In this document: positions 1-64,000 of the stretch, in pieces
How the letters are laid out: every line of letters begins with the position of its first letter
Position numbering within the stretch: the first letter of the stretch is position 1
Assembly: GCF_000741535.1 (NCBI RefSeq)
Contig: NZ_JGYQ01000006.1
Span: 1 to 64,000 of the forward strand
Length of the DNA: 64,000 nucleotides
Direction: 5' to 3'
DNA from: Bifidobacterium boum
GTDB lineage: Bacteria; Actinomycetota; Actinomycetes; Actinomycetales; Bifidobacteriaceae
Position numbers and translations under genes: made by a program
The notes under the pieces: generated by a model
The model's input: only the letters and a program-made list of their open reading frames with translations
Told to the model about the DNA's origin: nothing
Database searches by the model: none

Positions 1-146
1 AAACACCCACACCACACCCAACAAACACAACCAACCCCAACAACAACGGCAAAGAACGCAACAATCGAATCTTGCGGTCCTATGATGGTTCCATCAAGCA
101 CCGCAAACGCGGAACCGCTACGACGCGGATGGAAAGGGGAACTAAC

Positions 147-1097
147 ATGACCCAATACCGTTTCTGGCATCACACTCCTCACGTAGGCGGCCAACCCCGC
201 ACTCTTCGCGACGCCATGTACGGTGAAGCCATCGGGGATGCGCTTGGCGTCCCCTACGAATTCAACGCCCGTGACACCTTCACTTGCACCGGTATGGCAT
301 GGAGGCCATCGAACGGACACAACGGTGCCGACGACGGAGTCGGAACCTGGCACCAGCCGGTGGGCACATGGAGCGACGACACCGGCATGGCTCTGGCGAC
401 ATGCGATTCCCTACGCAAGCTCGGTCGAGTAGACACTGACGACATGCATCGCGCATTCATTCGCTGGCGAGACAGCATCGATTACAACGCGGACACGCGA
501 TTCGATATCGGCAGAACAACAGCGGAAGCACTGGAACAAGGGCAAGGACTCAGCGGCGAGCGCGACAATGGCAACGGCTCGCTCATGCGCATCATTCCCC
601 TGGCATTCACGGACGCCAGCGATGATGAAATCCGCGCGGTCAGTGCGATTACCCATGCTCATCGGATGAGTTGCGAAGCGTGCGTCACATACGTGCGGTA
701 TGCACGGCTGTTGCGGGATGGGGCTTCGCCGCTTGAGGCGTTGCACGACGAGCGGATCGCACATGGTCTGAGAGGGGTCGCGTCAAGCACTACCGCGGGA
801 ATACCGGTTGATGATTTGACGATTATTCCCCAGTTGGATCGCATAGATGTGGCATCCAGCGGATTCGTTATCGACACCCTGGTCGCGGCAATCTGGTGTT
901 TGACCGACACGACCGGATATTCGGATTGCGTACTCGAAGCGGTCAATCTGGGAGAAGACACCGACACTACTGCCGCGGTCGCAGGTGGCCTTGCCGGCAT
1001 CGTCTACGGGATGGACGCGATACCAGACGAGTGGTTGCGCCTGCTGCGCGGCAAGGATGTAATCGACCGTTGCATCGATTTTCGAGAAAACGAATGA
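147..1097 (+). CDS. ADP-ribosylglycohydrolase family protein
   Basis: A 316-residue protein of the ARH/DraG family, which removes ADP-ribose from proteins or small acceptors using two metal ions. The N-terminal acidic motif SDDTGMAL (about residue 75) and the C-terminal GEDTDTTAAVAGG (about residue 270) are the two metal-binding signatures of the family, and GNGSLMR lies between them. The start at 147 is chosen over the upstream in-frame ATG at 72 because GGAAAGGGGA precedes it at good distance. The gene stands alone and converges on the Crp/Fnr gene. The target is unknown; the SirTM/macrodomain pair 52 kb away is the only other ADP-ribose chemistry in the window. Confidence 0.9.
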   Translation: MTQYRFWHHTPHVGGQPRTLRDAMYGEAIGDALGVPYEFNARDTFTCTGMAWRPSNGHNGADDGVGTWHQPVGTWSDDTGMALATCDSLRKLGRVDTDDMHRAFIRWRDSIDYNADTRFDIGRTTAEALEQGQGLSGERDNGNGSLMRIIPLAFTDASDDEIRAVSAITHAHRMSCEACVTYVRYARLLRDGASPLEALHDERIAHGLRGVASSTTAGIPVDDLTIIPQLDRIDVASSGFVIDTLVAAIWCLTDTTGYSDCVLEAVNLGEDTDTTAAVAGGLAGIVYGMDAIPDEWLRLLRGKDVIDRCIDFRENE

Positions 1098-1127
1098 ACG
1101 GTGCGGATCAGGTCGCCGCACCAGCTG

Positions 1128-1166
1128 CGAGATGTCCGGAATATCGCCGATATCCCGGACATCTCG
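1128..1166. terminator. Bidirectional terminator-like hairpin
   Basis: Two 18-nt arms (CGAGATGTCCGG plus an inner ATATC/GATAT pair) match at 17 of 18 positions around a 3-nt loop. It sits between the convergent ARH and Crp/Fnr genes. There is no strong T-tract on either side. Confidence 0.6.
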
Positions 1167-1196
1167 CGTATCTCGAATACGCACTTCCTATCTTCG

Positions 1197-1856
1197 TTAC
1201 ATCTCTTCAAGTTGCCGCGAAGACAGGATGACCACATCCCGACGTTGCCTCGCGATGATTCGCCGATCTTCCAAGTATCGAAACTTACGCGACAGTGTTT
1301 CCGGTGTGGTGCCCAGAAATGATGCAAGTTCCTTCATCGTCATCGGTATCCGGACACGCTGCGAACCACCGGCGCTTTTCGACAGGTCCAGCAGATACGA
1401 CGCGAGACGTTCCTCGACTCGTCCCATCGTGAGAAACTGCGTCTGCTCTTCCACCTTCGCCATTTTGCCGGCGATGGTGGAAAGCAGTCGGACACTCAGC
1501 TGCGGATGCGCGTCCAGCAGACGCATAAAATCCCGGCGCAGCAGGACACACACCATGGTATCGGTGAGCGCTTGCCCGTACAGGCTCTGATTGTTCGCAC
1601 CGAACAGCTGGCTCTCACCTTCGTAGCCGCCTGGTTCAATCACTCTTAACAGTTGTTCACGACCATTGGAGGCGATCCGATAGACCTTCATACTGCCCCT
1701 GGCTACGATACTCAATTGCGGATCGGAATGCGGAGAGAACACGATATCGCCCTTATGAAAAGTGCGGAATCTGGTACTCCGTTGAATGTTCAACTGGTCT
1801 TCACCACTGAGGTCCTGAAACAGCGGGACCAGTTGCACACACAAGTCATGCGGCAT
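1197..1856 (-). CDS. Crp/Fnr family transcriptional regulator
   Basis: A 219-residue regulator with an N-terminal cyclic-nucleotide-binding-type beta-roll (about residues 20-115; FHKGDIVF and VIEPGGYEGESQLFG are typical) and a C-terminal winged helix (MKELASFLGTTPETLSRKFRYL, split here only for description, about residues 165-190). The four N-terminal cysteines of iron-sulfur FNR are absent, so another input is likely. The start at 1856 has AAGGAGA just upstream. It is the last gene of the minus-strand metal ATPase operon and probably acts on the FNR-type palindrome at 4838-4851 (inference). The effector is unknown. Confidence 0.88.
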   Translation of the reverse strand: MPHDLCVQLVPLFQDLSGEDQLNIQRSTRFRTFHKGDIVFSPHSDPQLSIVARGSMKVYRIASNGREQLLRVIEPGGYEGESQLFGANNQSLYGQALTDTMVCVLLRRDFMRLLDAHPQLSVRLLSTIAGKMAKVEEQTQFLTMGRVEERLASYLLDLSKSAGGSQRVRIPMTMKELASFLGTTPETLSRKFRYLEDRRIIARQRRDVVILSSRQLEEM

Positions 1857-1969
1857 GATATCGTCTCCTTCCGTCATCGTGTGGGGCACCATCACGCAAT
1901 CGTCGTCGCGAATCGGCGGAGAAACCCCGACACCGGATCATTCTCGTGAGTCCGCTCGCTCAGGACCGA

Positions 1970-2284
1970 TTACTGTACACGTCTTTCGTCCGTGGATTCG
2001 TACATGCGATGCGCTTCCTCGAGCATACGATACGTTGCCGCAAGCGTGGAGCAAGCATCATCTGGAATCGTGTAGCCATTGGTGAGACTCCTGATTCGTG
2101 CGAGCTCCTCGCCGATCTGGGGCTGCGCACCATCCGCCAACGCGACCCGGTCCCGAATGGTTTCGTAACGCTTGCGTATTTCGAACACTTCGGGATGATG
2201 CGTTCCATGTGCGCGCGTGATGGCGAGCGTACCCAAGTCAAGTTGCTCTGCATGATCTGTGAGATAGTCAGTGAATGCTGTCAT
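1970..2284 (-). CDS. Small helical protein, possibly hemerythrin/RIC-like
   Basis: A 104-residue, mostly alpha-helical soluble protein with no signal peptide. The stretch ITRAHGTHHPEVFEIRKRY resembles a His-rich motif I associate with short relatives of iron-sulfur cluster repair (hemerythrin-like) proteins that accompany Fnr-type regulators in Gram-positive bacteria. That link is from memory and weak. It lies between the chaperone-like gene and the Crp/Fnr gene on the same strand, spaced 110-113 bp from each, so a role in the same metal or redox response is likely. It could equally be an unrelated conserved protein. Confidence 0.6.
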   Translation of the reverse strand: MTAFTDYLTDHAEQLDLGTLAITRAHGTHHPEVFEIRKRYETIRDRVALADGAQPQIGEELARIRSLTNGYTIPDDACSTLAATYRMLEEAHRMYESTDERRVQ

Positions 2285-2394
2285 GACTGTCCTTTCAAGT
2301 GGTTGAATTCATCAGTTCCGTGTGATTCATCCGATGACGATGATGTGCTTGCGTAGGGGCGCGGCAACATCGAGCACCATACGTTTGTCAGTTA

Positions 2395-2631
2395 TCACCG
2401 TTGCACTGCGGTTCGAGTGGAAAGCACAGGGTATCCGATCTTTTCGATAGCGTTTGCAACGGTTTGCGCATCGGTGAGATCTTCGTCAAACCGGAACGTC
2501 ACTTTGCTGTTCGCAAACGAGACGCGCACAGTATCCTGGTCAACTCCCGGCACATTGCGTGCGGCAGCTTCGATCTTGAGCATGCACGACGGGCAGGTGA
2601 GCGTATCCAGTTTCAGTGTTGCGGTGTTCAT
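2395..2631 (-). CDS. Heavy-metal-associated (HMA) domain protein, CopZ-like
   Basis: A 78-residue single HMA domain. The metal site is the CxxC in LTCPSCMLKIE (Cys13 and Cys16), but the family's usual GMxCxxC start is replaced by TLTCPSC. It would carry a soft metal ion to the neighbouring ATPase, which has no HMA domain of its own. The start at 2631 follows AAAGGAG at 8 nt and replaces a longer in-frame start at 2697. It begins 69 bp after the ATPase stop codon, consistent with one operon. Confidence 0.88.
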   Translation of the reverse strand: MNTATLKLDTLTCPSCMLKIEAAARNVPGVDQDTVRVSFANSKVTFRFDEDLTDAQTVANAIEKIGYPVLSTRTAVQR

Positions 2632-2700
2632 CTTGGTATCTCCTTTCATGCCGGTGGTGTTCACCGGCCGGTATCCCCGGCTGGCAGCCGGGACCATTGG

Positions 2701-4761
2701 CTATGCCACCACGGTATCGATAACGGACTGTGGCTGTCCTTGATAGGCATCAAGTTTTCTGATATTCCAGTGACGGGTTCCATGATTTCTGCCAGTCCGG
2801 TAACGCAGCAGTCGCATGCCGTTGAGAATGACCGCCAGTACACTCGCCTCGTGGACGAACATGCCCACGGCCATGGTGAGCCACGTGGTGAGCACCAGCC
2901 CGGACAGCAATAGCGCTACCGTACCCACTGCAATCGCAATGTTCTCGCGCATGTTGCGTACCGTATGCTTCGCCAGGCCGTACGCATGCGGCAGACGCGA
3001 GAAGTCGGAATCAGCGAGGACCACATCCGAGGTGTCAATAGCCACGTCGGCGCCATTTCCCATAGCGATGCCCACGTCCGCGAGCGCGAGAGACGGGCTG
3101 TCATTGATGCCGTCGCCGACAAACACCACACGGTGCCCATCGTCGCGCAAACCGGAAATGACCGCAGCCTTCTCATCGGGCAGCAAGCCACCGATTGCGC
3201 GGTCGAAACCGAGTTTCGCCGTCATGAGATCGACAGCACGTTGGTTGTCTCCTGAAAGCAACACGATGGTTTTCGCGCCGAGACGACGCAGCCGTGCGAT
3301 GTCTTCCGCCACGCCTGGGCGCAGACGATCGCGGATCCCAAGCAGTAGACGGATACTGCCATCGACGGCCACAGCCACAAGCGAATCCCCCTGCATTTCA
3401 AGCTCACTGGCATCCTCACGCATACTGGAAGTGAGTGCTATGCCATCGGCTTCCAGAAAGCGCGGACTGCCGACGAGAATCCGATGATTGTCATGTACGG
3501 CGCTGATCCCGCCGCCTGTCACAACCGACACTTGGTCCACCTGCGGGACAGGAATATCGCCGAAATACCGCACGATGGCTTTGGCAAGCGGATGTTGAGA
3601 CTGTGATTCAACCCCGACAAGGTACCGCACGACATCATCATGGGCTGGACCCGAACCAGCATCGGGAACGGAAGAATCGCGCACTGCCACGTCTTTCGTT
3701 TCCTCGAAACTGCCAATATGCGCTCCGCCAGCCCCATTTCCCGTATCGTTTGCGACTGGCGTACCGTCATCGTCGTAGCGTCTCACATCCGTCACCTGCG
3801 GCACGCCGACCGTAATCGTGCCGGTCTTGTCGAACACAAACGTGTCGGCGGAGCTCAACCGGTGCGTCACCTCGCTGCCTTTGATGAGCACGCCGTGGCG
3901 AGCACCGTTGCCGATACCCGCCATATTCGACACGGGTACGCCGATGACGAGCGCGCCGGGGCAGCCGAGCACGAGCATGGTGATCGCAAGGTCGACGCGG
4001 TGCGTTACCAGGCCAACAATAACGGCGATAATGAGCACCGCCGGCGTGTAATACGCAGCGAAGCGGTCGATAAAGCGTTCCTCCTTGGATTTGGAGTCCT
4101 GCGCGTTTTCGACGAGCTCGATGATCCTGCCGAACGTGGTATCCTCACCCACCATGTCGGCACGGATGGTCAGCATGCCATCATCGAGCAAGGTGCCGGC
4201 GGAGGCGCTCGACCCCGCGGCTTTGCCGACAGGGATAGGCTCGCCGGTAATAGCGGATTCGTTGACGAGCCCAGTGCCCGATATCACGGTTCCATCGACT
4301 GGGATGCGGTCACCGGTCGTGACCTTGACAATATCGCCGACACGCACATCATCGACGGGAACGGTTTCGAAAGTGCCATCGGCCCGTCGGACCGCTGCCG
4401 ATTGCGGCGCCATATCGGTCAGAGCGTTGATTGCCGAGCGCGTCTGGTTCAACGTGTATCGCTCGATCTGCCCGCCGACGAGGAACAGGAATGTGACAAT
4501 AGCTGATTCGTCCCAACTACCGATGAGGAATGCGCCGAACACGGCGATGCTCACGAGCACGTCAATGGACATGACCCGGACGCGCAGTGCCTGCACCGCC
4601 TGGACGAGAATGGGCAGCACGCCGATAATCGATGCGGCGATGAACGCCGCGGCATAGGCCGGCTGCGAGTGTAGGGCGAAGCGCGCGACCAGGCCGGCGG
4701 CGATAAGCGCGCCGCTGATGATGGTGAGCTGCGGCTTGTGACGCAGGATGAAGCTCTGCAT
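2701..4761 (-). CDS. P1B-type heavy-metal-transporting ATPase (CPG variant)
   Basis: A 686-residue integral membrane ATPase. Seen in order: hydrophobic N-terminal helices, actuator loop with TGEP, the membrane motif GCPGALVIG (Cys267-Pro-Gly269), phosphorylation site DKTGT (Asp311), SQHPLAKAI (the HP motif of P1B pumps) and GDGINDSPSL. A late helix reads HEASVLAVILNGMRLL, most like the zinc/cadmium/cobalt subgroup. The second cysteine of the usual CPC is glycine, so the ion cannot be named. There is no N-terminal metal domain; the separate HMA gene downstream could substitute. Start 4761 has AAAGGAG upstream; the longer in-frame start at 4980 lacks this. It is the first gene of the operon and is probably controlled by the palindrome at 4838-4851. 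Confidence 0.93.
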   Translation of the reverse strand: MQSFILRHKPQLTIISGALIAAGLVARFALHSQPAYAAAFIAASIIGVLPILVQAVQALRVRVMSIDVLVSIAVFGAFLIGSWDESAIVTFLFLVGGQIERYTLNQTRSAINALTDMAPQSAAVRRADGTFETVPVDDVRVGDIVKVTTGDRIPVDGTVISGTGLVNESAITGEPIPVGKAAGSSASAGTLLDDGMLTIRADMVGEDTTFGRIIELVENAQDSKSKEERFIDRFAAYYTPAVLIIAVIVGLVTHRVDLAITMLVLGCPGALVIGVPVSNMAGIGNGARHGVLIKGSEVTHRLSSADTFVFDKTGTITVGVPQVTDVRRYDDDGTPVANDTGNGAGGAHIGSFEETKDVAVRDSSVPDAGSGPAHDDVVRYLVGVESQSQHPLAKAIVRYFGDIPVPQVDQVSVVTGGGISAVHDNHRILVGSPRFLEADGIALTSSMREDASELEMQGDSLVAVAVDGSIRLLLGIRDRLRPGVAEDIARLRRLGAKTIVLLSGDNQRAVDLMTAKLGFDRAIGGLLPDEKAAVISGLRDDGHRVVFVGDGINDSPSLALADVGIAMGNGADVAIDTSDVVLADSDFSRLPHAYGLAKHTVRNMRENIAIAVGTVALLLSGLVLTTWLTMAVGMFVHEASVLAVILNGMRLLRYRTGRNHGTRHWNIRKLDAYQGQPQSVIDTVVA

Positions 4762-4837
4762 GGGCGGGGACTCCTTTCGTGGTGTCTGTCGCGATGTCTG
4801 ATGGTGCCCAAGATACGGGCGACGCGCCGGGAAAACA

Positions 4838-4851
4838 TTGACCGCCGTCAA
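4838..4851. promoter_or_regulatory. FNR/CRP-type operator palindrome
   Basis: TTGAC-CGCC-GTCAA is a perfect two-fold palindrome in the layout of FNR-family sites (TTGAT-N4-ATCAA). It lies 77 bp upstream of the metal ATPase start, and the operon itself encodes a Crp/Fnr protein, so autoregulation is likely (inference). Confidence 0.65.
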
Positions 4852-5021
4852 GTTCGGGGAATTCCTTCGGGATGTTTTTTGGAGGTGGCGGGGCGAGACG
4901 GGCGGGTGGAATGATGCGACGGCAGAAGACAGGCCATAGGAAGCGTTCGGGCGCCCTTTCGCGTCGGAAGTCTCTACCACCGCCTATGCAGACACCCGCG
5001 CGAGTCCGTTGACAAAAGAGC

Positions 5022-5045
5022 AAAACCGCATGATTCCGCGGTTTT
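5022..5045. terminator. Orphan bidirectional terminator-like hairpin
   Basis: AAAACCGC and GCGGTTTT form a perfect 8-bp stem with an 8-nt loop, giving a T-run on either strand. No gene ends here, so it may close a short untranslated transcript. Confidence 0.45.
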
Positions 5046-5312
5046 CTGGCATCCGCCATGTGTTCGATACACGTGCGAAAACCTATCTGCCGATTTGTGG
5101 GCCCCGCGGCGCGAGACGCCGACGCAATTGCAACGCTTTTGGCCCGTATACTCGCCCCACCCCCGGAAAAGGACCCCACGAACCGCGAAATACACCCCAG
5201 GGGCCGTATCGAACACCCGGTGATGCGGCTATGCGCCCACGCCCCTTGCCTAGCGGGACCTATCATGTATGACAATGACTACGCACGGCACCCAATGAAC
5301 GAAGGAACACCC

Positions 5313-5852
5313 ATGAAGGCAGGAAACATCACCGGCTACTGGCCGCCCTGCGCTGACGAAACGGCACGCACGCACGGGTACCGCCCAGTCAGCGAATGCG
5401 ATGCCGCCATCGCTGCGGGCGCCGCCGGCCCCTGTCACAGCGGCGAAAGCGGGCTTGTGGACTACGGAATCGTGGAGTGGGGCGACGACGACATCGTGTC
5501 GATTAACGGAAAGCGCACGCTGTCGGGGTATGTCTTCATGCTCGAGGACGCGATTTTCGGCTGCCCCAGGCTGCACCTGTGGAAAAGCGACGTGTCGGTG
5601 CAGCAGGGCGCGGATACGACAGTCGACGGCGTGTGGGGGTTGGAGATCGACCCCGAGAGGACAGAGATCATCCCCTATCGATCGATCAGCTCTATACGCG
5701 AGGATGTGCGCAGCCGCAACCTGATTCTCACCCTCGACGACGGTACCGAGCGCCCTTTCCCCGTGACACCGTTTCCCTTCCTCTCGGGCCGTGCCAAGCG
5801 CCGTCATCAGTGCGCGGAGGAACTCGCCAAGCTCATCAACCAGCACCGGTAA
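5313..5852 (+). CDS. Conserved protein of unknown function, possibly PH-like
   Basis: A 179-residue soluble protein with no signal peptide or membrane segment. The stretch around residues 112-150 (PERTEIIPYRSISSIRED followed by a beta-rich LILTLDDGTERPF) resembles bacterial PH-like domains, in which a strand-rich barrel ends in a helix such as the C-terminal RRHQCAEELAKLINQH. This is a fold guess only. The start at 5313 is preceded by GAAGGA; an in-frame ATG at 5295 is the alternative. It stands alone ahead of the helicase. Confidence 0.72.
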   Translation: MKAGNITGYWPPCADETARTHGYRPVSECDAAIAAGAAGPCHSGESGLVDYGIVEWGDDDIVSINGKRTLSGYVFMLEDAIFGCPRLHLWKSDVSVQQGADTTVDGVWGLEIDPERTEIIPYRSISSIREDVRSRNLILTLDDGTERPFPVTPFPFLSGRAKRRHQCAEELAKLINQHR

Positions 5853-6229
5853 CCGCCGATGACGGGCGCGTCGACCGCTGCCGGGGCACTCGACGCGCCC
5901 GTGCAGTGCAGATACGCCATTGGCTGTTTCCGGGTCTGCACGACACTCGCTTTACGGCGATTTTCCCTTCTCGCGTTCCCCAACGTAACATGCCCCGTGT
6001 CTGCTTTTTGGAAAAAGTGTTGTAATCGACACTTTTTTCCGGAAATAAATGTCGATGTTGACACTTTTTCGAGTTTCTACGAATTCCTCCACCGTGTTCC
6101 GCAACCAGCTGGTTGCACCATGTCTGCCGTACAAGACAGTCAACAAGATATAGGCGGCGCGATTGCGGCCGCAGGTGTGACGATATAATCGGGTGTCGCT
6201 GCGGTCGCCGAACAGGAAGGATGAACACC
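5853..6229. other. Intergenic region upstream of the helicase
   Basis: 377 bp. It contains a hairpin with direct repeats at 6010-6070 and a TATAAT hexamer at 6184-6189, the best -10 candidate for the helicase. The matching -35 is poor. No small gene was recognised. Confidence 0.5.
6010..6040 (+). terminator. Terminator-like hairpin with T-run
   Basis: GGAAAAAGTG pairs with CACTTTTTTCC across a 10-nt loop. It lies 158 bp after the stop at 5852, so it could end that transcript. The CACTTTTT part recurs at 6060-6067. Confidence 0.45.
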
Positions 6230-8254
6230 ATGGGGTTGTGGAGCGTGATTCGGTCATTGCTCGGACTGGATACGCCGCCAGCACCCAGAGCGGGCATGCC
6301 GACACGCGCCACGGCAGCGGCTCTAACATCAACCGTCAAACCCGCGCGACGGCAACCTGCGGCATACGGAACGCGAGCGCATACAGCCCGCAATCATGCG
6401 GCACCAAGCAGAGCCGCAGCACCGTCCAAAGCATCCGCGCTTCGCAGCAAACCCACGCCCGCCCCGCTCCTGCCGCAGCATGACATCGATGCGGCACGCA
6501 CCATCATCGGGCCCATCGAGAAGCACGATCTGAGCGATGAGCAAATCAGCGCCATTGCCGGAGCAGAGCACAACACGCTCGTCCTCGCGGGAGCCGGAAC
6601 CGGTAAAACCACGGTCATCGCCGGCTATGTCGCTTGGCTGCTAGCTACCGGGAAAGCCCGGCCCGACGACATCCTCGTGCTCTCATTCACCCGCAAATCC
6701 GCGGACGACATGTCCGCACGCATCCGCCAAGCCACCGGCAGCACGGTACACGCCAGCACGTTCCACAGTCTCGGCCTCGAAATCTGCACAGCATCACGCC
6801 TCGGCAAACCCGTGGTATTGACCGACGCCGAAGCGGAACGCAACATCTTCCAACCCATTTTCGGTCGGATGCTACGCGAACCGGAACGCTACCCAGCACT
6901 CCTCGCACTGCTCCCCGACTACTTGCGCTCACGCATCCGTGAAGCCGCGCAACAATCCCGGCAGCAGGCTCAACAGGCCCGACACAGCCAGTACACTCGC
7001 GCCCAAGAGACCGCCGACACCAAACCGTTCATCGACAAGCTGTCCGCCACCGCGAAAACCGTTATCACGCATATGCGCGCGCAAAACCTTGATATTGAAG
7101 CGTTGCGCCGGCTCAACGAGCAACGCGGCGGCAAACATACCGGCCGTAATCGGATGCTCCTTGACCTGCTTGATCCTGTCTATCGCGCGTATATGAGCTA
7201 CCTGCGCGATCACCGGTGTATCGACTTTGCCGGCATGATCACCGGTGCGACCGACGCCATCCGTTCGGGCGATTACCGGCATGGCTACAAGTATGTGCTG
7301 ATTGACGAGTATCAGGATATGTCTTTGCCACGCTACCGGCTGGTTCGGGCGTTGCGCGAACAACGGGATTTTTCCCTGTTCTGTGTGGGCGATGATTGGC
7401 AGTCGATTTATCGTTTCGCCGGCAGTGACATCCGCCTGATTCTTGATTTTGCCAACGTTTGGGGTGATTGGGGTCCGACCACGTTGCGCGAGCTGACCGT
7501 CACCAGGCGTTTCGGTCCTAGCCTGATTGATGCGAGCGGCGAGTTCATCATGCGTGACACGAGTCTCTATCACAAGCAGTTGCGAAGTACAGCGACAGCC
7601 ACCGACCACAGTCTCAAAGTGCTCGGCGGTCATGGAACGCAAGCGGTCTACGATGCGCTGGTCAAGCAATTGCGGGCGTTACGGGGGAAAGCCCCGAGCG
7701 TCCTGCTGTTGGGACGGTACAACAGCGATATCATGCCGATCAAACGGGCGGATAGCGCTCACGGATTGTTCCGGTTCAATGATGACGGCACGATCGTGTT
7801 CCGCGAAAAACCAGGGATGACGATTGAGTTCATGACCGTGCATAAGTCCAAGGGGTTGCAACGCGACTATGTTTTCCTGCTGTGCTGCACGGGAGGGATG
7901 AAAGGGTTCCCCAGTACGATTCCGCCCGAGCCGTTGATCGGCCTGCTGCTGCCGGAGGCTGAGCGGATGCCGGACGCTGAGGAGCGTCGCTTGTTCTATG
8001 TGGCGATGACCCGGTGCAGGAAAAAAGTGTTTTTCATGGTTGACACCGACCGGCCGTCACGCTTCATCTACGAACTGCACAAGTCACGGCCCAATATTTT
8101 CCGCGGAGTGCCTTTGCCGGAGCAATGCCCCGCTTGTGGGGAGGCGCTTGTCACGCGCATGGCGAACGGGGATCCGGATCGCACGTTCACGGCGTGCACC
8201 GGATATCCGCAGTGTCGGTTTACGCGTGACGGCGCCGGCAAACGCAGCCGTTGA
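6230..8254 (+). CDS. UvrD/Rep-type DNA helicase with C-terminal zinc finger (helicase IV-like)
   Basis: A 674-residue superfamily 1A helicase. Walker A AGAGTGKTT lies near residue 125, Walker B LIDEYQDM near 360, and the VHKSKGLQRDYVF and FYVAMTRCRKKVF motifs are further on. Helicase IV (HelD) relatives share the DEYQD form and this length. The first ~85 residues are Ala/Arg-rich and look disordered. The last ~40 residues carry CPACGE...CTGYPQC, a four-cysteine finger like those at the C-terminus of topoisomerase I, suggesting single-strand DNA binding. Start 6230 fits AGGAAGG at 9 nt; the ATG at 6221 is too close to it. A role in recombination or repair is inferred. Confidence 0.92.
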   Translation: MGLWSVIRSLLGLDTPPAPRAGMPTRATAAALTSTVKPARRQPAAYGTRAHTARNHAAPSRAAAPSKASALRSKPTPAPLLPQHDIDAARTIIGPIEKHDLSDEQISAIAGAEHNTLVLAGAGTGKTTVIAGYVAWLLATGKARPDDILVLSFTRKSADDMSARIRQATGSTVHASTFHSLGLEICTASRLGKPVVLTDAEAERNIFQPIFGRMLREPERYPALLALLPDYLRSRIREAAQQSRQQAQQARHSQYTRAQETADTKPFIDKLSATAKTVITHMRAQNLDIEALRRLNEQRGGKHTGRNRMLLDLLDPVYRAYMSYLRDHRCIDFAGMITGATDAIRSGDYRHGYKYVLIDEYQDMSLPRYRLVRALREQRDFSLFCVGDDWQSIYRFAGSDIRLILDFANVWGDWGPTTLRELTVTRRFGPSLIDASGEFIMRDTSLYHKQLRSTATATDHSLKVLGGHGTQAVYDALVKQLRALRGKAPSVLLLGRYNSDIMPIKRADSAHGLFRFNDDGTIVFREKPGMTIEFMTVHKSKGLQRDYVFLLCCTGGMKGFPSTIPPEPLIGLLLPEAERMPDAEERRLFYVAMTRCRKKVFFMVDTDRPSRFIYELHKSRPNIFRGVPLPEQCPACGEALVTRMANGDPDRTFTACTGYPQCRFTRDGAGKRSR

Positions 8255-8274
8255 TAGCGCGGCCGTCTGTTAAT

Positions 8275-8310
8275 GCTTGAACGCCGGCAGCGCGCTGACG
8301 GCGTTCAAGC
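8275..8310. terminator. Bidirectional terminator hairpin
   Basis: GCTTGAACGCCG pairs perfectly with CGGCGTTCAAGC over a 12-nt loop. It separates the convergent helicase and rhomboid genes and overlaps the last 6 bases of the rhomboid gene. Confidence 0.7.
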
Positions 8311-8922
8311 GCGCAACAGGAAGAAATACACGACCGCAACAAGGAAGCCGCCGACTAGTCCACCCAGATGCGCCCACAAGTTCACTTCCTTATTGGACAG
8401 TCCCGGTGCGATGCACAAAGCCACGTTGAACAGAACCGCCTTAAAATCAAGCATCGAACTCAATCCGGGAACCAGCAGCATCGCCACATAGACGCCCAGC
8501 AAACCGCAAATCGCACCGGACGCGCCTGCGGACACCACGTAATACTGCCCACGGGACCGTTGCACGCGCCATGTCAGCAGATTGCCAGCCAGTCCGGAAA
8601 CCAGGTACACCACCGCGGTGAATACTGAGCCGCTCATCAGGCTCGAACCCAAGTATCGTTCGATGACAACACCCAGATTCAGCAAGGAGAGCATGTTGCA
8701 CCCCAAATGCACAATGCCGAAATGCACAAACATCGACGAGAACAGGCGCCACCATTGGCCGCGCTCAAGATCACCGACCGTCATGGCGCCGAAACGGCGG
8801 GCGACATCGATATTCATACTGCCGCCGGAAAAGGTTTCCACGATGAACACGATGACATTGATGGCGATCAGCGCGAATGTGACCGGCGCCCCAGACGCCG
8901 CAGACTGCACGATGGTATCCAT
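8305..8922 (-). CDS. Rhomboid family intramembrane serine protease
   Basis: A 205-residue polytopic membrane protein with about six helices. The catalytic dyad is visible as Ser135 in AGASGAICG and His185 in WAHLGGLVGG. Rhomboids cleave single-pass proteins inside the membrane. Start 8922 is set by GGGAGGAAG at suitable spacing; the longer frame from 9132 overlaps the sortase gene. The start is 64 bp after the sortase stop on the same strand, so it may be the last gene of the pilus cluster. Substrates are unknown. Confidence 0.92.
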   Translation of the reverse strand: MDTIVQSAASGAPVTFALIAINVIVFIVETFSGGSMNIDVARRFGAMTVGDLERGQWWRLFSSMFVHFGIVHLGCNMLSLLNLGVVIERYLGSSLMSGSVFTAVVYLVSGLAGNLLTWRVQRSRGQYYVVSAGASGAICGLLGVYVAMLLVPGLSSMLDFKAVLFNVALCIAPGLSNKEVNLWAHLGGLVGGFLVAVVYFFLLRA

Positions 8923-8986
8923 GTCGGCCCTTCCTCCCGTATTGCATGCGACACCGCAATAATCCCGACTGTACCGTCGGGCAAGG

Positions 8987-9901
8987 TCAAGTCCGTGGAC
9001 GCATGCACCACAGCAGGGTCCAGCCGATGATGCAAACCGCACAACACACGGTGAGCGCCCACGCCAACGCCCGGCGACTGGTTTCGTCGGTATCGGCGGC
9101 GCTCTCGTCAACCGTGCTCGTACCGGAGACACGCACGCCGGAGACCAGCAACCGGTGCGTGTTCACCCCGTAAGGCGTGCAGGTCATCAGGGTGACACGG
9201 TCTTCGTCGCCGGAAATCCGCAGGCCTGCCGTGTCTTCCGGTTTGATGACCTTCACCCGGTCAATCCGGTATGTCAACGATCGTCCCATCACCGCAAGGG
9301 TGAACTGGTCGCCGGCGTTCAGTTCGTCCAATCTGGTGAACATCGACGCTCTCATCAATCCACGATGGGCGGTGATCACCGCGTGGGTTTTCGCTCCGCC
9401 AACCGGCAGACTCGTACCGAACAAATGCCCGGCACCGGCGGACAGCACGTTGGACGAAGTACCGTGTCTGATAGGCAGCTGGACATTAATCTTGGGGATG
9501 CTGATCGTTCCCATCACTCCGCCGCCGACATCCAACAGCGATTCGTATTCGTCAGACATGGCGGCATTATCAGCCACGCCAAGCGTCGGCTGTCCGCCGA
9601 TAGCGAGCCAGCGGTTGTACGCGTCCGCATTGGCGAGCGCCCGTTCACGGGTGCGTTTGGGCCAGGCATCGACCGTTCGCCGCGTGTCCTGTGACACTGA
9701 CACGAAATACCCGGCAGACCAGTATTTCAGCAGGGTCGGGGATATGGCGATCGCGATGGCGGACGCGATAAGAATGCCTGCGACAGCGCGTAACACCGTG
9801 ACGCGTCGGGATGCCGCACTACCGCAGTCACGCGCGTGGCATGCGCGTGGCCTGAGACGGGTGCGTTGCCGGAACAGCCACATCACCGGTATGCCCCGCA
9901 C
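8987..9901 (-). CDS. Class C (pilus-assembly) sortase
   Basis: Up to 304 residues: an N-terminal membrane helix (about residues 36-60), the sortase barrel, and a C-terminal membrane helix (ALAWALTVCCAVCIIGW), the layout of class C enzymes. Active-site residues in this numbering are His179 (ITAHRG), Cys241 (TLMTCTPYG) and Arg250 (NTHRLLV). It would cut pilin LPxTG-type signals and join them to a lysine on the next subunit. The usual lid motif (DPF/DPW) before the barrel is not present. The in-frame ATG at 9883 overlaps the upstream TGA as TGATG and may be the true start, giving 298 residues. Confidence 0.93.
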   Translation of the reverse strand: MRGIPVMWLFRQRTRLRPRACHARDCGSAASRRVTVLRAVAGILIASAIAIAISPTLLKYWSAGYFVSVSQDTRRTVDAWPKRTRERALANADAYNRWLAIGGQPTLGVADNAAMSDEYESLLDVGGGVMGTISIPKINVQLPIRHGTSSNVLSAGAGHLFGTSLPVGGAKTHAVITAHRGLMRASMFTRLDELNAGDQFTLAVMGRSLTYRIDRVKVIKPEDTAGLRISGDEDRVTLMTCTPYGVNTHRLLVSGVRVSGTSTVDESAADTDETSRRALAWALTVCCAVCIIGWTLLWCMRPRT

Positions 9902-10566
9902 GTGCAGTTCGCCCGCAGACGTTCGAGCGTACGTTCAAGCTCCCTGATCCGTCTGATTTGTTGGGCGATAAGCAGATCGCGTAAATCTTCGCCCGGCTGG
10001 CTTAACCGCACGCGTTGCGCTTGCGGCCTGACCGTATGTCCTGCGGCACTGGACGCTGATTTGCTGACGGGCGACGATACCATCGGCGAGGATCGTGCGA
10101 CTGCGGCACGGCTGCTTTCCGCCGCCGAAGCGGCTTGGGCGGTGCCCGTGGTCATGTCCGCTACGACGCTGTGCGCCAATTGTGTTACAAAGATTTGCCG
10201 CCACCGGGCGACGGCTTTCTTATACGCGTTGTCTTCCGCCTCATGCTCCGGTGTGGGGCGAATGTCCATGTTGCGCCACCGGGCGATGCACCGCTCGATG
10301 CGCTTATACCCGATCAATGCGGAATCCAGTCCTGCGGCGCGGAAAATCCTTGCGGGCGACTCCCCTGCACGGTATTTTCGCACGCACTCGCGTTTGAACG
10401 CTTCCACATATCGGATCCGTCCCGAACTCACTGCGGCGACCGCCGGCAGTGATCGCAAATACCGCAGTTCCTGTGCGGTGAATTTCCTGTCCGGAAGATC
10501 AAGCCGTTGGCGGGCATGGCTAAGCTGCCGTAAAACCAGTCGGCGATGTGGCGCTGTTCGCGTCAT
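9883..10566 (-). CDS. HTH-domain protein of the pilus cluster
   Basis: A 227-residue basic, soluble protein. Residues about 48-90 (YVEAFKRECVRKYRAG, then ESPARIFRAAGLDSALIGYKR) resemble a transposase-like helix-turn-helix family common in gut bacteria, in which a PxxIFRxAGF segment is followed by a KRW segment. A long Ala/Ser-rich linker and a C-terminal coiled coil (QIRRIRELERTLERLRANC) follow. Start 10566 has AAGGAG 7 nt upstream. It lies between the backbone pilin and the sortase, with its stop overlapping a sortase start. A role in controlling pilus expression is possible but unproven. Confidence 0.75.
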   Translation of the reverse strand: MTRTAPHRRLVLRQLSHARQRLDLPDRKFTAQELRYLRSLPAVAAVSSGRIRYVEAFKRECVRKYRAGESPARIFRAAGLDSALIGYKRIERCIARWRNMDIRPTPEHEAEDNAYKKAVARWRQIFVTQLAHSVVADMTTGTAQAASAAESSRAAVARSSPMVSSPVSKSASSAAGHTVRPQAQRVRLSQPGEDLRDLLIAQQIRRIRELERTLERLRANCTCGAYR

Positions 10567-10779
10567 CGTCGTCTCCTTATTCCGGGGCTGTGATGCGCCA
10601 ACCGCTGCGTTCGGCGAACGGTGACGCACACCAGCCCGCTACCCTTCACGTGCATGCGTTGGCATGGTTTCGGGGCAGCATACTATCGGATAATTCCTTG
10701 AAATGCGCTCTGGGCATACAATCGCACAACAGCTGCTGTTCGATTGCATGCCCAGCATCGCATATCCGCATCACCTGAT

Positions 10780-12429
10780 TCAGGCGCGTCGTTCCATCCT
10801 GCGGACGATGGCGAGCACGATGCCGGCCAACGCCATCAGGCCAATCGCCGCACCGGCGATTGCGAAGCTTCCGGCGGCACCGGTCAATGGCAGTTCCGTC
10901 AAGGATTTCACGTTGCGCACGCGGATAGTCCCGTTGGCATCAGCGGTGACCAGATCATATGGGTCGAGGCCGGTGTCGCTGAACGTGACTTGGGTCTTGT
11001 TATGCTCCTTGTCGTAGGTGAGCGTCACGTTGAACGCGCCGGTCACCTGCGCCGCACCATCGGCGACGCGGGTCTCGCGCACGGTGTACGTGCCGTTTTC
11101 AAGACCGGCGAACGTGACCATGCCGTTCGTGTCGACACCGACGGTGTAATCCTTGTCGGCATACTGGATGGGCTGCTCGTTATTCGCATCGTACAGCGTG
11201 AACTGTGCTCCGGTCACCGTGGATTCGTCCGCGAAGTACTTATTGAATTCGAAGGTGTTGGTGTGCACGTCCACCGGAGTGGATTTGCCGGATGCCACGC
11301 CCCCGACGGTGACTTGCGCACAGTTGCTGGCAATCTGGCTGGCCGCAGCCTGCTCGTTCACCGTCGCCTTATAGACGACATTGAACGATGTGCCGGCATC
11401 GTCTTGCATGCTTGCCAGCACGTCACGGTTGATGGTGACGGTGAACGTGGCCGGCGAACCGTCTTCCACCCCCTGTCCGGTGACCGTGGTGTCAGCGGGG
11501 CTTACCGTGTAGCTGGCGGCCGGTAGGACTTTGCTGCCGCCATCACCGTAGGTCACGGTGATGTTGGTTTTCGCGGTGTTGATGCTCAAACCTGCGCTCG
11601 CGTAATCTTCGAACACGTAGGAGAAATCGGCGGGCTTGCCGGTGGTGGACGGGACCATGCCGGTGATGTGGTAGGTCAGTTCGTCGCCCACACGGACCGT
11701 GCCGTTTTGGTCGCCGGTCACGGTTTTGCCCGGTGGATCGTCATACGCGTCGTTTTTCACGATGACGCTGCCGTTCGTATGGAAGATGCTGTGTTCCGTA
11801 CCGACCAGCATGGTCAGCGAGCGCACGGATTCGGGGATGGCATCGCCGGCGGTCACGTCGACGATTGCGTACAGGCCGCCTTGCAAGCCGGTGATGGTCA
11901 GCGGGTTCTGCGTGGCCGTATGCTGTATGCCGTGATCTTTGACGTATCCGGCGAGTGCGTCGGCGAACAGGCGTGAACTGGCGGTCGCCGACCATGGGAA
12001 GGCGGTGCTTTGATCGATGGGGTTGCCGCTGACGGCTTGCGCCCACATGAGCGGATCGGTGTTCGCCGGCGCTTCCTGGCCGAGTGCCTTCTTGATGGCT
12101 GTACGTACTTCAGTGTCGGCAGCTGGTACGGTGGTCAGTTCGGCGGAATCATCGCCGTTGAACATGGCGATGGGTGCGACGGCGAACGTATGCCCGATGA
12201 TGTCGCCGCGATCACCGGCCTGGATGATAATGGATTTGCCGGTTTCCGCCGCAATGGCCGGGTTTGGTGCGAGGGCGGCGGCACCGAGGCCGATGATGCC
12301 AAGCAGTGCGGTACCGGCGGCGGCAAGGGAACGGACCGGCGAGGCCCCACCCTGTTGAGACGCCGGGTGTGATGTCCTTGATGCGGCCTTGCCCCAGGCT
12401 TGCCGGAGGATACTTGCCAACGATGTCAT
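10780..12429 (-). CDS. Backbone pilin, isopeptide-forming, LPLTG-anchored
   Basis: A 549-residue secreted fimbrial shaft protein. The signal segment (about residues 33-60) ends near AIAA. An isopeptide-forming pilin domain begins near PPGKTVTGDQ. A Cna-B/SpaA-like domain follows, with lysine in FEFNKY and glutamate in YTVRETRVA as likely isopeptide partners. The sorting signal is LPLTG at 513-517, followed by a hydrophobic helix and RRMERRA. Start 12429 has AAGGAG upstream. The adjacent class C sortase should polymerise it, with the VWA protein upstream as tip subunit. Confidence 0.93.
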   Translation of the reverse strand: MTSLASILRQAWGKAASRTSHPASQQGGASPVRSLAAAGTALLGIIGLGAAALAPNPAIAAETGKSIIIQAGDRGDIIGHTFAVAPIAMFNGDDSAELTTVPAADTEVRTAIKKALGQEAPANTDPLMWAQAVSGNPIDQSTAFPWSATASSRLFADALAGYVKDHGIQHTATQNPLTITGLQGGLYAIVDVTAGDAIPESVRSLTMLVGTEHSIFHTNGSVIVKNDAYDDPPGKTVTGDQNGTVRVGDELTYHITGMVPSTTGKPADFSYVFEDYASAGLSINTAKTNITVTYGDGGSKVLPAASYTVSPADTTVTGQGVEDGSPATFTVTINRDVLASMQDDAGTSFNVVYKATVNEQAAASQIASNCAQVTVGGVASGKSTPVDVHTNTFEFNKYFADESTVTGAQFTLYDANNEQPIQYADKDYTVGVDTNGMVTFAGLENGTYTVRETRVADGAAQVTGAFNVTLTYDKEHNKTQVTFSDTGLDPYDLVTADANGTIRVRNVKSLTELPLTGAAGSFAIAGAAIGLMALAGIVLAIVRRMERRA

Positions 12430-12585
12430 GATGAGCTCCTTACGAGTGATGCTTGTGGATGCGTGGGTTTGGACGGCGTGTATGGCGGTGCGACAAGGGC
12501 GTTGCGACGCTTGCCCTGTCGGCGTGATATGGCGGCGGGGAGCGGCATGGTTGACGCATATCGGTATCGGTGTTGCCCATCCGTA

Positions 12586-14682
12586 TCACCTCCGGCCAGC
12601 CGAGCGCCTCGTCTTGCGGAGAATCCATATGCCTGCCCCGGCGACCGGCAATCCTGCGGCGAAAGCCAGCCACGGTGCGGCCGCTTGCGGTCCTGAAACA
12701 CCGGTCAGCGGGATCTGGTCGGCAAGCGCCGGAGTTGCGGCATTGGTGATGGTGCAAGTGACTCGCGAGCCGGGTGCAACAGTCACATCCCCGTCCGCGG
12801 ACACGTCGATTGCGGTACCGTCGGCGTCGGCGCATTGCCAGGTTCCGGCCTGATACCTGTCGTAATGGTGGTATGGTTCGCCGTCGAGACGGTAATCACC
12901 ATTGCGTGTTTCACCCAGCCGGTACGTGCCCGGTTCAACAGCCGTGCTTGGCAGTGATGCCGTATCAGACTGGCCCGTGGATTCAGTTGGCGCCGACGGT
13001 TTGATGCCGGTTGCCGCGTCCGCCGATGAGCCGCCAGATTCCGGCGCCGAAGCGGAACGTTGGGTCGCCGACAGCATCCAAGCGGACGGTTCGGCTCCCA
13101 CGTATGCGGTGGCATGCGTGTTATCCACGGTTTTCGCCAAGGTGAGCGTGGGAACGGCGACTTGCACGACCGGACGGGCGTACGCTGCGGTCAACTCGTC
13201 GGAAACGCTCTCCTCACTGTGGTCGCCACTGACCGTGACCGTGACGGTCCGATAGTGCAGCAACGCCGAGCCTTCCGCATTCGAGAAAAACCCCGGTTTA
13301 CCGGAACTCGTGTCATTACCGGGAGCATCCGTATGATCATCACCGGTATCCGGATACCCGCCGGACGCGATATAACTGCGGTACGCGGCAGCAATCGGGG
13401 TGATATCAATGGACACCAAGTACGTGGTACCCGGGTCAAGGGTCTTGCCTTCCGGGAATCGCAGGCTCAAGGAGCCCGACGCGGAGTCAAAAGCTGCGGT
13501 AAGCCCATCCACTGATGCTTGGGAACCATCCGACCGGGTTGCCGTGACCACCGGCGTAACCACAGCATCGGCGCTTGTGGCCGGCGTACCGTCATCCGCG
13601 AGCGCCACCACCCATGACGACAAGGTATCGGTGATATGCACATCCCGATACCGGACGGTGGAAGTGATGATGATGGCGATATCGTCGAACGCGTCAGACA
13701 GACTGGCCGAATCCGTGCCGGAAAAGTGGACGCCGCCGACAGCAGTCGCAAATGCGGTCATTTTCGCCTCAGCGGCTTGACCGGCACTGACCGCGAACAG
13801 CTCCGTACCGTTCGGACGCCGGTTCGCCTCGTCGACAGCAGCGTTGAAGCACCGGTCATCCGGGTCGGTTGTGCCGTTACCATACGCCTGATATTGGTCA
13901 AGCCAATCCTCATCATGGCCCATCGATGATTGGCGGAATGTCGGCAAACCGTCCGACAGCATGACGATATACCGCCGTTCAGCCGAACTGCCGGCCAACA
14001 GCGTATTCGCCGCATATAAACCAGCCTCCCAGTTAGTGCCGCCGCCGGTCGATGTTGAAGCATCCAGTCCCTTCAACGCCGTGGACAATGCGGAAGCATC
14101 CGTCGTCCACTGGTTGCCGCCAATCGGGACAACGCTCGCAGCGGTATCGAAATCAACCAGCGCAAGCCGCACTGAAGTCGTCTGCCCCGACATTGATGAC
14201 GATGATGCGAGCAGTGTCTGCGCCAAATCGCTCGCAGCCTGCGTCACCACCTGCCACCTGGTCAGGCACGTGTTCGGCCAGTGGCACGTCGGATCCTCGC
14301 GCTCGCTCATACTGCCGGAGGAATCCAACAGCAACACCACATCCGCGCTGGACTGTTCAACCGTGCCGCCGGACTGCTCGGCACCGGTCACGCTCAGCGT
14401 GAGACGATACCGCTCGTCATCGAGCCGTTCAACGGTTTTCGTATGCTCCGGTTCCGGCAGCTGTACCGGATCTCGGGCGGATTGTTGAACGGATATCGCC
14501 GTCGTTGTGGGAATATCAGGCGGCGATGCGCTCGGCTGCATATCCGCATGCGATGCCGTCACGCGTACCGACGCCGTGCCGACCATCGCGATAGCGATGG
14601 CGCATACCGTCACCACACGCATGATGATGCATCGATTCTTGCGACACCCACTATGGTGTCCACCGCTATACCGCCGTGACAT
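12586..14682 (-). CDS. VWA-domain pilus tip adhesin, IPLTG-anchored
   Basis: A 698-residue secreted protein. The N-terminal hydrophobic segment (about residues 20-40) is a signal peptide. A von Willebrand factor A domain begins near residue 114, with the metal-binding motif DSSGSMS at 120. A SpaA-like domain near the end includes YRLGETRNGDYRL. The sorting signal IPLTG (657-661) is followed by a membrane helix and basic tail. This is the usual build of a large tip pilin that binds host or matrix targets. It is the first gene of the minus-strand pilus cluster, 156 bp before the backbone pilin. The ATG at 14682 lacks a clear ribosome site, and the internal ATG at residue 21 is an alternative. 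Confidence 0.9.
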   Translation of the reverse strand: MSRRYSGGHHSGCRKNRCIIMRVVTVCAIAIAMVGTASVRVTASHADMQPSASPPDIPTTTAISVQQSARDPVQLPEPEHTKTVERLDDERYRLTLSVTGAEQSGGTVEQSSADVVLLLDSSGSMSEREDPTCHWPNTCLTRWQVVTQAASDLAQTLLASSSSMSGQTTSVRLALVDFDTAASVVPIGGNQWTTDASALSTALKGLDASTSTGGGTNWEAGLYAANTLLAGSSAERRYIVMLSDGLPTFRQSSMGHDEDWLDQYQAYGNGTTDPDDRCFNAAVDEANRRPNGTELFAVSAGQAAEAKMTAFATAVGGVHFSGTDSASLSDAFDDIAIIITSTVRYRDVHITDTLSSWVVALADDGTPATSADAVVTPVVTATRSDGSQASVDGLTAAFDSASGSLSLRFPEGKTLDPGTTYLVSIDITPIAAAYRSYIASGGYPDTGDDHTDAPGNDTSSGKPGFFSNAEGSALLHYRTVTVTVSGDHSEESVSDELTAAYARPVVQVAVPTLTLAKTVDNTHATAYVGAEPSAWMLSATQRSASAPESGGSSADAATGIKPSAPTESTGQSDTASLPSTAVEPGTYRLGETRNGDYRLDGEPYHHYDRYQAGTWQCADADGTAIDVSADGDVTVAPGSRVTCTITNAATPALADQIPLTGVSGPQAAAPWLAFAAGLPVAGAGIWILRKTRRSAGRR

Positions 14683-15005
14683 CCCGGCCCCTCGCTTTCG
14701 TCAAGGCGGAGCTTGCGCGCAAGACCGCCCGTTGCAGTAGTCGATAGCGGCATCGTAAAATCAACCAGCCTGGGGGCGAAACCCCCATCATCACCCCGAA
14801 ATGCTTGATATGACGCGACGTTCCCCCGTTATTCGCGTGCCATCATGAATCACGCACCATTGCGGCACTCCCCTACCACCCTTCCCGCACGCATATTATT
14901 CCCCGTCGCTCCCCCATACGCTGTCACTCCCCCATACGGCAGACGTGTTGATGCGTCACGGCAACGCATACGAATGCCGCGGCCCGGCGGCAAGGAGATT
15001 GGCGC
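14683..15005. other. Region upstream of the pilus cluster with direct repeats
   Basis: 323 bp. CTCCCCCATACG occurs twice, at 14909-14920 and 14927-14938, an 18-bp period. A small hairpin (TGGGGG, loop, CCCCCA) lies at 14771-14787. No reading frame with a ribosome site was recognised. The repeats could be operator sites for the pilus genes. Confidence 0.5.
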
Positions 15006-15311
15006 TCAACCGTCGGCGTGAACTGAGAAACCGGATTCCCCCGCTGTTGGCGTCAATGAATCGATGGTGACATGCTCGACACGGCTCCAACGTGGGCCCG
15101 CTTCCACCGCACGTTCGAAGCGTTCCAGGTCAATCCCCTCACCTTGTGCCTCAAGCTCAACCGAACCGTCACGACGATTGCGCACCCAACCGGTCAGCCC
15201 ATACCGGCGTGCCGCCATCACGGTGAAATAGCGGAATCCCACGCCCTGCACTATGCCGGTTACCAGCATGTGCACGCGTTGTGGCGATGATACGCCCGTC
15301 TGCGGTGTCAT
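15006..15311 (-). CDS. acyP: Acylphosphatase
   Basis: A 101-residue small enzyme that hydrolyses acyl phosphates. The family signature VTGIVQGVGFRYFT carries the phosphate-binding arginine, and the WVRNRRDGSVE block supplies the catalytic asparagine. The start at 15311 is 17 nt after the YggS stop, so the two are probably co-transcribed. The ribosome site is weak (GGGATCGG). The length is normal for the family. Confidence 0.9.
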   Translation of the reverse strand: MTPQTGVSSPQRVHMLVTGIVQGVGFRYFTVMAARRYGLTGWVRNRRDGSVELEAQGEGIDLERFERAVEAGPRWSRVEHVTIDSLTPTAGESGFSVHADG

Positions 15312-15327
15312 TTCGGCCGATCCCAGA

Positions 15328-16146
15328 TCAGATGAATGCGCGCGGACCGAAAATCGCAGTCCCCACACGCACGATGGTCGAACCTTCGGCGATGGCAAGC
15401 GCCATATCGTGTGTCATGCCCATCGACAACTCATGGCAATGTGCGGTTCCCGGTTCACCGGACGCGAGAATCCGGTCCCGCGTTTCCCGCAAGTGGGTGA
15501 AGCCGCGACGGATGGTCGTCTCATCGTCGACATGCGCGCCAATAGTCATCAGGCCTTGCAAATCAAGACCTTCAATCGTACCGATCTGGCAGGCGAGCTC
15601 GACCGCCTGCGCCGGTTCGCACCCGGATTTTGATATTTCACCGGATTCGTTGACTTCCAGCAGCACGCCGGCGGTGATGCCGCGGGCGAGCGCACGACGG
15701 GCGATTTTCTGCGCGAGATCAAGGGAATCAACCGATTCGATGGTATCGACCACCGGCAGTACTTTGCTGATTTTATTGCTTTGCAACTGTCCGATGAGAT
15801 GGAAGGGAATATGCTGCTCCGGGTCGCTTCCCTCACTGGCGGCCACCCCTAGCGAGAAGCCACGCCGGGCACACTGTCGTGCCAGTCCTTCGGCTTTGGC
15901 GATGACTTCCTGCGGGCGATTCTCTCCGATCATGTGCACACCGGCGTCGATGGCGGCCATGATTTCGCCGATATCACGCGTTTTGGTAGCGGCAAGCAGT
16001 CTAACCGATCCCGGTTCCCTGCCGGCCTCGGCTTCAGCTTGGGCGATACCGTCAAGCACACGATGCACCCCATCCGTGATCTGCTGGGCGCGATTCGCGT
16101 CAATCGTTTCATTCGCCAGATCCTTGTGATCCATATACGCTGTCAT
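15328..16146 (-). CDS. YggS/PROSC family pyridoxal-phosphate homeostasis protein
   Basis: A 272-residue TIM-barrel protein of the alanine-racemase-like fold that binds PLP and helps keep PLP and amino-acid pools balanced. The PLP lysine is Lys55 in LLAATKTRD. IGENRPQEV, FHLIGQLQSNK and the closing SMGMTHDMALAIAEGSTIVR are typical. Start 16146 is preceded by a short GAGG; the longer frame runs into GluQRS. It lies 61 bp after the GluQRS stop on the same strand. Confidence 0.93.
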   Translation of the reverse strand: MTAYMDHKDLANETIDANRAQQITDGVHRVLDGIAQAEAEAGREPGSVRLLAATKTRDIGEIMAAIDAGVHMIGENRPQEVIAKAEGLARQCARRGFSLGVAASEGSDPEQHIPFHLIGQLQSNKISKVLPVVDTIESVDSLDLAQKIARRALARGITAGVLLEVNESGEISKSGCEPAQAVELACQIGTIEGLDLQGLMTIGAHVDDETTIRRGFTHLRETRDRILASGEPGTAHCHELSMGMTHDMALAIAEGSTIVRVGTAIFGPRAFI

Positions 16147-16207
16147 GCCATGCCTCACATCCGCTCTTGGGCGCCGCCGGCCCGCGGGTTGTCTTGTGTT
16201 CCCGTCT

Positions 16208-17281
16208 TCATCGTAGTAGGTCTCGTGTATCGCAACGATGGTCGTCCCGATGCTCGGCGACAGTGTTCCACGTGAAACCATCGAGCAGGTCGCACGGACG
16301 ACACGGCGTGGGCTGCGCCTGCAATCCCAGCATCCATGCGCAATACCCGACAACACGTTCAGGGCCCACTCCCGCTTCGCGCAGCACCCCCAGGTCAAGG
16401 GCACGGTCACGTTTCGCCAAGCGCTTACCTGCCATATCGTCGACCAGCGGCAAATGCGCGAACTGCGGAACCATCATGGCGTGCGATTGGGATTGCGGAG
16501 ACGACGCCGGCACTGTTTGCGTCAGCGCACGCCTGATCCATACCTGGATCGCTGTGGATCGCAGCAAATCACGTCCGCGAACAATCTGCGTCACACCCAT
16601 ATCCAGATCATCGATACTGACGGCAAGCTGATAGGCGAACAACCCATCGGAACGTCGTACGACGACATCGCCAAGTTGTCGTCCCAAATCAAAACACTGC
16701 GGACCGAAGACCATGTCATCGAAGCCGACCGCGCCCGCAGGGCTGCCGGACGGCGGAACGGCAATACGCCAGGAATGTCGGTCGCCACGAGAAAGACGGG
16801 CATGCCGCTCAGCGTCAGGCAATCGGCGACAGGTGCCCGGATACACGATGAACCCGTCGCCTTCGTTCGGCGCGGAGGCGGCACGAATATCGGCACGCGA
16901 GCAGAAACACGGGTAAAGCAGCGGCGTTTGCGTGCCTTGACAGTCCACGGCGGATTCAGACGCCGGGTTTGCGGCGTGTATGATATCGTTCAACGTCATG
17001 CCACGCAAGGCTTCAACAGCCTGCTCGTACCGGTGAAGCCGCGACGACTGGTAGACCGGTTCACCATCCCAATCCAACCCCAGCCAGCGCACATCATCCA
17101 TAATCCACCGGTCGGCGTCCCGTACCACGCGCGGAGTGTCGATATCCTCAATCCGCAAAATCAGTTTTCCGCCGCGGGACCGCACGCCCAGCCAAGCGGC
17201 GAGCGCCGCATACGCATTGCCGATATGCATGCGTCCGGTCGGCGATGGCGCCAGACGCCCGATAACCGCTGAATGTTCCAC
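16208..17281 (-). CDS. gluQ: Glutamyl-Q tRNA(Asp) synthetase
   Basis: A 357-residue paralogue of glutamyl-tRNA synthetase that lacks the anticodon-binding half and attaches glutamate to queuosine-34 of tRNA(Asp). Visible motifs are HIGN (residues 19-22), RIEDIDTPR, a zinc site of the form CFC...YPGTC, and the KMSKS-like GKRLAKR. The length fits GluQRS rather than full GltX. A parS-like site lies within the coding sequence (16264-16279), and a C10 tract sits 117 bp upstream. Confidence 0.9.
16264..16279. other. parS-like site
   Basis: TGTTCCACGTGAAACC matches the chromosomal parS consensus TGTTTCACGTGAAACA at 14 of 16 positions, with the central palindrome intact. ParB would bind here. It is inside gluQ, as is common for chromosomal parS. 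Confidence 0.65.
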
Positions 17282-17397
17282 GCTTGCAGTCTATCTGGCG
17301 GGCTAACCGCTGGATTGCCCCCGACAGGCCAACCACTGGTCGCTTTCTCTTCTCTAACAAGCCAACCGCTGATACAGCGCGGGGCGGGAAGCCGCAT

Positions 17398-17407
17398 CCC
17401 CCCCCCC
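17398..17407. repeat. C10 homopolymer tract
   Basis: Ten consecutive C residues (G10 on the gluQ strand), 117-126 bp upstream of the gluQ start. Runs of this length slip during replication and can switch expression. Confidence 0.8.
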
Positions 17408-17631
17408 GATAGATTCATCGTCGATGTGCCCATCACTGCTGTCTCCACGCACATCCTGTCCGCTGTGCACCCAAGAGCCTGGCGATGTTCAGGACAATGC
17501 ACCAAGCACCAGCCGCGAGATATCAGGCTTCCCTCTCAATAACTCACAACATCGAAGCAGCAACGAAAGATGTCAAGATTCCGACCTTAGGTATCCGCGC
17601 ACCGGAATTGTGGAACAACGTGCCGGAAAAC

Positions 17632-17657
17632 AAAAAACCGCAGCCATGGCTGCGGTT
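17632..17657 (-). terminator. Rho-independent terminator of tRNA-Lys
   Basis: AACCGCAGCC and GGCTGCGGTT form a perfect stem, followed on the minus strand by a run of T. It lies just after the 3' end of the tRNA. Confidence 0.85.
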
Positions 17658-17662
17658 GAAAG

Positions 17663-17736
17663 TGCCCCCTCGGGGATTCGAACCCCGGACACGCTGATTA
17701 AGAGTCAGCTGCTCTAACCAACTGAGCTAAAGGGGC
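17663..17736 (-). tRNA. tRNA-Lys (CUU)
   Basis: A 74-nt cloverleaf. The acceptor stem is GCCCCTT with AGGGGGC and discriminator A, the D-arm has GCTCAGTTGG, the anticodon stem GCTGA/TCAGC encloses CTCTTAA with anticodon CTT, and the T-arm has TTCGAAT. The 3' CCA is not encoded. Confidence 0.95.
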
Positions 17737-17770
17737 AAGTTGGTTAGTCGATTTCTCGAACCGAGTGATT

Positions 17771-17798
17771 ACTATACTCGTCTCTGATTCGAACGCAA
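17771..17798 (-). promoter_or_regulatory. Promoter of tRNA-Lys
   Basis: On the minus strand, TTGCGT and TATAGT are separated by 16 nt. The predicted start is about 25-30 nt before the tRNA. Confidence 0.55.
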
Positions 17799-18215
17799 CT
17801 TATCCCCCTTCTCGGCGTGTCGCATTCCCGGGAAGTGTGCCTGAGCCGCAACCGAGGCACAACCGACGCACAACCGAACCGCGACGAATCCGCGGTCGAA
17901 CAACAGCCCGGCCGCCGGCGAATCTTGAAAATCGCGATGGATGCCACACAATCCGGCAACCGCCAACCTACCATCAGGCGACCAAGACTACGGTTTCCGC
18001 TACACTGACACTTGCGCCGACGTCCGGCGCATCCATCCACGAACCCTGCCGCGGGCTAATCATGTCCAAAGCCGGCAGGCGCCGACCCCCGCCTATCACG
18101 CTTGGGAGTCATGCGGCCGATGGAGGCACAGGCGCCCAGGCACGCGAATCCATTCGTTGCTTCGCGCAAGCGCGGGCAACACAAGAAAGACAAAAGACAA
18201 GAGAGAAGCAGAGCA
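17799..18215. other. Gene-free stretch upstream of the aquaglyceroporin
   Basis: About 417 bp that is A/C-rich on the plus strand. No reading frame with a ribosome site, hairpin or repeat stands out. It must contain the aquaporin promoter, which I could not place. Confidence 0.5.
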
Positions 18216-18947
18216 GTGACTTACTCACTTTTCGTCAAACTAGCCGCCGAATTCGTCGGTACGGCCATCCTCATGGTGTTCGGCAACGGCTCCGTCGCCA
18301 ATGTCGAACTCAAGAACACCAAAGGCCATCACGCCGGCTGGCTGAACATCGCCATGGGCTACGGCTTCGGCGTCATGTTCCCGGTACTGATGTTCGGCGC
18401 GGTCTCCGGCGCCCACATCAACCCGGCTATGACCATCGCCCAGGCGGTCAACGGCATGTTCCCATGGAACGAGGTGCTGCCGTACATCATCGCCCAGCTG
18501 CTTGGCGCAATCGTCGGCCAGCTGATCGTCTACGTCACCTACTACCCGCATTACCGTGACACCGAAGACGCCGAAGCAATCCTCGGTACCTTCTGCACCA
18601 CTGATGCCGAAAACGACCGCGTGAACTACTTCCTCAACGAGTTCTTCGGCACCTTCATGCTCGTAATCGGCGCGCTGTGCTGCCTGTCCATGCCGTGGGG
18701 TCAGAAAGATCCGGCGGCCGCGTCCATCGTGGTCGGTTTCATCGTGTGGGGTCTGGTCACCTCAATGGGCGGCCCGACCGGTCCCGGCCTTAACCCCGCT
18801 CGCGATTTGATGCCGCGTCTGTTGCACCAGCTGCTGCCGATTCCGCACAAGGGCGGTTCCCGCTGGGGCGAAGCATGGATCCCTGTGGTCGCCCCGATCC
18901 TGGGCGCGATCCTCGGCGCATTCCTGTTCAAGGTGTTGTTCGCCTAA
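18216..18947 (+). CDS. Aquaglyceroporin / MIP family channel
   Basis: A 243-residue six-helix channel. The two pore half-helices are marked by HINPAM and GLNPARDLMPR; the Asp after the second NPAR is typical of glycerol facilitators rather than strict water channels. It would let glycerol and water cross the membrane. The start is taken as GTG 18216, preceded by GAGAGAAG, because the N-terminus then matches the family (TYSLFVKLAAEFVGT); the ATG at 18102 would add 38 basic residues. A single gene closed by its own terminator. Confidence 0.92.
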   Translation: MTYSLFVKLAAEFVGTAILMVFGNGSVANVELKNTKGHHAGWLNIAMGYGFGVMFPVLMFGAVSGAHINPAMTIAQAVNGMFPWNEVLPYIIAQLLGAIVGQLIVYVTYYPHYRDTEDAEAILGTFCTTDAENDRVNYFLNEFFGTFMLVIGALCCLSMPWGQKDPAAASIVVGFIVWGLVTSMGGPTGPGLNPARDLMPRLLHQLLPIPHKGGSRWGEAWIPVVAPILGAILGAFLFKVLFA

Positions 18948-18965
18948 TCGGCAATAAGACACGCA

Positions 18966-19012
18966 GCCCGGTGATGATGCAGCGGTTCATCCAGCATTAT
19001 CACCGGGCTTTT
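18966..19012 (+). terminator. Rho-independent terminator
   Basis: GCCCGGTGATGATGC pairs with GCATTATCACCGGGC (one mismatch) and is followed by TTTTG, 19 bp after the aquaglyceroporin stop. Confidence 0.85.
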
Positions 19013-19172
19013 GTATTGCGGCGCTGGACCCCGTTATGCCAGTTGCATCCGTGCGATTCCGGCAATAGGCGCACGATGGACTAGACTGGAATCCAATGGT
19101 TCCCGCATGGGGGACGGGGCGGACGATACAGCATCGCCCCAGCAGTAAGCGGTTTACAGCAGAAAGGTACGT

Positions 19173-20330
19173 ATGGACGCGGATCTGGTAATCGTCGGCG
19201 CAGGCCTGTTCGGCCTGACCGTGGCGCAACAGGCGGTCGAAAAGCATGGCGCGAAGGTGGAAATCATCGACGTGCGCGATCATATCGGCGGCAACGCATA
19301 CTCGTACATGGACAAAGAAACGGGCGCGGAAATCCACAAGTACGGCGCCCACCTGTTCCACACATCCAACCCGCGCGTCTGGGAATATGTTAACCGTTTC
19401 ACCGAATTCACCGACTATGTCCACCGCGTCTACACCACGCACAACGGCGAAGTGTTCCCGCTGCCGATCAACCTGGGCACCATCAACCAGTTCTTCCACG
19501 CGCACTACACCCCGGCTGAAGCCAAGGCGCTTATCGCCGAACAGGCGGGCGAACTCGCCGGCACCGACCCGGCCAACCTCAACGACAAGGGCATTTCGCT
19601 CATCGGCCGTCCGCTGTATGAGGCGTTCATCAAGAACTACACGGCCAAGCAGTGGCAGACCGATCCGAGTGAACTGCCGGCAGGCATCATCAAGCGCCTG
19701 CCCGTGCGTTTCAACTATGACAACCGCTACTTCCGCGACACGTGGGAGGGTCTGCCCAAGGACGGCTACACCGCGTGGATGGAGCGCATGATCGACGACC
19801 CGCGTATCCACGTAACCCTGAACACCGATTTCTTCGACGAATCCCAGCCGCTGAACAAGAAGGCGCTTGTCGGCAAGGTGCCGGTCGTTTACACCGGTCC
19901 AGTCGACCGGTACTTCGATTACGAGCTCGGCGATCTCAAGTGGCGTACCGTCGATTTCAAGGAAGTCCGCTACGACGAGGGCGACCATTTCGGCTGCCCG
20001 GTCATGAACTTCGCGGATTCCGACGTGCCGTACACTCGCGCCATCGAATTCAAGAACTTCAACCCCGAGCGCAAGGACTCCCAGAACCCCGACAAGACGG
20101 TGGTCTGGGAGGAGTACAGCCGCTTCGCCACTCGCGAGGACGAGCCGTACTACCCGGTCAACACAGCGGAAGACAAGGCGCTGTACGAGCAGTACGCCGC
20201 GAAGGCCGCGCAGGAGCCGAAGGTCGTGTTCGGCGGACGCCTGGGCACGTACAAGTACTACGACATGCACAACGTGATCGACACCGCGCTCACCGCGTAC
20301 GAGGAGCAAGTCGCCCCGCTGCTCGGATGA
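19173..20330 (+). CDS. glf: UDP-galactopyranose mutase
   Basis: A 385-residue FAD enzyme that converts UDP-galactopyranose to UDP-galactofuranose for cell-surface glycans. The N-terminal FAD motif is IVGAGLFGLTVA, followed by IGGNAYSY and GAHLFHTSN, which are characteristic of Glf. Conserved arginines and tyrosines that hold the substrate appear around YTGPVDRYFDY. The length is typical. AGAAAGG precedes the start. No other galactofuranose genes are adjacent. Confidence 0.95.
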   Translation: MDADLVIVGAGLFGLTVAQQAVEKHGAKVEIIDVRDHIGGNAYSYMDKETGAEIHKYGAHLFHTSNPRVWEYVNRFTEFTDYVHRVYTTHNGEVFPLPINLGTINQFFHAHYTPAEAKALIAEQAGELAGTDPANLNDKGISLIGRPLYEAFIKNYTAKQWQTDPSELPAGIIKRLPVRFNYDNRYFRDTWEGLPKDGYTAWMERMIDDPRIHVTLNTDFFDESQPLNKKALVGKVPVVYTGPVDRYFDYELGDLKWRTVDFKEVRYDEGDHFGCPVMNFADSDVPYTRAIEFKNFNPERKDSQNPDKTVVWEEYSRFATREDEPYYPVNTAEDKALYEQYAAKAAQEPKVVFGGRLGTYKYYDMHNVIDTALTAYEEQVAPLLG

Positions 20331-20456
20331 GACGGGACGGGTGGCTACTCTGAGAGCCGGCTGAAGACTGACTTTGGGCTGACCGAAGTCTGACCGAGTG
20401 CCTATTTGGGGCCGGCGGAGGACTGGCTGTTCCGAGCTGCTCGACTGCAACATCTG

Positions 20457-20494
20457 AACGCCGACATGGGATTGTTTGATTCCATGTCGGCGTT
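20457..20494 (+). terminator. Rho-independent terminator of glf
   Basis: AACGCCGACATGG pairs perfectly with CCATGTCGGCGTT over a 12-nt loop, ending in TTT. It lies 126 bp past the glf stop. Confidence 0.75.
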
Positions 20495-20682
20495 TGCGTA
20501 TTGCGCCACGGTGGATACTGGGCATAGGACGTATCTCATCCCGGTGCGACTGGCCAGTCGCATCACTGGCAACTATGGCCCGCATGTGCCGGAACACCGC
20601 CCCAATCACGTCGCCGTGCAACACAGCAATCACGCCACAGACAGATACCGCCCCCCTGCCACACCACCACCGCAATGAAAAA

Positions 20683-20724
20683 CCGTCTGCTGACGCCGAG
20701 AAATTTCTCAGCGTCAGCAGACGG
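20683..20724 (-). terminator. Terminator of ino1 (TCTGCTGACGC hairpin family)
   Basis: CCGTCTGCTGACGC pairs with its exact complement around an inner GAGAAATTTCTC, and the minus strand continues with five T. Related hairpins occur at 24735-24772, 51107-51148 and 51156-51203. Confidence 0.8.
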
Positions 20725-20800
20725 TAATCAATAACGGGTAATCACGGTATCTGGCGGCCAACTCAACAATCATCTGTCGCCAGACACGCAACGCACCCAA

Positions 20801-21946
20801 TCAGGCGTGCCACACGTCCTTGCCTGCGGCCTTCGCCGCCGCGACATCAGCATCAAGCTGCGCCTCATTGGCTTCAGACTCGCCGGTGATGAACTTCTCG
20901 ACGAGCGCCTTCGCCTCGCTATCCTCATGCTGGACAGCCGGGGACTTCATGAAGTACGCGGAAGCGGACAGCACCGGGCCGGCCAGATGACGGTCGAGCG
21001 CGATCTTCGCGGCACGCAGCGCATCGATGACCACGCCAGCGGAGTTCGGGGAATCCCACACCTCGAGCTTGTACTCAAGATTCAGCGGAACATCGCCGAA
21101 GGTCGTGCCCTCAAGACGCACGAACGCGAACTTGCGGTCCTCAAGCCACGCGACATAATCGGACGGGCCGATATGCACGTTATGCGGATCCATCTCGTGA
21201 GGAACGATGGAAGTGACAGCGCGGGTCTTGGAAATCTTCTTGGATTCCAGACGCTTACGCTCAAGCATATTCATGAAGTCCATGTCGCCGCCGACGTTGA
21301 GCTGGTACGTACGGTCGAGACGCACGCCACGGTCCTCGAACAGGCGGGCGAGCACACGGTGCGTGATGGTCGCGCCGACCTGGCTCTTGATGTCGTCGCC
21401 GACAATCGGCAGACCCGCCTTGCGGAACTTGTCAGCCCACTCCGGATCAGAAGCAATGAACACCGGCAGGCAGTTCACGAACGCGCAGCCAGCATCGATG
21501 GCGGCCTGGGCATACGCCTTGTCAGCCTGCTCGGAACCGACCGGCAGGTAGCTGATAAGGATGTCGGCCTTGGTGTCGCGCAGCACCTGGGCGACATCCA
21601 CCGGCTCGGCGTCGGATTCAGTGATGACCTGACGGTAGTACTCGCCAAGACCGTCACCGGTCGGGCCGCGCTGCACGGTGACACCGGAAACCGGCATATC
21701 CTTGCAGAACTGGTACGTGTTGTTCATGCTGGCGAAGATGGCTTCGTTCAGGTCCTTGCCGACCTTGGCGGCATCAACATCGAACGCCGCGACAAACTCA
21801 ATGTCCTTGATCCGGTACCCGCCGAACACGTTGTGCATGATGCCGGGGATCTTCTCATCGTCCTTGGCATCCTTGTAATATTCGACGCCCTGAACGAGAG
21901 ACGAGGCGCAGTTACCCACGCCAGCGATTGCCACGCGAATGCTCAT
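20801..21946 (-). CDS. ino1: Inositol-3-phosphate synthase
   Basis: A 381-residue NAD-dependent enzyme that turns glucose-6-phosphate into 1L-myo-inositol-1-phosphate, the entry to actinobacterial phosphatidylinositol and inositol conjugates. The Rossmann start is [16 protein letters not shown]. Family blocks [30 protein letters not shown] and [12 protein letters not shown] are present, and the length matches the short bacterial/archaeal form. AAGAGGAG precedes the start. It is divergent from the penicillin-binding protein gene, with 336 bp between. Confidence 0.95.
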
Positions 21947-22282
21947 TTGGACTCCTCTTAACTAAGCGTTGCGTTATTCCAAACTTCAAGCATACCGTTT
22001 CGTTTGGAGAAGCACAGTCGAAACCGGCAAGAAACATCACAAATCGACGGAACATGCAGCGACATATCATCATTGTTCAGACAGTTGAAGACCGATTGAC
22101 CGGTTTATGGGATTCGTCGCCCATCGTCAATACTCACAATCCTGCCGACACCACATGAACCGACGCGCGGACAAGAACCACTACAGGCCACTACAGGATG
22201 CTTCGCCCTCCAACCGCCTCGATTTGTGTGGATTCCGATGAGAACAGCCGATTTTTCAGGTGCTCCGGCTACGGTGGCAAGC
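21947..22282. other. Divergent promoter region of ino1 and the PBP gene
   Basis: 336 bp. CCAAAC (21979-21984) and GTTTGG (22002-22007) form a loose inverted repeat close to ino1. No clear promoter hexamers or small gene were seen. Confidence 0.4.
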
Positions 22283-24715
22283 ATGGCTTCACAGAAACGT
22301 AGTGCTTCATCACGCCCGCGCAGCGCACGCAGCGCATCATCCACGCGCGGCACGGGGGGCAACGCATACGATTCCCGCAGGTCTAACGAAACCTTCGGCA
22401 CCGCGTCCCGCAACACCAGCGGCACGCGCGGATCACACCGCGCACACGGCTCACACAGCCGGCGCAACGCCGGCTCCACATCGCGCCGTGCCAGTGCCAC
22501 ACGACATAGCGGGCCGGGTACGCATCGCGCCGAAGGCCGTGGCCCCAAAACGCGAGTCAAAGGCCGTCATCGTATTCTCAAATGGTCGCTCGGCCTGATT
22601 CTCAGCTTCATCGCCATCGCCGCCGCAGGATTCGCCTACCTGTATGTCACCACGGAAATCCCGCAGCCGGAAAAAATCGCGATGGCCGCGAAAACCACCG
22701 TCTACTATGCCGACGGCACGACGCCAATCGGCAGCTACGCCGCACAAAACCGCGAAATCATCGATTGCTCAACCCTGCCGAAATATGTCGGCCAGTCCAT
22801 CGTCGCCTCCGAAAACCGCACGTTCTACCAAGACAGAGGCATCGACCTACGCGGCATCGCCCGCGCTCTGGTCACCAACCTGCGTACCGGGTCAAGACAA
22901 GGCGGATCGACCATCACCCAACAGTATGCGGAACGGTATTATCTGGGTGAGACGACCACATACAAAGGCAAAATGCGCGAAGCGATCCTCGCCATCAAAA
23001 TCGCGCAAACCCAGTCCAAAGACACCGTGCTATGCAACTATATGAACACGATTTACCTCGGACGAGGCGCGTACGGCATCCAAGCGGCCGCAAAAGCCTA
23101 CTACAACAAAGACGCCAAAGATCTCACCGTTTCCGAAGCGGCGATGCTCGCCGGCATCATCCCCGCGCCAAGCACGTGGGATCCGGCAATCAGTCCCAAG
23201 CAGGCGACGTCACGATTCAACCGCGTCATCCGCATCATGAAAGAAGACGGTTACATCACCGCGGCGCAAGCGCAGGAGGCCGCCATGCCGCAAACCGTCG
23301 TCACCCAGACCACAGAAAACACCTATCAGGGATACAAAGGGTATCTGCTGACCATGGTCGAACAGGAGCTGGTCAATTCCAAGGCGTTCACCAAGGACGA
23401 GCTGGAAACCGGCGGATACAAGATTGTGACAACCTTCGACCAGAACACGCAGAATCAAATGCAATCCGTGGGCGACAACCGTGCGTCCGGTATGCCGGAA
23501 GGCATGCAGATCGGTGCATTGGCGGCGGATCCGCGAGACGGCAGCATCAAATCAATCTACGGCGGCAACGATTACTTGACCCACCAGCTCAACAACGCCA
23601 CGCAGGCAACGTACGAGCCAGGATCGACCATGAAACCGTTCGCACTACTCGGTGCCGCACAGGCCGGCGTCAGCTTCAACACGATGTTTAACGGCAATTC
23701 ACCGCAAACCTTCAAAGGCTTGGTCAGTTCGGTCGCCAATTCAGGCAACGTGAGTTACGGTTACGTAGACCTGTACAAAGCGACCGCCTACTCCGTCAAC
23801 ACCGCGTTCATGCGGCTCAACGAGAAGCTCACCCCGCAGAAAACCGCGGACATCGCGCATGCTGCAGGCATCACCAGCGATATCGACGGGACCTCGCCAT
23901 ACGATGTGCTTGGCATCAACTCGGTGACGGTCAAAGAACTCACCCAAGCGCACGCCACCATCGCCACCGGCGGGGTCAAACACACGCTGCACTGCGTATC
24001 CAAAGTACTCAGTTCTGACAGCAAAGAGCTGTATACCGCAAAAACCGGCGATGAGCGCGTGTTCGAAGAAAACGATTGTGCGCTGGTCATCAAAGCCATG
24101 GAAGGCACCGTGCAATACGGCACCGGCAAGGAAGCACGGTCAATCGGCCGGACCATCGCCGGCAAAACCGGCACCGCGAACGATGCGTACGCGGCATCCT
24201 TCGTCGGCTATACGCCGCAGCTGATCAACACGTGGGCCATGTGGTATCCGGATGCGAATGGCAATCCGCAGGAAATCGTCGATTTCAACGGGTACACCCA
24301 CTCCGAATACCCGGTACACCTGTTCACCGAATTCATGAAGCAGGCGCTCAACGGAACCGAAAACATCTCGTTCCCGACAGCAACCGATGACGGCAAAGTC
24401 GGCGGACCGGACGGCACATGGGGCACAGGACGCGGCAGTAGTAGCGGCGCGAAGCGCTACTCAGGGTCCTCGTCGAGACCCAGCAGCCCATCCGCGACGG
24501 CAACAACCCCGGCAACCGGCACCGCACCTTCGACCGGAAACACGGATACGGGCAATACCGGCGCTGATACGTCCGGCGGCTCAGGCTCAGGTACCGGTGG
24601 AGCCGGCAGTAATGGCGGCAACGGTACAAGTACCGAGGGCAATGCCGGCGGCAACGGCACCACCACCGGCGGGACCAGTACCGGCAACACCACAGGCGGG
24701 ACCGGCGGTCAATAA
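22283..24715 (+). CDS. Class A penicillin-binding protein (transglycosylase/transpeptidase)
   Basis: An 810-residue bifunctional peptidoglycan synthase. A basic, Ser/Arg-rich cytoplasmic tail of about 95 residues precedes one membrane helix (LKWSLGLILSFIAIAAAGFA). The GT51 domain has ASENRTFYQDRGID and GGSTITQQY. The transpeptidase domain has the nucleophile serine in GSTMKPFALLG (about residue 448), YSVNTAF, and KTGT (about residue 628). The last ~110 residues are a low-complexity Gly/Ser/Thr tail outside the membrane. The start is uncertain; 22226 and 22238 are in-frame alternatives, none with a strong ribosome site. Confidence 0.93.
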   Translation: MASQKRSASSRPRSARSASSTRGTGGNAYDSRRSNETFGTASRNTSGTRGSHRAHGSHSRRNAGSTSRRASATRHSGPGTHRAEGRGPKTRVKGRHRILKWSLGLILSFIAIAAAGFAYLYVTTEIPQPEKIAMAAKTTVYYADGTTPIGSYAAQNREIIDCSTLPKYVGQSIVASENRTFYQDRGIDLRGIARALVTNLRTGSRQGGSTITQQYAERYYLGETTTYKGKMREAILAIKIAQTQSKDTVLCNYMNTIYLGRGAYGIQAAAKAYYNKDAKDLTVSEAAMLAGIIPAPSTWDPAISPKQATSRFNRVIRIMKEDGYITAAQAQEAAMPQTVVTQTTENTYQGYKGYLLTMVEQELVNSKAFTKDELETGGYKIVTTFDQNTQNQMQSVGDNRASGMPEGMQIGALAADPRDGSIKSIYGGNDYLTHQLNNATQATYEPGSTMKPFALLGAAQAGVSFNTMFNGNSPQTFKGLVSSVANSGNVSYGYVDLYKATAYSVNTAFMRLNEKLTPQKTADIAHAAGITSDIDGTSPYDVLGINSVTVKELTQAHATIATGGVKHTLHCVSKVLSSDSKELYTAKTGDERVFEENDCALVIKAMEGTVQYGTGKEARSIGRTIAGKTGTANDAYAASFVGYTPQLINTWAMWYPDANGNPQEIVDFNGYTHSEYPVHLFTEFMKQALNGTENISFPTATDDGKVGGPDGTWGTGRGSSSGAKRYSGSSSRPSSPSATATTPATGTAPSTGNTDTGNTGADTSGGSGSGTGGAGSNGGNGTSTEGNAGGNGTTTGGTSTGNTTGGTGGQ

Positions 24716-24734
24716 TCCACTGACCCCAATCTGT

Positions 24735-24772
24735 GTCTGCCGACGCTCAGACCCCCGTGAGTGTCGACAGAC
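24735..24772 (+). terminator. Hairpin of the TCTGCCGACGCTCA family
   Basis: GTCTGCCGACGCTCA and TGAGTGTCGACAGAC match at 13 of 15 positions around an 8-nt loop, 19 bp after the PBP stop. There is no T-run. Confidence 0.6.
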
Positions 24773-24853
24773 GGTTGGATATGGTATGCCCGGAATCCCG
24801 GCATGCTGTCGGGGCGTCACTGCACGAATCGCCGTCAGTTCCCCTCAAGAACG

Positions 24854-24897
24854 ACGTGGGCCCGGCCACCGTATTGCGACGGCGGCCGGGCCCACGT
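24854..24897. terminator. Bidirectional terminator hairpin
   Basis: ACGTGGGCCCGGCC pairs perfectly with GGCCGGGCCCACGT. It separates the PBP gene from the convergent leuA gene, 26 bp from the leuA stop. Confidence 0.75.
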
Positions 24898-24922
24898 ATT
24901 ATACCCGTAGTCTAGGCGCTAT

Positions 24923-26836
24923 TCAGCGTTCGGAACGGTTGATGGCGGAGATAATCGCCTTCAGCGAGCTCGTGATGATCGAGGAATCGATGCCGACACC
25001 CCAGATGATCTGGCTGTCACCCTCGTCGCCGATCTGGCATTCCACGTAGGAGGCGGCCATGGCGTCCGTGCTCGCGGTCATCGTATGCTCGACATAATCC
25101 ATGACGGACACGTTGATGCCAAGGCTGCTCACCGCGTTGATGAACGCGGCAATCGGACCGTTGCCCATGCCGGACAGCTCGCGGATATGATCATCACCAC
25201 TGTCGGCAAGGTCAGCGCCGCGGTCGAGCATCTTCACCTTGATTACGGTGTCAGAACCATCCTCACCGGAGGAGACAGAGACATTGAGCAGCTTGAGACG
25301 GCCCCACTGCTTCAGGGTCTCATCGCCATGGTCGCCGACAATCGCGCCTGCGGCGGTCGCACCGGAATCCTCGACCGGCAGGTACTCGTCCTTGAACAGG
25401 CGCCAAATGTCCTCATCCTTGACTTCGCGCTTGGTTTCGTCCGCGTAGGCCTGCACGACTTTCTCAAACTCGATCTGCAGACGCTTCGGCAGGTCAAGAT
25501 TGTGATTGGTCTTGAGCAGGTAGGCCATGCCGCCCTTGCCAGACTGGGAGTTGACGCGAATTATCGCCTCATAGCTGCGGCCGATATCCTTCGGATCGAT
25601 CGGCAAATACGGCACCAGCCAGACGAACTTGTCAAGGTCGGCACCGGCACGTTCGGCCGCCACCTGACGGGCTTCCAGGCCCTTCTTGATGGCATCCTGA
25701 TGGGATCCGGAGAATGCGGTGAACACGAAGTTACCGGCGTACGGGTGACGCTCGGAAATCTTCAGCTGATTGCAGTACTCGACGGTCTTGCGGATTTCCG
25801 GCACGTTAGAGTAGTCAATCTGCGGGTCGATACCCTGGGTGAGCATGTTGAGCCCGAGCGTGACCAAATCCACATTGCCGGTACGCTCACCGTTGCCCAG
25901 CAGGCAGCCTTCCACACGGTCGGCGCCGGCCAGCACAGCCAGTTCGGTGGCCGCCACGCCCATACCTTCATCGTTGTGTGGATGCAAGGACAGGACGATG
26001 GAATCACGATCCTTGAGGTTGTTCGAAACGTACTCGACCTCGTCCGCGAACACGTTCGGCGTGGTCATTTCGACCGTCGCCGGCAGGTTGATGATCATGC
26101 GATGATCCGGCGTCGGCTTAATCACGTCAATCACCGCGTTGCACACCTCAACCGCGTACTCCGGTTCGGTGCCGGTGAAGGATTCCGGCGAATACTCGTA
26201 GTACAGATCCGTGCCCTTGGCTTCGCCCTCAAGCTGCTTGCACAGCGCGGCGGCATCCGTGGCGAGCTTCTTGATGCCCTCCTTGTCTTTGCGGAAGACG
26301 ACCTCACGCTGCAGCACGGAGACGGAATTGTAGAAGTGCACGACCGCACGCTTGGCGCCGCGCAGGCACTCGTAGGTCTTGCGGATCAGATGCTCGCGCG
26401 CCTGGGTGAGCACGATGATGGTCACGTCGTCAGGAATGAGCTCACGCTCGATCAGCATGCGGATGAAATCGTAATCAGTTTCCGAAGCGCTCGGGAAACC
26501 GACCTCAATCTCCTTGAAGCCCATGGACACCAGCAGGTTCCAGAAGCGCAGCTTGCGTTCGGAATCCATCGGGTTGACCAGCGCCTGATTGCCGTCGCGC
26601 AGATCGACGGAGCACCAGCGCGGGGCGCGACGCAGCTTCTTGTTCGGCCACGTACGCTCAGGGAATTCGAACGGTACCTGCTTGTCGTAAGCGACATACT
26701 TGTTGTACGGCATGCTGCTCGGCTTCTGCGGGCCGCCGATGAATCGTGCCGGAGGCAGCAGCGGGTCGTTGTTCCCTCCGTTGGACGCTGCGGCGACTGC
26801 CGCGAGATCAAATACCGATGATTGATCCTGACCCAT
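24923..26836 (-). CDS. leuA: 2-isopropylmalate synthase
   Basis: A 637-residue enzyme condensing acetyl-CoA with 2-ketoisovalerate, the first step of leucine synthesis. The N-terminal extension (PSSMPYNKYVAYDKQVPF) and length mark the actinobacterial type. The TIM barrel has VDLRDGNQALVNPM (about residue 77) and the metal-binding LSLHPHNDEGMG. The C-terminal region (from about 470) is the leucine-sensing domain, with GNGPIAAFINAV. ATG 26836 follows AAGGAGGAGTG; a GTG at 26839 is an alternative. Leucine feedback inhibition is expected from the domain. No leucine-rich leader peptide was found upstream. Confidence 0.95.
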   Translation of the reverse strand: MGQDQSSVFDLAAVAAASNGGNNDPLLPPARFIGGPQKPSSMPYNKYVAYDKQVPFEFPERTWPNKKLRRAPRWCSVDLRDGNQALVNPMDSERKLRFWNLLVSMGFKEIEVGFPSASETDYDFIRMLIERELIPDDVTIIVLTQAREHLIRKTYECLRGAKRAVVHFYNSVSVLQREVVFRKDKEGIKKLATDAAALCKQLEGEAKGTDLYYEYSPESFTGTEPEYAVEVCNAVIDVIKPTPDHRMIINLPATVEMTTPNVFADEVEYVSNNLKDRDSIVLSLHPHNDEGMGVAATELAVLAGADRVEGCLLGNGERTGNVDLVTLGLNMLTQGIDPQIDYSNVPEIRKTVEYCNQLKISERHPYAGNFVFTAFSGSHQDAIKKGLEARQVAAERAGADLDKFVWLVPYLPIDPKDIGRSYEAIIRVNSQSGKGGMAYLLKTNHNLDLPKRLQIEFEKVVQAYADETKREVKDEDIWRLFKDEYLPVEDSGATAAGAIVGDHGDETLKQWGRLKLLNVSVSSGEDGSDTVIKVKMLDRGADLADSGDDHIRELSGMGNGPIAAFINAVSSLGINVSVMDYVEHTMTASTDAMAASYVECQIGDEGDSQIIWGVGIDSSIITSSLKAIISAINRSER

Positions 26837-27186
26837 CACTCCTCCTTATCTTGGTTGTGCCGCGAAGACCACGGCAACGTTTCCGGCGCGGTCTGGCTCC
26901 GCACCAATGGGTGCCGTTTCACGCGTTTACCTGCGCGTAACACGGATGGTTCCATCCTACCGGCAGGCATTCATATTCCGTCTCGGGGTTTCGGGATATG
27001 ACCACAGGACCGGCACAACGGCAACGCTTTGGCAGCGGGTTAATGACAAGCGTCCATCCGCGCCGCGTCGAATCGGCCAGGCCGTGAGGTACCTCGGCGT
27101 TATGCAATCCGACAGTTGCATCGCGGCGAGATATCAGGATTTTCAGCCGCCATATCACCCAACCCGGCCGTGGTGCGACTGATTCG

Positions 27187-27354
27187 TCACACCGTGGGCA
27201 GATACCCGCCGACACCGGCACGCCGACCGGCTTGCGGACGCCGGGTACGCTGGCGCCGCTGCCATTCCGCATTCGCTTGCAGCCGGCGCTCCCAAATCCG
27301 GCGCTCCCATGTCACCGGCGTTTCCGTTTCTTCGCCACTTACCTGATATTCCAT
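27187..27354 (-). CDS. Small ORF, 55 residues, basic and Trp/Arg-rich
   Basis: ATG 27354 is preceded by AGGAGGTGACGAGT, one of the best ribosome sites in the window. The product starts MEYQVSGEETETPVTWERR and continues with a run rich in Arg and Trp ending in GYLPTV. It has no membrane segment or known motif. It lies 350 bp upstream of leuA on the same strand. It could be a real small protein or a chance frame behind a strong site. Confidence 0.45.
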   Translation of the reverse strand: MEYQVSGEETETPVTWERRIWERRLQANAEWQRRQRTRRPQAGRRAGVGGYLPTV

Positions 27355-27499
27355 ACTCGTCACCTCCTGTGGGTATACGCGTCAGTCGTCCTCTTACTTC
27401 ACGCGAATCCGGACACATCGAATGTTGCGTCCATCGCAACACCGGAGAGTCAACAACGACCCGACCGGTATCATTGCGCGATTCCGCTCACCGCGATTC

Positions 27500-27601
27500 T
27501 TACCGGGTGGCTTGCCCCTCGACCATCGCGACAATCCGGAAGCCCGTCATATGACGCATATGGCAGATTCCTTCGATGGAACGCATCATCATACGAGACA
27601 T
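27500..27601 (-). CDS. Small ORF, 33 residues, Met-rich
   Basis: ATG 27601 has AAAGGAGC 7 nt upstream. The peptide begins MSRMMMRSIEGICHMRHM and ends VEGQATR. Seven methionines plus one Cys and two His suggest metal affinity, but nothing more can be said. A hairpin (GCCGGC, loop, CCGGC) precedes the ribosome site. It is followed after 145 bp by the 55-residue ORF. Confidence 0.4.
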   Translation of the reverse strand: MSRMMMRSIEGICHMRHMTGFRIVAMVEGQATR

Positions 27602-27802
27602 GTCAAGGCTCCTTTCCTGATCGCCGGTTTGTTGGCCGGCTTCAAACGCCCGCCAAACCACGCATCGCCGCGGCTACACCATCGTAGCCATCCGCCAGCG
27701 GCAAATGCAAGACCCCCGATACAACAACGGCTGATATCCGGTGATAACCAGCCGGTCACACGTGGCCGGACAGAGAAGAAAACCGTTCTCCCCCAAACGC
27801 AA

Positions 27803-27838
27803 TGATGGGGGCGGAGGCTTTCACCTCCGTCCCCATCA
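27803..27838. terminator. Terminator-like hairpin
   Basis: TGATGGGGGCGGAGG pairs with CCTCCGTCCCCATCA through one G-T pair over a 6-nt loop. It lies 156 bp downstream of hsp20 and would close that transcript. There is no strong T-run. Confidence 0.5.
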
Positions 27839-27993
27839 TCAGGTCTTGGCTATGTGTCGCCGCCCGCCTATCAGTCAGCGTAGGCAACGTAGCAGCGGGC
27901 GACGCGAACACTCGCCATCGCGCGACATCATCATTGATTCACACGACCGGCAAGGATGTCAGGCACATAGCGTCAACCGGCGCGCACTTGCCG

Positions 27994-28458
27994 TCAGCCC
28001 TCAATCGCGATGCGATGAGCCTGCTCGACCTGAGCCTTGGCCTCCTGCTTCGGCATCTGCAGATGCAGCGTGCCGTCCTTGTACGAGGCGTGGATATCGG
28101 ACTCCTTCATGTCGTCGCCGACGTAGAAGGTGCGGCTGCACGTACCGGCGTAGCGCTCGCGACGCAGCCACTTGCCTTCCTTGTCCTTGTCTTCCTTGGA
28201 ATCATTGCGATGCGCGGAGACGGTCAGATACCCGTCCTTGAGCTCGACGTTGATGTCGTCCTTGTTGAAGCCCGGCATATCCATCGCGACCTCATAACCG
28301 TGATCGGTCTCGCGCACATCCGTGTTCATCAGGCTGCCCGACTGAGCGGCGGCAAGCTGACGGCCTTCGTCAGCCGCGTCACGCCAACCCGCGAAGAACG
28401 GGTCGTCGAACAGATCAGAGAACATGGTGTCATTCATCAAAGCCGGAAACATAGCCAT
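27994..28458 (-). CDS. hsp20: Small heat-shock protein, Hsp20/alpha-crystallin
   Basis: A 154-residue ATP-independent chaperone that holds unfolding proteins. The alpha-crystallin domain spans about residues 45-140 (VRETDHGYEVAMDMPGF, then KDGYLTVSAHR and the closing YKDGTLHLQMPK). The start at 28458 follows AAGGAGT at 7 nt; the longer frame to 28629 has no support. No CIRCE or HAIR heat-shock operator was found upstream. A single gene. Confidence 0.94.
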   Translation of the reverse strand: MAMFPALMNDTMFSDLFDDPFFAGWRDAADEGRQLAAAQSGSLMNTDVRETDHGYEVAMDMPGFNKDDINVELKDGYLTVSAHRNDSKEDKDKEGKWLRRERYAGTCSRTFYVGDDMKESDIHASYKDGTLHLQMPKQEAKAQVEQAHRIAIEG

Positions 28459-28920
28459 AATCGGTACTCCTTCACGTTTGGAGCCAACGCGGCTTGGCAG
28501 CCGGCCGCGTCGGCACCCAGATGCCGCCGGCCGGTTTCGTAGACCCGCGTCCGGAACCCTCCCGGGCTCCTGACCTTGACCTTTCACTTCACCCAACTTC
28601 CCGCGGCTTGGTTCATTCCGGGTTTTCACCGTGGGAAAAACATGCGGGGGCCGGAGGATTCGGAGGCTTGATATGACGCCACCTTCAGCTGGTTGCGGGA
28701 GATTGCGCTCAATCCACCCGAAGCACGATAAACGCCCGGGAGGTTAATCCGCTGATTGCGATTTCGGGATAATCTCCCAACGACATCGTTGATACGGCGC
28801 AGCCCATGAAATCAACCCGATGGGAGTTTACCGGCGAAACCGCAACAACGCGATAAACTCCCACGCGACACCGGGATTGTTGTCAATCACGGCCGCCGAG
28901 GACATAAACTCCCACACGGC
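28459..28920. other. Upstream region of hsp20 with repeated TGGGAGTTTA motifs
   Basis: 462 bp. The decamer TGGGAGTTTA occurs at 28821-28830 and, inverted, at 28854-28863 and 28905-28914, with a near copy (TAATCTCCCA) at 28770-28779. No gene was recognised. Confidence 0.55.
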
Positions 28921-30048
28921 TCAGTCCACCCAGTCCTCGACCTTCGCAGCCTTGACCGGATCATACGTGTCCGGTTCCACGACAATATCCAGCGTGTAAT
29001 ACGGAATGGCTGCACGCAGCTGCTCCTCGAGCCGGTTGATCGCGGCGGCGTCATCCAGCTCCGTCTCGTTGCGGAACTGCACTTTAAGCAGCACAAGAAT
29101 ACGCTTTTCGGACAAATGCATGGCGGCAGGATCTGCGAGCACCCGTTCAACATCAGGATTATCCGCCAACACCTGCGTGATCACACGATACGTGTGGTCG
29201 CTCGCGCCCTCACCGATCAGCAGCGACGCAACCTGCGCGCCCAACAGCAACGCGCCCACAATCAACAGGACGCCAATGCTCGTGCCGCCGATGGCATCCC
29301 AGATCTCGTCGCCGGTAAGAATCGCGAGCAGCGAGCCGAGAAACGCGAAGGCAAGACCCACCACGGCAAGCGTGTCCTCGGCAAGTACGACCGCCAAATC
29401 ACTGGACTTGGTACCTTTCCAGAACTTGATGAGGCTGAACGGACCCGGATCATGCGTCTCCTCGAAGCGTTCCTTCGCCTCCTTGATACCGTTGTGCAGG
29501 CTCCACGCCTCAATCGCCGCGCAAATCACAGTCACGACCAGCACGATGGCCATACTGTGCGTATCCACGGCATGCGCTTGCGGCCCGCCGGATACGACTT
29601 CGCGGATTTTCGCGATGGATTCGCTCGCCGAATACACGCCGCCGATGGCGAACAGGGAGACCGCCACAATGAAGGAGGCGAGATACCGCGCCCGGGACCA
29701 GCCCAGCGGATGCTTGCGGCTCGGCGGCCGATGCGACAGCTTGTTGCCGATAATCAGCGTGAGTTCGTTGCCGGAATCGGCGAGACTGTGCACGCTTTCA
29801 GACAGCATCGAGGCTGAATGCGTGATCATGAACACCACGAATTTCACGACCGCAACCATCACATTCGCCAGCAGCGCGGCGATGACGGCGATGCCGATGT
29901 TCGCATTGTGTTTTTCGGTGCCGTCCGGGGCGAGATCATGGTTCATGGCGGCGTTGCCGTTGGACTGCGGCCGGTTGCGTGGCACGTCGTGCGCAATGTC
30001 TGCGGCAGGTGTCCGTTGCCCGTCATGTTGACGCTCTTGTGTGGTCAT
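28921..30048 (-). CDS. Cation diffusion facilitator (CDF) family efflux protein
   Basis: A 375-residue divalent-cation/proton antiporter, most likely for zinc, cobalt or a similar ion. Helices start at IGIAVIAALLANVMVAVVKF. The metal-site motif SASMLSESVHSLADSGNE and the second helix pair are visible, and the cytoplasmic C-terminal domain follows LIGEGASD. The N-terminal 45 residues are polar and probably disordered. Two ATGs overlap: 30048 sits 6 nt after AAGGAGG, while 30051 sits only 3 nt after it, so 30048 is used. It is divergent from jetA. Confidence 0.92.
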   Translation of the reverse strand: MTTQERQHDGQRTPAADIAHDVPRNRPQSNGNAAMNHDLAPDGTEKHNANIGIAVIAALLANVMVAVVKFVVFMITHSASMLSESVHSLADSGNELTLIIGNKLSHRPPSRKHPLGWSRARYLASFIVAVSLFAIGGVYSASESIAKIREVVSGGPQAHAVDTHSMAIVLVVTVICAAIEAWSLHNGIKEAKERFEETHDPGPFSLIKFWKGTKSSDLAVVLAEDTLAVVGLAFAFLGSLLAILTGDEIWDAIGGTSIGVLLIVGALLLGAQVASLLIGEGASDHTYRVITQVLADNPDVERVLADPAAMHLSEKRILVLLKVQFRNETELDDAAAINRLEEQLRAAIPYYTLDIVVEPDTYDPVKAAKVEDWVD

Positions 30049-30233
30049 CATCGTCCTCCTTGTCCGGCATCACGCCAGTCCGATGCCGGATCCTTGTTCC
30101 AGCATAGCCCGCAGACACTAGCGGCACCCAAGGTCTTCATGCATGTCCGATAAGATGGTGTTTGGTATGCCGCCCGCGACATTCCGAGCAACATACCGGC
30201 AGTGACGGTGCGATCAGCAGAGGAGGCGGTCTC

Positions 30234-31760
30234 GTGAGCGACGTGAGGGCGCAACTTGAACAGCTGCGGCCGGTCTACGAAACAGGCGTGCTCCGGCTCC
30301 TGTTGCGCAATCATGCGATGGCGTATGTCGCACTGCTGCGCACCTGTTTCAAACCGTTGACCGCCGAACTGCCCAAAGAAACCCTCGAAGCGCGGCTTGC
30401 CGGCGCGATCGAGGAGCTTTCCCGCAGCGGCGACTGGCAGCTCAAGGATGACGAAACCGCGCAGGACAGCGCCCATCAGACGCTTGTTGAACTCACCCGT
30501 GAAGGCGAAGGTGATTACGCGTGGCTCGCGAATTCGTTCGACCCGGCCTCACACCACTATCTGTACCGGCTGACCGCCCGCGCCCATCGCGCAATCGATG
30601 CGCTGTCCCAGCTTGAGGACACCACACGCGCCTTGTCCGGCGCCCAGGCGAATTCCATCATCATGGAGGTCGAGAACGCCCGCAAACGTCTGACGGTTGA
30701 TCCCAGCGAGCGCATCAGCCTGCTCGAAGCGGAAATCCGTGAGCGTGAGCAGGAGATTGACAAGCTTCGCGGCGGCGAGGCGGTGGAGTCGTTAACCGAC
30801 CAGGATGTCGAGGATATCATCGCTGTTGTGCACAACACCTTGCGTGGCGTACCGGTTGATTTGCATGAGCTTGCGCTTGAGGAGCGCGACAACGGCGACG
30901 TGCTGCGCCGACGGATGCAAGAGCATTCGATGAGCGTGGATGAGATTCTCACCGCGTATCATGAGCGCTACCGTCGCTCAATGCGCGAATCGGATAGTGG
31001 GCGTCGTTTTGAGGACGCATTCCAAGTGATTGTCACCGATGAGGGTCGTCGGCAGATTGATGACGCAATGCAGGATATCGCGCGAAGCCCGTATTTGCGC
31101 GGCGGGTCGAATCTGCTGCTCAATCAGGTGCGAGCGGAACTGAAGCGTATTTACGAGGGTATCGAGGATGTCCGCCATCAGATTCGCGTGTCCGATGAGG
31201 CGGTGAGCCGTCTGGTCCGGCAGCGTAGCGACACGCGGTATCGTACGGCTTTGGACACGTTTAACCGCTTGTTTGCCGCAATCAGCCGCGATATCAAGGA
31301 TGGTGAGACGTCCCCGAGCCCGTATTCGCTTGACGTGAATGCGGCCACGCTGTCCCCGTTGCCGACGCGTCCGGCCCGTCCGATGGTGTTTACGGCACCG
31401 CCAAGTCTGGACAGCCTGTCACCGGAAAACGATGATGCCACCAAGTTCGCCGAGACGGATTTGCGGACGATGGTTGAAGCGGGTGGCCCACGATTGCGCC
31501 ATATGCTGTCACTGATTGTGCGCGACCCGATTATGCGCGACGGGCGTGTGGATGTTGCGGCGAGTTTCAACCAGCTGGATGCTTCGGAGCGACGGGAAAG
31601 TGAACTCATCGGCTTTCTGGGTGCGTTGCGTGTGGATGATGCCGGACAGTTCGCGCGGTGGCGTTGCGTTTCGGCGAACGGCACGACACGCGTGTGGCGA
31701 ACCCGTCCGGTTCTTGCCGACACCGATACGCTGCGCGGGATTATCGAGGAGGACGCATGA
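30234..31760 (+). CDS. jetA: Wadjet type I component JetA (DUF3375)
   Basis: A 508-residue protein, kleisin/MukF-like in the Wadjet complex. N-terminal winged-helix-like region (LEQLRPVYETGVLRLLLRN), long helices about residues 130-190 (RISLLEAEIREREQEIDKLRGG) and a C-terminal helical domain match DUF3375. Wadjet is an SMC-family machine that extrudes small circular DNA and cleaves it, blocking plasmids. Start is GTG 30234 with AGAGGAGG upstream; the ATG at 30162 lacks a ribosome site. First gene of an operon whose remaining members follow with 30 bp or with overlaps. Confidence 0.92.
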   Translation: MSDVRAQLEQLRPVYETGVLRLLLRNHAMAYVALLRTCFKPLTAELPKETLEARLAGAIEELSRSGDWQLKDDETAQDSAHQTLVELTREGEGDYAWLANSFDPASHHYLYRLTARAHRAIDALSQLEDTTRALSGAQANSIIMEVENARKRLTVDPSERISLLEAEIREREQEIDKLRGGEAVESLTDQDVEDIIAVVHNTLRGVPVDLHELALEERDNGDVLRRRMQEHSMSVDEILTAYHERYRRSMRESDSGRRFEDAFQVIVTDEGRRQIDDAMQDIARSPYLRGGSNLLLNQVRAELKRIYEGIEDVRHQIRVSDEAVSRLVRQRSDTRYRTALDTFNRLFAAISRDIKDGETSPSPYSLDVNAATLSPLPTRPARPMVFTAPPSLDSLSPENDDATKFAETDLRTMVEAGGPRLRHMLSLIVRDPIMRDGRVDVAASFNQLDASERRESELIGFLGALRVDDAGQFARWRCVSANGTTRVWRTRPVLADTDTLRGIIEEDA

Positions 31761-31790
31761 CGTTGGAACAATCAAGGAAAGAGCGGGCAT

Positions 31791-32543
31791 ATGGCCGATG
31801 ATATTGCCGATATGATGGCTGATTTGGGTGCATCGAACATGTCTGGCGCGGTTACGGAAGATATGCCCGCGCCCTCGGCGGATGCGACCGCCGACCCTGC
31901 GGATAATCCGCATGCGCTGTTTCCCGGGGATACGAGCACGATGGATATCGACGCGCGTACGGTTGCCATCAAGCTCAAACGCAATCGGTTCATCACTGGT
32001 GACACTTACGAGATGGCGCTCGACCATGTGGACGAGATACGGCAGTCATTGAACAATGATCTGCTGGAACTGGTGGATATTCCGCGATATCGGGTGATGT
32101 ATGCCCGTCCGGTGTTGGCGGAAGACCTGGGGGCGCGCGCTTTGAAAACCCGCGCATCGTTGACGCGCGAGGAAGCGGCGATGCTGGCGCTGCTGCGCAT
32201 CCGTGTGCTCGGGTATGAGAGCGCACGCGAACCGTCTGAAAACTGGATTATCAGCATTGATGAAATCCGTGCCGCCCTGACCACGGGCGCCGGGTGGCTT
32301 GCCGCACGCAACGATGAGGAAGGCGTGATGAAACGTATCAACAGTGCGATTACGCGGTGCACCAGCAACGGGTATCTTGCCGCTGTCGAAGGCACTGACG
32401 ACATGTACCGTATTACGCCGCTGGTGCCGGCCGTGCTCACCACCGAACTCGCCGGACAGTGGCTGGATGATACGCGAAGCGGGAACGATCAGCATCAATC
32501 GGATGATACCGTACGCGACGATGAGGAAACGAGGCTCTCATGA
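31791..32543 (+). CDS. jetB: Wadjet type I component JetB (DUF4194)
   Basis: A 250-residue protein of the DUF4194 family, the MukE/KITE-like partner in the SMC complex. The first ~50 residues are acidic and probably flexible. The winged-helix core follows, with LTREEAAMLALLRIR and ENWIISIDEI as family-like blocks. It starts 30 bp after jetA behind AAGGAAAG, and its stop overlaps the jetC start as ATGA, implying coupled translation. Confidence 0.9.
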   Translation: MADDIADMMADLGASNMSGAVTEDMPAPSADATADPADNPHALFPGDTSTMDIDARTVAIKLKRNRFITGDTYEMALDHVDEIRQSLNNDLLELVDIPRYRVMYARPVLAEDLGARALKTRASLTREEAAMLALLRIRVLGYESAREPSENWIISIDEIRAALTTGAGWLAARNDEEGVMKRINSAITRCTSNGYLAAVEGTDDMYRITPLVPAVLTTELAGQWLDDTRSGNDQHQSDDTVRDDEETRLS

Positions 32544-35500
32544 CCGACGACGCACTCATGGCTGACCATTGGATGCTTGCCAGCCGCCAGCTGATCAACT
32601 GGGGGTCGTACGAGGGCTACCACGTGTTCCGCCCCTCCATGGATCCGGGCATGCCGATCACGCTCCTTGCCGGGGCGAGCGAGTCCGGCAAATCCACGCT
32701 GGTGGACGCCCAGAACTCCCTGCTCTACCCTGCCGGCACGGCATTCAACAAGGCTTCGAATTCCGGGCGTTCCGAACGCAGCGATTACACGTATCTGCGT
32801 GGTATGACCGCTGTGGCCGACGACACGGACGGCGGGACAGCCGTATATTTGCGCGGTTCGGCTCAGGACGGATCGCCGACCGCGGTGTGGGGCGCCATCG
32901 TGGACACGTACGTGAATCGTATGGGTGGAGAGACGTTGTCCTGCGCGAAATTCCTGTACCTGTCCCCCGGCGACGAGCGCGGTAATGTGCGCCGTCAATA
33001 CGTGTCATGGAACCATGAGATCGACCCGCGTAAGATGGACGGCTACCGCTCTTCGCCGTTCACCGCCGACCAGTTGCGCACCGTCTATCCCGGTTGCGCG
33101 GTGTATTCGAACGCCGAGAATTTCCACGAATCCGTGTGGACGCGTATGGGGTTGACGGCCGCCGCCTGCCGGCTGCTGTACAAAATCCAGTCGGCGGACG
33201 CCCCCTCGCGGCTTGACGACATTTTCAAACAGGGTGTGCTTGACGTTCCTCACGCGTTGACCAAAGCACGCGAAGCGGTGGAGGATTACGACCGGTACGA
33301 CGAGAACTTCCGCAGCATGGAAGAAAACGCCCGCCAAATGGACGCTTTGCGTGAAATCCGTGACGAATACGCCGAATACCACGCCATGCAAGAGCAGGCG
33401 AGAGACCTCAGCGTCGCCGATCCGCAGGATGACGCCGGGCGGAACACGCTCAACACGTGGGTACTGTCTAAACTGGCCGTCAGCGTGCGTGAACAGTTGC
33501 CGCAGGACCGCACCACGCTCGAGCACCAGCAAGAGCAGTATCGCAAAGCCGAAACGACAGTCGACGCGTTGCAGCGTGAGCTCGACCACATCAAGGATGC
33601 GATGCACGACAAGGGCGGTGACACGCTCGCCCGCATGGAAAACGACTATGCGCAAGCGCAGAAGGAACTCGATCAGGTACGCCATACGGCAATCCGTCTT
33701 CGTCAAGCCTTCAGCAAGGTGGACGAGCCCATGCCCCAGTCCGAAACGTCATGGGAGCAACGCCAGCAGGAAGCGCAGGATTTCATCGACAACGCCGACC
33801 GGCAACGCGATGACCTGTGGCGACAGCGGGAAGCGTACGTAACCCGCCGCAACACCATCACCAGTCAGCTTGACCCCATCAAGCAGGATTTCGAACGGCA
33901 GAGCCGCAAACGCACCCGTATCACGCAAGATATGGAAGACGATCGCGCCGCCATCGCACAAGCGACCGGGCTGACCGAACGCGATCTGCCATACGTCGCC
34001 GAACTCATGGACGTGCGCAAAAACGACGAACAGTGGCGTACCGCCATGAATGTGGCATACGCGCCCATCGCGCAAACCATTCTGGTCGACTGCCGGCACG
34101 AACAGGGGTTCGCACACAAAGTCAGCACCATCGACCCGTCAACCATGTCCCGGCGCACATGGCAGTTCATCGATATCGACACCACCCGCGACAACGACCA
34201 GACCGCCACAACCGACGAAAGCAGATTGTCCGGGAAACTGCGGTTCCGCGAGGATTCCCCGTCCCTCGGGTGGTTGCGCGAGCAAACCACGTCACGCCGG
34301 CTTGACGCACTCTGCGTCCAAACCATCGATGACGGGAACACCGCACGGCAAATCCAACCGGACGGACAGATCAAAGCCGGCCAACGCGGCTCATACGGCA
34401 ACAAGAACATCCGCAATATCATCGGTTTCGCCGATGAAACGTATCTGCAAGGGCTCAAACGCCAGATCGACCGCCTGACCGAACAGCTCAGGCAATGCGA
34501 ACTGGATGGTCAGGACATCAAACGGCAGCAAGACCATATGGACGAGCTGCGGGCACTATCCACCCAAATCGTCGACCTGCCGTGGGCGCAAATCGACGAA
34601 GCCGGCGTCACCGCGAAAGTAGAGCGTCTTGAGCGCGATATCGACGCGATGCGCAACAACCCGGAACTCGCCAAACTCGTCGAACGGCGCGAACAGACAC
34701 AGCATGCGCTCGACAATGCGATGACATCCCAAGTGAACGCCAAATTCGAGGCGGATCGCACGCAGCAGATCATCGACGCCACCAAAACGTGGCTGCGCGA
34801 GCACGCCGAGCATATCGTCGAACCCGCCGCCTTGCCGCCACTGCCCGACACCGTCACTGACACACTCAATTCAACCTACGATGCGGCAACCGGCACGGCA
34901 GGAGACAATCTCGCCCATATCACCGTCATGCCATCCCGGTCGGGCACTCGGCGGTTTGATGAACGCGTGCTGGGAGCCGTCAGCAGCGCTCTGGCCAAAC
35001 GCATCGGCGAGACATCCGCACAAGCCGCCAAAACGCGTACCGCAGTAGAACGGCGGATGGCCGACTACCTGTCCCGCTGGGACGCCGACGACACGACCGT
35101 CACCCCCACCGTGGACGACTACCGGTATTACGAAGACGAGTTGGCCGACCTCTCACAGATTGTGGCGCACGCGGCCACGCCGGAGGAAATCGCCAACAGC
35201 GTGCGCAAAATCGCGCTTGACTTCGACGAACTGAGCATGAATCTCGACGATGACCAGCGCGAAGTACGCAACCAGCTTGACCGCATCAACGAGATGTTGC
35301 GCGGCCAACAGTTCGGTCCCCGTCATGGCAGCCTCACACTTGACGTCACCATCAAGCCGCAAAGCACGACATTCAGCGGTACGCTGCGCCGCATCATCGA
35401 GCAGCTCAACGCATGGCAGGCGGAGCAGCCCACCGCAGGCAGCGCGAACGGCAGCGAAGCACGGCGCGCATTCAACAGTTGCAAACCGATGATCGACCTG

Positions 35501-36034
35501 CTGCGCAGCGAACTGAGTAAAGTCCGCGACACCGCGGGAATCCGCCAGTATGGCGCCCGGGATCTCGATTCCCGTGCCCGTAGTTCCTTCTACGCGGTCG
35601 TCCACCATGATGACGGTCCGGATGAACGCATCTCCTCGACCGGCGGCAAATCCGGCGGTGCGTTGCAGGAGCTCACGTCGTTCGTGTACGGCGCCGCACT
35701 CATCTATCTGCTCGGCGGCGATATCAGCGGCCACCCCACCTACACCACGCTGTTCCTTGACGAAGCGTTGATCAAGGCGGATGGCCGGTATACGCAACGC
35801 GCACTCAACGTGCTGCCCCAGCTGGGATTCCAGGTCATCGTGTCCGCCCCGGAAAGCAAAACCGGTGAAATCCTCGAGATGGCGACACGCGGCTACGTGG
35901 TGATGAAAGACGAGACCCAGCATTCGCATTTGCAAGAGCTTGACTTGGTCGGTGCACATGCGGATGGCGGAGCGTTCGACGGACCTTCGGCAGGCTCTGC
36001 CCGGCCTGTGGGGCTGCCGGCCGAGGCACACTGA
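32540..36034 (+). CDS. jetC: Wadjet type I component JetC (SMC/MukB-like ATPase)
   Basis: A 1164-residue SMC-type motor. Walker A is GASESGKST (about residues 47-55). Long coiled coils run about 270-430 and 650-790 with a hinge-like domain between. The C-terminal head has the signature STGGKSGGALQEL (about 1033) followed by Walker B TLFLDEALIKAD. It forms ATP-dependent loops on DNA with JetA and JetB. All catalytic motifs look intact. The start overlaps the jetB stop (ATGA), and its stop overlaps the jetD start (TGATG). Confidence 0.93.
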   Translation: MTDDALMADHWMLASRQLINWGSYEGYHVFRPSMDPGMPITLLAGASESGKSTLVDAQNSLLYPAGTAFNKASNSGRSERSDYTYLRGMTAVADDTDGGTAVYLRGSAQDGSPTAVWGAIVDTYVNRMGGETLSCAKFLYLSPGDERGNVRRQYVSWNHEIDPRKMDGYRSSPFTADQLRTVYPGCAVYSNAENFHESVWTRMGLTAAACRLLYKIQSADAPSRLDDIFKQGVLDVPHALTKAREAVEDYDRYDENFRSMEENARQMDALREIRDEYAEYHAMQEQARDLSVADPQDDAGRNTLNTWVLSKLAVSVREQLPQDRTTLEHQQEQYRKAETTVDALQRELDHIKDAMHDKGGDTLARMENDYAQAQKELDQVRHTAIRLRQAFSKVDEPMPQSETSWEQRQQEAQDFIDNADRQRDDLWRQREAYVTRRNTITSQLDPIKQDFERQSRKRTRITQDMEDDRAAIAQATGLTERDLPYVAELMDVRKNDEQWRTAMNVAYAPIAQTILVDCRHEQGFAHKVSTIDPSTMSRRTWQFIDIDTTRDNDQTATTDESRLSGKLRFREDSPSLGWLREQTTSRRLDALCVQTIDDGNTARQIQPDGQIKAGQRGSYGNKNIRNIIGFADETYLQGLKRQIDRLTEQLRQCELDGQDIKRQQDHMDELRALSTQIVDLPWAQIDEAGVTAKVERLERDIDAMRNNPELAKLVERREQTQHALDNAMTSQVNAKFEADRTQQIIDATKTWLREHAEHIVEPAALPPLPDTVTDTLNSTYDAATGTAGDNLAHITVMPSRSGTRRFDERVLGAVSSALAKRIGETSAQAAKTRTAVERRMADYLSRWDADDTTVTPTVDDYRYYEDELADLSQIVAHAATPEEIANSVRKIALDFDELSMNLDDDQREVRNQLDRINEMLRGQQFGPRHGSLTLDVTIKPQSTTFSGTLRRIIEQLNAWQAEQPTAGSANGSEARRAFNSCKPMIDLLRSELSKVRDTAGIRQYGARDLDSRARSSFYAVVHHDDGPDERISSTGGKSGGALQELTSFVYGAALIYLLGGDISGHPTYTTLFLDEALIKADGRYTQRALNVLPQLGFQVIVSAPESKTGEILEMATRGYVVMKDETQHSHLQELDLVGAHADGGAFDGPSAGSARPVGLPAEAH

Positions 36035-37266
36035 TGGCAGGCTCACGCGCACGCGGTGTGGATGCGGCGAAGGCGCCTGAGGCGATCCGCAGCATCGTCA
36101 CGACATATCTGGCGCGACACCGGTACGATGCCGTGCCGTCGTGGCCATTGATGTTCGCCGTACGATGGCCGGATCAGCGCACGCTGACCACTCAAGCGCC
36201 CGACTGGCATCGGGCCAATAACGCGTTGCGTGAGTGGGCACGACGATGTGGGTGCGCGACCACGGAAAAGAACCGGCTTATGGTCACGCCTGTGGCGTTG
36301 ATTGACACGGTCGGCGTAACCGATGAGGCTACAGCACTGCGCGTGGTCGGCGAGCAAGCGGCACGACGGTATCGCAAGGCGCGTGAGCGCATCGACCGGC
36401 TGGTCGGCGAACTCGATGTTTCACGTGAAACGGCATCGGTTGTAGCGAATATGCTGGACCGTGAATCCGATACGGATTTCACCTTGGCCATCCAAGCCGC
36501 ACGGTTTTTCGCCACACATGACGTCTCAGGCATGACCCCGCGGCAGGTTCCACTCGCCGGATTCAGCGCCAAATGGCTCGATCAGACGCACGCCAAGCGG
36601 CGTGGCGCAATATGCACGTTATGCGGCAAAGATTCACTGGGACTATCCGAACGATCGGTGGAATTACGCATGCGGTGGCTCGACCCGGCGGACGCGGACA
36701 AGCCGGAGATGATAGTCACCACGCCGTGGCAGCCGGGCGGCGAGCGTGATATCTGCTACGTCATCATCGTGGAAAATAAGGATACATATCTGGGTATGCC
36801 GGCCATCAGAGACGGACTGTGCGTGTGGGGCGCCGGCAGGGCGATCGAAGCATCGATATCACTGCTGCCATGGCTGGGCACGTCCGGCGAACGCGGCCGC
36901 GAAACGCACGTCGTGTATTGGGGCGACATGGATGCCGACGGCCTGGAAATCCTCGATGCCGTGCGACAAGCCGGGGTACGCTGCCGGTCGCTGTTCATGG
37001 ATGCGGAAGCTTACCGGCGCTACTCGTGGTTCGGGACGAATCTCAAGCCAGAAGGCACTCCTATCGCTACGCGCGAACCCAAAGCGACACCCATGCTCGA
37101 CCCCAGTGAACGCGAACTGTACCAGATGGTCTGCGGCGCCGACCCTTCCAGCCGCCCCGACCATCTTCGTGTCGAACAGGAGCGCATCCCGCTTGCCGAT
37201 GCCGTCAACGCGCTACACTCATTAGGCTGGCCGATTATCAACCATCAACACCAGGAGACACGATGA
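36034..37266 (+). CDS. jetD: Wadjet type I component JetD (DUF3322-DUF2220, Toprim nuclease)
   Basis: A 410-residue nuclease subunit. The N-terminal half (about 1-190) is DUF3322 and the C-terminal half DUF2220, related to the Toprim subunit of topoisomerase VI. Toprim acidic residues are visible in VENKDTYLGMP and YWGDMDADGLEIL, so the cleavage site appears intact. It cuts plasmid DNA once the JetABC motor has stalled on a small circle. The gene carries a parS-like palindrome at 36417-36432. Its stop overlaps the following peroxiredoxin start (ATGA). Confidence 0.92.
   Translation: MAGSRARGVDAAKAPEAIRSIVTTYLARHRYDAVPSWPLMFAVRWPDQRTLTTQAPDWHRANNALREWARRCGCATTEKNRLMVTPVALIDTVGVTDEATALRVVGEQAARRYRKARERIDRLVGELDVSRETASVVANMLDRESDTDFTLAIQAARFFATHDVSGMTPRQVPLAGFSAKWLDQTHAKRRGAICTLCGKDSLGLSERSVELRMRWLDPADADKPEMIVTTPWQPGGERDICYVIIVENKDTYLGMPAIRDGLCVWGAGRAIEASISLLPWLGTSGERGRETHVVYWGDMDADGLEILDAVRQAGVRCRSLFMDAEAYRRYSWFGTNLKPEGTPIATREPKATPMLDPSERELYQMVCGADPSSRPDHLRVEQERIPLADAVNALHSLGWPIINHQHQETR
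36417..36432. other. parS-like site inside jetD
   Basis: TGTTTCACGTGAAACG matches the parS consensus at 15 of 16 positions. It encodes residues DVSRETA in JetD. With the site in gluQ it makes two in 20 kb. Confidence 0.78.
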
Positions 37267-37778
37267 CAGACAACGCGCACCAGGAGTCCATACGGCTTGA
37301 GGCCGGGCAGACTGCCCCGGATTTCACACTTCCCAGCGACACGGGCGATACCGTCACCTTGTCCGCACTGCGGGGCAAGAACATCGTCCTATATTTCTAT
37401 CCGGCGGCGATGACACCCGGATGTACGACGGAAGCCTGCGATTTTCGTGACAATCTTGCACGTTTGTCAGCTCGAGGATTCACCGTGCTCGGTGTGTCGA
37501 AGGATCCGCTCGACAAGCTTGCGCGATTCCGCGAACGCGACCATCTGACGTTCCCGCTGCTGTCGGATCCCGATCTGGCAGTGCATCGCCTATACGGCGC
37601 GTACGGCGAGAAGAATCTGTATGGCAAAGTGCGTTTGGGAGTGATTCGTTCGACGTTCGTGATTGACGGCGACGGCATCATCCGTGTCGCAAAATACAAT
37701 GTGCGGGCGAAAGGGCATGTCGATTCCCTGCTGCGGGCGCTCGACAAGCTTGATGATCAGGAGTGGATGCAGCGGTAA
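37263..37778 (+). CDS. bcp: Bcp/PrxQ-type peroxiredoxin
   Basis: A 171-residue thiol peroxidase that reduces hydrogen peroxide and organic peroxides. The thioredoxin fold begins at APDFTLPSDTGDTVTLS. The peroxidatic cysteine is in MTPGCTTEACDF, with the second cysteine five residues later as in PrxQ. The ATG overlaps the jetD stop by 4 bp, so it is translated with the Wadjet operon. A defence role is possible, but simple read-through linkage is just as likely. Confidence 0.93.
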   Translation: MTDNAHQESIRLEAGQTAPDFTLPSDTGDTVTLSALRGKNIVLYFYPAAMTPGCTTEACDFRDNLARLSARGFTVLGVSKDPLDKLARFRERDHLTFPLLSDPDLAVHRLYGAYGEKNLYGKVRLGVIRSTFVIDGDGIIRVAKYNVRAKGHVDSLLRALDKLDDQEWMQR

Positions 37779-37831
37779 CGCGTGGTGGGGGCGCCAGAAC
37801 GCCTTGGACGTCGGAATCAGGGTGCTGGGTA

Positions 37832-38458
37832 TCACGCCCAGTGGAAAAGCGAAACCCCGCAGCGTGAACGGCAGTAGGCGTTCCCCAGCCATGTGTGCCG
37901 CGAGTTCGGCCACACCGCTCCCAGTCTCGGGGCATTCTGGCTCATCCAGATGCTGGGGGCGCGGCCGTCGGCGCTGCGAGAGCCGAGCAGGTTAAAGCCG
38001 TTCTTCTCCACCAGCCAATCGGGATGCTGGGTGGCGATGGCGAGCCCCTCTTCAAGCGTGAGCGGCAGACGCTCGTCGGAGTCGATGAGTTTGCGCGCGA
38101 CATCCGGCTCACGATTGATGTATGCGGTGCCCGTATGCGGGTCGATGACCAGGTAGAACGGGCCTTCCGGCGGCTCGAAACCGTCTTGCGGCAGGAAACT
38201 GGCGATATCTCGCGGCGGCATGGTCGTGAAACCGGCCATGCGGTTGATACTGGTTCGCGCGATCAGGGATTCCGGGGAAACCAATTCACGCGTAGGTACG
38301 AGCAGAATATTCGAGCCGAGATCACTGTCTTCGAGCGCGCTGATGAGCGGACGTGCGAGGGCGCGGAATGCCTCGGCGCTCATATCAGCCACATCAGGGT
38401 AGCCAAGCGCGACAATGCGGTCGAGCTGCTTCAATGCTTCCTGCGATGCGATGGACAT
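37832..38458 (-). CDS. DUF5701 family protein
   Basis: A 208-residue soluble protein of a family found in Actinobacteria, function unknown. It has a helical N-terminal half and a conserved C-terminal half with GPFYLVIDPHTGTAYINREP, LTLEEGLAIATQHPDWL and GLGSR-like/WMSQNAPRLG/HTWLGNAYCRSRCG blocks. Start 38458 follows GGGAGGT closely; the frame stays open upstream through the repeat region to 38761, but that is probably not coding. It converges on bcp with 53 bp between. Confidence 0.75.
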   Translation of the reverse strand: MSIASQEALKQLDRIVALGYPDVADMSAEAFRALARPLISALEDSDLGSNILLVPTRELVSPESLIARTSINRMAGFTTMPPRDIASFLPQDGFEPPEGPFYLVIDPHTGTAYINREPDVARKLIDSDERLPLTLEEGLAIATQHPDWLVEKNGFNLLGSRSADGRAPSIWMSQNAPRLGAVWPNSRHTWLGNAYCRSRCGVSLFHWA

Positions 38459-38987
38459 ACCTCCCAGTGTAGGACATTCGTATGAAGGGCGACGAATCGT
38501 ATGCCGGCGGCGGGCCAACGACCATCGTCGCCGCCGGGAATCAGCCGATACCCCCCGCAACCCACGATTCCTGCCCAGCGATCCACAGATACCCCGGCAT
38601 CCGCCACAACCCGATGCAACAGGCACTGCATCCGGCACTCCCCGCACACCCCAACCCCCGGCAACCCACAGATACCCACCCAATTCCCTCTCCCCGCACG
38701 ACAGCACCGTCAACCCCCACCAACCGGCGCCGCAACCCGCACAACCTGACACAACAGGCACTGCATCTGACGATTCCTATGGCCCCGACCCACGGCAACC
38801 CACAGATACACCCGTAACCCGCGATTCCCGCCAACCGGCACACCAGCGACCCGCAAATACCCCGGCATCCTCCACAACCCGGCACAACCGGCACGATATC
38901 TGACACCCCTGCAACCATCCCCGTACAGGAACACGGAACTCGTGCGATATCTCTAGCCGCCTTCCGATGCGACACACCCATATCAAT
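38459..38987. other. Gene-free region with a degenerate tandem repeat array
   Basis: About 530 bp, strongly G-poor on the plus strand. Most of it (38530-38905) is the ~134-bp repeat described below. Several frames stay open through it only because stops are rare in such sequence. Confidence 0.6.
38530..38905. repeat. Degenerate ~134-bp tandem repeat, array A
   Basis: Matched blocks recur at a fixed period: CAACAGGCACTGCATC at 38617 and 38752 (135 bp), GGCAACCCACAGATAC at 38660 and 38794 (134 bp), and CGGCATCCKCCACAACCCG at 38595 and 38862 (267 bp, two periods). Inside a unit, GATAC motifs are 83 bp apart (38588 and 38671). Roughly 2.7 copies are present. Confidence 0.75.
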
Positions 38988-39015
38988 TTGCATGTCTCAT
39001 GGTTCGTGATATCCT
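38988..39015 (+). promoter_or_regulatory. Promoter of tRNA-Ser
   Basis: TTGCAT and TATCCT with a 16-nt spacer, about 47 bp before the tRNA. Confidence 0.55.
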
Positions 39016-39061
39016 ATTCGAGTTGCCCGGTTACGCACACAAATGCGTTTCCACAAGCAAT

Positions 39062-39149
39062 GGAGGATTCGCCTAGTGGTCTATGGCGCACGCTTGGAAA
39101 GCGTGTTGGTGTAACAGCCTCACGAGTTCGAATCTCGTATCCTCCGCCA
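39062..39149 (+). tRNA. tRNA-Ser (GGA)
   Basis: An 88-nt class II tRNA. The acceptor stem is GGAGGAT/ATCCTCC with discriminator G and an encoded CCA. The anticodon loop TTGGAAA between ACGC-type stems gives anticodon GGA. The long variable arm (GTTGGTGTAACAGCC) and the T-loop TTCGAAT are present. Confidence 0.95.
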
Positions 39150-39153
39150 GACA

Positions 39154-39190
39154 CCCCGGATGCCAAGCATTGCAAGGCATCCGGGGTTTT
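39154..39190 (+). terminator. Rho-independent terminator of tRNA-Ser
   Basis: CCCCGGATGCC pairs perfectly with GGCATCCGGGG and is followed by TTTT, 4 bp after the CCA end. Confidence 0.88.
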
Positions 39191-39296
39191 CCATAAAATG
39201 CGAAATGGGCACTGGATATGGTCCTGCCCCGCCGGCAGACCGCTGGCTCCCGGGATTCCGGGTCTCAGTGCGGATTATGCTCTTGCAGTAAGGACC

Positions 39297-39334
39297 TTTC
39301 CGCCATCATGCGTCATGACACATGATGGCGGAAA
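39297..39334. terminator. Perfect palindrome, probable terminator
   Basis: TTTCCGCCATCATG and CATGATGGCGGAAA form a 14-bp stem with a 10-nt loop, 26 bp past the stop of the minus-strand membrane protein gene. There is no T-run. Confidence 0.55.
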
Positions 39335-39360
39335 TCGACACCCAACTGCCTTACCCGGCA

Positions 39361-41211
39361 TCAACCGCGCCCGGCAGCGCATCCGAAACGATACAGCGCC
39401 CAACCGTTCCCATACCGGCTCAAATCCCGCACTTTGACGAGCGTACCGCGCTTCTCGTAGTGCGCGATCAGTCCTTCATCGTGGAACGGGTCGAACTGCT
39501 GGCGGAATGTGAACATCTGTAGGCTCGGCGCTTGAGGGCCCATCGTCAGGAAATACGTGGGCGTGCCGTTGCCACCCAACGGGCACACGGTGTCCAACAA
39601 TCGACGGTCATCCCCCGAAGCGAATGACAACTCGGTCTGCTCGAATTTCGCACCATGCTTCTCTTTCATCGGATTGTAAATCGGGTACAGCATGTTGGCT
39701 CCGTACAGGCTCACCGCGTACATCGAGCCGTTCAACGGGTCGGAAACAATGACCGCGCGCGTACCGGTCACCTTCACTACTTCAGCGAGCGCTTGGTATT
39801 TGCTGGATGTCAGCTGCTCGTCCGGCTGTTCATCGGTCAACTGCACGTTGTGGTAGACCGATTGCGCCAGCGCAGCCCGTTCCGTATTCCCGAACTGGCA
39901 TGCGACGACAAGCGCAGCCAACACAATCACTACGATGCTTTGCCGTGCCACGCGCGTCAGACGCGGCATCAGCCCGTCATCGCCCGCGACCGCGCATGCG
40001 GCGAACACGAGCAGCGGAATCACGCCGAACGGGATCATGCTCAACGGTCGGGTTTCAGCGCGATACCAAACCGCGGCGACGATATTGGGGAACCAGCCGG
40101 TCAGTGAGGTCGAGCACACGAATAGCAGCATGAGCAACAGCCATGCGGCAATCAGCGCAATCGCATCCCGGCGGGCGTTGCGGTATGCTGCGGGCGGGCG
40201 AACGATGACACACACCACGATTATCAGCGCAAGCACGGTTACGCCCACCATCAGCCATCCTGCCGGCCCGGAGATGTTGTCCGTCATGAAGATACGGAGC
40301 GCTTCCGGCACGCTGCGTGACGGGACGAACGTGTGGAACCATGATGCCGGATTGCCGTACCGCTTGGACTGGTAGGAGCCGCGCATGTACGCGAACAAGG
40401 CCACCGCCCCGCACACGACCACGCCGGCGAGCGCCGCGATGACTTTCCACGGCATGCGCAGCACGATGAACGGCACCATGAGCAGCAGCCAGGAGAACAC
40501 GATGCGCGGGTGGGCGAATACACACAGCCCTCCTACGGCGATGAAACCGAGGATCCACGGCCATACACGCGCCTGTGGCGCTGCAGGCCGTATCGTCTTG
40601 TCATCCTCGTCATCTGTCGTATCCCCTGACTTGCGCCGCTGCCAGCTGCCGGTCAAGGCGTCGCACAACCGCAACGTGACGTACAGCCAGTACGGGAGCA
40701 GCGTGGTCGCCAGTCCGTAGGCGTATAGCGGTCCACGGGCGAGCATCAGGAACGGGTGGCTTGCGGACGATACGGACAGCACCGGCACGATAATCGCCAT
40801 CGAGCACGAGAACGGCCGCCAATCGGACTTGTCCACCAATCGCGTCCAATATGTGGACAGCATGAGGACGCCGGCCGGCCATACGATACCCGAAGTCGCC
40901 AGCCACACGATGTTCACCGCCGTGAACACGGACATCTGCGCCCCGAATACCGACGCCACCTGCACCAATCCGGCCGCAAGCATATGGAACAGCGGTGGGT
41001 AATACGCGTCATTCGGCCACAAGTGCGTCGTCGCGCCAAGTCCCTCCCCCAAAATCCGGCGGACGAAATAGTAATGCGCTGGGGCGTCAATCTGCTGCAA
41101 CGGATAATGCCAGATCATCGACGTGTGCGGGAACCACCCCATCACTACGCCGAACGCAATACCCACCCCGATTATCGAGCACAACGGCAACATCCACCGA
41201 GCATATTTCAC
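39361..41211 (-). CDS. Large polytopic membrane protein (DUF6541/GT-C-like)
   Basis: A 616-residue protein with about ten or more membrane helices and a C-terminal extracellular domain of about 170 residues. The early loop DAPAHYYFVRRILGEGL followed by YYPPLFHMLAAG resembles actinobacterial GT-C-like or DUF6541 membrane proteins, thought to act in cell-envelope glycan assembly. I see no confirmed catalytic motif. The start is GTG 41211 with a weak AGGATAAGATGGG upstream. It is divergent from the FtsX-like permease gene with 189 bp between. Confidence 0.75.
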   Translation of the reverse strand: MKYARWMLPLCSIIGVGIAFGVVMGWFPHTSMIWHYPLQQIDAPAHYYFVRRILGEGLGATTHLWPNDAYYPPLFHMLAAGLVQVASVFGAQMSVFTAVNIVWLATSGIVWPAGVLMLSTYWTRLVDKSDWRPFSCSMAIIVPVLSVSSASHPFLMLARGPLYAYGLATTLLPYWLYVTLRLCDALTGSWQRRKSGDTTDDEDDKTIRPAAPQARVWPWILGFIAVGGLCVFAHPRIVFSWLLLMVPFIVLRMPWKVIAALAGVVVCGAVALFAYMRGSYQSKRYGNPASWFHTFVPSRSVPEALRIFMTDNISGPAGWLMVGVTVLALIIVVCVIVRPPAAYRNARRDAIALIAAWLLLMLLFVCSTSLTGWFPNIVAAVWYRAETRPLSMIPFGVIPLLVFAACAVAGDDGLMPRLTRVARQSIVVIVLAALVVACQFGNTERAALAQSVYHNVQLTDEQPDEQLTSSKYQALAEVVKVTGTRAVIVSDPLNGSMYAVSLYGANMLYPIYNPMKEKHGAKFEQTELSFASGDDRRLLDTVCPLGGNGTPTYFLTMGPQAPSLQMFTFRQQFDPFHDEGLIAHYEKRGTLVKVRDLSRYGNGWALYRFGCAAGRG

Positions 41212-41400
41212 TCGCCCATCTTATCCTGACGCGTGGTATGGATCCGTCGCACGGAGACGAAATAGGCCGCGAAATCAAGCACCATCCGCCACGCGCAACT
41301 GAAACACCAACGAAGTTCCCAGCATTTAGTCAGCACCATGAACGTAGACTGACCATATATGTACGCGTCGGCGGCGATGCCGCCAGAGACTGGAGAAGCA

Positions 41401-42735
41401 ATGTTCGTTCTCAAGAACGCATGGGCAGCTCTCAAACGCCACAAGTGGCGCTCCCTGCTCACCATCATCATCGCCTTGCTCGTCACTTTCGGCACGATGT
41501 TTTCCACCGCGGTCATCCACGCAAGCGATACCGCGTACGGTTCCGGTTATGACGCCCAGCAACCGACGCTCGACCTCAAGCTCAAGCAATCCGTGCAATC
41601 CACATACGATGGCGCCGATTCCAGCTGGAGCAAGCATTATCTGACGTGGACGAAGTACTCCACGTACGCGAGCGCCGCGCAGAGCGCAAACCTCACCTTC
41701 ACCTACACCTTCACGGAGGCCGTGCCGGTCCGGCAGACCGCCAAATTCAAGGCCGTAGCCGGCACCGCCGACCAGGATGCCGGCAAAACCGGCGGCGAGT
41801 TCACGCTGCGCACCTTCTACAGCAAGGAAGCGGCTGCCGCCAACGCTCAAGGCGCGTTCACCATCGTCAAGGGCAAGAACATCTCGTATTCCACGTCCAG
41901 CACGGATTCGACTTCGGCGCTGATCTCCGAAACCGTTGCCAAGAAGAACAATCTCAAGGTCGGCGACACGTTCACCATCGCCAATCCGACCGATGCGAAA
42001 ACCACCGTCAAACTCAAAGTCGCCGGCATCTACCGGTATAAGGACGGCAAGGCGGCCGCATCCACGAAACTCGCGAAAGACAATCGTGACAACGCGATTT
42101 TCGTCGGCTACTACGCGTTCGCCATCAACGGGTTCGACAGCACCACCGGCAAAGGCTGGGCCATCCCCGATCTTCAAGTCACGTTCACCATGGACAGTAT
42201 GAGCGCCTATAAGAAGTTCGTGAAGCTCATCAACAAGGCGAAGCTGCCGTCCGGCTATGAGATCGTTTCGACTTCGCTTGACGCTTACGCCGCACGCATC
42301 AAGCCTTTGGGCAGGCTGGCGGAACGCTTGCGCGTCGTACGGATCGTACTGCTGGCGGTCGGCGGCCTGCTGCTCATCGTGCTGGTGGCGCTAAGTTTGG
42401 TCGGCCGCCGCGGCGAAATCGCCACAGCCATGCTGGTCGGCGTGTCCAAGACACGTATCGCTTGGCAGTTCATGCTCGAAGTGCTGATACCCACGGTCTG
42501 CGGTTTCGCGATCGGCGCGTTGGCCGGCGGGTTCGGCACCAAGCCGCTCGCGCATTGGGCGGCCGGCGGCTATGACGTCGCAATGTCCGCCAGCCTGGTG
42601 TGGCAGACCATCGGCTACGGCCTGCTCGCCTGCCTGGTGTTGGCGTTCATTGCCATGTTCCGTGTCGTCGCCGTACGCAAAATCTCGGTGTTTGAGCCGC
42701 GAGCCACCACTGAAGCCAAGGAGGAATCCAAGTGA
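41401..42735 (+). CDS. FtsX/MacB-like ABC transporter permease
   Basis: A 444-residue membrane protein with the MacB layout: one N-terminal helix (LLTIIIALLVTFGTMFS), a large extracellular domain (about residues 38-300), then three helices (near IVLLAVGGLLLIVLVAL, LEVLIPTVCGFAIGAL and IGYGLLACLVLAFIAMF). Such permeases transmit ATPase motion to extracellular partners rather than move solutes through a channel. The start at 41401 follows GGAGAAG; the ATG at 41359 lacks a site. It is translationally coupled to the downstream ABC protein. Confidence 0.87.
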   Translation: MFVLKNAWAALKRHKWRSLLTIIIALLVTFGTMFSTAVIHASDTAYGSGYDAQQPTLDLKLKQSVQSTYDGADSSWSKHYLTWTKYSTYASAAQSANLTFTYTFTEAVPVRQTAKFKAVAGTADQDAGKTGGEFTLRTFYSKEAAAANAQGAFTIVKGKNISYSTSSTDSTSALISETVAKKNNLKVGDTFTIANPTDAKTTVKLKVAGIYRYKDGKAAASTKLAKDNRDNAIFVGYYAFAINGFDSTTGKGWAIPDLQVTFTMDSMSAYKKFVKLINKAKLPSGYEIVSTSLDAYAARIKPLGRLAERLRVVRIVLLAVGGLLLIVLVALSLVGRRGEIATAMLVGVSKTRIAWQFMLEVLIPTVCGFAIGALAGGFGTKPLAHWAAGGYDVAMSASLVWQTIGYGLLACLVLAFIAMFRVVAVRKISVFEPRATTEAKEESK

Positions 42736-43664
42736 GCGAAAAGAACGAGACCACTCAAGCCGACGAATCCGTGGACAGCGTGGAGTTCAGTGTCGTCATT
42801 GATGACATTGACGCTGACACCGCCGCCGCAAAGGCCGACGATACTGCGGCCACGCCCGCAGATACACCCGACCACGAGGTCGCCCACGCCGATGCCGCAA
42901 CCAGCACGTCGTCACGTATCGACCGGGAGTTGCGCGGCCGCCGTCATGTCGCCCTGAAAGCATATCCTGCGTTCGCGTTCAACAACATCATCCTGAAAAA
43001 CCGCAAAACCGGACGCAACGTGCTCGACAACATCAGTTTCGACTGCTATAACGGCCGCACGGTCGCGATCATGGTCGACCCGGAGGACCCTGAACAGCGG
43101 GTCGGTTTCATGGCCGTCGCGTCAGGCATGCTGTACCCCACCAGCGGCAGGGTCATGCTGAAAAGCAATGATCTGGCGTCCTTCGACCCGTCTGAGGCGC
43201 GCGCCCACCGGCTCGGCGTCGTACCGCAACAGTATGCGATCCGCGACGATTTAGACGCTATCGGCAATCTCGTGTACACGATGGACGCCTCCGGACGCAA
43301 CTTCCTGCGCTCCAAAGTCGATATCGCCCGCGATCTGCTTGACCAGACCGGGTTCGGCGACGGTAGCGAGCAGGCTGTGGAAAACTATGAGGCGCTCGTG
43401 CACACGCCCGCCGGCAAGCTGCGGGAAATTGACCGGAGACGATTGGCGATTGCACGGGCGATCTGCTGCGAAGCACAAATCCTGCTGCTTGACGAGCCGA
43501 CCGGAGGGCTTGAAGCGGGTGATGCTTCATCTATCCTCACGCTGCTGACCCAGCTCGCCCGGCCGAACCGCAAGACCGCAGATACCGGGCGTTGCGTAAT
43601 CATCGTCACTGACAGCGAGGATGTCGCCGACAGGTGCGATGACGTGTTCGCCTTGTATGACTAA
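42732..43664 (+). CDS. ABC-type ATPase-like protein with a degenerate Walker A
   Basis: A 310-residue protein. The first ~70 residues are acidic, Ala/Asp-rich and likely disordered. The ABC domain follows: NILDN-like VLDNISFDCYNGRTVAIM, then VDPEDPEQRVGFM where the P-loop GxxGxGKST should be, a Q-loop-like GVVPQQYAI, LREIDRRRLAIARAI in place of LSGGQ, and an intact Walker B LLLDEPTGGLEAGD. The P-loop lysine is missing, so ATP turnover is doubtful. GTG 42732 overlaps the permease stop and follows AAGGAGG. The pair forms an operon closed by the hairpin at 43683. Confidence 0.85.
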   Translation: MSEKNETTQADESVDSVEFSVVIDDIDADTAAAKADDTAATPADTPDHEVAHADAATSTSSRIDRELRGRRHVALKAYPAFAFNNIILKNRKTGRNVLDNISFDCYNGRTVAIMVDPEDPEQRVGFMAVASGMLYPTSGRVMLKSNDLASFDPSEARAHRLGVVPQQYAIRDDLDAIGNLVYTMDASGRNFLRSKVDIARDLLDQTGFGDGSEQAVENYEALVHTPAGKLREIDRRRLAIARAICCEAQILLLDEPTGGLEAGDASSILTLLTQLARPNRKTADTGRCVIIVTDSEDVADRCDDVFALYD

Positions 43665-43682
43665 TCGGTTTCCCGCCGATAG

Positions 43683-43731
43683 CGAGTGGAGGCCTGCACC
43701 CCGGTAATTCGAGGGCGCAGGCCTCCACTCG
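43683..43731. terminator. Bidirectional terminator hairpin
   Basis: CGAGTGGAGGCCTGC pairs perfectly with GCAGGCCTCCACTCG. It lies between the convergent ABC-like and HD-domain genes. Confidence 0.8.
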
Positions 43732-43755
43732 TATTTCGCGCCGGTTTGCGATCGC

Positions 43756-44490
43756 TCACACCACACGCTGATGGAACCGTTCGGCAAGCGCCGGAATGTC
43801 AGGCTCGCCGTATTTGCCGACCAGGTCAAGCCAGGCACGGCGGTTCTCCTCGCCGAAGCGGGCCGCCTTGTTCGCATACGATTGTGCGGTGAGGAACTTC
43901 GGGGGCACGGACTTGCTGTTGTACTTGTCAGCTACCATAACCACCTCCTGTTCGAGGTTGACCGGCACGTAATCCGCCGGCGGCAAGGGCAGCCCCTGAC
44001 GGATCACCTCGTCCTTCGTCAATCCCACACCGGTATGGTTGCGCGCGAACTGGGCGATGGACTCGTCCACACCCTCATCCAGCAGATACCGATAGCCGAG
44101 CAGACCGTGCTCGATGTAGCGCGGTCCGTCGAATTTCAAGGGTTCACCATCGGATCCGTCGTGCTTAAGCACACGGTACGTGCCGATGTCGTGCAGCAAT
44201 CCGCCAATCACTACCAGATTCTCGTCCAGGAGCCTCGGCGGGATTTCGCCGCCGGTGATGCCGTCAGAGGGGGCGGCCTGCGACGGGTCGGGGCGACCGG
44301 ACGCGTCCGTCGGTAGCGTGCAGCGCCGCACGAACAGCGCGTTCTGGTGCCTCACGATTTCGCGAGCGATAGTCGCCACGATGACGCAATGCGTGTGAAT
44401 CAGATCGTATGCGGCCTGCGACGGCGCGATGTTCCTGTGCAGCTCATCGACTTGGGCCAGTGTCGGAATATATCCACTCATACCGTCCAT
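43756..44490 (-). CDS. HD-domain phosphohydrolase-like protein
   Basis: A 244-residue protein with an HD metal-binding core: HTHC early, then LLHDIGTYRVL and YIEHGLLGYRYL. This subgroup resembles YfbR/CinA-adjacent HD proteins annotated as nucleotide or tRNA-nucleotidyl hydrolases; the substrate cannot be read from the sequence. A ~30-residue Pro/Gly-rich insert lies between the first His and the HD pair. The ribosome site is unclear; ATG 44481 is an alternative. A single gene 68 bp after the amidotransferase gene on the same strand. Confidence 0.85.
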   Translation of the reverse strand: MDGMSGYIPTLAQVDELHRNIAPSQAAYDLIHTHCVIVATIAREIVRHQNALFVRRCTLPTDASGRPDPSQAAPSDGITGGEIPPRLLDENLVVIGGLLHDIGTYRVLKHDGSDGEPLKFDGPRYIEHGLLGYRYLLDEGVDESIAQFARNHTGVGLTKDEVIRQGLPLPPADYVPVNLEQEVVMVADKYNSKSVPPKFLTAQSYANKAARFGEENRRAWLDLVGKYGEPDIPALAERFHQRVV

Positions 44491-44558
44491 TGTAGGGAGC
44501 TGTCACCCATAACCAGTCGCGAGGAAACTGCCCGCATGATCCCCGCATAAGAAGCGAA

Positions 44559-45431
44559 TCAGATGGATTCGATACGGAACTCGCCGGTACGATTCGAAGC
44601 GACGACCATCTGGTCGTTGCCCAGCTCCGTCCAACCATCAGACTCGTCCTGCGGGAATCCGGAACTGGCGACGACCACACCCTCCGCCGTGCCATCGGCG
44701 CCCAGAATCCGCCGATACCTGATCACACGATAGTCGATGGCATGCTGCTGCCAGCCATACCCCGCGTACACTTCCATGATGCGCGGCGGGACTTCGGTAC
44801 GCCCCGACGCCCGCAATACGACCAGTTGGTCATCGCTCTGGATCATGCAGTTGTAGCTAGACTTCGGATAGCTTTGCCGCAGCTCGCGCACCGCCTGGGC
44901 AACCGCCTCATCCAGCGGGAAGCCGAAACCGATGTATTCCAAAATCACAGCGAAAAACACCGCGGAATCGCTGCGCCCGCCCGTGGACAGGAACACGCTG
45001 CGATCGACGGGGAAATCATGATTCTCGATGATATTGCGGCCATAATCATCGGAAATATCGCCATTGTGAGCGAAACTCAACCCGTTCGCGAAGAATGGCT
45101 GTTGGTTCTCCAAAATCAGCGGCAAATGCGAGCTGGCGAGACGGAAATGCCATAACGCACCACGGGCCGGCTGCACGGCAAGCTCGTCAAACACCGGGTC
45201 ATGCAACGCCGGCGTAGTGGACTTGTACAGGCGCGTGCCGGTTTCCGGCGACGGCGCACCGCCATCGCGACGGTACGGAGGCTCCTGGGGGGTGCACAGC
45301 GAAGCGGTGCCCCAACCGTCATTGTGGACCATGCTCATCGCACGAAAATCCTTGACAGTCTGCTCGCCACCCAGCACATCTTGTAAGCTGCGGTTGATTC
45401 CCGCAGTCGCATAACCCAGTAACCTGCACAT
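44559..45431 (-). CDS. Class II glutamine amidotransferase
   Basis: A 290-residue Ntn-hydrolase. The start at 45431 is chosen because it places Cys at position 2 (MCRLLGYATAG), the nucleophile exposed when Met is removed; the longer frame from 45461 would hide it. MVHNDGWGTAS, FRLASSHLPL and LSFAHNGDISD are the glutamine-binding and oxyanion blocks. Relatives include YafJ and EgtC-type proteins. The acceptor substrate is unknown, and no synthase partner gene is adjacent. Confidence 0.9.
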   Translation of the reverse strand: MCRLLGYATAGINRSLQDVLGGEQTVKDFRAMSMVHNDGWGTASLCTPQEPPYRRDGGAPSPETGTRLYKSTTPALHDPVFDELAVQPARGALWHFRLASSHLPLILENQQPFFANGLSFAHNGDISDDYGRNIIENHDFPVDRSVFLSTGGRSDSAVFFAVILEYIGFGFPLDEAVAQAVRELRQSYPKSSYNCMIQSDDQLVVLRASGRTEVPPRIMEVYAGYGWQQHAIDYRVIRYRRILGADGTAEGVVVASSGFPQDESDGWTELGNDQMVVASNRTGEFRIESI

Positions 45432-45495
45432 AATCATCCACTCTAGCGGGCGGTGGGACACCGTTGATGCGTGTGGCTATAGAGGCTGGTTATAT

Positions 45496-45534
45496 CAAGG
45501 CCGCCCGCTCCTGCAGGAGGAACGGGCGGCCTTG
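45496..45534 (-). terminator. Terminator of kup
   Basis: CAAGGCCGCCCG pairs perfectly with CGGGCGGCCTTG over a 15-nt loop, 19 bp past the kup stop. The T-run is weak. Confidence 0.65.
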
Positions 45535-45552
45535 GGCGTACGGCATCAGCGG

Positions 45553-47976
45553 CTACTGGTTCTTACGCTGATTGGCCTGTCGCTGTTGCGAGCCGGACGC
45601 GGCCGACTTCTGATTACGAGCCGGCTTGGTCTCCGACGCTTGCGCCGCGGACTGTTTCGTGGCCTTAGCGGATTTTGCCGAGGATTTCGTCAAAGCGAGC
45701 ACATCCTCATTCGACTCGACCTGCCGCAGATTATTCGCTTCACGCTTAAGCCTCGGCGGTCGACGAGTCGACAGGAACAGCGGTTGCACCTCAATCAGCG
45801 GATTGTACGGCGCCAGACCGAACCATTTGACTGGAGACCCCGCCGCATGGCGGATCGCATACTTCATCTGCAGGGATAGCGCACCACGCTCAGAAATCGT
45901 GGATTCCGGCATCAACGCCTTATGGATCAGCACATACTTGATGGTGCCCACCCCTGGATCGGCGTCGAGCTTCGGATACTGCGACTTCTGCTGCGGCAGC
46001 TCGCCCGTATGCTCCAAATCGTGCATGATCTGGTGGATGTATGCAGGAATCGACTGGGACACCTTGAATCCAAGCTTGATCTTCACACGGAACAGGTAAT
46101 CCGTACCGAAATTCTCAACCGAATACTCGCGCGTGCACGGCTCGTCGGTCGTCTGCACCGAAACCGCCCACCAGGCGCGTGCACGCTTGGGATGGTCCGC
46201 GAAAATCGAGAAGAAGATATCAGTGTCAAGACGCTTCATTTCACTATCAGACGTCAGATACACGATATTGTCCGCGAAATACGGGATACGGAAGTCACCG
46301 TGCAGCTTCTCGAGCGCAGGCAGGAAATCCTTGCGCTTCATATGGCGGCGCTGTGATCGCTCGATCTTCGTACCGTCATTCCACGTGACCATGATTGTCA
46401 GGATCATCAGCGTGAGCAGCATCGTGAACCAACCACCATGCAGGAACTTCGCCATCGAGGCGATGAAGAACATGAACTGGATGGACAGGAACACGATCGA
46501 GAACACGATGGCCCCGACCTTGTGCCGGTTGTACCACATGTACACCGCGAGCAGCACGGTTGTCGTGATCATGGTGATAGTCAATGCGAGACCGTATGCG
46601 GCGGAAATATGTTCCGAATCGCGGAACAGGAACAGCACGGCGAGCGTGGAGACACACAGCACGCCATTGACCACCGGAATGTACAGCTGGCCGCGCGTGC
46701 GAGCCGGGTAGCGCACTTGCAGATGCGGCATCCAGTTGAGGCCGGTCGCTTCGGCGACCATCGTGAACGCACCAGTGATCAGCGCCTGCGAAGCGATGAT
46801 GCCTGCGGTGACCGACAACGCGACCGCAAGATAGCGCACGCCAGGGCTCATCATCTGGAAGAACGGGTTCAAGCTCTCCACGTCCTCAAGCGCCGAATTG
46901 TGCTGGTTGCGCAGCATCCACGCGCCCTGCCCGAAATAGTTGAACACGAGCGCGATCTTGATGAACGGCCAGGTGAAGTAGATATTGCCTCGGCCCACGT
47001 GGCCCATATCCGAATACAGCGCCTCGGCGCCCGTGGTCGACAGGAAGACCGTGCCCATGAGGGCGATGCCGGCCGCGTTATGCGGGCTGAACAGGAAGCG
47101 GATGCCGTACACCGGGTTGAGGGCGGCGAACACACTCCAATCGTTGCTCAGGTTGAACACGCCGACGACGGCGAGGAAGCCAAACCACACCATCACGATA
47201 CTGCCGAACACGCGGCCTATGCTTTCCGTGCCGCGAGACTGGACTGAGAACAGCAGCAGGATGATGATCGCGGTGATGATCATCGTCAGATTCGCGTTTT
47301 CCCGGAACATGGGTTCAAACACGGGAATGGTTTTCAAACCTTCGACTGCCGAGGAAATCGACACGGCCGGGGTGAGTACCGAATCCGCGAGGAATGCGGC
47401 ACCGCCAAGCATCGCGGGGATGGCCAGCCAGCCGCCATACTTGCGAATCAGCGAGTACAGGGCGAAGATGCCGCCCTCGCCTTTGTTATCGATGCGCATG
47501 GCGATCAGCACGTATTTCACGGTGGTGATTAGCGTGATCGACCAGAATACGAGGGACAGCACGCCGAGGATCGCTTCCCTATCGGCGTTCTGGATGCCGC
47601 CTTGCCCGTTGAGGAAGGTTTGCATCGTGTACAACGGCGACGTACCGATATCGCCGTAGACCACGCCCAAGGCGACAACCGCCATGGTGAATGTGACTTT
47701 GTTCGGACCGGATTGCACGCGTGTCCACCAGCGGCCGATAGCCCCCTTGGTCGCGGTTTTCGCGAGTTTTTCCGCTTCTTTATGTTCTTCTTCTTGCTGC
47801 TTGGCGATTACCTCGCGCTCTTCTTTGGTCGACGTCTTGCGAGAGACCTTGGGCGCGTTGGTGAAGGTATCGGCCTTCAGCAACGTCTCGCGCATACGTT
47901 CGTCAGCCTGCTGCTCTTGCGATTGCTTCGACTGATTGGCGGTATGCGAAGATTCACGCTGCCGTGATTCCGCCAT
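45553..47976 (-). CDS. kup: Low-affinity potassium uptake protein Kup
   Basis: An 807-residue K+/H+ symporter. The cytoplasmic N-terminus (about 90 residues, Glu/Lys-rich) precedes twelve membrane helices starting at ALGVVYGDIGTSPLY, the Kup hallmark, with IDNKGEGGIFALYSLI next. The C-terminal cytoplasmic domain runs from about residue 540 and ends in a Lys/Ala-rich tail of about 60 residues that is longer than in E. coli Kup. Start 47976 has GGAGGATATGTT upstream. A -35/-10 pair lies at 48077-48104. Confidence 0.95.
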   Translation of the reverse strand: MAESRQRESSHTANQSKQSQEQQADERMRETLLKADTFTNAPKVSRKTSTKEEREVIAKQQEEEHKEAEKLAKTATKGAIGRWWTRVQSGPNKVTFTMAVVALGVVYGDIGTSPLYTMQTFLNGQGGIQNADREAILGVLSLVFWSITLITTVKYVLIAMRIDNKGEGGIFALYSLIRKYGGWLAIPAMLGGAAFLADSVLTPAVSISSAVEGLKTIPVFEPMFRENANLTMIITAIIILLLFSVQSRGTESIGRVFGSIVMVWFGFLAVVGVFNLSNDWSVFAALNPVYGIRFLFSPHNAAGIALMGTVFLSTTGAEALYSDMGHVGRGNIYFTWPFIKIALVFNYFGQGAWMLRNQHNSALEDVESLNPFFQMMSPGVRYLAVALSVTAGIIASQALITGAFTMVAEATGLNWMPHLQVRYPARTRGQLYIPVVNGVLCVSTLAVLFLFRDSEHISAAYGLALTITMITTTVLLAVYMWYNRHKVGAIVFSIVFLSIQFMFFIASMAKFLHGGWFTMLLTLMILTIMVTWNDGTKIERSQRRHMKRKDFLPALEKLHGDFRIPYFADNIVYLTSDSEMKRLDTDIFFSIFADHPKRARAWWAVSVQTTDEPCTREYSVENFGTDYLFRVKIKLGFKVSQSIPAYIHQIMHDLEHTGELPQQKSQYPKLDADPGVGTIKYVLIHKALMPESTISERGALSLQMKYAIRHAAGSPVKWFGLAPYNPLIEVQPLFLSTRRPPRLKREANNLRQVESNEDVLALTKSSAKSAKATKQSAAQASETKPARNQKSAASGSQQRQANQRKNQ

Positions 47977-48076
47977 AACATATCCTCCATCGGCGGGGAC
48001 CATCCCCGCTCGTGAACTCTCATGTCCGGCAAACGAACCGCGATGCCATCACGATTCCTTTACAGACAGCCGCAAG

Positions 48077-48104
48077 TTTATACGACGGACGCGAGATATT
48101 GCAA
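48077..48104 (-). promoter_or_regulatory. Promoter of kup
   Basis: On the minus strand, TTGCAA (48104-48099) and TATAAA (48082-48077) are separated by 16 nt, about 100 bp before the start codon. A short GCGGGGA/TCCCCGC-type hairpin sits near the ribosome site (47994-48010). Confidence 0.6.
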
Positions 48105-48535
48105 AAATCCGGGCGCAATATGGGGGACATACGGAGGTTCTGCCTAATTTTTTACGGCCGCGCAACCGCCCGACGCCGACGACACCGGCATCCCGCAACC
48201 ACCGATTTCTCCCAGAGTCAGAAACCCGAAGATACGCCGCCATCCATGACACCCCGAACAACATCCCGCGCAGGAACCCCGAGGCACCAACGTAACCATC
48301 ACAACCTGCCGGAGATACCAGCACAACCAACCACCCCCGGATCACCCACGACACAGGAACCTCGAGATGCGCCATCATCTCCAACCACCCGACACACGAC
48401 CAATGCAGGAACGCGCAGGCATCAGCGTAACCGGCGCTACCTGCCAGAGATACCGGCACAAATCGCCATCCCCGGACAACTCGCCACGCAGCAACCCAAA
48501 GATGCACCGCCATCCGCGACTTGCCGCGCACCCGC
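48105..48535. other. Gene-free region between tatD-like and kup genes
   Basis: About 430 bp. Nearly all of it is repeat array B. A minus-strand frame of up to 186 codons stays open here (48609-48049) but looks like a by-product of the repeat. Confidence 0.6.
48170..48535. repeat. Degenerate 135-bp tandem repeat, array B
   Basis: GATRCRCC-type blocks start at 48231, 48366 and 48501, exactly 135 bp apart. CTGCCRGAGATACCRGCACAA, shown here with two variable bases and 21 long in all, recurs at 48306 and 48441, also 135 bp apart. Within a unit the two GAT-blocks are 83 and 52 bp apart, as in array A. Confidence 0.8.
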
Positions 48536-49495
48536 TCAAACGCCATACACCTCGCGCGTGGTACGTCGGGTGGCGCGCGCGACCTCGGCGATCGGCAGAT
48601 CAAAGACATCGGCGAGCGCGGCGAGCGTATACGGGATCATGTACGGCGCGTTGGTGCGGCCTCGGTAGGGCATCGGAGTCAAATACGGCGCATCCGTCTC
48701 CACCATGATGTGGTCGAGACCCACCAGCCGAGCCGACTCACGGATCCCGTCATTACCCTTATAGCTGACCGTTCCCGAAAAGCTCAGATACCAGCCGTGT
48801 TCCGCGGCGACGCGTCCCATGTCGGCGTCACCGGAATAGCTGTGGAACACCGTGCGTTCGGGACTGCCGTCCGCGAGTAGTGTATCGATGACTTCCCTAT
48901 GCGAGTCGCGGTCGTGGATCTGCATGGGCAGACCCAGCTCCTTGGCGAGCGCGATATGGTCGCGGAAGGCTTGCCGTTGCAGTTCTTTGGCGCCCTCACC
49001 CGTGCGGAACAGGTCCATGCCGGTTTCGCCGATGGCCACCACTTCATGCGGATGGTCGAGCGCCAGTCGGTGTACGCGTGCGAGCGCGTCTTCGAAACTG
49101 ACGTCGTGGTACGGCTTGTAGCTCAATGGCAGGCCATCCGGTCCGGGAACACCGCGATGCCCGTGCAGCACGGCCTCATTGGGATGAATGGCGAGCGCCG
49201 CGTGCACGGTACCCGGATGGTCGAGAGCCATCTGCACAGCGGTATTAAGGTTCGGATATTCGCATCCGACATCAATGACGCCTTCAACACCGACGGCTTG
49301 CGCTTGGGCGAGCAGTTCTTCGACCGAGTACACGGGTACCGGCGGCTGATCGCGTTCGATGGCCTGCCGGTTCATTTCGCGGGCGAAGGGGACGACGCTG
49401 GCCACATGCGTGTGATTGTCGATGACTTGCGCGTCGGCGGGGAGCGGTTCGGGGGCGGGCGCCCAACTGCGGTCGCGATGATGATGCTTGGACAT
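48536..49495 (-). CDS. TatD family metal-dependent hydrolase
   Basis: A 319-residue TIM-barrel hydrolase, probably a DNase or exonuclease acting in nucleic-acid quality control. Metal ligands appear in DNHTHVASV, the glutamate in IGETGMDLFR, the histidines in IHDRD and VFHSYSGD, and the aspartate in VETDAPYLTP. Start 49495 gives a family-like N-terminus; the frame is open to 49657 but overlaps the pepC upstream region. A tatD gene near metG is common in Actinobacteria; here metG is 5.5 kb away. Divergent from pepC. Confidence 0.92.
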   Translation of the reverse strand: MSKHHHRDRSWAPAPEPLPADAQVIDNHTHVASVVPFAREMNRQAIERDQPPVPVYSVEELLAQAQAVGVEGVIDVGCEYPNLNTAVQMALDHPGTVHAALAIHPNEAVLHGHRGVPGPDGLPLSYKPYHDVSFEDALARVHRLALDHPHEVVAIGETGMDLFRTGEGAKELQRQAFRDHIALAKELGLPMQIHDRDSHREVIDTLLADGSPERTVFHSYSGDADMGRVAAEHGWYLSFSGTVSYKGNDGIRESARLVGLDHIMVETDAPYLTPMPYRGRTNAPYMIPYTLAALADVFDLPIAEVARATRRTTREVYGV

Positions 49496-49590
49496 GGCTT
49501 CCAGTCTAATCGGGGGCGGTCGCGTGATGGTTCTGCCCCGTGGCTGCCCGGAACCGGCGCGGAGTACGATGTTGGTTCTGACAAAGGCAC

Positions 49591-49620
49591 ATGCACACAC
49601 ATGCGTACACATGCGTACAC
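49591..49620 (+). repeat. Three tandem decamers before pepC
   Basis: ATGCACACAC, ATGCGTACAC, ATGCGTACAC in direct succession, ending 14 nt before the pepC start and just ahead of its ribosome site. Confidence 0.75.
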
Positions 49621-49634
49621 GAGCAAGGAGCATT

Positions 49635-51089
49635 ATGGCGAATGACGACACCACCAATCCGACCGATCAGAAAGCGCTGCGCCCTGGGCAGCTGCGCGAG
49701 TTTTCCCGCCGGTTCAACGCCGACCGGGCGAACGCGGTTGCGGCGAACGCTGCCACAAGTGCGGGCGTGTTGAAGGCAGCCACCGATTATCATGGCGTGC
49801 GCGCGTTGCCGCGTAATTTCTCGATCGAACTCAAGCAAGGGTCGATTACGAATCAGGAGCGTTCCGGCCGCTGCTGGATGTTCGCCTCGCTCAACACCCT
49901 GCGTTACGAGCTGATGCATCGTTGGAAGCTTGAGGATTTCGAGTTTTCTGAGTCCTACTTGTTCTTCTGGGATGCGGTCGAAAAATCGAATACGTATCTG
50001 GAGAACGTGCTCACGACATTGGACGAGCCGACCGACAGCCGCGTGTTCGAAATCATCAATGACACGGTGGCCGATGACGGCGGCTGGTGGCAGATGTTCG
50101 TCGCCTTGGTCAACAAATATGGTCTGGTCCCGAAATCAGCGTATCCGGAATCCGCGAATTCCCGCAATTCCGACGCGTTCAAGCAGTATCTGAACACCAA
50201 GCTGCGCGAATTCGCCGCCGACTTGCGTGACCGTCACGCGGCGGGCGACAGCGTAGATGCGTTGCGTGAGAGAAAAACCGAGGATATGGCGACGGTGTAC
50301 CGCATCTGCTGCATCGCGCTCGGCGAACCGCCGGAACGCTTTGATTTCCTGGCCCGCGCCAAGGACGATGATGATGCCGACGGCAAGAAGGGCGCCGACA
50401 AGACAACGGACGCCAAGGATACCAAGGATACCGGTGAGGACGGCCGCGACGACCGTCCTCAGATCCGCGAATACGGCATCACGCCGCTCGAATTCATGCA
50501 CAAATACGTGCCGGTGGATGTGAACGACTCGGTCACCCTGTGCAACGCGCCGATGGCCCGCACCCCGTTCGGCAAGCGGTACCGGATCAAGTGGACGGCG
50601 AATGTGGCGGAAGCCGGGGATATGGAGTTCGTCAACGTGCCGCTTGACGTGTTCCGCAAGGCGGCGGTCGACCAGCTCAGCGCCGGCCACCCGATCTGGT
50701 TCGCGTGTGATTGCATGCAGTTCTCGCTGCGTGACGCCGGGATTTTCGACCGCGGCACCGTGCGCGTGGACCAATTGTTCGGCACCGAGTTCACCTTTGA
50801 TAAGGGTCAGGGCTTGGAATACTGGGATTGTGCGAGCAATCACGCGATGACGCTGACCGGCGTGAACCTGGATGCCGACGGCAGGCCGAATCGTTGGAAG
50901 GTTGAGAACAGCTGGGGCAAGGATGCCGGCGAGGACGGCTATTATGTCGCGTCCGCGGATTGGTTCGACCGTTTTGTCACCGAGCTGATCATCCGCAAAG
51001 AATATCTGGACGAGGCAACGAAGGCGATCCTCGAAACCGAGCCGGTGGATATCGAGCCGTGGCAGCCGCTGACCCGCCGCTGCGACTGA
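49635..51089 (+). CDS. pepC: Aminopeptidase C (bleomycin-hydrolase family)
   Basis: A 484-residue cytoplasmic cysteine peptidase that trims peptides from the N-terminus, usually a hexamer. The papain-like catalytic triad is Cys in SGRCWMFA, His in SNHAMTLTG and Asn in VENSWGKD. An unusual acidic insert near residues 240-275 (DDDDADGKKGADKTTDAK and more) adds to the length compared with Lactobacillus PepC (about 450). Start 49635 follows GCAAGGAG at 4 nt. Two hairpins of a shared family follow the stop. Confidence 0.94.
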   Translation: MANDDTTNPTDQKALRPGQLREFSRRFNADRANAVAANAATSAGVLKAATDYHGVRALPRNFSIELKQGSITNQERSGRCWMFASLNTLRYELMHRWKLEDFEFSESYLFFWDAVEKSNTYLENVLTTLDEPTDSRVFEIINDTVADDGGWWQMFVALVNKYGLVPKSAYPESANSRNSDAFKQYLNTKLREFAADLRDRHAAGDSVDALRERKTEDMATVYRICCIALGEPPERFDFLARAKDDDDADGKKGADKTTDAKDTKDTGEDGRDDRPQIREYGITPLEFMHKYVPVDVNDSVTLCNAPMARTPFGKRYRIKWTANVAEAGDMEFVNVPLDVFRKAAVDQLSAGHPIWFACDCMQFSLRDAGIFDRGTVRVDQLFGTEFTFDKGQGLEYWDCASNHAMTLTGVNLDADGRPNRWKVENSWGKDAGEDGYYVASADWFDRFVTELIIRKEYLDEATKAILETEPVDIEPWQPLTRRCD

Positions 51090-51106
51090 GACCCTCACCA
51101 CCACCC

Positions 51107-51148
51107 GCTTCTGCCGACGCTGAGAGTCCTGTCAGTGTCGGTAGAAGC
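51107..51148 (+). terminator. Hairpin 1 after pepC (TCTGCCGACGCTGA family)
   Basis: GCTTCTGCCGACGCTGA and TCAGTGTCGGTAGAAGC match at 15 of 17 positions, 18 bp after the stop. No T-run. Confidence 0.6.
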
Positions 51149-51155
51149 TACATCT

Positions 51156-51203
51156 CCACCGTCTACCGACGCTCAGGGGCACGTCAGCGTCGGCAGAGGG
51201 TGG
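51156..51203 (+). repeat. Hairpin 2 after pepC (same family)
   Basis: TCTACCGACGCT and AGCGTCGGCAGA match at 11 of 12 positions, flanked by CCACC and GGTGG. It follows hairpin 1 directly. Confidence 0.6.
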
Positions 51204-51207
51204 AGAA

Positions 51208-51238
51208 AAGAAGAAACCCGGCGGTTGGAGCCACCGGG
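51208..51238 (-). terminator. Terminator of the HxlR gene
   Basis: On the minus strand CCCGGTGG and CCGCCGGG form a stem followed by TTTCTTCTTTTC. It lies about 190 bp past the hxlR stop. Confidence 0.55.
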
Positions 51239-51423
51239 CGAGAGAGAAGAGAGAAGAAGGGGTTCAATTATGGGGTCCTCGCGGGCCTCGCCATCGGTCG
51301 AACCGTTGACATGATTTATATAACCGCCTGATTCTTAGAGTAACAATGCGCGTTTCTGAGAATAGTCTGGCAATTCTGTAACGAAATTGTGCCGAAAGGT
51401 GTCTCACGTCATGCCGCGCACAG

Positions 51424-51783
51424 TTACCGTACGGTTGCGGCGACTTTCTTCTTGTACGCCGTCCCCCACTGTTCCAGCGAGTCAAGCACCGGCTTCAGGC
51501 TTCGGCCGAGCGGGGTCAGCGAGTATTCCACTCGTGGCGGAACCTCCGCATACACATGACGTTCGACCAGCCCGGACGCCTCCATTTCACGCAGCTTGGC
51601 GGTCAATACTTTCTGCGAGACGCCGCCGATGGACTGCTTGAGCTCCCCGAAACGCTTGGTGCCGGGCATCAGATCGCGCAACACAAGCACTTCCCACTTG
51701 TTGCCAATCAGCTTGAGCGTGGTTTCGACCGGGCAGGCCGGCAAATCCTGGGACGACACGCCGAGAGCCGTCTTTTCGGTCAT
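51424..51783 (-). CDS. HxlR family transcriptional regulator
   Basis: A 119-residue winged-helix repressor type. Core blocks are CPVETTLKLIGNKWEVLVLRD, here quoted only in part (CPVETTLKLIGNKW), then GTKRFGELKQSIGGVSQKVL and the wing with PPRVEYSLTPLG. The single Cys near residue 17 sits where redox- or quinone-sensing HxlR proteins (YodB, HypR, QorR) have their sensor cysteine. The start follows GAGGAG. It is divergent from an NAD(P)-binding protein gene, the usual partner of such sensors. Confidence 0.92.
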   Translation of the reverse strand: MTEKTALGVSSQDLPACPVETTLKLIGNKWEVLVLRDLMPGTKRFGELKQSIGGVSQKVLTAKLREMEASGLVERHVYAEVPPRVEYSLTPLGRSLKPVLDSLEQWGTAYKKKVAATVR

Positions 51784-51857
51784 GATTTTTGCTCCTCGTT
51801 TTCCTTGAAACTATCAAATTGTTACCGATTAGTACCCAAGGCACTTTCCCTTGCTTG

Positions 51858-51907
51858 GTTTCTTTTTGTAACTATACGCGCTATAGTCAATAGTGTCAAA
51901 AAGAAAC
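51858..51907. promoter_or_regulatory. Nested palindromic operator between hxlR and the oxidoreductase gene
   Basis: Outer arms GTTTCTTTTTG (51858-51868) and CAAAAAGAAAC (51897-51907) are exact inverted repeats. Within them ACTATA-CGCGC-TATAGT (51871-51887) is a second perfect palindrome. This is the likely HxlR binding site controlling both genes. Confidence 0.7.
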
Positions 51908-52005
51908 GGAGGTTCAAAAAGATACTGATATGCTTCGCAGCGCGGTCATCCGACCGGCAGCGCGCCACGGATCGAACTTGAACCAACAAACAGAGAGGAA
52001 CACCA

Positions 52006-52638
52006 ATGACCCCCATCGCAGTTGTTGCAGCAAACGGCAAGGCCGGCAAGCTCATCGTCAAGGAAGCCGTCGATCGCGGCTTCGACGTCACCGCCGTCGT
52101 GCGCGGCGAGAACAAGACCAACGCCCAGCACGCCATCATCAAGGACCTGTTCGACCTGACCGCCGACGACCTCAAGGGCTTCGACGCGGTCGTGGACGCC
52201 TTCGGCGCCTGGACCCCCGACACCCTGTCACAACACTCCACCTCGCTCAAGCACCTGGCGGACATTCTCTCGGGCACCGACACGCGTCTCATCGTGGTCG
52301 GCGGCGCAGGCTCGCTGTACGTGGACCCCGAGCACAAGACACAGCTCGTTGACACCCCGGACTTCCCGGACGCGTTCAAGCCGCTCGCCAAGGCACAGGG
52401 CAAGGCCCTCGCCGAGCTGCGCGAGCGCAAGGACGTGCGCTGGACCTTCGTTTCCCCGGCTGCCGATTTCCAGGCTGACGGCGAGCGCACCGGCAAGTAT
52501 ATTCTCGCCGGCGAAGAGCTGAAGCTCAACGATCGCGGCGAATCCATCATCAGCTATGCCGATTATGCCATCGCCATCGTTGATGAGATCGCCGAGGGCA
52601 ACCATATCGGCCAGCGCATCTCCGTGATGCGCGCCTGA
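52006..52638 (+). CDS. NAD(P)-binding atypical SDR (NmrA/YwnB-like)
   Basis: A 210-residue single Rossmann-domain protein. The nucleotide-binding start is IAVVAANGKAGKLIVKEA, followed by VTAVVRGE and VVDAFGAW, and LIVVGGAGSLYV marks the middle. Members of this class act as redox sensors or as quinone/aldehyde reductases. The Ser-Tyr-Lys triad of classical SDRs is not evident, although Tyr appears in LYVDP. AGAGAGGAA precedes the start. Its place opposite an HxlR gene suggests induction by reactive electrophiles or quinones. Confidence 0.88.
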   Translation: MTPIAVVAANGKAGKLIVKEAVDRGFDVTAVVRGENKTNAQHAIIKDLFDLTADDLKGFDAVVDAFGAWTPDTLSQHSTSLKHLADILSGTDTRLIVVGGAGSLYVDPEHKTQLVDTPDFPDAFKPLAKAQGKALAELRERKDVRWTFVSPAADFQADGERTGKYILAGEELKLNDRGESIISYADYAIAIVDEIAEGNHIGQRISVMRA

Positions 52639-52688
52639 GCCCGAGCCGCGCCCTTGCCGCTCTTCGCGATAATCGACGTCAAGCCAAT

Positions 52689-52732
52689 GCCCACCTCCCA
52701 CAACCGGTACGATACCGTCATGAGAGGTGGGC
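52689..52732 (+). terminator. Terminator of the NAD(P)-binding protein gene
   Basis: GCCCACCTC pairs perfectly with GAGGTGGGC and is followed by TTGTCTGT, 50 bp after the stop. Confidence 0.6.
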
Positions 52733-52814
52733 TTGTCTGTCACGCGATGTTACGAGCGCGCCCCGGGGCACGAGACAAACCCAAAACGGCCCCCCACCCC
52801 CAGAAAGGCATGAC

Positions 52815-53717
52815 ATGAACCAGCTTGCGCAACGCTTGACACCGCTGGTGAGCTACCTTGCCGACGAACGCGCCCACACCGGCGGCTGGACGCCGGGTAT
52901 CCGCACCGATGAAGCGGCCCTGTCCGCCATGACCGCGCAGGACCTGTGGGCGCTGTTCCGTGCATTCGTGAACACGCGCGAACCGATCGAGCCGGACAAG
53001 GGGTGGCTCAAGGACCAGGACGCCCTGTTGCACGATATCATCGCAGACCGGGGTATCACCGCCATCGACGACGCCTGCGTCATCCCTTCCGCGACCGACC
53101 CGCGGCTGCGGTTGTGGCGCGGCGATATCACCGCGATTCGGGCGGATGCCATCGTCAACGCGGCCAACAGCGAGATGCTGGGGTGCTGGGCGCCGGGGCA
53201 TCTGTGCATAGACAACGCCATTCACACCTTCGCAGGCGTCGAACTGCGCCTGGAATGCGCGCGGATTATGCGCGAACAAGGCACGCCCGAGGCGACCGGA
53301 CGCGCGAAAATCACACCGGGGTACAATCTGCCGGCTACGCATGTCATCCATACCGTCGGCCCAATCGCCGCCGGACACCCCAGCGACCGCGACCGCGAAC
53401 TGCTCGCCTCAAGCTATCGCAGCTGCCTCGATCTCGCCGTCGCACACGGCCTGCACAGCATCGTGTTCTGCTGCATCAGCACTGGGGTCTTCGGCTTCCC
53501 ACAGCAGGAGGCAGCTGAAATCGCCGTGCGCACTGTGCGTGCGTGGCTTGACCGGCATGCGGACACAAGCGCCAGGGCCGACCGATCAGGCGAACCGGCC
53601 GATTCAGACCACGACAGCACTCCGACAACGCCGACCGTCATCTTCGACGTCTTCGGCGAGGCGGACGAGCATATCTACCGCCAGCTGCTCGGCATTCCCG
53701 GGAACCAGGCGGCATAG
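52815..53717 (+). CDS. Zinc-type macrodomain protein (ADP-ribosyl hydrolase)
   Basis: A 300-residue protein. A ~90-residue helical N-terminus (LAQRLTPLVSYLADER) precedes a macrodomain with IVNAANSEMLGCWAPGH. The zinc ligands typical of SirTM-linked macrodomains are present as Cys124, His129 and Cys131, and ISTGVFGFP closes the ADP-ribose pocket. It is expected to remove the mono-ADP-ribose that SirTM adds. A ~25-residue acidic/Ser linker near 240-265 is unusual. The ribosome site is AGAAAGG. It precedes the SirTM gene by 103 bp. Confidence 0.92.
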   Translation: MNQLAQRLTPLVSYLADERAHTGGWTPGIRTDEAALSAMTAQDLWALFRAFVNTREPIEPDKGWLKDQDALLHDIIADRGITAIDDACVIPSATDPRLRLWRGDITAIRADAIVNAANSEMLGCWAPGHLCIDNAIHTFAGVELRLECARIMREQGTPEATGRAKITPGYNLPATHVIHTVGPIAAGHPSDRDRELLASSYRSCLDLAVAHGLHSIVFCCISTGVFGFPQQEAAEIAVRTVRAWLDRHADTSARADRSGEPADSDHDSTPTTPTVIFDVFGEADEHIYRQLLGIPGNQAA

Positions 53718-53728
53718 GCGGCAAGCAC

Positions 53729-53780
53729 ACCGCCGACCCACACCGCCGGACCCACAGCGCCGACCCCACAGCGCGCCAGC
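53729..53780 (+). repeat. Short tandem repeats between macrodomain and SirTM genes
   Basis: About four imperfect copies of a 13- to 14-bp unit close to ACCCACAGCGCCG, just before the SirTM ribosome site region. Confidence 0.55.
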
Positions 53781-53820
53781 ATCCATCACAACCCCGCGGA
53801 ACCCGCAGAAAGAAGCCACC

Positions 53821-54828
53821 ATGCCGTTCACGTCACTGTTCACGCCATCGGCCATCAATCCACCGGCGACGGATGATCGCGACACATCCGAGGACGCCAT
53901 CACCCGTCTCACGAACACTATCCACGATGCGGACACCATGGTGGTCGGCGCAGGTTCGGGTATGTCCACATCCGCCGGATACACGTATTCGGGCGAACGC
54001 TTTGAACGGTATTTCAGCGATTTCGCACGCGCATACGGCATCGGCGACATGTATTCCGGCGGGTTCGCCGAATACCCGGACCTCAACACCTACTGGGCGT
54101 GGTGGAGCCGTCACATCTACATCAACCGCTATATGGCCCCGCCCAAGAATACGTACGGGCTGTTGCGCAGTCTGCTCGACGGCCATGATTACACGGTCAT
54201 CACCACGAATGTTGACCACTGCTTCCAGCGGGCCGGCTTCCCCGACGACCGCCTGTTCTGTACGCAGGGCGATTACGGGCTGTTCCAAAGCTCACGCACC
54301 GGCACCTCCCGCACCTACGGTAACGAGCGGGATATCAAGCGCATGCTACTCGCGCAAGGCTTCACCTTCGCGCACATGACCGCCGACACCGCCGACGACT
54401 GGGGTGAGCTGATTGCGCCAGACGAGGCCGGCGGATGGACCGGCATCGGCATGACAATTCCGGACGGCCTCATCCCGTATTGCCCGGAAGATGGCTCCCC
54501 CATGGCGCCGAACCTGCGCTGCGATGACACCTTCGCTGAGGACGAGACATGGCATGAGTGCGCGGAACGATACCAGACTTTCCTCGACACCCGCCGGGCA
54601 TGCGAGGCTGACGGCAGTCGGACGCTGTTCCTTGACTTGGGCAGCGGCGGGAACACGCCGATCATCTTCAAATTCCCGTTCATGCAGTGGACTTCGGTCA
54701 ACCGCAATGCAATCTACACGAGCATCAATCTCGGCGAGGCGGTCACCGCACCGCAGATCGCCGATCGGTCCATCCTCATCGACGCCGACATCGACGCCAC
54801 GCTGCGCGATATCGCTTCGAGAGGGTAA
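53821..54828 (+). CDS. SirTM-type (class M) sirtuin, protein ADP-ribosyltransferase
   Basis: A 335-residue NAD-dependent enzyme. The Rossmann start is VVGAGSGMSTSAGYTY and the NAD block is TTNVDHCFQRAGF. The catalytic His of deacylase sirtuins is replaced by Gln in FCTQGDYGLFQ (about residue 149), matching SirTM, which ADP-ribosylates a lipoylated GcvH-like carrier. The start at 53821 follows GAAAGAAG; the longer frame overlaps the macrodomain gene. The carrier and ligase genes normally found with SirTM are not here. Confidence 0.92.
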   Translation: MPFTSLFTPSAINPPATDDRDTSEDAITRLTNTIHDADTMVVGAGSGMSTSAGYTYSGERFERYFSDFARAYGIGDMYSGGFAEYPDLNTYWAWWSRHIYINRYMAPPKNTYGLLRSLLDGHDYTVITTNVDHCFQRAGFPDDRLFCTQGDYGLFQSSRTGTSRTYGNERDIKRMLLAQGFTFAHMTADTADDWGELIAPDEAGGWTGIGMTIPDGLIPYCPEDGSPMAPNLRCDDTFAEDETWHECAERYQTFLDTRRACEADGSRTLFLDLGSGGNTPIIFKFPFMQWTSVNRNAIYTSINLGEAVTAPQIADRSILIDADIDATLRDIASRG

Positions 54829-54876
54829 GGTAAACCGATTCGCAGAGCGACAGGCAGAGCACCACAATAGAAACAA

Positions 54877-54919
54877 CCAGGCGGCGGGCCCACCCCACAG
54901 GGCAGATCCCGCCGCCTGG
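54877..54919. terminator. Bidirectional terminator hairpin
   Basis: CCAGGCGGCGGG pairs perfectly with CCCGCCGCCTGG over a 19-nt loop. It separates the convergent SirTM and metG genes. Confidence 0.75.
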
Positions 54920-54972
54920 CATATTCGTTTGATTCGCGTGATTCACGCAATCCGCGATTGTTCAGCCGGCGA

Positions 54973-56871
54973 TTATTCAGCCGTCTTGGCCGGCTTGTCA
55001 GCGGTCTCTTCCTCAGCCAGCTGCGCCTTGGCCTTGGCCAGACGCTCAGCTTCCGCGGCCTTGCGCTGCGCGAGCTGATCTTCGAAGCGATCCAGCTCCT
55101 CCTGCACGGCTTCCTGCGGAATCTTCGCGAAAATCGGCTTCGGCTTGGCGACCGGAGCGCCGGTGTCGATGGTTTCGCTCTTCCACGGGTGCACGTTCAC
55201 ACCGAGCTTGTAGTCGCCGGTGATCACCGGATAGTGGAAGTCTGGATTGTCCAGATCCGTGACTTCCTCGATATGCGGCAGCGGCGAGAACGTACCCGTG
55301 CCGCCGAGCGCCTCCCACACCTTTTGCGCGGAATGCGGCAGGAACGGGGCCAGCAGATGGTTCGCATCCGCCACGGCTTGCGCGGCCACATGCAGCACGG
55401 TGGCGAGATGCTTCTCGTCATCCTTGATCTTCCACGGTTCGGTGGCGGAGATGTACTTGTTGATATCGCCGACCACGCGCATCGCTTCATTCAACGCGTT
55501 CTTCTGATGGTGACGTTCGATCAGACCGCCGACCACATCGAAGGCTGCAGCGGTCTCTTCGAGCAACGCGCGGTCTTCGGATGTCATGGAATCCTCATCA
55601 AGTTCAGGAATGGCACCGAAATTCTTGTAGATGAGGTTGGCGACACGGTTGACCAGGTTGCCCCAGCTGGAGGCGAGCTCCTCATTGTTGTGCCGCACGA
55701 ATTCCGCCCACGTGAAATCGGAGTCCGATGTTTCCGGGCCGGCCACGGAAATGTAGTAGCGCACAGCGTCCACCGGGTAGCGCGCAAGGATGTCCTTCAC
55801 GTAGATCACGATGCCGCGCGAGGAGCTGAACTTCTTGCCTTCCATGGTCATGAACTCGCTGGCCACCACCTGCTCCGGCAGGTTGAGCGGACCGAGCTTG
55901 CCGGTCTCACCGCCCTTGGATCCGGCGCCGTTGTAGGCGATCATTTCGGACGGCCAGATCTGGGAGTGGAAGGTGATGTTGTCCTTGCCCATGAAGTAGT
56001 AGCCCGGCGTCTGAGGGTCGTTCCACCAGGCGCGCCACGCTTCGGGATCGCCCTTGCGGCGGGCCCATTCGATGGACGCCGACAAGTAGCCGATCACCGC
56101 GTCGAACCACACGTACAGCTTCTTGTTCGGGTTGTCAATCCACCCCTTGACCGGCACGGGAATACCCCAGTCAATATCACGGGTGATAGCGCGGGGCTTG
56201 ACTTCCTTGAACAGGCCGAGCGAGAAGTTGATGACGTTCGTGCGCCACCCTTCACGCGTCTTGAGCCAGGCGAGATTCGCTTCGGCAAGCGCCGGCAAAT
56301 CGAGGAAGAAATGCTCGGTTTCCTCGAAGCGCGGGGTTTCGCCGTTGATTTTGGAGACCGGGTTGATCAGCTCGTCCGGGTCGAGTTCATTGCCGCAGTT
56401 GTCGCACTGATCGCCACGCGCGCCGTCGGCGCCGCAAATCGGACACGTGCCTTCAATATAGCGATCCGGCAGGGTGCGCCCACTGGACGGGGAGATGGCG
56501 ACTTTCTGCGTGCCCTTGTAGATGTACCCGTTCTTCAGGCACTGTTTGAACAGCTCCTGCACGACATGCTCATGATTCGTCGTGGTGGTGCGGGTGAACA
56601 GGTCGTAGCTCAAACCGAGATCGCACAGATCCTTGGCGATCACGCGGTTGTAGCGGTTCGCAAGCTCCTGCGCGCTGACCCCTTCTTTATCAGCCTCGAC
56701 GAGGATAGGCGTGCCGTGCTCGTCGGTTCCGGACACCATCAGCACATCATTGCCCTTCATGCGCTGATAACGCGCGTACACGTCCGAAGGGACGCCGAAG
56801 CCGGCGACATGCCCGATATGGCGCGGACCGTTCGCATACGGCCACGCAACATTGACCAAAATATGACTCAT
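54973..56871 (-). CDS. metG: Methionyl-tRNA synthetase
   Basis: A 632-residue class I aminoacyl-tRNA synthetase. The HIGH motif is HIGH-like [10 protein letters not shown] near residue 17. The zinc knuckle has [17 protein letters not shown] (four cysteines), and the KMSKS motif is KFSSSRG. A C-terminal Ala/Glu-rich coiled tail ([19 protein letters not shown]) follows the anticodon domain. There is no fused Trbp111 dimerisation domain. The start at 56871 has a weak ribosome site, but the N-terminus [12 protein letters not shown] fits the family. A pair of DnaA boxes lies 53 bp upstream. Confidence 0.96.
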
Positions 56872-56923
56872 ACGCCCGATTATCAGGCTCAGCGCGGACA
56901 GCAGAACCTCGAGAGTGCACCGA

Positions 56924-56940
56924 TTATCCACTTATCCACA
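56924..56940. promoter_or_regulatory. Tandem DnaA boxes
   Basis: TTATCCACT and TTATCCACA, sharing one base, match the DnaA box consensus TTATCCACA at 8 and 9 of 9 positions. They lie in the metG upstream region. Confidence 0.6.
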
Positions 56941-56991
56941 GAACAGATTCATCGACTTGCCGAGTCCGAAGACGCCCCATACCGTGATGAT

Positions 56992-57753
56992 ATGACTACA
57001 ACGCATCCGCACAGCGCACCACCGGGACATTCGCGCCACCATCGGCCCGGCGACCACGACCACAACCACAACCATCACGCAGCGCCCCGCCCGCAAGCCC
57101 GCCTGCAATCACGCACAATATCCTGCGTCGAAACGGGTTCAAGACAGCCTCGACGACGAAGCACCACACCCATCGTATTCATGCACTACCTGCCAGGGCC
57201 GCTCAGCCTCACGAACATGTCCAACTCAGGCGTGCTGCACGCATTCGACGCGACCAGCGCCTACCTCGGGAAACCCGCGGACACCGTACACGGGCGGGGC
57301 GTCATCTGCCGCCAGTCATCACCCGCCAAGGTCATCGCCTGTGCCTCACTGGCCGCATGGGTGTGGGTCGGCGGCGAATTCCCCTCCACCATCGACGTGG
57401 TATCCGACGCACATTTCCGCTCACCCATATTCGGCCGCAGAGTCAGACCGTTCAGCCGCAAAATCGACAGGCGGTATATCACCACCGTCGGCGGCATGCC
57501 AGTGACCACACCGATACGCACCGCCTGCGATATTGTTCTCATCCAAGCCGACACCCGCAAAAGCACCGACCACGCCACCGCCCAGCGGACCATACGGCTG
57601 CTGATGGACCAGTACGGCTTCGGTATGAGCGAATGTCTCGACATGCTGAACGCCGACAGCAAACATTGTCCGAAAATCCGTGACGCACGCACCCTCCTGA
57701 CCCGCATCACCGACACCACGGCAACCATACAGGACGAGCCATGGCACGGCTGA
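56992..57753 (+). CDS. AbiEi-antitoxin-like protein, orphan
   Basis: A 253-residue protein. The first ~55 residues are His/Pro/Arg-rich and may be untranslated or disordered. The rest (VFMHYLPGPLSLTNM, AAWVWVGGEFPSTIDVVSD, MPVTTPIRTACDIVL) resembles the C-terminal part of AbiEi-type antitoxins and related regulators, especially the TTPxRTACD block. No AbiEii nucleotidyltransferase toxin gene is next to it. There is no clear ribosome site; a downstream ATG at 57181 is an alternative start. Its stop overlaps the next gene's start. Confidence 0.6.
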   Translation: MTTTHPHSAPPGHSRHHRPGDHDHNHNHHAAPRPQARLQSRTISCVETGSRQPRRRSTTPIVFMHYLPGPLSLTNMSNSGVLHAFDATSAYLGKPADTVHGRGVICRQSSPAKVIACASLAAWVWVGGEFPSTIDVVSDAHFRSPIFGRRVRPFSRKIDRRYITTVGGMPVTTPIRTACDIVLIQADTRKSTDHATAQRTIRLLMDQYGFGMSECLDMLNADSKHCPKIRDARTLLTRITDTTATIQDEPWHG

Positions 57754-58124
57754 GCGAAGCATTCGCGGCATTACGCCGCCTCCCCATCCGCCATCAGACG
57801 GAGCCCGATCACCGCCAGCGTGACGTATCACGGTTCCTCGCAGCATCGGCATCATGTCCATCAACCGGGCCCGCGGGGCCGCCTCCGGCACCACCCATAC
57901 GCTATACGCCGGTGCTCGCATGCGATCCCGCGACCGATATGGGCACGCTGTGGCAGATCGCCCGCAATCATCCGCATCTGCGCCGGTGGCTGATCGCCAA
58001 TCCGCGGGCAGATGCTGAAATCCTGGAATATGTTGCGCAGGCGGGCGGCCCGGGCGTCAAGGAAGCGTTTGACGTGCTGTTCGACGACAGCCCCGACGAT
58101 TCCGCGCCCGGACCGGCGTTATGA
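57741..58124 (+). CDS. Variant leucine-rich-repeat protein
   Basis: A 127-residue protein. After a ~55-residue basic and proline-rich region, residues 58-105 (CDPATDMGTLWQIARNH, then PHLRRWLIANPRADAEILEYV) match the actinobacterial variant LRR in which AADPxTDPxxLxxIA and NPxAxxxLLxxL alternate. It probably binds proteins; no enzyme motif is present. It overlaps the upstream AbiEi-like gene by 13 bp and the convergent rsmI gene by 6 bp at its end. Confidence 0.7.
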   Translation: MARLSEAFAALRRLPIRHQTEPDHRQRDVSRFLAASASCPSTGPAGPPPAPPIRYTPVLACDPATDMGTLWQIARNHPHLRRWLIANPRADAEILEYVAQAGGPGVKEAFDVLFDDSPDDSAPGPAL

Positions 58125-59111
58125 GCGCATGGCCAGTACCGCGGAATACACCTGCTTACGGTTGGCGAGCGAACCGTCCGGCAACGGATGCTCCTGCACG
58201 ACCTCGGCGATAGCATCCTTGATGCGCAACCCATCCTCACGCGCACGGTCAATAGACAATACGGCAAGATCATCAATGCTCAGCGCCGACGGCGCGCTGT
58301 CACGGGCTTCAGCCTCGCTCGCCCCCTCGATAACCAGCACGATTTCGCCGCGTGGCGGATCGTCATCCACCGACTGTTTGATGTCTGCGATTGTGCCGCG
58401 ACGAATCTGCTCATAATCCTTAGTCAACTCGCGGCATAACGCCATACGCCGGTCCGGACCGAATTCACTCAACAAATCGGTTATGGATTCCACGATGCGA
58501 TGCGGGGTCTCATAGAACACGATGGTGCGCCGCTCGGCACGCAAGGCGCGCAGCCGCTGCAAACGTTCAGCATGCTTACGCGGCACGAACCCCTCGTAGC
58601 AGAACCGGTCGGTAGGCAAGCCAGACAGTGCGAGCGCATCCAACACCGCGCTAGGGCCGGGAGCGCACGTCACCGGCAGCCCACGTTCAATCGCCCGCCG
58701 CACAATCGCAAGCCCCGGATCATTAATCGTAGGCATGCCGGCGTCAGACACCACCAGCACGGTAGCCCCCTCTTCGACATTGTCCAGCAGCCCGTCCGCC
58801 TTGTTGCGTTCGTTATGGTCATGGTAGGCGACCACCTTGCCGCCGACATGCACACCGAGACGGTTCGCCAAATCGTATAATCTGCGGGTATCTTCCGCCG
58901 CGACAATATCGGCGCGCTCCAGCAACGCCACCAGTCTGGCGGATGCATCCCCCACATTGCCGATCGGCGTGGCCGCAAGCACCACCGTTCCGGCAGGCAC
59001 GTCAACGCGTACGCCCGCTCGGCTCTCACCGCTCGTATCCTGCTCCACGGTTTCGGGTCTATCATGTAAGGACTGCGGCGCCGTCTGGCGTCCTTCGATG
59101 TCACTGGTCAT
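58119..59111 (-). CDS. rsmI: 16S rRNA (cytidine-1402 2'-O)-methyltransferase
   Basis: A 330-residue SAM-dependent enzyme of the tetrapyrrole-methylase fold that methylates the ribosomal P-site nucleotide C1402. Signature blocks are LAATPIGNVGDASARL, AAEDTRRLYDLANRLG, VSDAGMPTINDPG, TCAPGPSAVLDAL and YETPHRIVES. The first ~35 residues are an extra polar segment. It is head to head with the protein mannosyltransferase gene, only 20 bp apart; the rsmI-pmt pairing is conserved in Actinobacteria such as Mycobacterium. Confidence 0.95.
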   Translation of the reverse strand: MTSDIEGRQTAPQSLHDRPETVEQDTSGESRAGVRVDVPAGTVVLAATPIGNVGDASARLVALLERADIVAAEDTRRLYDLANRLGVHVGGKVVAYHDHNERNKADGLLDNVEEGATVLVVSDAGMPTINDPGLAIVRRAIERGLPVTCAPGPSAVLDALALSGLPTDRFCYEGFVPRKHAERLQRLRALRAERRTIVFYETPHRIVESITDLLSEFGPDRRMALCRELTKDYEQIRRGTIADIKQSVDDDPPRGEIVLVIEGASEAEARDSAPSALSIDDLAVLSIDRAREDGLRIKDAIAEVVQEHPLPDGSLANRKQVYSAVLAMRS

Positions 59112-59131
59112 ATATCCAGTATCCTCTACCT

Positions 59132-60853
59132 ATGGGAGTGATGGTATTGAGTTCCGTGAATTCTGAGCGAACACGCCGCGTATCACGCGCCGCCACCACC
59201 ATGCTTGGCTTGCGAGTACGGCTTGCCACCACCCCCAAGCTCGCCTCCTGGCTACTGACCGTTCTGGTAGCCGCATTCGGTGGAATGCTGCGGTTCATCA
59301 GGCTTGGCGAGCCTCACGCCGTAGTATTCGACGAAACCTACTATGTCAAAGACGCGTGGACGATGCTGCAAACCGGTGAGCCACGCAACTGGCCGGAATT
59401 CCTCACCCGCAACACGCTGGACTATCCTATTGATACGCTGTTCGCTAACGGGGACACCAACACCTGGCTCAGCAGCGCGGAATACGTGGTACACCCGCCG
59501 GTGGGCAAATGGTGTATCGCACTCGGCATGACGCTATTCGGCGGGGCTGGCAACACGTTCGCGTGGCGGGCGAGCACGGCGATTGCGGGGACAATCGCCA
59601 TCGTCATCATGATTCGCGTGGCCTTGCGACTGTTCGATAACCTGTCGATCGCACTGGTCGCCGGCCTGCTCATGTCCGTGGATGGCGTGGGTATCACGTT
59701 GAGCCGCACCGGCCTGCTGGATATCTTCATCATGGCGTTCGTGCTCGGCGCGTTCGACCTGTTGCTCATGCACCGTGATTGGGCTCGCGCGAAACTGCGA
59801 GCACGGTACGCGATTGAGTCCAGACGCCGGGATGCCCGATGGGTTCCTGATACATCCCGTCACGCACGCCGCGCCCGGCGCATGCAAACCGGCGACCATC
59901 CCGGCAGCGAGCGCAGTCAGGCGATGCTGTTGGATTCACGCGGCCCGGTCATCGCGTTCTCCTGGTATCGTGTCGCCGCCGCGATTCTCATTGGTTTGGC
60001 GACAGGCGTCAAATGGTCGGGCATCTATTTCATGGCGGTATTCTGCGTGATCAGTGTGATCTGGGATGCGTGGGAACGCTACCGTGCCGGGTACCGCAGC
60101 TGGCTGTCCACCGGCTTGTTGTGTGACGCGCCGCTGACCGCCGTGTATATGCTGCCGCTGTGGGCGGGCACGTATCTGGCCGGATGGACGGGCTGGTTCA
60201 TTCACCCGGATTCGTATATGCACGATTGGGCGCATACTCACCCCGGGCAGGGGGTCATGTGGCTGCCGGAGGGGTTGCGTTCTTTTGTGGAATATCACAA
60301 AGAGATGTGGCAGTTCCATACCACGCTTGACGCGCCGCACGATTACAAGGCAAATCCGCTGACGTGGCCGTTGCAGGTGCGGCCGACCAGTTTCTATTGG
60401 GAGAAAATCAGCGGGCATCCGGGATTGTGTTCTCTGGCACCGCACTCGCAGTGCGTGTCGGCGGTTACGTCACTGGGTAATCCGCTGATTTGGTGGCTTG
60501 GATCGTTGTGCACAATCATCGGTATCGGTATCGCAATCGCCCGGCATGGCGACTGGCGGATTTGGGCGGTGCTTGCCGGGTTCCTTGGCGGCTGGCTGCC
60601 GTGGGCGCAGTATCTGAATCGCACCACGTTCACGTTTTATTCGATTGTGATTCTGCCGTGGATTATTCTCGCGATCTGCTATGTCGGCGATGCGGTACGG
60701 CGCCGGGTCAATGCGGGAACCTGGCGGATTACGCTGGGGACCACGCTGTTGCTGGTCTGTCTTGTGTCGGCGTTCTTCTACCCGATTTGGACGGCGATGC
60801 CGGTTCCGTACGAGTTCTGGCTCAGTCATATGTGGTTCAAGTCATGGATCTGA
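59132..60853 (+). CDS. pmt: Protein O-mannosyltransferase (PMT family, GT39)
   Basis: A 573-residue GT-C membrane enzyme that moves mannose from polyprenyl-phosphate-mannose to Ser/Thr of exported proteins. The first extracellular loop has VFDETYYVKDAW, with the Asp-Glu pair needed for catalysis. About ten helices follow, with the MIR-free bacterial form. A basic cytoplasmic insert of about 50 residues (RRRDARWVPDTSRHARRARR) splits the middle. No ribosome site precedes ATG 59132; ATG 59141 is also in frame. A leaderless transcript is possible. Confidence 0.9.
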   Translation: MGVMVLSSVNSERTRRVSRAATTMLGLRVRLATTPKLASWLLTVLVAAFGGMLRFIRLGEPHAVVFDETYYVKDAWTMLQTGEPRNWPEFLTRNTLDYPIDTLFANGDTNTWLSSAEYVVHPPVGKWCIALGMTLFGGAGNTFAWRASTAIAGTIAIVIMIRVALRLFDNLSIALVAGLLMSVDGVGITLSRTGLLDIFIMAFVLGAFDLLLMHRDWARAKLRARYAIESRRRDARWVPDTSRHARRARRMQTGDHPGSERSQAMLLDSRGPVIAFSWYRVAAAILIGLATGVKWSGIYFMAVFCVISVIWDAWERYRAGYRSWLSTGLLCDAPLTAVYMLPLWAGTYLAGWTGWFIHPDSYMHDWAHTHPGQGVMWLPEGLRSFVEYHKEMWQFHTTLDAPHDYKANPLTWPLQVRPTSFYWEKISGHPGLCSLAPHSQCVSAVTSLGNPLIWWLGSLCTIIGIGIAIARHGDWRIWAVLAGFLGGWLPWAQYLNRTTFTFYSIVILPWIILAICYVGDAVRRRVNAGTWRITLGTTLLLVCLVSAFFYPIWTAMPVPYEFWLSHMWFKSWI

Positions 60854-60883
60854 GGTTCCGAGCGCGACTGGCGTGGCGTATCC

Positions 60884-60990
60884 GGCCGTGGTGTGGCCGG
60901 TGGGTCGCACGGCGGGGAGATACCCATGCCAGACCAAGCCGACACCCACGGTATCCAGCCGCCATGCAACCCACCGGCCACACCACAGCC
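60884..60990. repeat. 107-bp imperfect inverted repeat
   Basis: Arms 60884-60909 and 60965-60990 are inverted copies matching at 24 of 26 positions (GGCYGTGGTGTGGCCGGTGG core). The inner part is also partly self-complementary around GATACC-type blocks. It lies between convergent pmt and the GT2 gene. Confidence 0.8.
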
Positions 60991-61073
60991 AAGTAGCCCA
61001 CCGACGCCCGGACACCGCCCATCCACCACCCGCACACAACTCCTGCGGCCCCCGCAAGCGGATGCGGCACGAT

Positions 61074-63320
61074 TCACACCGGCCGGGACTCGTAAATCAT
61101 CGTGCGGTCACCGAAATACAACGCATCCTCCCACGTCGGCATATCCGCCCGCACTGCTTTCGGCTGCTTAACCGGCACAAAGAACCAGCGCACCAAACCG
61201 ACGACCATATCCTGGACGGAATGCCACACGCCGATATACGACACAATCGCCCACGTGGTCACCACCGCGTTGAACCCCGCGAAAATCGCGTTACCCCAAT
61301 TCGCCGACAAAAAGTCCGCATACAACACAAAGCAGGAGAACACCACGATCACCCACGGCATGGTGACATACAGCGGCGGTGAAGCGGTACGGTTACTGAC
61401 TTTCGGCGTGCGCACGAAGGGGATTTTCGTATTGGTCATCCCCTGTTGGATTGATTTGAGCGTACCCGCCAGATTCACAGTCAGTAGCACAATGTTGAAC
61501 CCGTAGATGCGGAAGATATCGCTGCGCCGATACCCGTTGTATTTCAAATCGTTCGCGTACGCGGTGAAATACGGCAGCGAGGCGGCGACCACCCACGGAC
61601 TGAGCAGCCGCTGGTCGAACGGATACGCCAGCAGGAACATGAGGCCGAAACTCGACCATGCGATCGACGCCATGTAGTTGACGCGCAAGCACCATTCGCC
61701 CAACCGCACCGGATTGCCTTGCCCCCGTCGGGCACGTACGATACGGAAGAATTTGCCGATGATCAGCAGGCCGCCGTTCGCCCAACGCCGCCGCTGAACC
61801 ACCAGGGAGCCGAAATCCGGCGGCGTTGAACTATAGCTCAACCGCTCCGGATAGTTGACCAGATGCCAGCCGTAATAGCCGAGGTCGATACTTGATTCCG
61901 TATCCTCGATGACGGTACGGTCCTGAATATACGTGCGAACGGTCCGTCTGCCTTCAGTGGACACCACGCAAATGTCGTCAAGCGCCCGCTTGCGAATCAC
62001 CGCGTTCGCCCCCACCCAGAAGGTCGCGTCATAATACGTCATCCCTTGATGCAGCACGTGCTGGATGTCCGTGGTCGCAGCGGCGATACGTTCGATTCGG
62101 GTCGGCGCCCCACGATATGAGGAGTATGGGGTTTGGATGACGGCGACATGCTCATTACCGGGCTGTTCAAGCTGGTAGACGAGTCGCAGGCAGTAGTCGC
62201 GCAGCAGCATGGAATCGGCATCCAAGGTGAGCACGTATTCGGAGTCGCGCATCACAAAGTCGGGGATTTCCCCGGGTTTGGCGTCACGCAGTATGACACC
62301 GTCAGCGGTTTCCTCACGTTTGACGCGATGCCCCATCAGCCCGATGAACGAGTTGAGGTTCATCGCCTTGTTGCCTTCCTGCGACAGGGAAATATACTGT
62401 TTCCGCTCGAATGACCAGCCTCTGACGGTGAAAATCCACACGAGTCGGTTGTGCAGCTGCATGATGCGCTCCGAGGCAACCGACCCGCGCGTGTTCACTG
62501 CATCGTTCAGTGCGGCTTCGGTTTGCCGCAGGTCTCGGGCGAGTCCACGCAACACTTGGTCACAGAAGAACTCGTCGGTATGGTCATCGACGGTCCAGTA
62601 GTCGGCTTTTGCATCCAGCCAGCGGGCGGCTGCACGATAATCATCTGCGCATCGTGCGATAACCCTACGCCGTGCGGTCGCCTGATTGTTCAGCATGGCC
62701 GCGGCTTCGTCGCGATGTCGGCGGAACCGTCCGGCGGGCTGCGCCAGCTCATCGAGTATCCCCGGCATCAGCGCGCGGCTCGCTTCGAGTATGCGGCGTG
62801 CCTCATTGTTCTTCGGATGCGGCGGATCGTCGATGAGCAGCACAATCGCCAAATCGGGAAATTCCTGGAGCGCGGCTGACCAGATGGTTTTCGCCACGAC
62901 TTTCGGCTGTTCCACGTACGAGGGGATCAGCACGGTGATGCCTTTGTTGTAGCCGTGCGCGAAATGCTCGTCAAGCACCGCCCTCGGCACCCGTTCGTGC
63001 GTACGGAAACGGTACATGGCACCTTGCCGGGTTACAAGATACACCATGGCGCTGAATATCAGGGTGGTGACAATGACCAGGTAGAGCACATCCTCGATGA
63101 CGAATCGCAAGCTGATATCCGGATTGTTGACGAACAGCAAGAGAATCATCGTGACCATGTACACGATGTAGGAGACCACGGTGCAGACCATCGCGATATA
63201 CCCCATGACGATCTGCCGACCTGACGGTTTCGTATGCATGATGGATAACGGTTTCGTTGAACGTTCGGCGCCCCATTGCCGTCTGATGCCTGTCGTTTTA
63301 TGCACTGCCGTTCTGCGCAT
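61074..63320 (-). CDS. Processive family 2 glycosyltransferase (cellulose/chitin-synthase-like)
   Basis: A membrane synthase of about 748 residues. Two N-terminal helices precede the GT2 domain: TVLIPSYVEQPKVVAKT, DDPPHP, LTLDADSM (DxD), TVIEDTES (TED) and QRRRWANG (QxxRW). These motifs mark processive enzymes such as BcsA, HasA and NodC. About five C-terminal helices follow. A helical insert of some 170 residues lies between the nucleotide-binding start and the DxD, longer than usual. The polymer made is unknown. The start is uncertain: 63320 has GGGGGCGA upstream; 63350, 63377 and 63239 are alternatives. It is divergent from a GH18-like gene. Confidence 0.87.
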   Translation of the reverse strand: MRRTAVHKTTGIRRQWGAERSTKPLSIMHTKPSGRQIVMGYIAMVCTVVSYIVYMVTMILLLFVNNPDISLRFVIEDVLYLVIVTTLIFSAMVYLVTRQGAMYRFRTHERVPRAVLDEHFAHGYNKGITVLIPSYVEQPKVVAKTIWSAALQEFPDLAIVLLIDDPPHPKNNEARRILEASRALMPGILDELAQPAGRFRRHRDEAAAMLNNQATARRRVIARCADDYRAAARWLDAKADYWTVDDHTDEFFCDQVLRGLARDLRQTEAALNDAVNTRGSVASERIMQLHNRLVWIFTVRGWSFERKQYISLSQEGNKAMNLNSFIGLMGHRVKREETADGVILRDAKPGEIPDFVMRDSEYVLTLDADSMLLRDYCLRLVYQLEQPGNEHVAVIQTPYSSYRGAPTRIERIAAATTDIQHVLHQGMTYYDATFWVGANAVIRKRALDDICVVSTEGRRTVRTYIQDRTVIEDTESSIDLGYYGWHLVNYPERLSYSSTPPDFGSLVVQRRRWANGGLLIIGKFFRIVRARRGQGNPVRLGEWCLRVNYMASIAWSSFGLMFLLAYPFDQRLLSPWVVAASLPYFTAYANDLKYNGYRRSDIFRIYGFNIVLLTVNLAGTLKSIQQGMTNTKIPFVRTPKVSNRTASPPLYVTMPWVIVVFSCFVLYADFLSANWGNAIFAGFNAVVTTWAIVSYIGVWHSVQDMVVGLVRWFFVPVKQPKAVRADMPTWEDALYFGDRTMIYESRPV

Positions 63321-63378
63321 ATTCGCCCCCGACGTAGCTTGTATCGGCATGCCGTGGATCCATCCGGCCGCCCACATT

Positions 63379-63483
63379 TTGCAACACCCATATCATAGCG
63401 CATGCCAAATATTGCAAGACTATCCGGCATCGTTATGAAACAGTTCCATTGCAACAATCAACGCATACTGCAAATTGTTGCAT
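63379..63483. promoter_or_regulatory. Cluster of TTGCAA motifs between divergent genes
   Basis: TTGCAA occurs at 63379, 63412 and 63449, with near copies CTGCAA (63469) and TTGCAT (63478). Five sites in 105 bp of shared promoter region suggest an operator array. Confidence 0.5.
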
Positions 63484-63543
63484 ATCGCGCTAAACTGACA
63501 GCGCAACCAGCAGGAGGCTGCACGCCAACAGGAGGGGATCGTT

Positions 63544-64000
63544 ATGCGTAGACATCAGCCGCTGTTCCCAGGGCGGCGCTTCTCCTTCTTGCGACTAGGT
63601 ATCGCCATCGTCGCGGCAACGCTGATCATCACCGGGGTGTGGACGTGGCTCGCCTACACGAAAACCGCTTCACGACGACTTCCCGCACCATGGTTCGGAG
63701 GCTATGTCGATGTGACTGCCGTCCCCAGCTACACGTTTGAATCCGACGTCGGAGACGCGTACGACAATGTCATCCTCGGTTTTATCACGGCTTCGCACGG
63801 CTGCAATCCCAGCTGGGGCGGCTATTACACGCTTGATGAGGCTTCACGCGAGTTGAATCTTGACAGTCGTATCGCGCAAACGTTCCGCACGAATCGTACT
63901 GTGACCATCAGTTTCGGCGGACGTGACGGCACCGAGCTCGCCAGTCAATGCGCCACGGCCGGCGCTCTGCGCAAAGCGTATCAAACGGTCATCTCGCGAT
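63544..64000 (+). CDS. GH18-like secreted/membrane-anchored glycosidase (5' part)
   Basis: The first 152 codons are present; the gene runs off the window. An N-terminal membrane anchor (LGIAIVAATLIITGVWTWLAY) is followed by the opening of a chitinase-like TIM barrel: GYVDVTAVPSYTFES, VILGFITASHGCNPSWGG and VTISFGGRDGTELASQC. The catalytic DxxDxDxE motif would lie beyond the edge, so activity cannot be judged. The ribosome site is AGGAGGGG at 7 nt. Its head-to-head position with a polymer synthase gene suggests it trims or releases the polymer. Confidence 0.8.
   Translation, partial: MRRHQPLFPGRRFSFLRLGIAIVAATLIITGVWTWLAYTKTASRRLPAPWFGGYVDVTAVPSYTFESDVGDAYDNVILGFITASHGCNPSWGGYYTLDEASRELNLDSRIAQTFRTNRTVTISFGGRDGTELASQCATAGALRKAYQTVISR

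What the first reader, a model, noticed from the sequence alone, without database searches (positions are those of the whole stretch)
30234..37266. Complete type I Wadjet anti-plasmid system
jetA-jetB-jetC-jetD lie in order with 30-bp or overlapping junctions, and all visible catalytic motifs (JetC Walker A/B and signature, JetD Toprim acids) are intact. From established knowledge, Wadjet extrudes and cuts small circular DNA, so this strain may resist plasmid transformation. That is practically notable for Bifidobacterium.
Basis: partly seen in the sequence, partly recalled or inferred. Interest (0 to 1): 0.7.

Follow-up and report, generated by a model that had tools for sequence, protein, structure and literature searches.

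The report
Complete anti-plasmid Wadjet operon in Bifidobacterium
A gut Bifidobacterium carries a complete, apparently intact copy of a known four-gene machine that reels in and cuts small circular DNA; the operon is ordinary, but relatives often keep the motor genes without the cutting gene, and this strain's usual chromosome-folding gene is broken.

Summary
jetA-jetB-jetC-jetD lie at 30234-37266 with the stated junctions. All four match type I Wadjet models (PADLOC JetA1 831, JetB1 479, JetC1 1728, JetD1 578 bits); JetC and JetD match solved Wadjet/MksG proteins. ATPase and Toprim residues are intact. It is a new member of a known kind among housekeeping genes. Plasmid restriction is inferred by homology; my replication-protein survey could not test it.

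The JetC tree needs 14 changes of JetD state, and jetC without jetD looks to be under purifying selection. (2) In the window's own genome canonical smc is broken and internally deleted, so JetABC might carry chromosome work; a genus-wide link is not supported. (3) A peroxiredoxin gene overlaps the jetD stop; this adjacency is seen only in four related genomes.

The parts
30234..31760 (+). jetA, kleisin-like subunit (DUF3375), 508 aa, GTG start
   Evidence: PF11855 273.6 bits; PADLOC JetA1 831 bits; profile match to solved JetA 8q72, E 6.2e-4
31791..32543 (+). jetB, KITE-like subunit (DUF4194, MukE-like), 250 aa
   Evidence: PF13835 102.4 bits; PADLOC JetB1 479 bits; profile match to solved JetB 8dk1, E 1.4e-5
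32540..36034 (+). jetC, MukB-like SMC ATPase, 1164 aa
   Evidence: PADLOC JetC1 1728 bits; phmmer to solved JetC 8dk2 1.7e-24
32672..32698 (+). JetC Walker A, GASESGKST (aa 45-53)
   Evidence: identical in 59 of 59 JetC except the second position, A/Q/D
35633..35659 (+). JetC ABC signature region SSTGGKSGG (aa 1032-1040)
   Evidence: T-G-G-x-S-G-G in 59 of 59
35747..35782 (+). JetC Walker B TLFLDEALIKAD (aa 1070-1081)
   Evidence: D and E invariant in 59 of 59
36034..37266 (+). jetD, Toprim nuclease (DUF3322 + JetD_C), 410 aa
   Evidence: PF09983 3.8e-36, PF11795 1e-17; PADLOC JetD1 578 bits; solved MksG 8b7f 2.1e-16 and JetD 8q72 3.5e-5
36772..36774 (+). JetD Toprim glutamate E247
   Evidence: aligned with residue 248 of 8q72 JetD(E248A); invariant in 32 of 32
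36925..36933 (+). JetD Toprim DxD (D298, D300)
   Evidence: both D invariant in 32 of 32
37174..37182 (+). JetD E381 and E383 of the RxEQER stretch
   Evidence: both E invariant in 32 of 32
37263..37778 (+). bcp/PrxQ-type peroxiredoxin, 4-bp overlap with the jetD stop; probable passenger, not a Wadjet part
   Evidence: AhpC-TSA 1.2e-39; next to jetD only in G000, G008, G100, G101 by coordinates and loci
28921..30051 (-). cation efflux (CDF) transporter, divergent 5' neighbour
   Evidence: PF01545 1.8e-33; same place in the three related loci read

Best explanation
This is a complete chromosomal type I Wadjet operon (JetABCD, the same kind as MksFEBG). The JetC SMC ATPase, JetA kleisin and JetB KITE form a loop-extruding motor. 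When it has reeled in all of a small circular DNA it stalls, and the JetD Toprim nuclease cuts the enclosed bend, so small circular plasmids are lost while the large chromosome is spared. Shown here: gene order, families, intact catalytic residues, conservation. Inferred from published work on other type I systems: extrusion, size discrimination, cleavage and plasmid resistance.
For: All four subunits match type I models over nearly their full length. JetC and JetD match solved JetC and MksG/JetD chains directly, JetA and JetB weakly by profile. Catalytic residues are intact. Genes are tightly packed on one strand. jetC is under purifying selection in the clade: dN/dS 0.119 for G000/G101 and 0.100 for G008/G100. 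With this JetD as tblastn query, 10 of 72,556 PLSDB plasmid records match, none of them Bifidobacterium and none shorter than 42 kb (more distant JetD would be missed). [quoted passage not shown]
Against: No functional data for this operon. JetABC without JetD is common in the genus, so plasmid cutting cannot be the only use of the motor there. Rep-family carriage does not differ between genomes with and without intact JetD, though that test is weak.
Confidence: 0.86

Rival explanations
1. The JetABC motor has (also) become a chromosome-organising condensin, as MukBEF and MksBEF are, and JetD is an optional add-on. In this genome, where canonical smc is broken, JetABC carries part of that load.
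For: 24 of 60 genus genomes keep JetABC with no JetD detected anywhere in the genome; 14 changes on the JetC tree, 13 forced by starred branches; ATPase motifs intact in all 59 JetC examined; dN/dS 0.074-0.198 in the 12 printed pairs in which both lack JetD; own smc is broken. PMC10586767 says that P. [quoted passage not shown]
Against: JetABC is not enriched in genomes without Smc: 25 of 41 against 35 of 71, Fisher p 0.25, and 16 genomes lack both. JetD is absent less often, not more, where Smc is missing: 5 of 25 against 19 of 35, p 0.009; with broken copies counted too, 9 of 25 against 19 of 35, p 0.20; few independent events. The window's JetD is intact. scpA and scpB were not searched.
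Confidence: 0.2
2. The target is circularised phage or other mobile DNA rather than plasmids.
For: The mechanism senses small circles, so any such circle could be cut; PADLOC files it as a defence system.
Against: The experiments in the passages that I saw concern plasmids (PMC12287153, PMC10123090, PMC10586767).
Confidence: 0.08
3. The operon is a non-functional relic.
For: JetD is broken in 4 of the 36 genus genomes that have it (G001, G019, G040, G062).
Against: All four frames are open and every catalytic residue looked at is intact; low dN/dS.
Confidence: 0.04

Closest known systems
Type I Wadjet JetABCD with solved structures (8as8, 8q72, 8dk1, 8dk2; said in PMC10586767 to be from E. coli GF4-3 and P. 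aeruginosa PA14)
   Same: All four families and the catalytic residues
   Different: Distant in sequence (JetC phmmer 1.7e-24, JetD 3.5e-5); closest to PADLOC sub-profiles PDLC00446, 00492, 00509 and 00520
Corynebacterium glutamicum MksFEBG (MksG, 8b7f)
   Same: Actinobacterial homologue; MksG is the best PDB match of this JetD (2.1e-16)
   Different: No localisation or activity data here
MksBEF / MukBEF condensins
   Same: JetABC corresponds to their kleisin, KITE and SMC; the JetD-less Bifidobacterium loci have this make-up
   Different: The window's operon has an intact JetD

Membership tests
Type I Wadjet | Four adjacent genes jetA-B-C-D in order | tested here: met
Type I Wadjet | JetA DUF3375 and JetB DUF4194 | tested here: met
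   PF11855 273.6 bits, PF13835 102.4 bits, both over cut-off
Type I Wadjet | MukB-like JetC with Walker A, signature and Walker B | tested here: met
Type I Wadjet | JetD DUF3322 + JetD_C Toprim with catalytic acids | tested here: met
Type I Wadjet | Type I rather than II or III | tested here: met
   Best PADLOC models are JetA1, JetB1, JetC1, JetD1; JetD3 models reach at most 37.7 bits
Type I Wadjet | Cuts small circular DNA with ATP; lowers plasmid transformation | not testable with these tools
   needs biochemistry or genetics
MukBEF/MksBEF condensin | No associated nuclease | tested here: not met
   intact jetD follows jetC
MukBEF/MksBEF condensin | Role in chromosome organisation | not testable with these tools
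   indirect hints only, some against

The most novel reading that the evidence does not exclude
In this Bifidobacterium lineage a defence SMC complex has taken over, or shares, chromosome organisation: canonical smc has decayed while JetABC stays intact. Across the genus JetABC is a stable resident whose nuclease JetD is repeatedly shed, so condensins of the MksBEF kind are seen forming from Wadjet many times over within one genus.
Probability: 0.15. Interest if true: 0.8.

Novelty: new member of a known kind. Interest (0 to 1): 0.4.

Why it matters
An intact Wadjet operon predicts poor uptake and maintenance of small plasmids, a practical barrier to engineering this Bifidobacterium. The wider pattern (JetD absent or broken in 28 of 60 JetABC-bearing genomes; jetC without jetD under selection; smc broken in this genome) would make the proposed origin of MksBEF/MukBEF condensins from a defence system testable in closely related species.

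Tried and rejected
Defence island: of the 51 window ORFs, the four jet genes and the peroxiredoxin had their own scans, 11 short ORFs were left out, and 35 were scanned. PADLOC gave 50 families at 1e-3, of which 25 were printed: one RTasHel and 24 GajB (UvrD-helicase) models, each matched by one protein. Pfam printed 25 of 67 families, mostly housekeeping. No island seen in what was printed.

A replacement for JetD in the JetD-less loci: one search listed 58 downstream ORFs (up to three per locus, 90-700 aa); I gave 55 of them to the scans (three of 92-113 aa were dropped). PADLOC gave 22 families, none Jet; Pfam printed 25 of 40, mostly housekeeping. A JetD profile found no remnant in the 24 loci (best E 0.24), while it found the known pieces in G040 and G062. 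L101 carries a 443-aa ORF right after jetC with no Pfam family; not resolved.

JetB docking site: the N-terminal ALFxGDxGDM-like stretch is kept in JetD-less and JetD-bearing genomes alike, G068 excepted, so it does not mark release from JetD. I could not show that it is the IFDR motif named in PMC10586767; the PDB profile match does not cover it.

Plasmid carriage: Rep3_N 1 of 112, Rep_OBD 9 of 112, Rep_1 12 of 112, of which the 7 over cut-off were counted and 5 dropped. At least two Rep_OBD matches (G074, G085) lie in single-contig genomes, and the one in G069 sits beside an FtsK-like gene by my reading, so these are not clean plasmid markers.

Promoters and terminators: 4 found against 3.0 in shuffles, and 3 against 7.1.

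Full report
Observation. Pfam and PADLOC agree on JetA, JetB, JetC and JetD of type I Wadjet. In the PDB, JetC and JetD match directly; JetA and JetB do not by single sequence but do weakly by profile. NCBIfam has no hit at 1e-3 for JetA, JetB or JetD; JetC only grazes SMC_prok_B, 32.9 bits against a cut-off of 567.

Integrity. On an alignment of 59 JetC proteins over 1000 aa (G040 left out, its jetC is split), Walker A bar its second position, the signature T-G-G-x-S-G-G and the Walker B D-E are invariant. JetD E247, D298, D300, E381 and E383 are invariant in 32 JetD over 370 aa, one of which (G001) is frameshifted near its start. E247 aligns with residue 248 of the solved JetD(E248A) mutant. 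[quoted passage not shown] I take E381 and E383 to be these, from the EQE stretch aligned.

Setting. The window lies on contig C6 of a 2.17-Mb, 18-contig genome. In those three as in the window the order is CDF transporter, jetABCD, peroxiredoxin, then the minus-strand gene at 37832. Of 30 peroxiredoxin loci read (about 1.5 kb each side), these four carry JetD beside it and 26 show no JetC or JetD match; the coordinates show no other adjacency. I read it as a passenger, not a Wadjet part.

Genus survey. Of 112 genomes, JetA (PF11855) is in 60, JetC in 60, and JetD in 36, by protein and by PF09983 alike. The 24 without JetD have one open frame each covering nearly all of JetA and JetC and the body of JetB (G004 was flagged with one TGA but reads as a 1173-aa frame). 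JetD is broken in four more (G001, G019, G040, G062; in G040 jetC is split too), and in G005 it lies on another contig than jetABC. One search also flagged a stop inside JetD of G010, G021, G046 and G061, but one search finds frames of 375-397 aa there. An intact JetD with broken JetABC was not seen, but G046 is cut by a contig end and could not be judged.

Loss rather than gain. A quick JetC tree (LG+G4, 59 rows, with long branches that the tool warns of) needs 14 changes between JetD present and absent, 13 forced by starred branches; 4 of 500 shuffles need as few. JetD and JetC identities vary together (Mantel r 0.81, 0 of 2000 permutations as high; same nearest neighbour in 19 of 32), as expected of co-inheritance. 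Close sets show an intact and a broken or missing JetD side by side: G018 with G019 and G001, G060 with G040, G061 with G062, G073 with G023. Parsimony cannot by itself exclude regain.

JetABC without JetD is kept. Of 45 JetC pairs at 80% identity or more, 40 were printed; the 12 printed pairs in which both lack JetD have dN/dS 0.074-0.198, and pairs in which both have it overlap that range. Pairs share branches, and part of each branch may predate the loss. No replacement nuclease was recognised.

Beyond the genus. In 246 genomes of the class, 44 besides the window's have a strong JetA (E below 1e-50), and 22 of these 44 have a strong JetD_C (E below 1e-25); four weak JetA and six weak JetD genomes were not counted, and G199 has JetD without JetA (my count from the tables). 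Whether the other 22 lack JetD or have a divergent one was not examined.

Canonical Smc. All 112 genomes have some match to SMC_prok_B, 67 over its cut-off; by my reading Smc is missing or reduced to fragments in 41 (best E weaker than 1e-60). The tool scored only five candidates per genome. In G000 the hits are fragments on C7. Against the Smc of G100, the place in G000 with the same neighbours keeps N-terminal pieces in several frames, little but one short piece between residues 566 and 1172, and the last 53 residues; the gap shows in the DNA too. G008 has the whole protein there. G101 has no Smc above background (2.0e-7). JetABC is found in 25 of 41 Smc-less and 35 of 71 other genomes (p 0.25). 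JetD is absent in 5 of 25 and 19 of 35 (p 0.009, not corrected for kinship); absent or broken in 9 of 25 and 19 of 35 (p 0.20). On the tree only 4-5 independent pairs exist, too few for a verdict. So replacement is possible here but not supported as a rule.

Literature. PMC10586767 (passages and section 7; [quoted passage not shown] PMC10482375 (passages) reports Wadjet in 42% of Actinobacteria. PMC12287153 (passages) gives a native knock-out. A search for Wadjet with Bifidobacterium listed three papers, of which I saw passages of one and the listing of two; searches for Smc in Bifidobacterium gave 24 papers, ten listed, none of these ten with the word Bifidobacterium, and none. In these I saw no report of the genus pattern; the library lacks most subscription journals.

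Verdict. An ordinary, intact type I Wadjet. What deserves a second look is the repeated absence of JetD and the broken smc of this genome.

Noticed in passing
L144:8055-10079 (G000:C7 about 334054-336078): Canonical smc of the window's own genome is a pseudogene with frame breaks and a large internal deletion; whole in G100 and G008.
   Followed up: partly
24 loci L084-L107: jetABC without jetD in 24 of 60 JetABC-bearing Bifidobacterium genomes, beside genes such as uvrA-uvrC-aroE or mazG.
   Followed up: yes
window 37263-37778: bcp/PrxQ peroxiredoxin overlaps the jetD stop by 4 bp; this adjacency is seen only in the window and G008, G100, G101.
   Followed up: partly
L101:7588-8919: 443-aa ORF overlapping the jetC stop in a JetD-less locus (G042), no Pfam family; a candidate unknown partner.
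   Followed up: partly
G005:C47:19797-20933: jetD on a different contig from jetABC (C24): a possible in-trans nuclease or an assembly effect.
   Followed up: no
G022:C2:321169-321951: A second, divergent JetD-like stretch (34%) away from the jetABCD operon of that genome.
   Followed up: no
L119:2906-12702 (G068): Divergent jetA separated from jetBCD by about four extra ORFs.
   Followed up: no
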